Shown: positions 1 to 39,998 of the stretch, one piece after another
Layout: the number at the start of each line of letters is the position of its first letter
Numbering within the stretch: the stretch's first letter is position 1
Assembly: GCA_902774215.1 (NCBI GenBank)
Contig: CACYHU010000059.1
Location: 1-39,998, forward strand
Source: an uncultured Chloroflexota bacterium
GTDB lineage: Bacteria; Chloroflexota; Anaerolineae; Anaerolineales; Anaerolineaceae
Length of the DNA: 39,998 bases
Direction: 5' to 3'
The notes under the pieces: model-generated
Seen by the model: the letters and a program-made list of their open reading frames with translations, nothing else
Told to the model about the DNA's origin: nothing
Databases searched by the model: none
Position numbers and translations under genes: made by a program

Positions 1-102
1 AATTTTGGTCTGTATAATTTTCCTTCTCAACGAAGATATGACGCTTAGCAGGATGTCCTGTTTGGACATTTTATGTGAAATCACATTACTGAAAGGCCTT
101 CT

Positions 103-567
103 TTGAACCACATTAATAATATGGAAAATAACAAAAAACTGATAGAGAAACTTGAGGATAAGCTTACGATCCGGGGAAAAAGCTCCGGATACGCAGGGCT
201 CGCTTTCATGATTCTGCTGATCCTCACATTGAATACGCTCGTTTTTCTGCGGGGACTCGGAAACATGGAAGTATCGTGGTCGCGAAATATCGGTGTAAAT
301 CTTATGGCAGGGCCTTTCTGCGCGGTTATTTATTATTGCTGCATCCATGATACCGCCGGGGTTGGTGAACAGAACGCTTTGTTTTTGTCTCTCCTGATCA
401 CAAGCGCCATCGGTATCTTCCTGTCCGGGAGCAGATGGCTTGTACAGGGGATCCCTTCGCTTGTTTTCTGGAACCGGCTTGTGAATGTGCTGCGCCTTTT
501 CAATAATTACATGATGTTGTTCATGTTCTATCTCAATTATCCCTGTGCTGAGCATCATTATTTCTAA
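103..567 (+). CDS. N-terminal membrane half of a PP2C-type phosphatase (probable 5' fragment of a frameshifted gene)
   Basis: This 154-residue reading frame starts at a TTG with a GAAAGG-like ribosome binding site 6 nt upstream; an ATG lies at 121 without a visible site. A basic N-terminus of about 28 residues is followed by three or four hydrophobic segments (roughly residues 30-50, 62-80, 92-108 and 130-150). No enzymatic motif is seen. The frame runs out in the middle of a hydrophobic helix and overlaps by 23 nt the next frame, which begins with hydrophobic helices and ends in a SpoIIE phosphatase domain. The simplest reading is one gene of about 500 codons broken by a frameshift between 515 and 567. 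Two separate overlapping membrane genes remain possible. Confidence 0.6.
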   Translation: MNHINNMENNKKLIEKLEDKLTIRGKSSGYAGLAFMILLILTLNTLVFLRGLGNMEVSWSRNIGVNLMAGPFCAVIYYCCIHDTAGVGEQNALFLSLLITSAIGIFLSGSRWLVQGIPSLVFWNRLVNVLRLFNNYMMLFMFYLNYPCAEHHYF

Positions 568-1615
568 CCTTTTTTTCCCGATCCTTTTCCGTGTAGAAAC
601 AGACGGTATTTTCCGGATAATGCCTTATTTCCCGTTTTTCATCATTCTGATTCTTCCGCTGATGCTTGGCATCAGCCTCGGGATCATCACGGCAAAATCT
701 TCAAAGAAAGATAAAGTCATTGTCGGCACATTTGTCGGTCTTCCGTTGATCGTTTTCCTTATCGATACTTTTACTTTTCAAATTTCAACCCTTGAAGCGG
801 CAATGTTCCTTTCTGCAGCAATTATTTATATTATGCTAATTAACGAACGCGGGAAAAAAATCGCTGTTACACAGACAGAGCTTCGAATTGCTTCAAACAT
901 TCAAAACGCTGTGCTGCCTCACACTTTTCCGCCGTTTCCCGAACATGATGAATTTGAACTGTATGCCATTATGGATCCGGCACGTGAAGTAGGCGGTGAT
1001 TTTTATGATTTCTTCATGACCGATGAACATCATCTTGTAACCCTGATCGCGGATGTATCTGACAAAGGGGTTCCGGCAGCATTGTTCATGATGTCAGCCA
1101 AAATCATGATCAATTACCGGGCCCGCCAGGGCGGTACACCTGCTGAGATCCTTGCTGATGTCAATGCTCACATCGCCCGGGATAATAAGACCTATATGTT
1201 TGTCACGGTTTGGATAGGGATCCTTGACCTGACAACCGGTGTATTGGCCTGTACGAATGCAGGCCATGAGTATCCGGCGATTCGCGGCTCTGACGGCATT
1301 TTCCGGATCTTCCGGGATAAGCACAGTTTGATAGTCGGGACATTATCTAATGCTAAATATAAAGATTATGAACTGATACTGAATCCGGGAGACAAGATTT
1401 TTGTCTATACGGATGGCGTGACGGATGCCAATAATCCGGCAGGAGAAAATTACGGTCTGAAACGTCTTGAAGAGGCATTGAACCGTACAGCCGATGAAAC
1501 CCCGGAAGTGATCCTGAAAAACATTCGTGCGGATATAGATGCATTTGTGAGCGGAGCCAAACAATTTGACGACATTACAATGCTTTGCCTGGAATATAAA
1601 CTGAAAACAAGGTGA
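545..1615 (+). CDS. Membrane-anchored PP2C/SpoIIE-family serine phosphatase (RsbU-like)
   Basis: Residues 1-100 contain three or four transmembrane helices, followed by a short linker and a SpoIIE-type PP2C phosphatase domain (about 115-355). Metal-binding motifs are visible: VGGDFYD (D152), IADVSDKG (D170, D173), VYTDGVTDA and QFDDITML near the C-terminus. Family members dephosphorylate anti-anti-sigma factors of the SpoIIAA/RsbV type in partner-switching pathways; the partner here is unknown and no anti-sigma gene is nearby. The frame opens at a GTG at 545 inside the end of the preceding frame, with no ribosome binding site, so an independent start is doubtful. It probably continues from the upstream membrane half through a frameshift. 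Confidence 0.85.
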   Translation: MLSIIISNLFFPILFRVETDGIFRIMPYFPFFIILILPLMLGISLGIITAKSSKKDKVIVGTFVGLPLIVFLIDTFTFQISTLEAAMFLSAAIIYIMLINERGKKIAVTQTELRIASNIQNAVLPHTFPPFPEHDEFELYAIMDPAREVGGDFYDFFMTDEHHLVTLIADVSDKGVPAALFMMSAKIMINYRARQGGTPAEILADVNAHIARDNKTYMFVTVWIGILDLTTGVLACTNAGHEYPAIRGSDGIFRIFRDKHSLIVGTLSNAKYKDYELILNPGDKIFVYTDGVTDANNPAGENYGLKRLEEALNRTADETPEVILKNIRADIDAFVSGAKQFDDITMLCLEYKLKTR

Positions 1616-1619
1616 GTTT

Positions 1620-2312
1620 ATGAAGAAAGAATTAACGTCACTTTTTTTACTGGCTGCTTTGCCGATAATAACCGCTGCTCATCAAACGAAACAGGAATTT
1701 TTCTCTTCGAAATCAACTGACGCCGATTATGAAATCACCGGCGTCAGCGGAAGGATCGACTGGAACAGGATACCGGCTCTATCTGTCAGTAATGTTTTAT
1801 GGACAAAAGATACCGGTATCCGGGCCCAGGGACAGCTTTGTTATGATGAAAAAAACCTTTACGTTCATCTGAGTGCTGCTGAAAAAGAGATCCGCGCAGA
1901 AAATACAGAGCCTCTTTCACCTGTCTTTCAGGACAGCTGCCTTGAATTTTTCTTTATGCCCGGAGATACTGGCAGCTATTTCAACTTTGAGATCAACCCC
2001 AACGGCTGTCTGCTGATCCAATTCGGTCCCGACAGGGAAAATCGCGTATACCTTGTGCGGAAAGACGCTGCCGGGTATTTTGATATCCGGACAAACAGGA
2101 CATCTGAGGGATGGGATGTGTTTTACAGGATCCCGCTTCAGTTTATTCAGCTGTTTTGTCCCGGTTATCGTTTTGAGGGTAGTTTGCGCGCAAATATATA
2201 CAAATGCGGTGATCAGACCGTGAACACACATTATTTATCATGGGCACCGATAAACCTGGAATCACCCGATTTTCACCGTCCGGAATTTTTCGGAAAAATG
2301 AAATTTGCCTGA
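1620..2312 (+). CDS. Secreted CBM9-like (carbohydrate-binding family 9-type) protein
   Basis: The protein has 230 residues with a short basic, hydrophobic N-terminus (about residues 1-20) that resembles a signal peptide. The rest reads as one beta-rich domain of the CBM9-like family: the motif DSCLEFFF followed by YFNFEINPNG, then a C-terminal segment ending FHRPEFFGKMKF, which is how these domains usually close. Such domains bind sugars or act as stand-alone extracellular domains in Clostridia and Bacteroidetes; no catalytic domain is attached. The start ATG lies 4 nt after the phosphatase stop with AAGGTGAG upstream, so the two genes are probably co-transcribed. A terminator follows at 2346. 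The ligand is unknown. Confidence 0.75.
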   Translation: MKKELTSLFLLAALPIITAAHQTKQEFFSSKSTDADYEITGVSGRIDWNRIPALSVSNVLWTKDTGIRAQGQLCYDEKNLYVHLSAAEKEIRAENTEPLSPVFQDSCLEFFFMPGDTGSYFNFEINPNGCLLIQFGPDRENRVYLVRKDAAGYFDIRTNRTSEGWDVFYRIPLQFIQLFCPGYRFEGSLRANIYKCGDQTVNTHYLSWAPINLESPDFHRPEFFGKMKFA

Positions 2313-2345
2313 GAAGGTTCCGCAGAAAAGACATTCACAACCATT

Positions 2346-2392
2346 CTTCCCGCGCCTCCAACTGAGGACAAAGGCGCGGGAAGATTCTTTTT
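2346..2392 (+). terminator. Rho-independent terminator after the CBM9-like gene
   Basis: The perfect 11-bp arms CTTCCCGCGCC (2346-2356) and GGCGCGGGAAG (2373-2383) are followed by ATTCTTTTT. It lies 33 nt past the stop codon and ends the phosphatase/CBM9 unit. From 2393 to 2541 there is no gene; an inverted repeat of 9-bp arms (2473-2481 and 2495-2503) sits just 3' of the convergent flavoprotein gene without a clear T-run. Confidence 0.85.
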
Positions 2393-2541
2393 CCACCAGC
2401 TGACACCCGATCCGCACCTGCTGCGCGGCAGCATAAACACCGGAGGAAAATTTTCTGTCTTATCAGGCTCCCTTATTCTTTGAATTGTTTTTCGAAAGAA
2501 TAACTGTCAGGTCTGAGTATAATTATTTTGATGTTTTCTTC

Positions 2542-3183
2542 TTACTGAACCGATACCAGCTCTGCTCCCAGATTATATACCATCTTTATTTCTTCCGGGA
2601 AAACAGTCTCATGGCGCTCCTTTTTGGCTTCAGGATCAAACATGGACCAGGGCCAGTCTGTTTTACTGTAATCCCTGAGCTGCAGGGTATCACCGCTGAC
2701 AAAATATTTTGTCGGGCCGACGAACCGGTCCATTGTATCCCGATAATTCTGCATCAGATTCATGGAATAAACGGCCGGAGCATTGCTGGTCATGATCAGC
2801 AGTACGGGAATAAGATGTTCGTTGCAGCAGGGTGTTTCCAGATTATAGGTCAGGTTCTGGAAGATCAGCCGTTCATAAAGTGCACGGAAAGATGCTGTCA
2901 TTTCTCCAAGATAATTAGGGGAACCAATGATCAGCCCGTCGGCATTCCTGATTGCATCCAGAACAGGAGTCAGACCGTCGCGGCACATACAGTGTCCCTT
3001 ATTTTTTTCTCTCTTGCAGCCAAAGCATGAAATACAGCCGGTATATTTTTCAAGATGGAACAAATCAAAACGCTCCACAGAGAAACCGGCAGATTCCGCG
3101 CCATTTGAAGCTGCTGTGATCAGTGTATCGGTATTCCAGCCCGTGCGGGGACCGGCATTCACCGCAATAATTCTTTTAGCCAT
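2542..3183 (-). CDS. NADPH-dependent FMN reductase / iron-sulfur flavoprotein-like (flavodoxin fold)
   Basis: This 213-residue protein has the flavodoxin-like FMN-binding fold: an N-terminal beta strand and phosphate-binding loop (NAGPRTGWNTDTL, residues 9-21) and the typical GSPNYLGEMTASFRALYERL segment that contacts the flavin. A cysteine cluster (C50, C53, C56, C65, C67) lies between them, spaced much like the compact cluster-binding motif of iron-sulfur flavoproteins. Function in electron transfer or quinone/nitro reduction is inferred from the family; the physiological partner is unknown. The ATG is preceded by a strong AGGAGG. A TATAAT-like -10 lies at 3292-3297 on this strand but its -35 box is poor. 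Monocistronic. Confidence 0.85.
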   Translation of the reverse strand: MAKRIIAVNAGPRTGWNTDTLITAASNGAESAGFSVERFDLFHLEKYTGCISCFGCKREKNKGHCMCRDGLTPVLDAIRNADGLIIGSPNYLGEMTASFRALYERLIFQNLTYNLETPCCNEHLIPVLLIMTSNAPAVYSMNLMQNYRDTMDRFVGPTKYFVSGDTLQLRDYSKTDWPWSMFDPEAKKERHETVFPEEIKMVYNLGAELVSVQ

Positions 3184-3432
3184 GATTCTTTTACCTCCTG
3201 TTTCTTTTCTTCAACCCGAGCACTGATATTAATTCATCAGCGATCATGGATACAGAACCCGGATATGATTCTTCTTTCGTAATTATCAATCATTATATCA
3301 ATTTTTTCATTATGGCAGTACCCGGGTGAACTGTCTCTCTGATACAAGGTATGTCGAACGGGAGCCTGCAGCAGATGCCTTTAATCCTTCACAGAAAACT
3401 TTCATCGCGAAAAAACAAGGAAAAATGTCAAT

Positions 3433-3460
3433 TGAATTATAGGCCGGAAATGGCTATAAT
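3433..3460 (+). promoter_or_regulatory. Sigma-A-type promoter of the flavodoxin gene
   Basis: TTGAAT (3433-3438), a 16-bp spacer and a perfect TATAAT (3455-3460), with the flavodoxin start about 50 nt downstream. The intergenic stretch 3184-3513 also holds the divergent -10 of the flavoprotein gene and nothing else that I recognise. Confidence 0.7.
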
Positions 3461-3513
3461 ACTAATCAAAGAATAAGTTTTGTATGCTTCATATCACAAA
3501 GGAGAAAATCAAA

Positions 3514-4035
3514 ATGGCTAAGACATTAATCGCATTTTTTTCAAGAGCGGATGAAAACCATTTTGGCGGTTCCATGCGCTATGTTGACGTCGGAAATACT
3601 GAAATTGCAGTGGGCAAGATCCGGGAACTGATCGATGCAGATGTTTTCAAAATCGAAATGGTGAAACCATATTCTAAAACTTATAAAGGCTGTATCGATG
3701 AAGCAAGGGCAGATCTGCGTGCCAAAGCAAGGCCGGAACTGGTTTCCATGCCGGAATCCATTGATCCCTATGATACAGTCATTCTTGCATACCCCAACTA
3801 TTGGGGAACAATGCCAATGGCAGTCTTTACCTTCCTGGAGAATTTTGATTTTACCGGAAAAACCATCCTGCCGCTCTGCACCCATGAAGGCAGCGGAATG
3901 GGAGCCAGTGAACGGGATATCCGCTCGGTTTGCCGCGGTGTAAAAGTACAGAACGGGCTCCCCATCCGCGGCAGCAATGTTGAAGAGTCAAAACCGCAGA
4001 TCGAAATATGGCTGAGGTCAAACGGACTGATCTGA
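3514..4035 (+). CDS. Flavodoxin family protein
   Basis: From the ATG at 3514 the protein has 173 residues, close to the usual flavodoxin length. An upstream in-frame start at 3484 is rejected because AAAGGAGAAA precedes 3514 with normal spacing. Visible features are the N-terminal strand TLIAFFSRA with the FMN phosphate loop, the segment YPNYWGTMPMAVFTFLE that packs on the flavin, and a C-terminal flavodoxin_4-like end. Likely role: low-potential electron carrier or FMN-dependent oxidoreductase. The stop is separated from the next ATG by one nucleotide, so it is co-transcribed and probably translationally coupled with the acetyltransferase. Confidence 0.88.
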   Translation: MAKTLIAFFSRADENHFGGSMRYVDVGNTEIAVGKIRELIDADVFKIEMVKPYSKTYKGCIDEARADLRAKARPELVSMPESIDPYDTVILAYPNYWGTMPMAVFTFLENFDFTGKTILPLCTHEGSGMGASERDIRSVCRGVKVQNGLPIRGSNVEESKPQIEIWLRSNGLI

Positions 4036-4036
4036 A

Positions 4037-4567
4037 ATGAATAACATACAGATCAGAAAATGTCTGGAATCAGAGATCGACATTACGGGAGAATTCTATG
4101 ACAGAGTTGTCCGGTGGCTGGACAACTCTGTCAATTATCCGAGATGGATCAGTCATGTGTATCCGTCGGCTGAAACCGTCAAAGCCATGACAAAAGAAGG
4201 AGCCCAATATATTTGTACAGTCGTTGAAAAAATCATCGGGGCATTCGCACTGAACACGAATCCACAGGGCTGTTATTGGAAAGGACAATGGAAGAATCCA
4301 CTGCCCGATGGTTCATATATGGTTCTGCACGCATTGGCAACAGATCCGGATATACACAGACATGGATTAGGATCAGAAATTATCCATTTTTGTATCGATA
4401 AAGCAAAATCACAAGGATATAAAGCGATCCGCCTGGATGTTGTTCCCAATAATTACCCAGCCCGGATCCTCTTTGAAAAAAATGGGTTCACGTATGCAGG
4501 TGATGTGGATCTGGAGTTGAAAATCGGGAATATCCCTTACTTTAGTCTGTATGAGCTGAATTGGTAA
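4037..4567 (+). CDS. GNAT family N-acetyltransferase
   Basis: The 176-residue protein has the GNAT fold. The acetyl-CoA pyrophosphate-binding motif RHGLGS is visible in the segment ALATDPDIHRHGLGSEIIHF, and the C-terminal motif NYPARILFEKNGFTYAGD is the usual substrate and CoA-contacting end. The substrate cannot be told from sequence. There is no clear ribosome binding site; the ATG follows the flavodoxin stop by one base, suggesting coupling. A perfect 13-bp stem-loop lies inside the coding sequence at 4100-4132, close enough to the start to affect translation. Confidence 0.88.
   Translation: MNNIQIRKCLESEIDITGEFYDRVVRWLDNSVNYPRWISHVYPSAETVKAMTKEGAQYICTVVEKIIGAFALNTNPQGCYWKGQWKNPLPDGSYMVLHALATDPDIHRHGLGSEIIHFCIDKAKSQGYKAIRLDVVPNNYPARILFEKNGFTYAGDVDLELKIGNIPYFSLYELNW
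4100..4132 (+). repeat. Perfect 13-bp inverted repeat inside the GNAT gene
   Basis: The arms GACAGAGTTGTCC (4100-4112) and GGACAACTCTGTC (4120-4132) enclose a 7-nt loop, about 64 nt after the start codon. The mRNA should form a strong hairpin here. Because it encodes ordinary residues (around RVVRWLDNSV), it may be chance, but the length of the perfect stem is unusual in coding sequence. Confidence 0.8.
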
Positions 4568-4675
4568 ACTTTGACACGGATATTAAAAAAAGCTTTTCAA
4601 CTTTCGATTTGCAGTAATGAAATAAAAACCATGATCAATTATGAAAAAGATCAGAATAAACAAGACTGCGGGAGA

Positions 4676-4709
4676 ATAAAAAAGGAGCCTGCATATTGAT
4701 GCAAGCCCC
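4676..4709 (-). terminator. Rho-independent terminator of the PlsC-like/DinB region
   Basis: Read on the minus strand, an 11-bp stem with two G-U pairs (4684-4694 with 4699-4709) is followed by a run of T's (4676-4683). It lies about 110 nt after the stop of the acyltransferase gene. The rest of 4568-4821 shows no gene. Confidence 0.75.
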
Positions 4710-4821
4710 GGAGAAATAACAAAGCGAATCGTTTTAGTCAGTGATCCATGCAGTTTAATTCTCTGAGCGGAGTCCCTGCAATCAGGAAATACGACGAAAT
4801 CTTTGAGATGAACTCTCCGGC

Positions 4822-6087
4822 TTATGAACTGAGGCTGATTTTATACAATTCTTCAGCAGCAAGCCTGGTTTTGGCGGCGATATCACCGCACTCTTTGGGA
4901 AAACAATAATATAATGCATTTGTGTCGCCGATACAGATCATATCTCCAATCTCATACCAATAATAATCGGAATAGAGACTGTATGATGCCGCGGCAGATT
5001 GTTTATAGTCAAGTCTCCCGCTGCATCCAGTCAAATGGAAACCGTCCGTATTATGGATAAGGCGGCCGTCTCCGACGAAGTAAATACTTTTGGAATCAAT
5101 CAGCATCCCAATCCTAACCGGAATATCCAGATGATATGTACCGCTTTCAATTTCTTTCCTGACCTGTTCACGCTCCCAGGCATACCAGTCAGGAATATGA
5201 TTGAAGATATCCACCCCATCTTCTGCCTGTAATGCTCCGATTTCGGTCATTTCCCATGTTTTCCCACATTTTCCGCAAATAAGCTTTGTTCCTTTTCCTG
5301 TCATTTTTCCTTCCGAAAGACAGTGCGGGCATTTATAAAGCACCCTGTTCAAGCCATCAGCGCGGAAAGATTCAGTCACACGGATATTGTTTTGCGCCTG
5401 TTCCCGAAAATAGTCGAATGAAAACAAATCTCTGAGTATTATATTGAGTTCATCCACACTTTTTTCCTTTATTTCCTCAGGTGAAAGTACATATGTCATT
5501 TTTGCGCTGACTTTTACCTTCCTCAATTGGAGCATGTTATAGAGAGGATCCCGCAAAAACGCTCCGGATGTCCTGATCATTATTACCGGAATTTTCAACA
5601 GCTTCAGCAGCTTGCCAAGTGAATCGGGCAAAGGTGTAGCTGTACCGTCAAAGCTGTAACTTGCTTCCGGATACAGCAGGATCGAATTCTGCAGATCCTT
5701 AACCGCATATACCATATCACGGACAAGTGATGTATCAAAAATGAATTTCCTTGCCGGAATGCATCCGAGATTCCTCATCAGGCTTGATTTTCCGACGAAG
5801 CCGTCTGATGTGCATACAATATTATACGGACGCGGATAAAGTATTTGTGAAGCGATCTTCAGGTCAATAAAACTGGAATGGTTCATCAGGAACAGTGCCG
5901 GTTCATTTTTTCCAAGCATCTCCATCCCCTCCTCCGTCAGGGAGAATTCAGTCGCCTTGAGATCGGGAATGCTTGCAATCTTCAGGAGGGTCCTGAAAAA
6001 CATAGATGGTCTTTTCGGCATCTGATGCTTTTCATGAGGAAGAAGAAGGACCTCTTCATATGATAAGTTCTGGCTTTTAATTTTCAT
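4822..6087 (-). CDS. PlsC-like 1-acyl-glycerol-3-phosphate acyltransferase fused to a zinc ribbon and extra C-terminal domain
   Basis: The N-terminal 230 residues match the lysophosphatidate acyltransferase superfamily: the catalytic block NHSSFID (H70-x4-D75) and the substrate block YPEASYS (139-145), with the hydrophobic segment IPVIMIRTSG later. Unusually, a treble-clef or zinc-ribbon motif follows (C253-x2-C256, C271-x2-C274), and then about 145 residues that I cannot assign. The length, 421 residues, is well above the usual 200-250 of PlsC. The role in phospholipid or glycolipid acylation is inferred; the zinc ribbon may be structural or regulatory. The ribosome binding site is weak. It lies 77 nt downstream of dinB on the same strand. 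Confidence 0.8.
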   Translation of the reverse strand: MKIKSQNLSYEEVLLLPHEKHQMPKRPSMFFRTLLKIASIPDLKATEFSLTEEGMEMLGKNEPALFLMNHSSFIDLKIASQILYPRPYNIVCTSDGFVGKSSLMRNLGCIPARKFIFDTSLVRDMVYAVKDLQNSILLYPEASYSFDGTATPLPDSLGKLLKLLKIPVIMIRTSGAFLRDPLYNMLQLRKVKVSAKMTYVLSPEEIKEKSVDELNIILRDLFSFDYFREQAQNNIRVTESFRADGLNRVLYKCPHCLSEGKMTGKGTKLICGKCGKTWEMTEIGALQAEDGVDIFNHIPDWYAWEREQVRKEIESGTYHLDIPVRIGMLIDSKSIYFVGDGRLIHNTDGFHLTGCSGRLDYKQSAAASYSLYSDYYWYEIGDMICIGDTNALYYCFPKECGDIAAKTRLAAEELYKISLSS

Positions 6088-6164
6088 GATTATATATCCC
6101 GGATTTTTCTTTTCCTTTGTAAGAAATAAATTATCTGTTCACAGACATAAAGGGAAACGGCTGT

Positions 6165-7370
6165 TCAGAGATGTTTCCGCATGTATTCAACGGTCCTGTG
6201 CAAAGTCTCCCCATGATATATCTTCTCCAGGTTTCCCGCAAAGTCGAGATGATATTTTTGCTGCAGCTCATCCAACAGCTTTTGCCGCTCTCCGCTGTTC
6301 CCTTCTGTTAAAAAATCATCAAAAGAAAGCTGCCGCACGCTGTCACCGGAGAGATTATAGATACTTGTACCGATAAGCCTTACCGGACGTTTTTCGATCC
6401 GATCAAGCATCCTAACGGATTCTTTGTAAATCGTCACAGCAGAATCACATGCGGGTACGAGTCTGGATCTGGTAAGCCCTTTCATATTGGCATATGTGAT
6501 TTTCAATGAGACACCGCCTCCGTAAAGTCCGACACGCCGGGTCCGGTTCTCTACACTCAGGGATAACAGGAAAAGGACATCTTTCAGAAATTCAAAATCA
6601 GTTACATCAGCCTGGAATGTAAGCTCACGCCCGATTGATTTTGCGTCTTCCGGACGGTACGGTTCCACTTTCCGCTTGTCAATGCCATAGGCGATCTGTG
6701 ACAGCCACCTGCCGTGTTTTCCCAGCAGTTTGACAATATCGTCTCCCCGCAGCTGTATATCCCGGACTGTATTTATACCGAAATAATGCAGTTTTTCAGC
6801 GGTTTTTTCCCCTACCGTATAGAGGACTTTCACATCCCGGTCGATGATCAGGTTTACAAAATCTTCAGGTGTCCGAATCTCGAAATAACCGTCCGGTTTC
6901 TTCTCCTCACTGGCCATCTTTGCCGCGGTTTTGGAGTACGCGACACCGACCGAACAGGTGAGTCCGACTTCGTCCAGCACTCTCTGTTTGATCAGTCTGC
7001 CTATCCGCCGTGCACCTTCCCAGTTTACGGCCTGATCCGTTACATCCAGATAAGCTTCATCCAGCGAGATCCGCTCTGAAGCTGATGCGTAAGTATTCCA
7101 GATATCGTTCAGCTGCGCGGAAACGGCTTTGTATTTTTCAAAATTCGGATGCAGGTAGATACCGCTCGGGCACAGACGGTATGCCTCTTTGATGTTCATA
7201 GCGGAATGAATGCCATATTTCCGGGCTTCGTAGTTGCAGGTGGCGACAACGCCGCGCTCGGTCGGTTTGGATCCAATGATCAGCGGTTTGCCGCGAAGAG
7301 CAGGATTGTCCCTCATTTCTACGGAAGCATAAAAAGCGTCCATGTCCACATGGATGATGATTTGATCCAT
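6165..7370 (-). CDS. dinB: DNA polymerase IV (Y-family translesion polymerase)
   Basis: From the ATG at 7370 the protein has 401 residues, typical of DinB. It starts with MDQIIIHVDMDAFYASVE, giving catalytic D9, with the second acidic pair in SISLDEAYLD-type sequence (SLDE, D104/E105). The finger motif NYEARKYGIHSAM and the helix-hairpin-helix region (TVGEKTAEKLHYFGI) are present. A QLSFDDF segment near the C-terminus resembles a beta-clamp-binding motif. A longer frame reaching 7436 is open, but its first 22 residues do not resemble the family. A TATAAT-like -10 lies at 7463-7468 on this strand; no LexA-type box was seen. Confidence 0.95.
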   Translation of the reverse strand: MDQIIIHVDMDAFYASVEMRDNPALRGKPLIIGSKPTERGVVATCNYEARKYGIHSAMNIKEAYRLCPSGIYLHPNFEKYKAVSAQLNDIWNTYASASERISLDEAYLDVTDQAVNWEGARRIGRLIKQRVLDEVGLTCSVGVAYSKTAAKMASEEKKPDGYFEIRTPEDFVNLIIDRDVKVLYTVGEKTAEKLHYFGINTVRDIQLRGDDIVKLLGKHGRWLSQIAYGIDKRKVEPYRPEDAKSIGRELTFQADVTDFEFLKDVLFLLSLSVENRTRRVGLYGGGVSLKITYANMKGLTRSRLVPACDSAVTIYKESVRMLDRIEKRPVRLIGTSIYNLSGDSVRQLSFDDFLTEGNSGERQKLLDELQQKYHLDFAGNLEKIYHGETLHRTVEYMRKHL

Positions 7371-7539
7371 TCCCGTCTGATTCTCCCTGCAGGCAACAGC
7401 AGTATGAAAGATCAATAAAAGTGATGACCCAGGCACTTATCGCTGTATGCCGGCACAAAAAGATTATAACACCTCTCCGGATATTTCAGCACATCCCTGC
7501 TCCCTCCATTTTTCATTGCACCTGCTAAAGAAAAAATAT

Positions 7540-7906
7540 GGGGTTGTCGCACATCTTTTATGGTGTACGACAGCCTTTTTCAGGAATACCATCAAAAGTA
7601 AATGCTCCGCAATGGTGGGTGGTGCCGGCGGGAGAACTTCCCGCACCAAGGAGATATTGCCGGGGCCGGTCGGGCTGATCTCAGTTACTTGCCAGCTTTG
7701 GCGTCCTTAAATATCACGAAACGGCTCATTTTTTGTTTTTGGGAATCATCTGAATAATCGTATCATCAACGGAGTGATTCAGCTGCTTATACGGGGGTGT
7801 CGGGGAACACGCGTGAGCTTGCGCGTGTTCCCCGACCGAATTACCCGGGACGCGGGAATCACTTTCGCAGGCAGATGACGCTTATTCCGCGTCCCTGCGA
7901 AGCACT
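7540..7906 (+). repeat. 370-nt structured non-coding repeat, family B, copy 1
   Basis: About 367 nt of non-coding sequence matches 20090-20461 at roughly 85% identity by eye, including an invariant 32-nt block (7751-7782). Several hairpins are predicted: a 5' stem around the GTCGCACAT motif, GGCGGGAG/CTTCCCG (about 7628-7650), a perfect 15-bp stem GTCGGGGAACACGCG (7799-7813 with 7822-7836), and GGGACGCGG pairing with CCGCGTCCC near the 3' end. No open reading frame of note is conserved between the copies. Both copies end 35-55 nt from the 3' end of a minus-strand gene. It may be a structured RNA, a non-autonomous mobile element, or a REP-like repeat. It is the only content of the gap 7371-7959 apart from the dinB -10. 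Confidence 0.85.
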
Positions 7907-7959
7907 CCCTCCCGATGCCTTTTCAAAATTATAATTGCACAATGAGTACGGTCCGCTTT

Positions 7960-8731
7960 TTACTTCTTTTCCACAGGATAACAGATCTCCGTCACGAATT
8001 CATCCGGGTTCATTGTCTCATGCGGGCTTACATGATAGATGTTGAACATCGGCCCCGCAGGTGCATATCCGTTGGCTTCCATCCATGCGATCACTGCAGA
8101 GTAAACCTCAGTTATCTGAGTATAGCTTCCCTTATAGGTACAGCTGGCTGCTTTTACCTCAGGCAGCGTGCGGAACTTCACATGCTCGGTGTCGGGATAG
8201 CTGCCTTTTACAGTTTTCCACGCCATCATTTCCACATTTTCTTCCTTATACTCTCCATCGAGATAGGTGACCGCGCAGAGACAGGGGTCCGCTTCCACAA
8301 GGTTCATCCGGCAGGTTTCTTCCGCGAGTTTTCCCCAGATCATTCCTTCGTCCTCATAACGGGGAATGGTCATCTGAATAGTCGCAGCATAACATTCCGG
8401 AAATGTTTTTATAGTAACATCGTAATTCATTTTTTCTTCCTTTCTCAGCCTTTCCCGGGCTGCTTCCAGAAGCGTCAGTTTGTGCGCTGTATCCTGAGCT
8501 AAAGCCTCCAGTTCCTTTTTCCGAGTGGAAAAGAACTGTTCCAGCTGTTCCCGATCATCATAGACCTCAAGGATCCTCACGATATCCGCAAGCGAAAACC
8601 CAATATCCTTCAAAGCGGCAATGCGGCCTGCTGTCAGCAGCTGATCCTCTCTGTAATACCGGTAATCCGTGAAGCGGTCGATTTCAGCCGGTTTCAAAAG
8701 ACCGATCTCATCATAGTGCCGTTTTCAGCAT
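7960..8731 (-). pseudogene. MerR-family regulator with GyrI-like ligand domain, 5' end damaged
   Basis: The main frame (to 8697) encodes the wing of the MerR DNA-binding domain (residues KPAEIDRFTDYRYY), the dimerisation helix, and a GyrI-like effector-binding domain (about residues 95-245). The missing part of the helix-turn-helix, RHYDEIGLL, is encoded in frame just upstream but is cut off by a TGA. A proper start exists out of frame: GGGAGG (8739-8744) and ATG at 8731 read MLKTAL then stop. The first roughly 15 codons of a MerR domain appear to be deleted with a shift of frame. Without correction, only an unsupported TTG at 8697 could start the protein. It is probably a decayed regulator, or a sequencing error. 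Confidence 0.65.
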
Positions 8732-8771
8732 GGCGGTACCTCCCTTTTGCTGTTTTTTTGAGCTCGCGCTT

Positions 8772-8802
8772 ATTGTAATGCCTGCCATAGTGTGAGAGTC
8801 AA
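8772..8802 (-). promoter_or_regulatory. MerR-type promoter with 19-bp spacer
   Basis: On the minus strand TTGACT (8797-8802) and TACAAT (8772-8777) are separated by 19 bp. This over-long spacer is the hallmark of promoters that MerR-family activators twist into a functional geometry. The spacer contains an imperfect dyad (CTCTCACAC against GGCAGGCAT). It drives the adjacent merR-like gene, so autoregulation is inferred. Confidence 0.7.
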
Positions 8803-8923
8803 GGGCTTTTTTCAAAATAATACAGGCTGATTTTACATCTGCTGACAGGATTTTGTGTTTTTCAGATTTATTATGTTATTATTATTCAGGCATGTGATCT
8901 CAAAACAAATCAAGGAGAATATT

Positions 8924-10336
8924 ATGAGTATTCATAATCGTCTTAGAAAGCTTTTATTATTGTCAGTAAGTCTTTCGATATTCGGCTCCCCCGCTCTGGC
9001 AGGTTCAGCGGCAGCACAATCTGCTGTTCCAAATACTGAAACATGGGACATGATCCGTCAGGCTTATATTTTTTCCTTTCCGCTGATGCTGATGGACGCG
9101 ACCAGGACCGTCAGCACTAATACAGAAGAACAGACAGACGAAAAAGCACCCGTCAATCAGTTGATGCACGCCAAATCCCTTGCCGGAGCAGAATTCCGCC
9201 AGGTGGTAACCCCAAATGTTGATACACTCTATTCCCAGATATTTTTTGATTTGAGCGAAGAGCCGCTGGTATTGCATAAACCCGCTGCGGACCGTTATCT
9301 GATGTATCAGGTAATGGATGCCTGGTCCGATACCGCAGCTGTCCTGGGAACCGGAGGTGACGGGCAGGAAGAGCGTACCTATCTGCTCACCGGTCCGAAT
9401 TATACCGGTGAGATCCCGGAAGGCATGGTTCAGGTGCAGATCCCGACCTCTATCGGCTGGATCATCGGGAGAACCGTCTGTTACGGTCCGGATGACCTGG
9501 AAAATATTTATGAGATCCAGAACCGGATGGATGCCAGACCGCTCTCCGTTTATTTGAACGGCGGCGCGCTGCCAAAAGGGATTTATGATGCCGCGAATGA
9601 CGGTATTCCCATCCGTATGGTTGTCGATATGGAGCCGCAGACGTATTTTAACCGTTTCAACCGGCTGTTGGAAGATAATCCCGCTTATACGGAAGATGAA
9701 GCGGTGATGGAATCTTTCGCCTCACTGGGAATCGGCGCCGGCCTGACCTTCGACGCATCGATCCTTGGAGAGAACGCGGCAGATCAATGGAAAGCCATGC
9801 TCGGCAATCTGACCGATGAACTTACTGAAAGCGCCGGACATTTTATGATTCAAAACGGCTCGTTCCGTTTCTGGGGAGATCCGATCAGCCGCTTTGGCAC
9901 CGAATATGATTACCGCTGCCTGGTTGCCATCGCGGGATTCGGAGCGAACCCGGTGGATGCCGCCGTTTATATGCGCGGCGGAAACGACAACAAAGGGGAT
10001 GAGCTTTCCGGCGAAAATAATTACGTTCTCCATTTCAATGCCGGCGCACTGCCTCCGGTCAAAGAAAACGGTTTCTGGTCAATTACCGCCTATGGCGAAG
10101 ATGACTTTTTGATCGACAATGAACTGGATCGTTATTCCATCAGCGACCGTTCCCCTTTCACACTGAATCCGGATGGTTCACTGGATCTGTACCTGCAGGC
10201 TGAAGCGCCTGACGAAAATCAGGAGAACTGGCTCCCGGTCGGCAGGGAAGGCTTCCATCTGTTCATGCGAATCTATCAGCCGACAGATGACGTTCTTGAC
10301 GGCACCTGGAAAGCTCCGTCGATCATCAAAAAGTAA
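8924..10336 (+). CDS. Secreted DUF1254/DUF1214 domain protein
   Basis: The start at 8924 is chosen for AAGGAG 8 nt upstream; an earlier frame start at 8855 lacks a site. The 470-residue protein has a signal peptide (basic MSIHNRLRK, hydrophobic core, likely cleavage after PALA or SAAA). The mature part shows the DUF1254 region (YIFSFPLMLMD, then VTPNVDTLYSQIFFDLS, about residues 45-165) and a C-terminal DUF1214 region (WSITAYGEDDFLIDNELDRY to FHLFMRIYQPTDD). The family is widespread and its biochemical role is not settled. It is monocistronic, followed by a terminator. No lipobox is present, so it should be released outside the membrane. Confidence 0.88.
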   Translation: MSIHNRLRKLLLLSVSLSIFGSPALAGSAAAQSAVPNTETWDMIRQAYIFSFPLMLMDATRTVSTNTEEQTDEKAPVNQLMHAKSLAGAEFRQVVTPNVDTLYSQIFFDLSEEPLVLHKPAADRYLMYQVMDAWSDTAAVLGTGGDGQEERTYLLTGPNYTGEIPEGMVQVQIPTSIGWIIGRTVCYGPDDLENIYEIQNRMDARPLSVYLNGGALPKGIYDAANDGIPIRMVVDMEPQTYFNRFNRLLEDNPAYTEDEAVMESFASLGIGAGLTFDASILGENAADQWKAMLGNLTDELTESAGHFMIQNGSFRFWGDPISRFGTEYDYRCLVAIAGFGANPVDAAVYMRGGNDNKGDELSGENNYVLHFNAGALPPVKENGFWSITAYGEDDFLIDNELDRYSISDRSPFTLNPDGSLDLYLQAEAPDENQENWLPVGREGFHLFMRIYQPTDDVLDGTWKAPSIIKK

Positions 10337-10354
10337 CCCATATTATAAATTTTC

Positions 10355-10405
10355 GAGGCTGTCCTCCAAAGCTCAGTTCCGGGCCGGAAGAACAGCCTCT
10401 TTTTC
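10355..10405 (+). terminator. Rho-independent terminator after the DUF1254 gene
   Basis: GAGGCTGT (10355-10362) pairs with ACAGCCTC (10392-10399), followed by TTTTTCC. A second small hairpin (TTTCCTGT with ACAGGAAA, 10411-10430) sits between it and the convergent M13 peptidase stop and may serve the opposite strand. Confidence 0.75.
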
Positions 10406-10436
10406 CTATTTTTCCTGTAAACACAGGAAATAATCT

Positions 10437-12899
10437 TTACCAGATACTTATCCTGTCTTTGGGATCCAGATACATACCGTCACCTTCACGCACATCATAG
10501 GTATCAAGAAATTCATCGAACTGCTGTACAGTCACATTGATCCGAAGGTGATTCAGCGGATGTGCATCATAAATATCAGATCGTTCCCATTCAAGGGTAG
10601 ATTGTTTCCGCCACAGCTCAGAATAGGTCCGGAAGAAGCGGTCGTAATCAAAATCTTCAGTTTTTGCGGCAATGTCCAAACCGATCATCAATCCGCCGAT
10701 ATCTGCGGCTGCCTCTCCCCATTGAGACTTACCCGGACAGGATTCATAAGGAAACGGACGGATTTGATCAAAATAATCAGCGATTTTTTCTGCCCGGTCC
10801 ATAAATGAAAGATAATCTTCCTCAGGCATCCACCCATGCGGTTTTTCATCAGTGACAACCATATTCCCGTCTTTATCATATTTGATCCCGTTAGGATCAA
10901 ATCCATGGGTCAGTTCATGTCCGATGATCTCGCCCAGTAATGCCAGTTTTTCCTCTATCGCCATATCCTGACGATAGATCGAATCCGAAACAAATCCGGA
11001 AAGAATAAAAAACTGATTATAGCAGCCGTAATAAAATGCGTTGCTGACGGTACTGCCGATCCCGGGCTGCAGATCATACCGCCAGTCGCCCTTCTCACGA
11101 AGTGTGCCGGCAAATGCGCCGTTATGCTTCATTCTGTTGACCGTGATTTTTGCATAATTATCAAGGAAAGATTTGTCTTTATCTGCAGCCAGGTAAGAAC
11201 TGTCAATTAAAACATCCGGAAACATCACTGAGAAAGTCATATTATCCAGTTTTTCGATCGCGGCAGTTTTTCCGGCATCAGACAGCCAGTTTTCACGGGA
11301 GAGTCTCTCCCTGAATGTATCCCGTATCTCCTGAGCCAGCTCTATCAGATCTGTACGGGTCTCCGGATCTGCGAAATAAGTCATATAGGCATTTTCAACA
11401 GCAACATTCATCAAACCCTGCCGGGATAATACTTCTGATTGATACCCGCTGTTCAGATTCTCTTTTATTTCTTCTTCAGAAATTGTTTCACTATTCAGAC
11501 AGGATACTGCCTCAAGATCCAGATAGTCACATGATACTGCCGCAATGTGCGCAATGATGTAGGATCTAAACATAGACAGGTTCTCTTCAGTATAGAGCTG
11601 ATCCAGTTTTTTCAGATACCCCGGAAAATATACATGGACTTTCCCGTCACGGATCTGATAAGCATTCAGCAGCTGCTTCAGCGGGAAGTTTTTACAATAC
11701 AAGGTAACTGTATCGACAGGCAGGAATCCGTTCAGAGGGCTGGCTTCATCTGCTTCATCCGGCCATGACAATGGGAGCAGGATCTCTTCCAGCTCATAGC
11801 ACTCACCCATCACCTTTTCAACTTCCTTCTCTGTATAACCTGCACGCAGAAGGACATGCCTTGCCTTGAGATCGAAATCAGCCCGGACCGCTTCGATGTC
11901 CTCTCTGGTCTCATTGTGATAAACTCTCGGCAAAACAGAAAAATTATCCTCAGCGATCTCAGCGGCCCAGTGAGAGGTATCTTTTTCGTCAAGCGTGATC
12001 GTAATACTGAGCAGATAGCAGAAAGGATCCAGTTCAGGGTCGGTCAGAAAATCTGTCAATTCAGAAATAGATGATACATTGGCAGCAGCATCCAGATATT
12101 TTTTCACCGGTTCAATACCCTCTGCTTCCCGTCTTTCCCAGTTCGCTGCAGTATCATAGAAATCACGGATAATCCGGATATCCTCACCCTGATATTTTTC
12201 CCGATCAGTGAACATCATCTTTTTGTTTTCACTGACGATTTTTTCCAGATCAGAAGACAAATCAGAAATTTCTTCCGCTGATTTGCTGTGAACATCAGAG
12301 AGCCATTCATAATTTGATGAGAGGTAGAAATCATTATTAAGGCCAGGATCAGCAATACGTGAGGCAACCCCGATGATGCTCCCATCCACCCACTGATCAT
12401 TTCCAATCCATAACAGCGGTTTTAAGTCGGTCATGTCAGTCTGAGAATAGTCACGTGCGTCATCATCGTTATCTTTAGAAAATGATTTTTCCTCCAGCAT
12501 ATCATTGATAACAGCATATTCCTTATATACATCTCCTGCTGCAGTTTTAATACTGTTTTCGAGATCGTCACCGTAAACCGCAGTCACACCATCGATGGTT
12601 TTGATCATTACAGCTTCATTTTTCTCCGGATCAAACCGGAAAATTTTCAGCCTTCCCGGGTTTTCAGCATCATCAATGATAAACAGCTCTGAAATATCAT
12701 CTTTATCAATATCGTACAGCGTATAACGGGCTCCTTCTTTGTATGAAGCCATTTCTATTCCCGCAAGGTACATGATCTCTTCCGGTTTGAACGCATATTC
12801 AACACCTGAACAAACCGCTGCCGATCCAAATATCAGCATAATTATTATTATGAGTTCAAGTACCACGATCTTTGATTCATAACGTTTTATATTCATCAT
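10437..12899 (-). CDS. M13 (neprilysin/PepO) family zinc metallopeptidase with N-terminal extension
   Basis: The 820-residue protein has an N-terminal hydrophobic signal or anchor (about 9-32). The M13 catalytic signatures are complete: HELTH (H661, H665) and GEAAAD (E729, D733), then the family's closing segment NHLRINVTVQQFDEF with GDGMYLDPKDRISIW at the very end. Typical M13 enzymes have 630-700 residues; the extra 100 or so sit after the signal and contain the acidic motif LYDIDKDDISELFI, like calcium-binding FG-GAP/dockerin-type repeats. It probably degrades oligopeptides outside the cell. The ATG is preceded by CAGGA with good spacing. Monocistronic on the minus strand, divergent from the opp operon. 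Confidence 0.92.
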   Translation of the reverse strand: MMNIKRYESKIVVLELIIIIMLIFGSAAVCSGVEYAFKPEEIMYLAGIEMASYKEGARYTLYDIDKDDISELFIIDDAENPGRLKIFRFDPEKNEAVMIKTIDGVTAVYGDDLENSIKTAAGDVYKEYAVINDMLEEKSFSKDNDDDARDYSQTDMTDLKPLLWIGNDQWVDGSIIGVASRIADPGLNNDFYLSSNYEWLSDVHSKSAEEISDLSSDLEKIVSENKKMMFTDREKYQGEDIRIIRDFYDTAANWERREAEGIEPVKKYLDAAANVSSISELTDFLTDPELDPFCYLLSITITLDEKDTSHWAAEIAEDNFSVLPRVYHNETREDIEAVRADFDLKARHVLLRAGYTEKEVEKVMGECYELEEILLPLSWPDEADEASPLNGFLPVDTVTLYCKNFPLKQLLNAYQIRDGKVHVYFPGYLKKLDQLYTEENLSMFRSYIIAHIAAVSCDYLDLEAVSCLNSETISEEEIKENLNSGYQSEVLSRQGLMNVAVENAYMTYFADPETRTDLIELAQEIRDTFRERLSRENWLSDAGKTAAIEKLDNMTFSVMFPDVLIDSSYLAADKDKSFLDNYAKITVNRMKHNGAFAGTLREKGDWRYDLQPGIGSTVSNAFYYGCYNQFFILSGFVSDSIYRQDMAIEEKLALLGEIIGHELTHGFDPNGIKYDKDGNMVVTDEKPHGWMPEEDYLSFMDRAEKIADYFDQIRPFPYESCPGKSQWGEAAADIGGLMIGLDIAAKTEDFDYDRFFRTYSELWRKQSTLEWERSDIYDAHPLNHLRINVTVQQFDEFLDTYDVREGDGMYLDPKDRISIW

Positions 12900-13083
12900 A
12901 GATTATCCTGCAGTCTTAATGATAAATTTTCCTTGATTATATCAGGGAACCTTTTCTTCGAACCGGTGGAAATGAATCACAGGAGCATAATATTCGTTTC
13001 GGTTGATTATTTTCAGGATTCACTTTGTAATCAACTCATAATGAAAAAATTATTTTACTTAAGAAAGCGCTGAAGTCGAAGTG

Positions 13084-13123
13084 ACCTGTTTTCGTTGACT
13101 CATTTTGAGTCAACAGAACAGGT
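13084..13123. repeat. Inverted repeat between the M13 peptidase and opp operon
   Basis: The arms ACCTGTTttcGTTGACTCA and TGAGTCAACagAACAGGT form a long interrupted palindrome whose core, GTTGACTCA/TGAGTCAAC, is perfect with a 3-nt loop. There is no T-run on either side, so it is more likely an operator or a transcript-stabilising stem than a terminator. The rest of 12900-13361 contains no gene; a second small stem (CAGTTGT/ACAACTG) lies around 13300-13322. Confidence 0.6.
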
Positions 13124-13241
13124 TGCATCGACTCATTTTATACGAGACAGTCAATAATCAGTGTTTCCTTAAACCTGACAATGAATTCTATAGCCCGACA
13201 GACTATTGTTTGGTCAAAAAAATGTCCGGCCTCACTTCATT

Positions 13242-13264
13242 TTTACATCATAACACTTTATAAT
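13242..13264 (+). promoter_or_regulatory. Possible promoter -10 region of the opp operon
   Basis: A perfect TATAAT lies at 13259-13264. The TTTACA at 13242-13247 is too close to serve as its -35; the hexamer at the proper 17-bp distance (TTCATT) is poor. If used, the transcript would have a leader of about 285 nt containing the structured repeat at 13362. Confidence 0.35.
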
Positions 13265-13361
13265 AAAGTACAAAACATCTGTTACCACTTTCCCGGTTAG
13301 CAGTTGTCAGTTATACACAACTGTCTTTCCCGGGATCCGCCAACCGACAAATGGCAATATC

Positions 13362-13543
13362 ATAAAAAGGCCCCCCCTCATTTTACGGGTGAGTCAAAAA
13401 GGAGCCTGATAACACAGCGGGAGCATGGGGGCCTCAGATTCCCGGAAATCAGGCGCAGGCTGCGGCTTTCGCAAACACACAAACTTTCGATCCCACGCCT
13501 TGCGAAGCATGCTCTCTCCGGAATGCAAAGTGAGCTCTCTTAG
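13362..13543 (+). repeat. 180-nt structured repeat, family C, copy 1 (5' leader of opp)
   Basis: Matches 19014-19200 and 28287-28472 along its whole length, all in the same orientation. It begins at ATAAAAAGG and ends 13 nt before the oppB ATG. Predicted folding: a closing stem GAGCATG (13421-13427) with CATGCTC (13508-13514), an inner hairpin starting GGGGGCC, and a stem GCTTTCGCAA with TTGCGAAGC. The closing stem differs from the other copies by compensatory changes. No coding capacity is evident. Its position makes it part of the opp mRNA leader if transcription starts upstream. Confidence 0.85.
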
Positions 13544-13555
13544 GGTTAGGTGAAC

Positions 13556-14575
13556 ATGGGCAAGTATATACTCAAACGCTGCGGATACATCGTACTGGTA
13601 TTTTTGATACTTTCTTTTCTGATGTATGCACTCTATAACCTGATACCGTCAGATCCTGCCCGGCAGGAACTGGAACCCATGCGCCATAGCCTGAAAGCAA
13701 ACGAATATGAAGCGCTTTACCGGCAGACACGACAGCAAATGGGGTTGGATGATCCGCTGATCATACGCTATCTGCGCTGGATGGGCATGTGGAGAGATAC
13801 AGACGGTACCTGTAATGGTGTTCTTCAGGGAAATTTCGGATATTCCAACTTCTATAAAAACAGTGTGATCGAAGTAATAAAGGCACCTATGGGGAATACC
13901 ATCTTCATTAATATTTTCTCCACCATACTCTCCCTCGGCATCACAATTCCGCTCGGCATCTACTGTGCAGTCCACAAGGGAAAACGCTTTGACGGAGCAA
14001 TGCAGGTTGTTACCATGCTGGGGTACAGTATTCCTGTTTACATCATCGCGCTGGTCCTGATGTTCCTGTTCTGTGTCGTATGGCGGATATTCCCGATCAT
14101 GGGCACTAAAACCCCGGGCATGACCTATGCGAACAAATGGCAGGAGTTTGCGGACATGCTTTATCACATTGCACTTCCCGTCATCGTGATGACCATCGGT
14201 TCTCTCGGCGGTATGACCCGTTATGTCCGTTCATCCATGATCGATGCCCTTTCCATGGACTACATCCGCACCGCCCGTGCCAAGGGGCTGAAAGAAAAAG
14301 TTGTCATTTACTCACATGCCTGGCGCAATGCCCTGCTTCCCGTCATCACCTCCATTCTTGGCTGGTTTCTCAGTATCTTCTCCGGTTCCGTTATTATCGA
14401 AAACACATTTTCACTGAACGGTATGGGACGGCTTTACTGGCAGGGACTGAATAACCTTGACTTTGAACTGGTTCTTGCCATTCAGATGTTTTACTCAATC
14501 GTTTCTCTGGTTGGAAGCCTTTTGATCGATATCAGCTACGGATTTGTTGATCCCCGCGTTCGGGTGGATAAATAA
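13556..14575 (+). CDS. oppB: Oligopeptide/dipeptide ABC transporter permease OppB/DppB
   Basis: The ATG at 13556 gives MGKYILKRCGYIVLVFL, the usual opening of this family; a GTG two codons earlier is in frame but the GGTTAGGTGA sequence fits the ATG better. The 339-residue protein has six predicted membrane helices, the first at residues 9-29, then a long extracytoplasmic loop (about 35-105), as in other OppB proteins. The coupling-helix EAA motif is in MDYIRTARAKGLKEKVVIYSHAWRNALLP. First gene of an oppBCDF operon; the next start is 17 nt downstream. It forms the membrane channel with OppC. No binding-protein gene precedes it. Confidence 0.93.
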   Translation: MGKYILKRCGYIVLVFLILSFLMYALYNLIPSDPARQELEPMRHSLKANEYEALYRQTRQQMGLDDPLIIRYLRWMGMWRDTDGTCNGVLQGNFGYSNFYKNSVIEVIKAPMGNTIFINIFSTILSLGITIPLGIYCAVHKGKRFDGAMQVVTMLGYSIPVYIIALVLMFLFCVVWRIFPIMGTKTPGMTYANKWQEFADMLYHIALPVIVMTIGSLGGMTRYVRSSMIDALSMDYIRTARAKGLKEKVVIYSHAWRNALLPVITSILGWFLSIFSGSVIIENTFSLNGMGRLYWQGLNNLDFELVLAIQMFYSIVSLVGSLLIDISYGFVDPRVRVDK

Positions 14576-14592
14576 TAAGGAGGGATAAGAAA

Positions 14593-16446
14593 ATGTCTGA
14601 GAAAAACGAATTTTTCCTGTCCCGCTGGTTCAAACGTGCTTTTCATGGTTCCGATCAGGAAATACGGAACATCATGGAGGAAGAACAGGTGGAAACGCCT
14701 TTCAGGACTATAGCAAAGAACTTCTTTGCAAAGCACACCGTTCGTGTCGGGCTTACCGGATTTATCCTTGTCTTCCTTCTTGTTCTGATTGGTCCGCGTT
14801 TTTGGGTACTGGATCTCTCCGAGCAGGATTCTTCATTGGTCAACCTTCCGCCGGGTAATAACATGATGAGTATTCCCTCTGCGCTGAGAGGCAAAATCCG
14901 GGATATTGCTGCCGGGAGAACCTATGGTGTCGCGGTCGATACAGATGGTAAACTTTTCACCTGGGGGCACACGAAAATCACCGATAAGATCGATATCGCC
15001 AATATTCCGGATGAAGTCAGAAATGCTGATCTGGTAATGTTTGCGGCAGGTGATGATCATGTGACTGCAATGGATGAAAACAGGCAGCTTTACGTCTGGG
15101 GCAACACGAGGCTCCAGCAGGGAAACTTCACCAACGAGATGAAAAAGGGCATGAAAAACCCGGACGAAAGCTGGGATATCATCCAGCTCGAAGCCAGCAA
15201 CCAATTTTCAGCAGCCCTTTCATCTGACGGCACACTTTATCTCTGGGGTAACTCCAATCTGGCTGATATTAAATTGCGCAAGCAGTATCAGGGAAATATC
15301 GCAAAGGTCGCATTGACATCTAATGAATATATCTGTCTGCTCAAAGATGGTACAGTCGCTTATACCGGGTACAAAGATAAAGGCTCTGTCTTTGCCGAAA
15401 TTCCGGAAGTACTGAATAACACACGGGTTGTTGACATTGCTGCTACCAGTTCCACTGTCGCCGCAGTAACAGCCGATGGCAGGGTGGTTGTCTGGGGAAA
15501 TGCCAAAAATGGTGAAAAGAATATCCCTGAGTTTTCCGCTCCGGCAAAAAATATTTATGGGGGACGCTTCCATTATGTTGCCTGGCTGGAAAATGGAGAA
15601 GTTCTCGCCTGGGGCTCCAATAAATATCATCAGACAGACGTTCCCGCTTCACTGCATAAAAACGGGAATATCAAAGAAATCTTTACAGGCAACTTCCAGA
15701 ACTACGCTGTGATGAATGACGGTTCTGTCGTCACCTGGGGTCTTAAAGGCTTCTTACTCGGGACTGACGGTTTGGGACGTGATATGCTCACCCGGATCGT
15801 CAACGGCGGACGCATAACCATGACGGTAGGGGCCATCTCCGTGGTCATCGCCGCCTTCATCGGGATCGTTCTCGGCGGTTTAGCCGGTTACTTTGGCGGA
15901 ACTACAGACCTGGTAATCATGCGCATCGCAGAAATCGTCGGCGGCCTGCCGTTCATTCCCTTTGCCATGATCCTTTCTGCGGTTATCGGCTCCCGCCTGG
16001 ACCCGACACAGCGCATGTACCTCATCATGGTCGTTTTGGGAGTTCTTTCGTGGACAGGAATGTGCCGTCTTGTCCGCGCTCAGATACTCGCACAGCGTGA
16101 AATGGAATATGTTACTGCAGCCAGAGCCATGGGCATCCGCGAAAGCAGCATCGTCTTTCGGCACATTCTGCCCAATATCATGTCCCTCGTACTGGTTTCG
16201 CTAACGCTGGACTTTGCCACCTGTATGCTGACAGAATCCACATTGAGTTATTTAGGCTTCGGCATTCCGCTGCCTACTCCTACGTGGGGCAACCTGCTGC
16301 AGGGCGCCAACAACTCCATCGTCATCCAGCAGTACTGGTGGCAGTGGGTCTTTCCTGCCGCTATATTCGGTTTCTGTACGATCTGTATCAACATGATCGG
16401 TGACGGACTTCGCGATGCGGTCGATCCGAAGAGTGCGGAACGCTGA
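14593..16446 (+). CDS. oppC: OppC/DppC-like permease with an inserted seven-repeat RCC1-type beta-propeller
   Basis: The 617-residue protein is about twice the usual OppC length. Order: cytoplasmic N-terminus (1-50), transmembrane helix 1 (about 52-68), then residues 100-385 with seven RCC1-like repeats, each with an AAG/hydrophobic strand and a closing DG.L..WG strand: repeat ends near residues 125, 170, 219, 259, 302, 341 and 383. The OppC sequence then resumes exactly at the normal position, LLGTDGLGRDMLTRI, with five further helices and the EAA motif (ARAMGIRESSIVFRHILPN). By OppC topology the propeller lies outside the membrane, where a binding protein would dock. The frame is intact and the ribosome binding site (AGGAGGG) is strong. 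The role of the propeller is unknown. Confidence 0.93.
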   Translation: MSEKNEFFLSRWFKRAFHGSDQEIRNIMEEEQVETPFRTIAKNFFAKHTVRVGLTGFILVFLLVLIGPRFWVLDLSEQDSSLVNLPPGNNMMSIPSALRGKIRDIAAGRTYGVAVDTDGKLFTWGHTKITDKIDIANIPDEVRNADLVMFAAGDDHVTAMDENRQLYVWGNTRLQQGNFTNEMKKGMKNPDESWDIIQLEASNQFSAALSSDGTLYLWGNSNLADIKLRKQYQGNIAKVALTSNEYICLLKDGTVAYTGYKDKGSVFAEIPEVLNNTRVVDIAATSSTVAAVTADGRVVVWGNAKNGEKNIPEFSAPAKNIYGGRFHYVAWLENGEVLAWGSNKYHQTDVPASLHKNGNIKEIFTGNFQNYAVMNDGSVVTWGLKGFLLGTDGLGRDMLTRIVNGGRITMTVGAISVVIAAFIGIVLGGLAGYFGGTTDLVIMRIAEIVGGLPFIPFAMILSAVIGSRLDPTQRMYLIMVVLGVLSWTGMCRLVRAQILAQREMEYVTAARAMGIRESSIVFRHILPNIMSLVLVSLTLDFATCMLTESTLSYLGFGIPLPTPTWGNLLQGANNSIVIQQYWWQWVFPAAIFGFCTICINMIGDGLRDAVDPKSAER

Positions 16447-16458
16447 GGAGGTAAGAAA

Positions 16459-17457
16459 ATGGCCTTACTTGAACTGAAAGAACTGCATACCTTCTTTAAG
16501 ACCAGAAAAGGTATAGTCAAAGCTGTCAACGGTGTTTCCTACAGCGTAGATGAAGGTAAGACACTGGGCGTTGTCGGAGAATCCGGATCGGGAAAAAGCG
16601 TTTCAGCGATGTCAATTCTTCAGCTTCTGGATGGAAACGGTTATATTGATTCCGGAAAAATATATTTCGATGGGAAAGAACTGACAAAACTTCCGGTCAA
16701 AGAGATCCAAAAGATACGGGGAAATGAAATATCTGTGATCTTTCAGGAACCGATGACTTCTTTGAATCCGGTTTTCACCGTCGATAAACAGGTCTCAGAG
16801 CCCTTCATTATCCATCGGGGCATGAGCAAAAAGGAAGCCTCCGCACATGTTATCGAAATGCTGAAGGATGTCAGGATCCCAAATCCTGAAGCTGTCGCCA
16901 AACAATACCCGCACCAGCTTTCCGGTGGGATGCGGCAGCGTGTAATGATAGCCATGGCACTGGCCTGTCGTCCAAAGCTGCTCATCGCGGACGAACCCAC
17001 CACCGCACTTGATGTAACCATTCAGGCACAGATCCTGAAACTTATGAATGATCTCAAACGGGAACATGGCACGTCCATCCTCTTCATCACTCATGACCTC
17101 GGTGTTATCGCCCGGATGGCAGATGATGTAGCTGTGATGTACTGCGGACAGGTAGTGGAAATGGCACCGGCACGAACTATCTTCACAAAATCCGTTTTTT
17201 CTCATCCTTACACCGAAGGACTGATGGTCTCCATCCCAAGGCTGGATACACCGGCAAATGAACGGCTTGATGCCATTCCGGGCGCTGTACCTCATCCCTT
17301 AGATCTGCCGAAAGGATGCAAATTCGGTCCCCGCTGCAAATACTGTACAGACCAATGTATTGAAGAAGAACCTGAATTGAAGGAAGTTATGCCGGGACAG
17401 CAAGTCCGCTGTTTCCACGCCAACAAGGAGGAACGCCATGCAAGACCTGCAAAATAA
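16459..17457 (+). CDS. oppD: Oligopeptide ABC transporter ATP-binding protein OppD/DppD
   Basis: The 332 residues are of normal length. Walker A GESGSGKS (40-47), Q-loop VIFQEPMTSLNP (93-104), signature LSGGMRQ (154-160), Walker B LLIADEP (174-180) and the H-loop histidine H212 are all present. The C-terminal oligopeptide-transporter domain has the cysteine cluster C287, C293, C296, C300 and C318, which in this family can hold an iron-sulfur cluster. It pairs with OppF to power peptide import through OppBC. GAGGAGG precedes the ATG; the end overlaps oppF by 20 nt. In contrast with OppF there is no insertion. Confidence 0.95.
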   Translation: MALLELKELHTFFKTRKGIVKAVNGVSYSVDEGKTLGVVGESGSGKSVSAMSILQLLDGNGYIDSGKIYFDGKELTKLPVKEIQKIRGNEISVIFQEPMTSLNPVFTVDKQVSEPFIIHRGMSKKEASAHVIEMLKDVRIPNPEAVAKQYPHQLSGGMRQRVMIAMALACRPKLLIADEPTTALDVTIQAQILKLMNDLKREHGTSILFITHDLGVIARMADDVAVMYCGQVVEMAPARTIFTKSVFSHPYTEGLMVSIPRLDTPANERLDAIPGAVPHPLDLPKGCKFGPRCKYCTDQCIEEEPELKEVMPGQQVRCFHANKEERHARPAK

Positions 17458-18994
17458 TCCCCGGAAGCCGCTCTTACGAATCAGCAGCCTTAAACAATAC
17501 TTTCCGCTGAAAACCAAAGGCTTATACGTCAAAGCCAACGACGGCATAACGCTTGATATCTATGAAGGCGAAACACTGGGTCTTGTGGGTGAATCCGGCT
17601 GCGGAAAATCAACTTTTGGACGGACTCTTTTGCAGTTGTATAAGCAGACCGATGGGCGCACCATGTATTACGGCAGATCAATTTATGATCTTGCGCCAAA
17701 ATATGTGGAAAAAACCATCAGAGATATGGACAAAAACAGGAAAAAATTGGCAAAACTGGAACAAAAGCGGGATGCTGTCGAAAGAGAGTATAATGCTATG
17801 CCTGATGGAAAAGAAAAATACCAAAAGCGCAATGAACTCGATGCAGCCCGTAAAGCTGCAAATGATATTTTTCTGGATATGGCAAACATTCTCGGCGGGT
17901 TTATTATGGCGGAGGATACCCAACCGGTGATCCATGCTTTCAGCAACGTATATAAAATCAGTGTCCGGCTGCGAAAAGAGAATCTCGCATTGGATGAAGC
18001 GAATCTGGAGCTTGCTGATGCGGAGTTCAATCTGAAAAAAACGAAAGAAAACGGAAAAAACAGCACTTCCGAAGAAAACAAAGTTCAAAGGGCTAAAAAT
18101 AAAACGCAGGAGATCCGGAACAGGATCGAAAGCATCCGAAAGGAACTGGAACAGGCTGAGAAACAAATAGATAAAATGCGCGAGCCATATAAAAACAACG
18201 CGGAATTCCGGCGGCTGGAAGAATTTCGGGATGATGGCATTGATCTGGCCCGTCTGGATTACGAAGAGATCCGTCACCTGCGCACTGATTTGCAGATGAT
18301 TTTCCAGGATCCCTATTCTTCTCTGAACCCGCGTATGACTGTCGGACAGATCATTTCCGAAGGTTTGCTGGCTCATAATTATTTCAAAAAGAATGACGAA
18401 CGGATGCAGGAATATATACTCAAGGTCATGGATGATGCCGGATTACAGCCTTATTTTATCCATCGCTATCCGCACCAGTTTTCAGGCGGGCAGCGTCAGC
18501 GTATCGGGATCGCCCGGTCGCTTGCTGTTCAGCCGCGGTTTGTGGTCTGTGATGAAGCAGTCTCCGCACTGGATGTTTCCATCCAGTCTCAGATACTGAA
18601 TCTCCTGCAGGATCTCAAGGAACAACAGCACCTGACTTACCTTTTCATTACCCACGATATGGCCGTTGTGAAATACATCTCCAACCGAATCGGCGTCATG
18701 TACCTCGGGAACATTGTGGAATTGGCAGACTCACAGGAGATCTTTGATCATCCTCTCCATCCTTATACGGAAGCCCTGATGAATGCCATACCGACAACTG
18801 ATGTGATAAACGGCAAAGAAATGCAGATTTTGGAAGGTGACATTCCCAGCCCGATAAATCCGCCGGATGGCTGCAAATTCCATACCCGCTGTAAATACTG
18901 CACAGAAATATGCAAACATCAGATACCCGAATGGAGAGAAGCTGCTCCAAATCATTTCACAGCCTGCCACCATATATTGGGTAACAGAGGATAG
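17438..18994 (+). CDS. oppF: Oligopeptide ABC transporter ATP-binding protein OppF/DppF with a large coiled-coil insertion
   Basis: The 518 residues exceed the usual 310-330. Walker A GESGCGKST (51-59) is followed by about 190 extra residues (about 85-275) before the Q-loop MIFQDPYSSLNPRMTV (287-302). The insertion is rich in Lys and Glu, reads as two long antiparallel helical segments (DMDKNRKKLAKLEQKRDAV and IRNRIESIRKELEQAEKQI), and is frame-intact. Signature FSGGQRQRIGIARS (348-361), Walker B RFVVCDEAVSALD (367-379) and H-loop follow, then the cysteine cluster C479, C485, C488, C492, C510. All catalytic motifs are kept, so it should be an active ATPase. AAGGAGG precedes the start; it overlaps the end of oppD. 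Confidence 0.93.
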   Translation: MQDLQNNPRKPLLRISSLKQYFPLKTKGLYVKANDGITLDIYEGETLGLVGESGCGKSTFGRTLLQLYKQTDGRTMYYGRSIYDLAPKYVEKTIRDMDKNRKKLAKLEQKRDAVEREYNAMPDGKEKYQKRNELDAARKAANDIFLDMANILGGFIMAEDTQPVIHAFSNVYKISVRLRKENLALDEANLELADAEFNLKKTKENGKNSTSEENKVQRAKNKTQEIRNRIESIRKELEQAEKQIDKMREPYKNNAEFRRLEEFRDDGIDLARLDYEEIRHLRTDLQMIFQDPYSSLNPRMTVGQIISEGLLAHNYFKKNDERMQEYILKVMDDAGLQPYFIHRYPHQFSGGQRQRIGIARSLAVQPRFVVCDEAVSALDVSIQSQILNLLQDLKEQQHLTYLFITHDMAVVKYISNRIGVMYLGNIVELADSQEIFDHPLHPYTEALMNAIPTTDVINGKEMQILEGDIPSPINPPDGCKFHTRCKYCTEICKHQIPEWREAAPNHFTACHHILGNRG

Positions 18995-19013
18995 AAGACA
19001 GGAATTTGCATGT

Positions 19014-19200
19014 ATAAAAAGGTACCCGCCCCATTTTGCGGTTGAGTCAAAAAAAGAGCCAGATAACACAGCGGGGGTATGGGGGCCGCAAGCCCCCGGA
19101 AATCAGGCACGGGTTATGGCTTTCGCAAACACACGAACTCTCGGTTCCGCGCCTTGCGAAGCATACCCTCCGGAATGCAAAATGAGCTCTTATAGTAGAA
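19014..19200 (+). repeat. 180-nt structured repeat, family C, copy 2 (3' of oppF)
   Basis: It starts 19 nt after the oppF stop. The closing stem is GGGTATG (19075-19081) with CATACCC (19162-19168); the inner hairpin GGGGGCCGCAAGCCCCC is very stable, and GCTTTCGCAA pairs with TTGCGAAGC. Together with copy 1 it brackets the opp operon in direct orientation, 5.6 kb apart. Confidence 0.87.
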
Positions 19201-19206
19201 GGATAT

Positions 19207-19240
19207 AACTGTCAGCGACCGGTAATACCCGCTGACGGTT
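19207..19240 (+). terminator. Stem-loop downstream of repeat copy 2 (possible terminator without T-run)
   Basis: AACTGTCAGCG (19207-19217) pairs with CGCTGACGGTT (19230-19240), 11 bp with one G-U. A tandem 7-mer GAGCACT follows twice. It may end the opp transcript or serve the small gene downstream. Confidence 0.45.
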
Positions 19241-19263
19241 GAGCACTGAGCACTGAAAAACGG

Positions 19264-19488
19264 ATGATTATTATGATGTTCCGAGGAAAATTTGACCGGG
19301 CTCACGCCTTTCAAAAAGAACAAATGCAGTGGCGGGATCTGGCTTATGAAGATGAAAATCTTGAGGATAAACTCGAGAAAAACGACACGCTCGCCATGAT
19401 CCTTGCCGCTCTTCTTACCTTTCTGCCGGCAGCGCTGATCGCACTCGGCATAATTTGCCTTATCGGCTGGCTGTTTATCTTTCGATAA
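19264..19488 (+). CDS. Small membrane protein of unknown function
   Basis: The 74-residue product (70 if the ATG at 19276 is used) has a charged N-terminal half (FDRAHAFQKEQMQWRDLAYE, then an acidic stretch) and one long hydrophobic segment near the C-terminus (about residues 44-72), ending in a short basic tail. I do not recognise the family. Neither possible start has a good ribosome binding site. The amphipathic N-terminus, the single clean transmembrane helix and the separate intergenic location make a real gene likely. It lies between the opp operon and an XRE regulator on the same strand. Confidence 0.6.
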   Translation: MIIMMFRGKFDRAHAFQKEQMQWRDLAYEDENLEDKLEKNDTLAMILAALLTFLPAALIALGIICLIGWLFIFR

Positions 19489-19596
19489 TGCACAGCCGGT
19501 GAGCAATTTTTTCCCGGATACAGATACGATCCGGCTTATTATACTTGTGCTTATCTGATAAAATAGAGGAATATAATTATCACAGGAGCGTAAATT

Positions 19597-20058
19597 ATGG
19601 CAAGAGCATCCATCAAAGAGAATAAAACGATCTATCAGCAAAAACGGGAAGAATTGGGGCTTAGCCGGGAAAAAGCTGCCGAGCTGCTCCAATATATTAC
19701 ACCGGAACGCATCGAACGCATTGAAAGCAGAAAAACAAACGCGAACCCCGATGAAGTCGTTTTAATGGCGAAAAAATATAATTGTCCCTATCTCTGCAAC
19801 CATTTCTGCTCTAACGAATGTGCCATCGGAAAACAATACGTTCCGGAAATCAAAGCAAAAGATCTTTCTCAGATCATCCTCGAAATGCTGGCTTCCCTGA
19901 ATTCCATGCAGCGCAAACAGGAACGCCTGATTGAAATAACATCCGACGGAGTCATTGAGAAAGAAGAAATTCACGATTTTCTGGCTATCCAAAATGAATT
20001 GGAAAAAATATCAGTGACTGTTGAGACCCTCCAGCTCTGGGCAGAACAAAATATTTAG
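19597..20058 (+). CDS. XRE-family helix-turn-helix regulator with a cysteine cluster
   Basis: This 153-residue protein has an N-terminal HTH_XRE domain (about residues 10-62; REELGLSREKAAELLQ and ERIERIESRKTN). Directly after it comes a regularly spaced cysteine set, C63-x3-C67-x3-C71-x3-C75, in the segment NCPYLCNHFCSNECAIGK, which could bind a metal or an iron-sulfur cluster. The C-terminal half is predicted to be helical, probably for dimerisation. The start has CAGGAG 8 nt upstream. The targets are unknown; the neighbouring small membrane protein and ktrAB are candidates only by position. Confidence 0.82.
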   Translation: MARASIKENKTIYQQKREELGLSREKAAELLQYITPERIERIESRKTNANPDEVVLMAKKYNCPYLCNHFCSNECAIGKQYVPEIKAKDLSQIILEMLASLNSMQRKQERLIEITSDGVIEKEEIHDFLAIQNELEKISVTVETLQLWAEQNI

Positions 20059-20089
20059 TCAGAGAAAACACTGATTTGTTGGATTTAAA

Positions 20090-20461
20090 GGGGATATCGC
20101 ACATCTTTGATGGTGTAAGACAGTTTTTTCAGAAATACCATCAAAAGCAAATGCTCCGAAATGGCGGGCGGTGCCGGCGGGAGAACTTCCCGAACCATGG
20201 AGATATTGCCGGGGCCGGTAGAGATGCCCTTCAGTCACTCGCCAGTTTTGACGTCTTTAAATTTCGCGAAACGGCTCATCTTTTGTTTTTGGGAATTACC
20301 TGAATAATCGTATCATCAACGGAGTGATTCAGCAGCTTATACAAAGGTGTCGGGGAACACGCTTGAGCTTGCTCAGCGCGTGTCCCCCGACTGAATTAAC
20401 CGGGACGCGGGAATCACTTTCGCTCCCAGCTGACGCTTATTCCGCGTCCCTGCGAAGCACT
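20090..20461 (+). repeat. 370-nt structured non-coding repeat, family B, copy 2
   Basis: Second copy of the element at 7540-7906, about 85% identical by eye, with the same order of hairpins. The 32-nt invariant block is at 20301-20332. The long hairpin is kept (GTCGGGGAACACGC at 20349-20362 with GCGTGTCCCCCGAC ending at 20391, one mismatch) although its loop has diverged. It lies between the convergent XRE and ktrA genes and is the only content of 20059-20495. Confidence 0.85.
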
Positions 20462-20495
20462 CTTAATGCTGATTTTAGAATTGATCAGCGTTTTC

Positions 20496-21143
20496 CTAAT
20501 TTTTCCGCAATTTTGCCAGCGCATCATCACGGCCGATAATAACCAGAACATCGCTTTCCCGCACGATATAATCACCGCCGGGAGCAATATTGATATCCGA
20601 CCCGTTCTTAACCGCGATAATATTGATACCCAAACGGGCACGGACACTCAGCTCCTTAATTGACTTGTTGTACCAGGCTGCCGGAGCCTGCTCCTCAACA
20701 AGGCTGTAATTTTCCGAAATTTCAATAACATCCAGAATATTCGGCTCAACAAGTTTTTTCGCCAGACGGTCAGCCATTTCACGTTCAGGAATAACAACGG
20801 AATCCGCACCGAGTTTTTCCAAAATACGCTGATGCATAGTACCCTGCGCTTTCGCACAAATAAAGGGAACATCAAGCTCTTTCAGGTTCATTGTAATAAT
20901 AATTGAAGCACTAAGGTTACTGGCAATGCAGACAATTGCACAATCACAATTACGTACCCCAAGGGCCCGCAGAACATCTTTATCGGAAGCATCAGCCATA
21001 ACTGCCTGCGTTACATTATCCGCGATCTGCTGAACCTTTTCATTGTCCAGGTCAATCGCTAACACTTCGCAGTCCATGGAAAATAATTTTCTCGCAATTC
21101 TCGTTCCGAATCGTCCAAGTCCAATTACCACAAATGATTTCAT
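20496..21143 (-). CDS. ktrA: Potassium uptake regulatory subunit KtrA/TrkA (RCK protein)
   Basis: The 215 residues are typical of KtrA. The N-terminal Rossmann domain shows IGLGRFGTRIA (residues 7-17) with an acidic residue at the end of strand 2 (AIDLDNEKV), the NAD(H)/ATP-binding RCK_N pattern. The TrkA_C domain occupies about residues 135-215 (RARLGINIIAV to VLVIIGRDDALAKL). It forms a ring on the cytoplasmic face that gates KtrB. The start has AGGAG spaced 7 nt. It lies 32 nt downstream of ktrB in the same operon. Confidence 0.93.
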   Translation of the reverse strand: MKSFVVIGLGRFGTRIARKLFSMDCEVLAIDLDNEKVQQIADNVTQAVMADASDKDVLRALGVRNCDCAIVCIASNLSASIIITMNLKELDVPFICAKAQGTMHQRILEKLGADSVVIPEREMADRLAKKLVEPNILDVIEISENYSLVEEQAPAAWYNKSIKELSVRARLGINIIAVKNGSDINIAPGGDYIVRESDVLVIIGRDDALAKLRKN

Positions 21144-21175
21144 TTTATCTCCTGTTTCATTATCACCCGCCTGAA

Positions 21176-22537
21176 TCAGCCAATGATAAGCTTCGTTTGA
21201 GCGCGCTGGATACGTTCTTCCGCAGGGTCAGCGATCATAAAGGACAAACTTATCGACAACACTCCGACTCTGCCAAAAAACATCAAAATGATCAGTAATA
21301 TCTGGGAAGGCAAATGCAATGCTCCGGTTTCCGCAATCGAAAGCCCGCAGGTTGCCATTGCTGAAATTGTAGAAAACATCGCGGGTCCGATGCCGATTTT
21401 GGAATCAACACTGATAAACAAACCTCCCATAACCGAAAGCCCTGCCATCAAACCAGTAATTGTAACTGCATCCAAAATCTGATCATTGGAAATTTTACGG
21501 TTGAAAACATTGACACTCCGTTTACCCTGGATTCTTGCCCATGTATATAAGACAATAACACCCAGCGTGGCAACCTTGATGCCTCCGGATGTGGAACTTG
21601 CCGCTCCTCCTATCATCATCAGGACACATGTCAGCGTCTTACTGACCTCACCCATCATTGCCTGGTTAATTCCGGCAAAACCGGCCGTTCTGGTATTTAT
21701 TGATTGAAAAAAGGCTGCCATGATTTTCTGCGGGATGTTCAGCGGACCAAAAGTATACGGATTCTCCCACTCAAGGAAAAGATATGCGATCATCCCGGCT
21801 ACGATAACAACAGCGGATACAACCAATACAATTTTTGCATATACATTCAGTTTTGAAAACTTCCGCTTGGTGTAAATCTGCTGCAGAACAATAAAACCCA
21901 AACCACCGTAAATGATAAGGAAGGACATCGGAAGGATGATCAGAGGATCTGTAATATGGTTTGAAAATCCAATCCCGGGACTGCTGAATCCCATAAATTC
22001 GAGTCCGCAGTTACAGTACGCGGAAATAGATGTAGTGATTCCCAGGTACAAAGCTCTTCGAAAGCCATAATAAGGCATAAACCCCAATGTCAGCAAAAAA
22101 GCACCGATTACCTGTACAATAAGGCTGTTTTTTATGACCCAAAAACCAAGACGTACAATACCGCCGACTTCAAGACCAAGCCCCTGCGCCATCGCCATCC
22201 GCTGCCGCATGCTGACACGCCGATTCGACAGCAAAATAAAAAAGATCACAGTGGACATGAATCCCAATCCACCGATCTCAATAAGGATGAGGATAACAAC
22301 CTGTCCAAAAGGACTCCACTGTGTCCAGATATCCATCAGGGAAAAACCGGCGACACAAGTCGCGGAGGTCGCGGTAAACAGTGCGGAGAAAAAACCCGCC
22401 GATTTTCCTGTACGCGATGAGATCGGCAGGTCAAGCAATAATGAACCGATCAAAATTACCAGAACAAAAAACAAGACGATGATTTGCGTCGTCTTCAACT
22501 GCCGCCATTTTTCATCGATAAAGGCTTCTATTCGCAT
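21176..22537 (-). CDS. ktrB: Potassium/sodium-coupled transporter membrane subunit KtrB/TrkH
   Basis: The 453 residues fit KtrB. Four M1-P-M2 units are visible through their selectivity-filter glycines: TSATCVAGFS, ISAYCNCGLEF, NTRTAGFAGIN and SAMATCGLSI. It imports K+ as a dimer under control of the adjacent ktrA product. GAGAGGA precedes the ATG. A TATAAT-like -10 lies at 22560-22565 on this strand but without a good -35. No ydaO-type riboswitch or other leader fits, since the upstream gap is short. Confidence 0.95.
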   Translation of the reverse strand: MRIEAFIDEKWRQLKTTQIIVLFFVLVILIGSLLLDLPISSRTGKSAGFFSALFTATSATCVAGFSLMDIWTQWSPFGQVVILILIEIGGLGFMSTVIFFILLSNRRVSMRQRMAMAQGLGLEVGGIVRLGFWVIKNSLIVQVIGAFLLTLGFMPYYGFRRALYLGITTSISAYCNCGLEFMGFSSPGIGFSNHITDPLIILPMSFLIIYGGLGFIVLQQIYTKRKFSKLNVYAKIVLVVSAVVIVAGMIAYLFLEWENPYTFGPLNIPQKIMAAFFQSINTRTAGFAGINQAMMGEVSKTLTCVLMMIGGAASSTSGGIKVATLGVIVLYTWARIQGKRSVNVFNRKISNDQILDAVTITGLMAGLSVMGGLFISVDSKIGIGPAMFSTISAMATCGLSIAETGALHLPSQILLIILMFFGRVGVLSISLSFMIADPAEERIQRAQTKLIIG

Positions 22538-22645
22538 TATTTCCTCTCAGTAAACGAAAATTATACCTTCATTTTTATTTTTTCCGGTCGGAATAGGAAG
22601 GCCTATATAATTACATTTTAATGGGATTTTTCACGAGGAGAATAA

Positions 22646-22711
22646 ATGAAAAGAGATTTTTCCGAAAAAAGTAAGATGATAATTATTCAGGATAACTGCC
22701 AAGAAAATTAA
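22646..22711 (+). CDS. Possible 21-residue ORF behind a strong ribosome binding site
   Basis: GAGGAG (6 nt spacing) precedes an ATG that opens a 21-codon frame ending at TAA 22709-22711. A TATAAT-like box lies about 40 nt upstream (around 22604). The frame runs into the 3' end of the convergent epimerase gene. It could be a small protein or the orphaned 5' end of a lost gene. It is reported because the initiation signals are better than those of several larger genes here. Confidence 0.3.
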   Translation: MKRDFSEKSKMIIIQDNCQEN

Positions 22712-23528
22712 CCTTTTCACTCAGATAGGTTTTCGATTCTGTCCAATCAGAAATGACACGGATACAGCCGCCCGGTTCCCGGATGTCAAGAGAAATACCG
22801 GATTTTTTTTCGTCAGAAAGGAACATTCCGACAGAGGCGGTTCCGCTGGCGCAGGAATTTTCCCAGAAAGTAGTTTCGCAGGCGGGTACATAAACCAGCG
22901 GAGTCAATTCACAGACCGATTCCATATTCTTCAGAAACATAAGCCCGAGACAATCAGCAGCCAATTCCGTGCACCAGCGTTTAACAGCTTCTTCCGCCAT
23001 ACCGCGATCCTCCAGCATTCTGAAGAGCTCAGACTGTTGTGAAATCACAATATGGGAGATTCCCTCCATCCTGACGACCGGCAGCAGATACTGTATTCCA
23101 TCAACGGAAAAAGTCCTCTTCCTGATACTGACTGCTTCCGGAATTCTGATCAATGCATTTGCACAGGACAACGTTTTTGGCTCGATCTGAACAGAAATCA
23201 CTTCTGAAGAACCGGATACGCGCAATTTTACATGTATCGGAGCATGTTTATCAAAAGAGAAATGTCTTTGAACAAACAACGCCGCCGCACACATGGAAGC
23301 ATTTCCGCAAAATTCACCGCCTGCCATCCGCAGTTCTGCCTGCGTATCGGATTGCTCCGGATAAAACCGGACAAAACCGACCTGCTCCACTTCCGGATGG
23401 CATGACATGATTTTTGCGGCGGCAGCGGGTTGACCCGTAATGAGGACATTACTTTCCACCAGCGCTGTAATGTTGCCTGCGGGATCCCATATCGAATAAT
23501 GAAGCTCTTCCTCTGCTATCGTACCCAT
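22683..23528 (-). CDS. DapF-like PLP-independent amino-acid epimerase/racemase
   Basis: The protein has 281 residues from the ATG at 23528 (a GTG two codons earlier is an alternative; neither has a strong site). The two catalytic cysteines of the diaminopimelate epimerase fold are visible in GGEFCGNASMCAAA (about residues 70-85) and WENSCASGTASVG (about 222-234). Overall sequence is diverged from true DapF, which normally has a GNGxRC motif; the first motif reads GNASMC here. It is the last gene of an amino-acid ABC transporter operon, 20 nt after the ATPase gene, so it probably epimerises an imported amino acid or opine-like compound rather than acting in lysine synthesis. Substrate unknown. 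Confidence 0.8.
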   Translation of the reverse strand: MGTIAEEELHYSIWDPAGNITALVESNVLITGQPAAAAKIMSCHPEVEQVGFVRFYPEQSDTQAELRMAGGEFCGNASMCAAALFVQRHFSFDKHAPIHVKLRVSGSSEVISVQIEPKTLSCANALIRIPEAVSIRKRTFSVDGIQYLLPVVRMEGISHIVISQQSELFRMLEDRGMAEEAVKRWCTELAADCLGLMFLKNMESVCELTPLVYVPACETTFWENSCASGTASVGMFLSDEKKSGISLDIREPGGCIRVISDWTESKTYLSEKVNFLGSYPE

Positions 23529-23548
23529 AGTCACCAGTCTGTGCGCGT

Positions 23549-24307
23549 TTATTGTTCAAATACACGCAAGAACTGCTTTGTCCGTTCTTCCTTCGGGGCA
23601 TCGAAGACATCCAAAGGATCGCCCTGCTCGACAATCACACCGTCCGCCATAAAAATCACACGATTGCTGACTGCCTTTGCGAAAGGCATTTCATGGGTCA
23701 CAACGACCATGGTCATTTTTTCTTCAGCCAGCTGCCGGATCACTTTCAGCACCTCACCGGTCAATTCCGGATCCAGCGCGGAAGTAGGCTCATCGAAGAA
23801 AAGGATCTCCGGCTTCATCGCCAATGCTCTTGCAATCGCCACACGCTGCTGCTGTCCGCCGGAAAGCTGAAAGGGATAAGCCTTCGCTTTATCCTCGATG
23901 CCCATCTTCCGCAGAAGTTCCATTGCAATGCTCTCCGCCTCAGCTTTACTTTTTCCCTGCACCTTCATCGGCGCGTCCGTCAGGTTCTTCAAAATATTGT
24001 AATGGGGAAAAAGGTTGAACTGCTGGAACACCAGACCGCAGTAACTGCGGAATCGGCGCAGCTCTTTCGGCGCTACATAAACCGCTTTGCCGTCCGCATC
24101 CGTATAAGCAGCACGCTGTCCCATATAAAGGATCTCACCCCCATCGATATCTTCCAAAAAGGTCGCACAGCGCAGCAGCGTGGACTTTCCGGACCCGGAT
24201 GGCCCGATCACGCTGACCACTTCGCCTTTATCGACACCGAAGCTGATATCATGCAGCACACCCAGCCCGTCAAAATGCTTTTTGATGTGATTCATTTCAA
24301 TGATCAT
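23549..24307 (-). CDS. Polar amino-acid ABC transporter ATP-binding protein (GlnQ-type)
   Basis: The 252 residues include Walker [10 protein letters not shown] (about 33-41), a Q-loop [12 protein letters not shown], signature [16 protein letters not shown], Walker [15 protein letters not shown] and the switch histidine in [10 protein letters not shown]. This is the PAAT family pattern. A short insertion near residues 58-78 ([17 protein letters not shown]) is seen in some members. GGAGGAGG precedes the ATG. It is the third gene of the operon, 18 nt after the permease gene. Confidence 0.94.
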
Positions 24308-24325
24308 ACGGCTTCCTCCTCCGGT

Positions 24326-24973
24326 CTATTTATAATAATCCAGTGCTTTTTCGATCCTGCCCATACCGAATTCCACCGCATAATTCGCCACGAAATAAAA
24401 TACACCGGCGATTACAAAAGGCATGAAAGAGGTCTGCGATGCGGAAATCTGTTTGGCAAGGGAGAACACTTCCTGATATGCCAGTGTAAAAGCGAGGGAA
24501 GTATCCTTCACCAGCGTGATTACCTCATTGGTCACTGAAGGCATGATTCGTTTGATGACCTGCGGCAGGATGATTCGCATGAAAGTCTGTGCTTTGGTAT
24601 ACCCCAGCACCTCAGCTGCTTCGTATTGTCCCACAGGAATGGATTCGATCCCGCCGCGGTATATTTCCGCGAAATATGCCGCATAATTCAGGACAAAACC
24701 CACCAACAGCGCCGGGAAACGCCAGCCGCGAATCGACCAGCCGAACAGATAATATGGCCCGAAGTACCATGCCAGCAGCTGCAGCATCAGCGGGGTTCCG
24801 CGCATTACGGAAATAAAACCGCGGGTCAGCATCTGCACAATTTTCAATCTTGATTTCCGAAGCAGCGCTACGAGCATACCAAGCGGCAGGGAAAGGAGCA
24901 GCGTAAGGGCGAACAGCCCGCAAGTCCGCAGCATACCGGCGCTCATTGTTGAAAGCATTTTGGAAAAGGTCAT
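24326..24973 (-). CDS. Polar amino-acid ABC transporter permease
   Basis: The start at 24973 (MTFSKMLSTMSAG) is chosen for AGGA just upstream; the frame is open to 25015. The 215-residue protein is of normal length and has five or so membrane helices. The EAA coupling motif is in QYEAAEVLGYTKAQTFMRIILPQ, preceded by the family's VMRGTPLMLQL segment. It should form a homodimeric channel served by the adjacent ATPase and binding protein. Confidence 0.93.
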   Translation of the reverse strand: MTFSKMLSTMSAGMLRTCGLFALTLLLSLPLGMLVALLRKSRLKIVQMLTRGFISVMRGTPLMLQLLAWYFGPYYLFGWSIRGWRFPALLVGFVLNYAAYFAEIYRGGIESIPVGQYEAAEVLGYTKAQTFMRIILPQVIKRIMPSVTNEVITLVKDTSLAFTLAYQEVFSLAKQISASQTSFMPFVIAGVFYFVANYAVEFGMGRIEKALDYYK

Positions 24974-25016
24974 TGATCCTACTCTCTTGATTTGAAACGA
25001 TAGTGTAACCACCATA

Positions 25017-25044
25017 CACGCCGGATGTATTACAACCCGGCGTG
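25017..25044 (-). promoter_or_regulatory. Intercistronic stem-loop between binding-protein and permease genes
   Basis: CACGCCGG (25017-25024) pairs perfectly with CCGGCGTG (25037-25044). Such stems after a binding-protein gene commonly stabilise its mRNA or partly terminate, giving more binding protein than membrane components. The second amino-acid operon has an equivalent stem at 32284-32312. Confidence 0.6.
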
Positions 25045-25095
25045 CAGCTAATTCAGAATATTACTTTATCTTTTTCAGAAAATAAAAGCGATACA

Positions 25096-25875
25096 TTATT
25101 TCCCAAGGCAGAGAAAATCATAGATTTCCGGATACTTCTGACCGATTTTGTCATAAGTACCATCTTCAACCAGTGCTTCAAGAGCAGCGTTCACCTTGTC
25201 GCGAAGCTCGACATCGTCCTTGCGGAAACCGATGCCATACTGTTCAGAACCGAGAACTTCGTCGAGGAATTTGTAATCGTCCTCTCCGCTCATCAGGAAA
25301 TTGCCGCTGGTTACGTCTATAGCGAGAGCATCAACAGCACCGGCTTTGAGATCATTGAAAGCGATAGTATAGGTTTCATAAACTTCCAGTGACTTAAAAG
25401 TTTTGCAGAGATCAGCCTGTCCTTCCTCATCATTGAGCAGGTCATAAGCGGAGGTAGCGGTTTGTACACCGACGACCTTCCCGGCAAGATCATCTAATGT
25501 TTCAATGTCGGAATTCTTGTTGACCATGATCATCTGGGTATTGTCGGAATAGGGAATGCTCCACAGATAATCATCCTCACGACCATTGATGGTGAAACCG
25601 GACCAGATGCAGTCGCAGGAACCGGCGTTGAGTTCCAGATCCTTGGCATCCCAGTTGAAGGGAACTGCTTCATATTCCCAGCCATAGTAATCACAGACTG
25701 CCTGAGCCATTTCAACATCAAAACCTCCTGTCTCGCCATCATCATTAATGTAGGAATAGGGAGGATAATCAAGGTCAAAGCCATGCTTAAAGACGAAAGT
25801 TTCTTCAGCGGAAACGCTCGCGAACAGCACGACGACCATGGTAAGGGTCAGCATCATCAAAAATAATTTCTTCAT
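25096..25875 (-). CDS. Polar amino-acid ABC transporter substrate-binding protein
   Basis: The 259 residues belong to the family 3 solute-binding proteins. A signal peptide (MKKLFLMMLTLTMVVVLF, cleavage probably after SVSA) has no lipobox cysteine. The family signatures are GFDVEMAQAVCDYYG (about 46-60), the ligand-contacting segment YSDNTQMIMVN and the GIGFRKDD region near the C-terminus. AAAGGAG precedes the ATG. First gene of the operon binding protein-permease-ATPase-epimerase. The ligand is not deducible; the linked epimerase hints at a D- or modified amino acid. Confidence 0.94.
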   Translation of the reverse strand: MKKLFLMMLTLTMVVVLFASVSAEETFVFKHGFDLDYPPYSYINDDGETGGFDVEMAQAVCDYYGWEYEAVPFNWDAKDLELNAGSCDCIWSGFTINGREDDYLWSIPYSDNTQMIMVNKNSDIETLDDLAGKVVGVQTATSAYDLLNDEEGQADLCKTFKSLEVYETYTIAFNDLKAGAVDALAIDVTSGNFLMSGEDDYKFLDEVLGSEQYGIGFRKDDVELRDKVNAALEALVEDGTYDKIGQKYPEIYDFLCLGK

Positions 25876-25923
25876 GAGATTTTTCTCCTTTGTTTTTGAT
25901 ATCCTTTTTTCAGGTACTTCGTT

Positions 25924-25952
25924 AGTTTAGCACAGTAAAGCGATATTGTAAA
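25924..25952 (-). promoter_or_regulatory. Promoter of amino-acid ABC operon 1
   Basis: On the minus strand TTTACA (25947-25952), a 17-bp spacer and TAAACT (25924-25929), about 50 nt before the binding-protein start. The -35 box lies inside the arm of a perfect 19-bp inverted repeat (25945-25987). Confidence 0.6.
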
Positions 25953-25987
25953 GAACTGTCATGGATTTCATGACAGTTCTTTACAAT
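25945..25987. promoter_or_regulatory. Perfect 19-bp inverted repeat overlapping the -35 box of ABC operon 1
   Basis: ATTGTAAAGAACTGTCATG (25945-25963), loop GATTT, then its exact complement (25969-25987). On the minus strand it also follows the stop of the upstream lipocalin-like gene by 33 nt and the stem ends in TTCTTTAC, so it can be read as that gene's terminator. It may serve both purposes, or be a repressor operator. Confidence 0.75.
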
Positions 25988-26020
25988 TCAATATGGAATA
26001 TCCGGTTCAGACGGAATTAT

Positions 26021-26818
26021 TTACATGGGTGCCGGGCGGAAATAAACAAAGTCCAGGTTTGAATATAAACCTTCTAAATTTTCATCCTTCCAATAACGAT
26101 GAAGTTCATTTAATTCTTCGTCATAAAACAGTTCCATTTCATAGCCATCAACATCAAACAGATAGCTTTCACCGTTTTGTGACCATTTTCCGTCCGAATC
26201 TTCTACCGGGAATAATTCATTTTCCGCACCGACAGTAACAGAAGCGCTCCAGTCATCATTCAGATAATACAGATTATTTTTCTCCGCATACAATGATGCG
26301 GCGTTTTCCGGATCCATAATGACCGGATCCTGTCCATCTGCGAGAGAGACGACCTGCTTCAGCATCCACATTCCTGCCGGGACACGTTTATAAACAAAAT
26401 CCAGATCATGGTACATTGCGTCATCTGCCGGGTCGGCCCAATAACGATGCAGTTCACCATTCTCTCTGTCAAAAGACCAGACAGCTTCTTCACCGTTATC
26501 ATAATGAAGATCGTACTCGTCTTCCTTTTCTTCCCAGCTGCCAAGCATGGTATGGGAGTCACCGCCGCCGTTTATTCTGGCAGTAAAAACATTGTTGTCA
26601 CTGACAAAGGTATAGATATTGTCTTTTTCCGCGTAGACAGAACCGGCATTTTCCGGATCAAGCTCGACAGGGGCATCACCTGACGCATTTTCATATACAC
26701 GGTCCAGTTTCCATGATCCGAGTATCTTATGGACATCATACTCATCAGCAAAAACCGGCAGAACAACAGCAGCCGCAACGACAAACATCAAAATTATTAC
26801 AGAAAATTTCCGGTACAT
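26021..26818 (-). CDS. Secreted protein with two tandem lipocalin-like repeats
   Basis: The 265 residues start with a signal peptide ending VVLPVFA before DEYD. The mature part is a clear internal duplication: repeat 1 (about 33-140) and repeat 2 (about 142-262) share G.W.L, D.P...DPENA.S.YAEK.N.Y, a W.....Y strand, NELHRYW and a closing LDFVY. This is the pattern of small lipocalin-like barrels used as secreted domains in Clostridia. I do not know a ligand. GGAGG precedes the ATG. The next gene region, divergent, encodes a protein of the same general type. Confidence 0.78.
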   Translation of the reverse strand: MYRKFSVIILMFVVAAAVVLPVFADEYDVHKILGSWKLDRVYENASGDAPVELDPENAGSVYAEKDNIYTFVSDNNVFTARINGGGDSHTMLGSWEEKEDEYDLHYDNGEEAVWSFDRENGELHRYWADPADDAMYHDLDFVYKRVPAGMWMLKQVVSLADGQDPVIMDPENAASLYAEKNNLYYLNDDWSASVTVGAENELFPVEDSDGKWSQNGESYLFDVDGYEMELFYDEELNELHRYWKDENLEGLYSNLDFVYFRPAPM

Positions 26819-27172
26819 ATTTCCTCCAAAAAACTTACCATGATTATAAAGGATTTTTCAGAACAATGCTGAACTCTGTGGAAAGTCCGGGCAAAATCAG
26901 TAAGCGGTTTATGATATCTGTCCCGAATATTCAGGTGAGAAAAGCATATCATTTTTACGTTTTCAACATAGCTTTTGTTTCATTTTTCTGACAAACCGGT
27001 TTAAAATAATAAATAACATCATCAGGTAATAATCATCGAAAGATTTTTATTATAATTTCGAACATTGGGTAAAAAGATCCGGCAGGCAATGATCACCTCT
27101 ATCCGGATCCGGTTTTATCAGATATGTTTGTTATTCCAGGAAGGAGCAAAGACGACTGAATCGTCAAAAATT
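26819..27172. other. Divergent intergenic region between two lipocalin-like genes
   Basis: No gene seen. A minus-strand TATAAT (26843-26848) and a plus-strand TATAAT (27051-27056) are the likely -10 boxes of the two genes, both with weak -35 regions. Confidence 0.4.
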
Positions 27173-28270
27173 ATGAAAAAATTATCTGTTCTTTTTGCTG
27201 TAATGGCACTTGCCATGTTCGCTTTTGTTTTCTCCGCATCAGCTCAGGAAGCTGAACTTCCTGCTATCGATAAATAGGCTGCTGAACCTTACCTCGGTAC
27301 CTGGTATATTGAAAAAATGTGCTTTGGTGCAGATTGCGTGAACCTTTCCGGTATGGGCAGCACATCCACAATAACTTTCAATTCCGATAATACCCTTCAG
27401 ATAGCCAGTGAAGAAAAAACCGATACCTATCCCTGGTTCATGGAAGACGGTGCCGCATTCATGGTTGAAACCATTGACGGCAATACCCGGAATTTTCCTA
27501 TAACCCTTGATGAAAATGGATGCCTGATCCTTGGACAGGATGACGTATTCATTCATTACGTTCATGAAATCGCTCCGGTTCCCGGTTCTGGTGCACTTAA
27601 AGAAGATGCTGTTTTCGAAGACTTTGCAGGGGAGTGGGTTCTGAACGGTATGTTATTTGAAAAAGAATCTATTCCTGCGTCGCTGATTGGTGTAAGCGGT
27701 ACGCTGATCGTTAAAGAAGAAGCTCTTTCCCTTGCTATGATGGATGAAAAGGCTGAAGAAGAAATCCCGTATGAGCTTAAAGACGAGAAACTCTATGCTG
27801 TCAGTTCCGAGACCGATAAAGATGGAAAAACCGTTGAAAAAACTGTGGTATTTGAATATCATGCCGACAATTCTGTCCTTATGTCTGTGGAAGGCGAAGA
27901 AGGATATATGGTCTTTGTTCGTGAAGCGAATGCGTCTGCCGGAATTTCTGTCTTCGAAGGTATCAGCGACTTTATTTCATTAGATACCGCGGAAAATACT
28001 GAAAGCCCCGCCAACAATAGTCAGGAGGAGAAAATTGACCTGGAGGCGATCGAGAATAAAGTGAAGGAACTGCTGGAAAATCCTGAGGTGCAAAATTTTG
28101 TCGATGGTCTTAAAGATGAAAACGGAGAGCTCAGCCTTGAAAGTGTTGTGAACGGGCTCGGTGGAATGTTTAACACTGCAGATGAGAACGGCAATAATTC
28201 TCTCAACCTCGACACACTCTTCCAGGACCTTGGCGGACTTTTTGCAGATCCCGCAAAATCAGGTAATTAG
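27173..28270 (+). pseudogene. Secreted lipocalin-like repeat protein interrupted by an in-frame TAG
   Basis: The ATG at 27173 opens a signal peptide (MKKLSVLFAVMALAMFAFVF, cleavage near SASA) followed by ten residues and a TAG at 27275-27277 (codon 35). The same frame continues without any further stop for 330 codons: AAEPYLGTWYIEK and then two lipocalin-like domains (LGTWYI near 42; FAGEWVLNG near 150), plus an acidic, Asn-rich C-terminal region (about 280-365). The domain cannot start by itself with a signal peptide, and the first internal ATG (27317) has no ribosome binding site. A single substitution (for example GAG or CAG to TAG) explains it; read-through or sequencing error are alternatives. 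AAGGAG lies unusually far upstream, with a small hairpin between. Confidence 0.75.
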
Positions 28271-28286
28271 AGAATCAATGATTAAC

Positions 28287-28472
28287 ATAAAAAGTGATCA
28301 CCGCTTTTTGCGGGTGAGTCAGAAAAAGCGCTCTGAAACACAGCGGGGGTATGGGGGCCGCAGGCCCCCGGAAATCAGGTGCGGGCTGCGGCTTTCGCAA
28401 ACACACGAACTTTCGATCCCGCGCCTTGCGAAGCATACCCTCCGGAAAGCAGAGTGAGCTCTTATAATAGAA
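28287..28472 (+). repeat. 180-nt structured repeat, family C, copy 3
   Basis: It starts 16 nt after the stop of the lipocalin-like gene and ends at a strong terminator. Stems: GGGTATG (28347-28353) with CATACCC (28434-28440), inner hairpin GGGGGCCGCAGGCCCCC, and GCTTTCGCAA (28391-28400) with TTGCGAAGC (28426-28434). Same orientation as the other two copies. Confidence 0.88.
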
Positions 28473-28509
28473 AACAGGGGAATCCTTCAGGATTATCCCC
28501 TGTTTTTTT
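28473..28509 (+). terminator. Bidirectional Rho-independent terminator
   Basis: AACAGGGGAATCC (28473-28485), loop TTCA, then GGATTATCCCCTGTT (28490-28504) with one bulged A, followed by TTTTTT. A-rich sequence on the left gives T's for the minus strand, so it can also end the convergent upp transcript. Confidence 0.9.
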
Positions 28510-28555
28510 ATATAAATACATAAGCCCCATTTATAATGAAGCGGTTCGTTCCAAT

Positions 28556-29191
28556 TTATAAAAGATCAACAGTGCCGAATTGTCTGTCTCCGGCGTCGCC
28601 AAGTCCCGGAAGAATATAGCCATTGTCATTCAGTTTTCGGTCAATAGCTGCCAAATGAATATCAATATCAGGATGTGCTGCGTGCAGCGCGCTGATCCCC
28701 TCCGGAGCACCGATGAGCCCGACGAACTTGATATTTGTTGCACCCCATCCTTTCAGAATATTTGCCACCGCTATAGCGGAGCCGCCTGTTGCAAGCATTG
28801 GATCAAGAATCAGACAGCGGTCAACGGTTTTGTAACAGGCTAACTTATTGTAATATTCCACAGGTTCCAGTGTATCTTCATTGCGGTATAAGCCGATATG
28901 CAAAACAACTGCTGTCGGGATCAGATTCCAAACACCATCAACCATCCCAAGTCCGGCACGTAAAATCGGGACCAAAGCAATTTTCTCATGGATCTTATTC
29001 GTCCTCATCGTCATCAAAGGCGTCTCAATTTCCTTGGTGGCAAGAGGAAAGTCCCGTGTAGCTTCATAACAAAGCAGCGTACCCAGTTCATTCACCAGAG
29101 CACGAAACTCTTTTGGCTGTGTATCTTTTTCGCGTAACAAAGATAATTTGTGTTGGATCAACGGATGGTTTGAAATAAAAATGTTCGGCAT
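28556..29191 (-). CDS. upp: Uracil phosphoribosyltransferase
   Basis: The start at 29191 (MPNIFISNHPLIQHKLSLLR) is supported by TGGAGG and by the family's usual N-terminus; the frame is open to 29218. The 211-residue length is typical. The PRPP-binding loop reads LILDPMLATGGSAIAVANIL, and the C-terminal uracil-binding stretch ends DAGDRQFGT. It converts uracil and PRPP to UMP in pyrimidine salvage. It is separated from the upstream amidohydrolase gene by a terminator, so it has its own promoter in the 45-nt gap. Confidence 0.97.
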   Translation of the reverse strand: MPNIFISNHPLIQHKLSLLREKDTQPKEFRALVNELGTLLCYEATRDFPLATKEIETPLMTMRTNKIHEKIALVPILRAGLGMVDGVWNLIPTAVVLHIGLYRNEDTLEPVEYYNKLACYKTVDRCLILDPMLATGGSAIAVANILKGWGATNIKFVGLIGAPEGISALHAAHPDIDIHLAAIDRKLNDNGYILPGLGDAGDRQFGTVDLL

Positions 29192-29237
29192 GATTCCTCC
29201 AGTTTTCAGAATTACCATTCTTATAGAATTTTACCAT

Positions 29238-29275
29238 AATATAAAACTGCCCGGAAGTGAAATTTTTCCGGGCAG
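29238..29275 (-). terminator. Terminator of amino-acid ABC operon 2
   Basis: On the minus strand CTGCCCGGAA (29266-29275 in complement) pairs perfectly with TTCCGGGCAG (complement of 29247-29256), followed by TTTTATATT. It lies 30 nt after the amidohydrolase stop. Confidence 0.9.
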
Positions 29276-29305
29276 ATGAGAGAAAAAACTGTTACTAATC
29301 GTCGC

Positions 29306-30748
29306 CTAATAAGTTTCGATAGGCGGCTGGATGTAATCCGGCAGAGGACAGACATATTTTCCGCCGTTTTTCTTGAGCAGTTCCGCTTTTGCTTTTTGGA
29401 TAAGCTCCGGCTGTTCGATGGTGCGGATAGCTGCAAGGGTAAGGACTTCTGCAGCACGGATCATTCCTTTGAACCCGATAGGAGAGCAGGAAAACGCGGT
29501 ATTCTGCCAGGTGTGTCCTACATTCCCCAGACAGGCTGTAGCCACATTCAATTCAACTGTAGGTGTTGCATAGCCGACATCACCGACATCTGTAGAACCG
29601 GAATTGTAACGATTATCCTTCGGATCAAAAGGATGGACCGTCGTATCAAGCGGTCTCCGCATGAGCTTTTCAACATCTTCATCTTCAAAAATTTCCGCGA
29701 TATCTTCATAGACCGTCAATTGTGTCTGCTTGGGATAACTGCGAAGCATCTGGGATGCCAGATTATAATCTTCTTCTGTCCATTCAGGCGCACCGAACTC
29801 CTGCAGACATTCATCCATCACTGCCGCCAGTGTTTTATTCGGAGTGTAATCCGAAAATGCCATAGCGATCTCGTATTTCATCTTCGTTCCGGTCATCAGA
29901 GCCGCACCTTTGGCAATATCGGTCACGCGGGTAAAGAGCTCCTTCATCTGTTTTACCTTCGGGGCACGCACCTCATATTTGATCACAGCGTGAGCCGGAA
30001 CAACGTTAGGTGCTGTACCGCCGGCATCGGAATATGCATAATGGACACGGGCTTCATCGATCATATGTTCCCGCAGGTAGTTGACTCCCACGTTCATCAG
30101 TTCGCATGCATCCAGAGCGGAACGGCCCAGATGCGGCGCACCGCCCGCATGTGAGGCGATTCCGTCAAAAATGAAATTTGCCCCCATGATCGCAACACTG
30201 CCGTGAGAAGAGACCCTGTTCAGGTAGGCAGGATGCCAGGTATAGGCAAAATCCACATTATCGAAATATCCGGCACGGGCAATAAACTGCTTGGATCCGG
30301 CACCTTCTTCTGCCGGGCAGCCAAACAGGATCACGGTTCCATCCAGATTATTTTTTACCAGATAATCCTTCGTGGCAACCGCTGCCAGCCAGGCTCCGGA
30401 ACCGAGCAGGTTATGTCCGCAGCCATGTCCGGATCCTCCTGCTTCAATGGGGCATTGCTCCGCTTTTGCCGCTTCCTGGCTGAGTCCGTCCAAAGCGTCA
30501 TATTCGGCAAGAAACCCGATCACAGGTTTACCGCTGCCGCACTTATAGGTCGCGGTAAAGGCTGTCGGAATATCAGCAATCCCAAGATCAACCGTAAACC
30601 CTTCTTTCTTTACAGCATCGACCATCGCGGCAGCAGACTGTGTCTCTTTATAAGCAAGTTCTGCAAAATTCCAGATTTGCTTGGCCAGCGTTACCGCCGT
30701 TTCTGATTTTGCGGCTACCAGATTCTTGACTTCTTCTTTTTGACTCAT
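29306..30748 (-). CDS. M20-family amidohydrolase (AbgB-like)
   Basis: The ATG at 30748 (MSQKEEVKNLV) has CGGAGTG at proper spacing; a GTG two codons earlier is the alternative. The 480-residue protein matches aminobenzoyl-glutamate hydrolase B-type M20 peptidases: metal ligands in GHGCGHNLLG (about 106-115), PAEEGAGSK (about 149-157), TWHPAY and GSTDVGDVGY, and the dimerisation domain (about 185-315) around GIASHAGGAPHLGR. These enzymes cleave N-acyl or peptide-like amino-acid amides. It is the last gene of an operon with a polar amino-acid transporter, so it probably hydrolyses the imported compound. Specificity for p-aminobenzoyl-glutamate cannot be claimed. Confidence 0.9.
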   Translation of the reverse strand: MSQKEEVKNLVAAKSETAVTLAKQIWNFAELAYKETQSAAAMVDAVKKEGFTVDLGIADIPTAFTATYKCGSGKPVIGFLAEYDALDGLSQEAAKAEQCPIEAGGSGHGCGHNLLGSGAWLAAVATKDYLVKNNLDGTVILFGCPAEEGAGSKQFIARAGYFDNVDFAYTWHPAYLNRVSSHGSVAIMGANFIFDGIASHAGGAPHLGRSALDACELMNVGVNYLREHMIDEARVHYAYSDAGGTAPNVVPAHAVIKYEVRAPKVKQMKELFTRVTDIAKGAALMTGTKMKYEIAMAFSDYTPNKTLAAVMDECLQEFGAPEWTEEDYNLASQMLRSYPKQTQLTVYEDIAEIFEDEDVEKLMRRPLDTTVHPFDPKDNRYNSGSTDVGDVGYATPTVELNVATACLGNVGHTWQNTAFSCSPIGFKGMIRAAEVLTLAAIRTIEQPELIQKAKAELLKKNGGKYVCPLPDYIQPPIETY

Positions 30749-30838
30749 AATCACTCCGTTTAATATAAGCAGTTTTTTCTGTTTTCAGATTCATCAGGAG
30801 AAAAAGCTGAAATGCTCTTTTTCTTACCTTCACTCTGA

Positions 30839-31573
30839 TCAAAGTACCTGGCTCAGGAAGCGGATCGTTTCCGGTGCATGAGGACAGGTGAAAATCGTCT
30901 CCGGATTTCCCTCCTCCGTGATTATTCCGTTGCAGATAAAAAGAACCCTGTCGGATATCTCACGGGCAAAAGCCATTTCATGCGTTACCACAAGCGTCGT
31001 CATTCCGGATTTAGCCAGGTCACGGATCACATTCAGCACTTCCTTCACCATTTCCGGGTCCAGCGCACTTGTAGGTTCGTCAAAGAGCATCACTTCAGGA
31101 TGCATTGCCAGAGCCCGAACAATCGAAAGACGCTGTTTCTGCCCTCCGGAAAGTTTGCGGGGATATTCCGCTGCTTTATCCTCAAGTCCGACCCGTTTCA
31201 GCAATGCCATCGCTTCTTCTTCAGCATCTTTCTTTGCTGTTTTTCTCTCCAGCATCGGCGCCAGCGTGATGTTTTCCAGCACCGTCATATTCGGAAAAAC
31301 ATTGAAGTTCTGGAAAACCATACCGATTTTCTGCCGGTACTTGCTGATGTCCTTCTGTTTCGTCATGATATCAGTTCCTTCGAAGAAGATCTTTCCTTCA
31401 TCAGGTATCTCAAGCAGGTTCAGACAGCGCAGAAAAGTTGACTTTCCTCCGCCGGAAGGTCCGATTATAGAGATTACTTCTCCCTTCGATACAGAAAGGT
31501 CGATTCCCTTCAGTACTTCCAGCTTTCCGAAATTTTTCTTCAGGTTTTCAGTACGGATAATTTCGTCAGTCAC
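30839..31573 (-). CDS. Polar amino-acid ABC transporter ATP-binding protein (operon 2)
   Basis: The 244 residues include Walker [10 protein letters not shown] (about 38-46), Q-loop [12 protein letters not shown], signature [16 protein letters not shown], Walker [15 protein letters not shown] and switch region [10 protein letters not shown]. It starts with GTG, with AAAGGAG 11 nt upstream, and overlaps the permease gene by 8 nt, indicating coupled translation. A paralogue of the ATPase at 23549-24307 but clearly diverged. Confidence 0.94.
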
Positions 31574-32225
31574 TGATCGTCAATCTCCTTTCGAGTAATA
31601 CTAACAGTTTGGACAGGACAAAATTGAGGACAAAATAAATTATACCAACAATCGTCAGCGATTCCAGTGCTAAAAATGTAGCGGATTGTACGGTTCTCTG
31701 ACTGGTCATCAGCTCTCCGACAAAGAATACGGAAGCAAGCGATGTGCCCTTCACGGTTGAGATAAATTCATTGCAGAGTGCCGGCAGAATATTTTTCACA
31801 GCCTGCGGAAGGATGACCCTGGTCATCACATGCGTCTCGGTAAGGCCGATACTGCGCGCAGCTTCCCACTGTCCCTTATCCACCGCGTTGATCCCGGCAC
31901 GAATGATCTCAGAAATATAAGCCGAAGCATTCACGATCAGTGCCGTCAGGATACATTGCGTATCGGTCAGTTCAAAAGGAACCAGTTTCGGAAGGCCGAT
32001 CCAGAAAAAGTAAAGCTGGAGCAAAATCGGTGTACCGCGAAGGATCTCAATATAGATATCGGCGATCCCGCGGAGAATCTTTGATTTTCCCATATGCAGC
32101 AGGGCAACCAGCATTCCGAGCAATGTTCCGAAAAAGACCGTCAGCGCGGAGAGCCATAATGTACCGCCGAGCCCCTTCAAAAACGTCATGCTATACATAT
32201 TCCAGAGCCGAATGATTTTATCCAA
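31566..32225 (-). CDS. Polar amino-acid ABC transporter permease (operon 2)
   Basis: The 219 residues show five or so membrane helices, the segment [14 protein letters not shown] and the EAA motif [20 protein letters not shown]. The start is a TTG at 32225 preceded by AAGGAG at good spacing; the first ATG comes ten codons later and has no site. It overlaps the ATPase gene by 8 nt. Confidence 0.92.
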
Positions 32226-32283
32226 AACAGATCTCCTTATCGTAACTTTTTTCTGCCAGCTTTCGTTATAATGCTTCCGAACA

Positions 32284-32312
32284 GATTTCCCGGCCGCAGG
32301 AGCCGGGAAATC
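32284..32312 (-). promoter_or_regulatory. Intercistronic stem-loop between binding-protein and permease genes (operon 2)
   Basis: GATTTCCCGGC (32284-32294) pairs perfectly with GCCGGGAAATC (32302-32312) around a 7-nt loop, 18 nt after the binding-protein stop. It is the counterpart of the stem at 25017-25044 and probably raises binding-protein expression. Confidence 0.65.
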
Positions 32313-32329
32313 CGATGTTCACGCTTTGA

Positions 32330-33172
32330 TCAGTTGTTGTCCAGACCCAGAGTCTTGGCATATTCAACGTATTCATTTCTCCATTCGATATACTGTCCGG
32401 ATTCAAGAATGTCATCGATGACACCGTTGATCACTTCCATCAGAGATTCAGTCCCGTCCAGCGGGCAGGCGATGACAGTACCTTCTTCCTCTTCCTTTAC
32501 ATCAAATTTGAAGCTCGTTGTCGAGAGTCCGCCATTGGCTTCCGCATACAGCTTGCCGGAAGAAATCGCTGTGATGCAGACATCAGCTTTGTTTTCGGAA
32601 ACAGCCAGATAAGCATCTGTCATGTTCGCGACCAGCTTGAAGTTCTTGGCGTTGTTGCAATACTTGTTATAGAGTCCTTCCTGATAAGACCCTGACTGGG
32701 TGATCACCGTCGCGTTGGCAAGATCCTCAATGGAAGTATATTTGTCAACATCCTCTTCCCGGACGAGGAAACCGTAGCCATCATCCTCACTGTCTTCCGA
32801 GTAATAATACCCTTTGGAAAGGCGCATGGCCATGGCACGCTGTTCATTATAAGCAATCGCTGAAATCGCCATATCACACTTTCCGGAAGCAGTACCGGCC
32901 AGCACTGCGGAGAAATCCAGCGGGTTCAGCTTCAGTTCCACACCGATCGTATCTGCGATCAGTTTCGCGAGTTCAATATCTGAACCGACATATTGTTCAT
33001 CTCCGGTTTTGTTCGGATCAATAAATTCATTCGGCGCCCAATAGGGTTCAGTGCAGAATTCAATATAACCTTTTTCCTTGATCTGTTCCAGACGGTCAGC
33101 TTTGGCCAACGCAGGAACAACAACAGTCAGCATAACAACAGCAGCAATAAGGATGGATAACAGTTTTTTCAT
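32330..33172 (-). CDS. Polar amino-acid ABC transporter substrate-binding protein (operon 2)
   Basis: The 280-residue family 3 binding protein has a signal peptide (MKKLLSILIAAVVMLTVVVP, cleavage near ALA) and no lipobox cysteine. Recognisable stretches are GYIEFCTEPYWAPNEF, GSDIELAKLIADTIGVE and the AISAIAYNEQRA segment of the ligand cleft. An unusual acidic, Asp/Glu-rich loop (YYYSEDSEDDGYGFLVREED) lies near residues 123-142. GAGAGGTG precedes the ATG. First gene of the operon, under a promoter with a palindromic operator. The ligand is unknown; the linked amidohydrolase suggests an acylated amino acid or small peptide. Confidence 0.94.
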   Translation of the reverse strand: MKKLLSILIAAVVMLTVVVPALAKADRLEQIKEKGYIEFCTEPYWAPNEFIDPNKTGDEQYVGSDIELAKLIADTIGVELKLNPLDFSAVLAGTASGKCDMAISAIAYNEQRAMAMRLSKGYYYSEDSEDDGYGFLVREEDVDKYTSIEDLANATVITQSGSYQEGLYNKYCNNAKNFKLVANMTDAYLAVSENKADVCITAISSGKLYAEANGGLSTTSFKFDVKEEEEGTVIACPLDGTESLMEVINGVIDDILESGQYIEWRNEYVEYAKTLGLDNN

Positions 33173-33194
33173 AATAACACCTCTCTTTTTTTTG

Positions 33195-33208
33195 TATCTT
33201 CAGATACT
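33195..33208 (-). promoter_or_regulatory. 14-bp palindrome in the leader of operon 2
   Basis: GTATCTGAAGATAC is a perfect palindrome between the -10 box and the ribosome binding site. It could be a second operator or a small hairpin. The rest of 33173-33472 holds the promoter, the 16-bp operator and an 8-bp inverted repeat (GTGATCAG/CTGATCAC, 33380-33412) upstream of the YczE-like gene. Confidence 0.4.
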
Positions 33209-33228
33209 TTATTTTCTGAACTGCTTTC

Positions 33229-33256
33229 ATTATATCACTTTATCATGATAAAGCAA
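33229..33256 (-). promoter_or_regulatory. Promoter of amino-acid ABC operon 2 with embedded palindromic operator
   Basis: On the minus strand TTGCTT (33251-33256), a 16-bp spacer and a perfect TATAAT (33229-33234). The palindrome CTTTATCATGATAAAG (33238-33253) fills the spacer and covers part of the -35, the classical position for a repressor. The regulator is not identified. Confidence 0.75.
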
Positions 33257-33472
33257 TAAAGTAATAAAATTTGTGACATTCAATTTTTTACCTGTTTTCA
33301 CGATTATCTGCGCCGTGTTTTCATATCGGCAATTAAGGGATTATAATTTCAGCGTTTATCCGGCAGGAACAAGCCGCAAGTGATCAGATATTTATGCGCG
33401 TCACCTGATCACATGACTCAGCCTTCAACGATCCCGGATATTATTATTTCGAATAAAGAGTAACTGAAGCAT

Positions 33473-34162
33473 ATGATATCTGTAAATGAACTGAGAGAAA
33501 ACAGAAGTGTCCGGGCGATTCTTCTAAACGTTCTGCTCGCTGCCGTGAGTCTGTTTGTGAACGGATTCGGGATCTATCTGACAATTCAGGCAAACATCGG
33601 AGCAGCACCGTATGATGTGCTGAATCTGGGGCTTTCAAAATCATTGCACATTCTTTACGGGACAGCCTCAATTGCCGTGTCACTGACAATTCTTCTGATC
33701 GATATCCTGCTGAAAGAGCCTATCGGCCTGGCGATGTTTATCGATGCCGTTGTAGTGGGAAAAGCGGTTGACTTTTTCAACTGGCTGCACCCCGTACCGA
33801 AAGCCGGATCACTCCTCTCCGCCATTCCGATGATGCTCATCGGGCTGGTTATCATTGCCTATACACAATATACATATATGCTTGCATCCCTTGGATGCGG
33901 TCCAAGAGACACGCTGCTGGTCGGACTTGCAAAACGCACAAAACGGCTCCCCATCGGTGCTGTCAGTATCCTGATCCAAAGTACTTGCACATTAGTCGGC
34001 TGGCTGCTGGGCGGACCGGTTGGCATCGGCACGCTGATCTGCGCATTTTGTGCGGGTCCCATCATGCAGATGGCTTTCCAATCCGTTCATTTTGATGCGA
34101 CTCACGTACGTCACCAGCGTCTGTGGGATTCATACAAGGTTTTTTCCGGTTCCAAAATATAA
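33473..34162 (+). CDS. YczE/YitT-type integral membrane protein
   Basis: The 229 residues contain five or six hydrophobic helices and the glycine-rich motifs of the YczE family: GAAPYDVLNLGLS (about 43-55), GCGPRDTLLVGL (about 141-152) and GGPVGIGTLICAF (about 180-192). The two DVL/DTLLVGL half-motifs indicate an internal repeat. Molecular function is not established; transport or peptide antibiotic-related roles have been suggested for relatives. The ribosome binding site is weak. It stands alone on the plus strand between ABC operon 2 and the defence-like operon. Confidence 0.8.
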   Translation: MISVNELRENRSVRAILLNVLLAAVSLFVNGFGIYLTIQANIGAAPYDVLNLGLSKSLHILYGTASIAVSLTILLIDILLKEPIGLAMFIDAVVVGKAVDFFNWLHPVPKAGSLLSAIPMMLIGLVIIAYTQYTYMLASLGCGPRDTLLVGLAKRTKRLPIGAVSILIQSTCTLVGWLLGGPVGIGTLICAFCAGPIMQMAFQSVHFDATHVRHQRLWDSYKVFSGSKI

Positions 34163-34229
34163 AGTTTCATCAAAGTCCTGCTGCCGCCTGCAGATGTAAG
34201 ATGAACTGAAAACCTGCCTCACTGTATTT

Positions 34230-34235
34230 TATAAT
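34230..34235 (+). promoter_or_regulatory. Likely -10 box of the TerB-BrxD-helicase operon
   Basis: A perfect TATAAT, 68 nt before the first start codon, with no convincing -35 at 16-18 bp. It is the only good -10 in the 140-nt gap. Confidence 0.4.
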
Positions 34236-34303
34236 ACAAGAGCAGAAGATATTTTTATGATTATTCTCTGCGGAAATAATTTGTTTAGAATTGGATATGT
34301 CTG

Positions 34304-36175
34304 ATGTATCTGTCTGAACTGACTTCATATGCCGAAGAAAAATTCAATATCCGGGAACAGTTCAAATGGGCTGATTTTCCATCCTTTTCTGTATTGGCAG
34401 AGCCATACACCGGCAAATGGACCGCTCTTTTGATGAGGCTGCATGATCAGGAAAGCGGAGCGGAAATCAGCCGCTGTGATATTAAATGCGGGATCCAAAC
34501 CCTCTCCGAGATCCATGCGCCGTATCTTTCGGAACCTTTCCGGATGAAGGGTGACAAATGGCTGGGCGTAACTTTTGATGAACGGACAGAACCCGATGTT
34601 GTATTCCGGCTCTTCGACCGGGCAGTCTTTGCCGCAGAGCAGCAGGGACACACGCTGATCCTTGATGAAGTGCCGGCACAAAAATCGGAAACCTATCAGG
34701 AAACGACACTGCCTGCCCCGGGGTCCTGCGGCAGAAATCATCAGGATCAGGATATTCCGGAAAAAATCCGTCAAATGATGAAGCTTTATAAATATGGCGA
34801 TAATTCATTCCGTCAGAAATGCAAAAACTTCCTGCAGCAGGGACACTTCATGGCAGACTATGAAGATAACGCGCCCTGGAACGGCCATTTTTTGCATTAC
34901 TTTCCAACCTACCATGATCTGAACACACAGCAGCTCCGGGGCTACTTCACCTGGCGCACGAATTTGAGAAAAGGGATTTGGCAGCCTGTTCCGGATTCAC
35001 TGGCTTATATCTATATATATGAACTGCTCAACGGCATCGGCACAGCCTCTCCTGAGGACAGTCTGGAAAAGCTGCAGGCTTTTGAAAGGAGCTATCTTGA
35101 CTCCGGCATCGGCGGTCCGGAAATTCGCAAAAACCTGCGCCGCTGGATGTTCGAATTCTCTGTTATTAACAGGATCCCCGCTGAAACCGTCAGGAATCTT
35201 GCAGACCCGGACCAGCTTCGCAAAGATGAAGCACTGATCATACTCAAAGATCCGCGGGAACATTCAGATGAAGAAATTTTCTCTGCACTGTGTGCTTTTG
35301 CCGGGGAGAAACTTGCTCTGTCACCGGTTATCACAAAGAATGAAACAAAAGGCATCCATCTGTTTGCTGAAGTCTGGCGCTATGGATCACAGTTCTTTTA
35401 CCAGGACAACAAAAACCTCTTCACTTCCTGTTTTGGGACCCGGAATACCTATCACTGGTACCCGCTCGCGAACGCCGTCTATTTCCATCGGGAAAATGAA
35501 TTGACGGATATGGTTTATGATCTGGATCCTGTCAGGCGTTATGAATGCCGCGGCGGCATATGGATGGAGAAAAAGTATGAAAATATTTTCTTTGAGAAAA
35601 AGCGCTTTCAAGCCTTGATCCATGAAGCTGACAGAATGCTGCGCCTTTATCTGAAAACCGGTCACCCGCTGAAAGAAAAACCCGAGGAAAACTGGAGCAC
35701 GCCTTTTGTTCACGCGGTTATCGAAATCGATAAAAAGGCAGAGCTTGAAGCTGCAAAACCAAAGATAACCATCGATCTTTCCGGATTGGACCGGATCCGC
35801 CGGGATGCACTTCACACACGTGACAGTCTGCTGACAGAAGAGGAAATGGATAACTCAGAGGAGAAGGTGCTATCCATCCCTTCGATGCCGGATCCGGCAG
35901 ACCGGAAAGCTGAAAATGCTGAAACCATTCAGGAATCCATAAATATTTCCCTTGATCCGATGCAAATCCGCATCCTTCAGGCGCTTGTAAAAGACGGAAA
36001 TGCGGATCAGCTTATAAACGAAAACCATCTGATTCCTTCTGTCGTCACGGATGCCATCAACGAAGCATTATTTGATGAGATTGGAGACAGTGTTCTGGAG
36101 TATAACGGCAGCATAATAAGCATAGTGGAAGATTACAAAGAGGATATAATAAATATGCTCGGAGGAAACAATTGA
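34304..36175 (+). CDS. TerB_N/TerB_C domain protein with an MmcQ/YjbR-like N-terminus
   Basis: The 623-residue protein is cytoplasmic. Residues about 1-125 resemble the MmcQ/YjbR fold (FKWADFPSFSVL, then HAPYLSEPFRMKGDKWLGVTF). Residues about 165-430 match TerB_N: QLRGYFTWRTNLRKG (210-224) and YIYIYELLNGIG (235-246) are characteristic, followed by an aromatic-rich region (SQFFYQDN, YHWYPLANAVYF). Residues about 500-620 look like TerB_C (LDPMQIRILQAL, then VVTDAINEALFDEIGDSVLE). No TerB four-helix domain proper is evident between them. TerB_N/TerB_C proteins accompany DNA-processing and stress systems. The stop shares one base with the start of the next gene, so the three genes form one translational unit. 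Confidence 0.82.
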   Translation: MYLSELTSYAEEKFNIREQFKWADFPSFSVLAEPYTGKWTALLMRLHDQESGAEISRCDIKCGIQTLSEIHAPYLSEPFRMKGDKWLGVTFDERTEPDVVFRLFDRAVFAAEQQGHTLILDEVPAQKSETYQETTLPAPGSCGRNHQDQDIPEKIRQMMKLYKYGDNSFRQKCKNFLQQGHFMADYEDNAPWNGHFLHYFPTYHDLNTQQLRGYFTWRTNLRKGIWQPVPDSLAYIYIYELLNGIGTASPEDSLEKLQAFERSYLDSGIGGPEIRKNLRRWMFEFSVINRIPAETVRNLADPDQLRKDEALIILKDPREHSDEEIFSALCAFAGEKLALSPVITKNETKGIHLFAEVWRYGSQFFYQDNKNLFTSCFGTRNTYHWYPLANAVYFHRENELTDMVYDLDPVRRYECRGGIWMEKKYENIFFEKKRFQALIHEADRMLRLYLKTGHPLKEKPEENWSTPFVHAVIEIDKKAELEAAKPKITIDLSGLDRIRRDALHTRDSLLTEEEMDNSEEKVLSIPSMPDPADRKAENAETIQESINISLDPMQIRILQALVKDGNADQLINENHLIPSVVTDAINEALFDEIGDSVLEYNGSIISIVEDYKEDIINMLGGNN

Positions 36176-37506
36176 TGGATGAAGGAAATATTAAAGTACC
36201 CAGAAGGATCGCGCAGACCGTTATCAATTCACTGAAAGGCGGCGTTGTACCTCGTATCGGGCTGCCTTATATCACTGTCGGGCGGAAAAATGAGATCGAA
36301 GCGCTCCTGCACGATGTAGACATCATCTCCGAGGGAGGAGCTTCCTTCCGCTTTATCGTCGGACGCTACGGCTCGGGGAAAAGTTTCCTTATCCAAACGC
36401 TCCGCAACTATGTCATGGAACGGGGCTTTATCGTTGCTGATGCGGATCTGTCTCCCGAACGCCGTCTGCAGGGCACAAAGGGACAGGGACTGGCGACTTA
36501 CCGTGAACTGATCGGGAATCTTTCCACAAAAACAAAACCTGAGGGCGGTGCTTTGACATTGGTGCTGGACCGCTGGATCAATAACGTTCAGTCTGAAGCC
36601 GCACAGGAAACGGGACTCACTCCGGGTGATCCTCTGCTTACACAGGCAGTTGACAAAAAAATATGGGCGGTGACATCCACTGTCAGTGAACTGGTACATG
36701 GTTTTGAATTCGGCAGACTCCTTTCTGCCTATTATCACGCTTATGCGGAGGGCAATGACGACCTGAAAATGAAAGTTCTGCGCTGGTTCCGCGGAGAATA
36801 CGGCACAAAACGCGAAGCCAGGGAAGAACTTGGCGTCAATATCATCATCAGCGATGAAGACTGGTATGACTATCTGAAGCTTTTTGCAGTATTCTTCCGT
36901 CTGGCGGGATATACCGGAATGATGATCATGATCGATGAACTCGTCAACATATATAAGATTCCGAACACGATCACCCGCCAGTATAACTATGAAAAAATGC
37001 TGACCATGTATAACGACACCCTGCAGGGAAAGGCGAAATACATCGGCATCATCATGGGTGCCACACCGCAGGCAATCGAAGACAAACGGCGCGGTGTTTA
37101 CAGCTATGAAGCATTGCGTTCACGGCTTGCTGAAGGCAAATTCTCCCGTCCCGCTGCACGCGATCTACTGGCACCGGTGATCCGTCTGGAGCCTCTTACA
37201 GCTGAAGAAATGCTCGTCCTGTGCGAAAAGCTGACCGCAATTCATGCAGGTCTGTATAATTACACACCAAATCTCAGCACAGAAGATCTGGCAGATTTTA
37301 TCAAAATTGAATACGGACGCATCGGTGCGGATCAGAATATCACACCGCGGGAAGTGATCCGTGATTTCATTGAACTGCTGGATCTGCTTTATCAGAACCC
37401 GGATATGCATGTCCGGGAAATCCTGAATTCAGATGAATTTTCCTATGCGAAATCCGAAGCGGTTTCGGATAATGTCACAGAAGACTTTGCGGAATTCTCC
37501 ATATGA
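36175..37506 (+). CDS. brxD: BrxD-like P-loop ATPase (DUF2791 family)
   Basis: The ATG at 36175 lies in TGATG and has GGAGG 9 nt upstream; an in-frame TTG one codon earlier is less likely. The 443 residues show Walker A GRYGSGKS (63-70), Walker B MIMIDE (250-255) and a C-terminal helical part. Opening VPRRIAQTVINSLKGGVVPRI-type sequence, IGLPYITVGR and the RQYNYEKMLTMYNDTLQG block are typical of DUF2791/BrxD, an AAA-like ATPase known from BREX type 2. It probably forms an oligomer that works with the adjacent helicase. It overlaps that gene by 4 nt (ATGA). No brxX/pglX methylase, pglZ or pglW gene is near. Confidence 0.88.
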   Translation: MDEGNIKVPRRIAQTVINSLKGGVVPRIGLPYITVGRKNEIEALLHDVDIISEGGASFRFIVGRYGSGKSFLIQTLRNYVMERGFIVADADLSPERRLQGTKGQGLATYRELIGNLSTKTKPEGGALTLVLDRWINNVQSEAAQETGLTPGDPLLTQAVDKKIWAVTSTVSELVHGFEFGRLLSAYYHAYAEGNDDLKMKVLRWFRGEYGTKREAREELGVNIIISDEDWYDYLKLFAVFFRLAGYTGMMIMIDELVNIYKIPNTITRQYNYEKMLTMYNDTLQGKAKYIGIIMGATPQAIEDKRRGVYSYEALRSRLAEGKFSRPAARDLLAPVIRLEPLTAEEMLVLCEKLTAIHAGLYNYTPNLSTEDLADFIKIEYGRIGADQNITPREVIRDFIELLDLLYQNPDMHVREILNSDEFSYAKSEAVSDNVTEDFAEFSI

Positions 37507-39728
37507 ATGTCTTCGACCGCTATGCTCCCTTTATACAAGATTGGATCTATCGCTCCGGCTGGCAAACACTGCGCTCCGTTCAAAACGCAGCCGGTGACGC
37601 AATTTTCAACACAGATGAAAACGTTCTGCTGACTGCCTCCACCGCATCCGGAAAAACAGAAGCGGCTTTTTTCCCGATTCTGACACTTCTGGATGAAGAT
37701 CCATCCCGCAGTGTCGGAGTTTTATATATCGCTCCGCTGAAAGCACTGATTAACGACCAGTTCGGACGGCTCAATGAACTCTGTGAAGAAGCCGGTATTG
37801 CGGTTTCCCGCTGGCACGGAGATGTACCGCAGACACAAAAGCGCAGACTGCTGCGAAAACCTTCCGGAATTCTGCAGATCACACCGGAATCCCTTGAATC
37901 ATTGATGATCAATAAACATATGGAGATTCCGTCGCTTTTCGGTGATCTGCGCTTCATCGTTATCGATGAGGTCCATTCTCTCCTTCGCGGAGACCGCGGC
38001 ATGCAGACATTCTGCCTGATTGAAAGGCTCTGCAGGCTTGCAGGATGCAATCCCCGCCGGATCGGGCTTTCCGCTACGATCGGGGACCCGCAGGCAGCAG
38101 GTGCTTTTCTGTCCGCAGGCAGCGGGCGTGGGACTGTCATTCCCCGTTTTGAAAGCGGAAAGGAAGCCTGGAGACTTTCGATGGAGCATTTCTTCAATTC
38201 CGATCCTCAGGCTGATGAGGGGAAAGAAGATTTACCGGAAACACCTGTTTTGGAAGCTCCTTCCGATACCGCACCAAAAGCTGCAGACCCGGGGATCGGT
38301 TATATCTTTGAACACACCCGCGGCAGAAAATGCCTTGTTTTCACCAATTCACGCGAAGAATGTGAATCGGTTTGTCAAAGTCTGCGGCAATACTGTGAAG
38401 TCAATCACGAACAGGAACGCTTTCTTATCCATCATGGAAATCTTTCCGCTTCCTACAGGGAAAGCGCGGAAGAAGAGATGAAGGACGATGACTCGTTCAT
38501 GTCTGTTTGTGCCACCGCAACACTGGAATTAGGCATAGACATCGGCAGACTGGAGCGGGCATTCCAGATCGATGCCCCTTTCACAGTTTCAGGATTTCTT
38601 CAGCGCATGGGACGAACCGGGCGCCGCGGTGCTCCCTCCGAGATGTGGTTTGTCATGCGGGAGGAACATCCGGAAGCCCGGGCTATGCTCCCTGAAATGA
38701 TCCCATGGCACCTGATCCAGGGGATCGCGCTTGTGCAGCTTTATATTGAAGAACGGTTTGTTGAACCCCCGCGCACCGAACGACTTCCATACAGTTTGCT
38801 CTACCATCAAACCATGAGCACGCTTGCTTCTTCCGGAGAGATGACTGCAGGTGAACTTGCCTCACGAGTCCTGCCGCTTTCATGCTTCCATCGAATTACA
38901 AAGGATGATTTCCGGGCTCTCCTGAGACATCTGCTGGAAATCGACCACATCAGCAAAACCGAAAACAACGGACTGATCGTCGGACTTGCCGGAGAACGGG
39001 TGGTCAACAGCTATAAATTCTATGCCGTCTTTCAGGAAAATATTGAATATTCCGTCCGCTCAGGCTCGGAGGAACTCGGTACCATCGTCAAACCGCCTCC
39101 CGCCGGGGACAAGATCGCCATCGCCGGCAGAGTCTGGGTAGTTGAAGAGGTGGATCACAAAAAACGGGTGGTCTACTGCAGCCTCGTAAAGGGCAATATT
39201 CCTGCTTATTTCGGTGATGTAGCCGGTGACATCCACACCCGCATTCTCGAACGCATGCGCGGTGTATTGAACGAAACAAAGACATATCCCTACCTGATGC
39301 GCCACGCGGTCTGCCGCCTTCAGGACGCCCGGGACAGCTTCCGGATGTCCGGTATGTCTGAACGTCCGCTCATTCATCTGGGCGGTAATATGTGGGCACT
39401 CTTTCCGTGGCTGGGCAGCTATGCTTTCCTCGCACTGGAGCGCTTTCTGAAGATCCGCTGCGGAGAGCGTCTCGGACTGAAGGGGATGAATCCATCCCGT
39501 CCTTACTACCTTCAGTTCACGATGAAGACAGGCGGGGAGGATTTTTATAAAATCACAGCGGAAGAAGCAGCGAAGGATTTCGATCCATTGGAACTGGTTT
39601 ATCCGAAAGAAGTTCCGGTCTTCGAAAAATATGACGAATATGTCCCGGACGAGCTGATCCGCAAAGGCTTCGCACTCGGTGTACTGGATATAGAAGAGAT
39701 GAAAAAACGGGTCATCTCCTGGTCCTGA
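37503..39728 (+). CDS. brxHI: BrxHI/Lhr-like DEAD/DEAH-box helicase
   Basis: The 741-residue SF2 helicase has all core motifs: Q-like start, Walker A TASTASGKT (44-52), APLKAL (77-82), TPES (127-130), DEVH (155-158), SATIGD (190-195), VFTNSREECE (279-288) and QRMGRTGRRG (367-376). The region after about 390 carries an Lhr-type winged-helix and a C-terminal domain (WVVEEVDHKKRVVYC). It is most like the Lhr-like helicase BrxHI of BREX type 2, and its pairing with the BrxD-like gene supports that. A role in unwinding or translocating on foreign DNA is inferred. A weak ribosome binding site and ATGA overlap indicate translational coupling. There is no clear terminator before the IS element at 39829. 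Confidence 0.9.
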   Translation: MNVFDRYAPFIQDWIYRSGWQTLRSVQNAAGDAIFNTDENVLLTASTASGKTEAAFFPILTLLDEDPSRSVGVLYIAPLKALINDQFGRLNELCEEAGIAVSRWHGDVPQTQKRRLLRKPSGILQITPESLESLMINKHMEIPSLFGDLRFIVIDEVHSLLRGDRGMQTFCLIERLCRLAGCNPRRIGLSATIGDPQAAGAFLSAGSGRGTVIPRFESGKEAWRLSMEHFFNSDPQADEGKEDLPETPVLEAPSDTAPKAADPGIGYIFEHTRGRKCLVFTNSREECESVCQSLRQYCEVNHEQERFLIHHGNLSASYRESAEEEMKDDDSFMSVCATATLELGIDIGRLERAFQIDAPFTVSGFLQRMGRTGRRGAPSEMWFVMREEHPEARAMLPEMIPWHLIQGIALVQLYIEERFVEPPRTERLPYSLLYHQTMSTLASSGEMTAGELASRVLPLSCFHRITKDDFRALLRHLLEIDHISKTENNGLIVGLAGERVVNSYKFYAVFQENIEYSVRSGSEELGTIVKPPPAGDKIAIAGRVWVVEEVDHKKRVVYCSLVKGNIPAYFGDVAGDIHTRILERMRGVLNETKTYPYLMRHAVCRLQDARDSFRMSGMSERPLIHLGGNMWALFPWLGSYAFLALERFLKIRCGERLGLKGMNPSRPYYLQFTMKTGGEDFYKITAEEAAKDFDPLELVYPKEVPVFEKYDEYVPDELIRKGFALGVLDIEEMKKRVISWS

Positions 39729-39810
39729 CTTTTCCGATAAAAACCGGATAAAACACGGGGCAGGATGCAAATACGGGAAAACCGGTCTGTCTTTATACAA
39801 TAAAAAAAAA

Positions 39811-39828
39811 GGGCTGTCGCACATGATA
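39811..39828 (+). repeat. Possible fragment of repeat family B cut by the IS element
   Basis: After an A-run, GGGCTGTCGCACAT matches the first 15 nt of the 370-nt repeats (GGGGTTGTCGCACAT at 7540), which are also preceded by A-rich sequence in copy 1. The match stops at the presumed IS end. The shared stretch is short, so chance cannot be excluded. Confidence 0.4.
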
Positions 39829-39998
39829 TGTACCCAGAATCCTGGACACATTGAATTATAGCAAAAGTTTAGCACATGGATGCCATCCGATACTTTGAGG
39901 GTGGCATCCAGTTTGTTTTAGACTGAATGCGTTCATTGTTGTAGTAATAAATATAACTCGCTATTGCTCCAGAGAACGCCTCAAACGAATTGTAATCT
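39829..39998 (-). mobile_element. IS3-family insertion sequence, right end (partial)
   Basis: The transposase C-terminus is followed by about 40 nt ending in TGTACCCAGAATCCTGGACA (39829-39848), which has the TG terminus and length expected of an IS3-family terminal inverted repeat. The rest of the element lies beyond the window, so the opposite end and target duplication cannot be checked. Confidence 0.7.
39869..39997 (-). CDS. IS3-family transposase (orfB, integrase core), C-terminal fragment
   Basis: Only the last 42 codons are in the window, ending at a TAA (39869-39871). The residues YIYYYNNERIQSKTNWMPP followed by SKYR are the characteristic closing segment of IS3-family (IS150/IS3 group) DDE transposases. 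The frame is open to the window edge. Whether the full gene is intact cannot be seen. Confidence 0.9.
   Translation of the reverse strand, partial: DYNSFEAFSGAIASYIYYYNNERIQSKTNWMPPSKYRMASMC

Follow-up and report, generated by a model that had tools for sequence, protein, structure and literature searches.

Few nutrient pumps have been studied as thoroughly as the Opp/Dpp importers. OppBCDF import with a binding protein, and capture is generally explained by this substrate-binding protein (SBP) and by short external loops alone. The loop between transmembrane helices 1 and 2 (TM1-TM2) of the OppC family is external, and in most Opp/Dpp systems the SBP docks with no separate domain of the kind described below. 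Such external additions are known from other importers: MalF, of the type I maltose importer, carries P2, a separately folded external loop domain, while OpuA and GlnPQ have the binding protein fused to the permease. According to a title cited in PMC3328499, the interaction of the P2 loop of MalF with MalE lasts over the whole catalytic cycle, and PMC7756565 mentions a MalE-MalF fusion.

The importer considered here resembles OppC/DppC (solved as 8z21 and 8z1v, respectively; NCBIfam Opp4C) in its BPD_transp_1 domain, its GTD..GRD motif and its OppB/OppD/OppF operon, but has about 290 extra residues, predicted to form a propeller, in the TM1-TM2 loop. It shares the propeller with BLIP-II and RCC1-like proteins (the best Foldseek alignments show 22-23% identity), yet differs from BLIP-II in that the propeller is built into a membrane transporter. 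Like the SBP-permease fusions (OpuA, GlnPQ, MalE-MalF), it bears an extra, probably external domain covalently attached to a permease; in this case, however, that domain is a propeller and a separate SBP is retained in the relatives. The likeness to MalF P2, which belongs to another permease family, another loop and another fold, would be one of analogy and would lie in the proposed contact with the SBP. No published account of a propeller-bearing OppC was found among the open-licence matches listed, which were judged partly by title or by the start of the abstract. This agrees with the initial annotation, whose author knew of no such transporter, and, as far as the literature was searched, the fusion importer is thus an undescribed variant of a well-known one.

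The whole stretch of DNA analyzed, hereafter the window, comprises 39,998 nucleotides from an uncultured Chloroflexota bacterium of the Anaerolineaceae (contig CACYHU010000059.1); its relevant features are collected in Table 1. The fusion gene is an unbroken frame that starts with ATG, and the order of Pfam matches along it confirmed the initial reading, in which TM1, RCC1-like repeats and the remainder of OppC follow each other in one intact frame. OppC_N (PF12911) lies where expected, at 21.9 bits slightly below its cut-off of 23.9. WD40_RLD/RCC1-like (PF25390; 2e-46, 159.4 bits, cut-off 150) and RCC1_2 (PF13540; five stretches, 1.9e-31, 107.5 bits, cut-off 22) come next, followed by BPD_transp_1 (PF00528) at residues 424-613 (4.1e-31, 108.6 bits, cut-off 26.4). 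PF00415 alone gave no match anywhere, controls included, and is therefore uninformative. The claim that OppC sequence resumes at GTDGLGRD (390-397) was borne out: of 14 listed NCBIfam models of OppC type, 12 begin matching at residues 383-389 and the other two at 366 and 377, all scoring below their cut-offs (the top one, Opp4C, reached 278 of 350 bits), while five solved OppC/DppC-type chains begin aligning at 383-388, just ahead of the motif. No DNA repeat was found within the gene, so the blades have diverged, and GC content across it (0.45-0.55) can be compared with 0.44-0.51 in the neighbouring genes.

Table 1 Features of the window relevant to the fusion importer, with coordinates in the window
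Feature	Coordinates	Strand	Basis or remark
PepO-like M13 peptidase gene	10437-12899	-	upstream of and divergent to oppB; position of the binding-protein gene in relatives
Stretch upstream of oppB	12900..13549		position of the binding-protein gene in relatives; only one 79-aa ORF here
OppB permease partner	13550..14575	+	PF00528 7.2e-39, PF19300 8.3e-09
OppC permease with propeller insert, 617 aa	14593..16446	+	one ATG frame; 61 fusions compared
OppC N-terminal transmembrane region, residues 35-87	14695..14853	+	PF12911 and hydropathy peak 49-67
Seven-bladed RCC1/BLIP-II-like propeller (predicted), residues 95-385	14875..15747	+	PF25390, PF13540, AlphaFold2, Foldseek
Rest of OppC (GTD..GRD motif, BPD_transp_1)	15748..16443	+	Pfam, NCBIfam, solved chains
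OppD ATPase	16459..17457	+	PF00005, PF08352; top NCBIfam model PRK09473 OppD, below cut-off
OppF ATPase, 518 aa, with helical insert	17438..18994	+	PRK15079 OppF, two stretches, below cut-off
Helical insert in OppF (predicted), residues 82-265, in the Walker A to Q-loop interval	17681..18232	+	AlphaFold2

The proposal that seven repeats close a propeller was followed up by structure prediction on the single OppC chain, using the window protein and 11 relatives from named records as AlphaFold2 input. As proposed, seven three-stranded blades were predicted, with DSSP assigning 21 strands, three to each blade, between residues 102 and 382, at pLDDT values of 59-91 per 10-residue block over residues 91-380. 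Foldseek against the PDB returned BLIP-II as the top match (E 1.2e-17, TM 0.81 by target length), followed by UVR8 and, lower down, the CRINKLY ectodomain, RPGR, RCC1 and HERC2. Several of the BLIP-II and UVR8 entries listed among the best solved folds are protein complexes. BLIP-II was also the best non-permease match in a sequence search of solved chains (1.2e-23). OppC is thus modelled with a closed seven-bladed propeller. As the permease part was poorly modelled (block pLDDT of at most 66 past residue 400; mean pLDDT of 63.8 and pTM of 0.53 for the whole model), the model is uninformative on how the propeller is oriented relative to the membrane part. The propeller does lie, as claimed, in the TM1-TM2 loop of a permease encoded in a transporter operon, and its external position would follow from family topology and, weakly, from the segment after TM1, in which none of the 25 residues 70-94 is Lys or Arg. 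Residues 1-50 hold eight Lys/Arg and also eight Asp/Glu, so that the charge rule is weak here. Extra residues in this loop were also seen by eye in four plain OppC proteins (L155, L176, L178 and L182, about 80-100 residues each), and the loop seems tolerant of inserts.

A search for RCC1 domains in such permeases and a mapping of the taxa that carry them had been suggested, and both located the fusion in one Anaerolineaceae genus, in Clostridia and in an Erysipelotrichaceae family. All of the counts that follow come from tool-drawn, non-exhaustive genome samples. In the window's genus, four of 14 genomes, the window's included, carry the fusion, the other three copies being 86-89% identical to that of the window. 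A propeller-profile scan of named genomes gave 12 loci, three from records labelled Chloroflexi or Anaerolineaceae (L020, L021 and L030), eight labelled Clostridia or Clostridiales (L022-L029; the site, where named, is ruminant gut) and one labelled Erysipelotrichaceae (L031). In the family of the latter genome, propeller matches occur in 50 of 195 sampled genomes and fusions in at least 33 (30 with both parts in one frame, L116 and L117 by near-full-length alignment, and G078 confirmed). Seven weaker matches in this family, read at length, were not fusions (L110-L112, L114, L115 and L119 have no Opp homologue; L113 was matched by the propeller part alone). At the level of its phylum, 14 of 392 genomes match at E<=1e-35, all 14 with fusions and 12 of them also present in the family sample. 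The class of the Clostridia genome G063 yielded matches at E<=1e-12 in 66 of 391 sampled genomes, with 17 confirmed fusions (G063 counted) and three other fetched loci that have no permease part. The corresponding figure for the window's phylum is 32 of 301 at the same threshold, with the window as the only confirmed fusion and 14 other fetched loci having no permease part. No relatives were found on viral contigs. Two genomes were seen to hold two fusion operons each (L026 and L109 in G066; L087 and L118 in G173). The fusion represents an old subfamily common to a set of gut and rumen bacteria, beyond one genome.

The history of the fusion was examined in a tree of the permease part alone, comprising 61 fusions and 33 rows of plain OppC (one protein appearing twice), the source genomes of which hold a fusion as well. 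One fusion, L029:8999-10817 (genome G069, the same as L045), is split into two overlapping frames of 296 and 360 aa; its pieces were left unjoined and excluded. All fusions fell on one side of a branch with SH-aLRT 99 and thus appear to form a single clade, in a tree made by a quick method with long-branch warnings, L116 and L117 among the fusions concerned. The fusion junction recurs across copies, with variations. The Anaerolineaceae copies (SH-aLRT 98) join L022 (96) inside the Clostridia copies (98), and this nesting points to transfer from Clostridia into the genus. The tree thus suggests that the Anaerolineaceae genus acquired the fusion horizontally, with the labels of draft genomes as the weak point.

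The propeller is under purifying selection, yet diverges faster than the permease. Between the window and its three genus relatives, dN/dS was 0.055, 0.039 and 0.045 for the propeller and 0.021, 0.049 and 0.042 for the permease, with synonymous sites near or past saturation. Of five Clostridia copies compared with the window, three gave a propeller ratio of 0.043-0.077 and two an undefined one, and in four further pairs the ratio was 0.035, 0.041, 0.12 and 0.18, compared with 0.036, 0.016, 0.056 and 0.097 for the permease. Propeller identity was lower than permease identity in all 1830 of 1830 pairs (medians 0.33 vs 0.56). Conservation amounted to 1.96 bits over the whole propeller, 2.83 at the junction (383-400) and 2.93 in the permease; among the blades, 1 (2.47) and 7 (2.44), which are those joined to the permease, were highest and blade 4 (1.89) lowest. 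The top single columns are mostly Trp and Gly of the repeats, plus residues of blade 7 and of the junction.

The genes around the fusion read as an Opp/Dpp-type operon of OppB, OppC, OppD and OppF, and the transporter would, by family, be a peptide importer. Among 45 fusion operons read at length, OppB was recognised in 44, OppD in 44, OppF in 43 and an SBP gene in 41; this gene is of the SBP_bac_5 type and is found together with oppB. OppD and OppF were unrecognised in L116, as was OppF in L117, and some operons place OppF ahead of OppD. Three of the four operons that have no SBP gene are cut by contig ends (L026, L109 and L108, the last with a 100-aa edge piece). The fourth is that of the window: a gap of about 650 bp precedes its oppB, whose start in relatives corresponds to the ATG at 13556, and no SBP homologue was found within the window. 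Contig 37 of the same genome, however, encodes two close homologues of the operon SBP (64% and 53% identical), which probably serve the window's transporter, and the genome holds three remote ones (27-28%). The genus has three other carriers, and in each of these the one SBP match at E<=1e-60 is the copy adjoining the fusion. The closest solved SBP is 9p48, the source organism of which was not found in the open-licence literature. The 53% homologue is part of a 1496-aa protein (L047:8064-12554, minus strand) that combines a signal-like start, a GH3 part, Sel1 repeats and SBP_bac_5; the GH3 part, at 188.9 bits, stays below the beta-N-acetylhexosaminidase cut-off of 207, and its motif KHFPGHG..DSH is NagZ-like. 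The gene stands in a row with those of a Sel1 protein, an orphan SBP and an amidase-sortase protein.

The idea that the propeller is a general stand-in for the lipid anchor of the SBP was rejected: by a pattern of our own, 30 of 40 operon SBPs examined have a lipobox. Nine of the ten others belong to the window's clade, and the tenth, L096, is truncated at its start by a contig end; the signal peptide of the L023 SBP was checked separately. By eye, a clear lipobox is also missing from two other SBP-like proteins encoded in the window's genome, so the lack is not specific to this transporter.

OppF of these operons carries an addition of its own. In the window, the insert of about 180 residues was predicted as helices 97-120, 125-157, 162-204 and 210-251, with block pLDDT of 75-93 over residues 91-260, while the ATPase itself was poorly modelled. 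The interval from Walker A to the Q-loop is 235 residues in the window and 163-236 in 43 operon OppF frames, one of which adjoins the broken fusion L029; the frame of L104 has no Walker A/Q-loop pattern. The one plain OppF measured (L028) has 45.

We consider that the best-fitting of the roles proposed in the initial annotation is that of a platform on which the cognate SBP_bac_5 protein docks and is retained, and give it a probability of roughly 45%. The propeller would project from the external TM1-TM2 loop of OppC, over or beside the pore entrance, and would hold the SBP near OppB/OppC; perhaps it also signals the loaded state of the SBP, as the P2 loop of MalF does with MalE. In the window's genome, the docked SBP would probably be encoded at an unlinked locus. 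We infer this role from the SBP being external and kept in nearly all operons, from the propeller being of a type that binds proteins and from the precedent of MalF P2. The two SBP homologues kept on contig 37 and the low dN/dS of the propeller within the genus also speak for it.

Correlations of evolutionary distance were also considered. Completeness allowed 37 of the 45 operons to be used, a set that dropping near-copies reduced to 18. In this set of 18, with the other subunits removed, expected contacts were recovered (partial r of 0.65 for OppB and the OppC permease part, 0.53 for SBP and OppB, 0.39 for the permease part and OppF, and 0.34 for OppD and OppF), and the propeller correlated with the SBP (0.37, permutation p 0.001) and not with its own permease part (-0.18). 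It also correlated with OppF (0.43, p 0.004) and OppD (0.22, p 0.02), and as both are cytoplasmic and out of its reach, the correlation with the SBP is unspecific and lends docking weak support. In the set of 37, with the permease parts controlled, the propeller gave 0.62 with OppD and 0.34 with the SBP. Net charges of propeller and SBP correlated at r 0.43, with no control applied. Further points count against docking. Most Opp/Dpp systems manage it with no such domain, the window's operon has no SBP gene, and conservation of the propeller is below that of the permease, which also fits an external partner specific to each lineage.

A first alternative is that the propeller acts at the surface as a receptor or tether whose target is not the SBP. 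Peptidoglycan, a feed polymer, or a hydrolase or peptidase of the surface could be that target, and the importer would then be placed where substrate is released. Besides the faster divergence of the propeller, the nearby M13 PepO-like gene of the window, the peptidase gene near the fusion in three relatives, and the GH3-Sel1-SBP protein on contig 37 would agree with such a role. That peptidase gene lies directly 3' of the operon (L020:14480-15520, L021:14521-15558 and L030:14444-15481; the window has none in that position) and is M42-like, as judged by a scan of the L020 copy alone that scored below cut-off. Nonetheless, no further neighbour is common, by eye, to the 12 gene-listed loci, and the Pfam matches of the fusion include no domain for binding to wall or carbohydrate. 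We thus regard a receptor or tether as somewhat unlikely. It is unlikely, too, that the propeller acts as a permanently attached hub at which exchangeable SBPs dock. In that case the window's operon would have given up its own SBP for unlinked ones; one of these, joined to a NagZ-like glycosidase with Sel1 repeats, would be a wall hydrolase that passes its product directly to the pump, and the OppF insert would be a matching cytoplasmic addition of the subfamily.

The propeller might instead serve mostly as structure, fixed on the permease as a lid, a spacer or an aid to assembly that has no dedicated partner. The high conservation of blades 1 and 7, and of a junction conserved nearly at the level of the permease, would suit such a part. 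Purifying selection and the keeping of seven blades over deep divergence suggest a working surface, although both are compatible with structure alone, and we consider a purely structural role to be quite unlikely.

That the propeller itself captures peptide, taking over from or supplementing the binding protein, is improbable. The central face of a propeller is often a ligand-binding site, and the missing SBP gene in the window's operon would fit this reading; however, every operon with room on its contig, except that of the window, has an SBP gene, and the window's genome keeps its two close SBP homologues. The proposal in the initial annotation that the propeller replaces the binding protein is accordingly not supported: with the SBP gene kept in nearly all fusion operons and three of the four misses at contig edges, replacement is unlikely in the subfamily, and the two homologues elsewhere in the genome speak against it for the window.

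An artefact of assembly or gene calling, to which the fragmented draft state of the window's genome (240 contigs) might give rise, can be dismissed, as the fusion is found in 61 compared proteins on separate contigs, including contigs of three other genus genomes and of dozens of others, and forms one clade on the permease tree. Five fusions sit on contigs of 1.7-2.4 Mb. Kin of the TrkH gene on the window's contig, 73-83% identical, occur in four other genus genomes, of which three carry the fusion; this speaks against a foreign contig. It had been said that absence of the fusion from all related genomes, together with evidence of misassembly, would refute the observation; relatives in the genus and beyond do carry the fusion.

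For the biology of these importers, a propeller fixed on the pump makes the question of how an SBP finds and stays on its permease testable, as it offers a soluble domain that can be expressed separately. The clade with the propeller has been kept in Erysipelotrichaceae and Clostridia and was probably passed on to an Anaerolineaceae genus.
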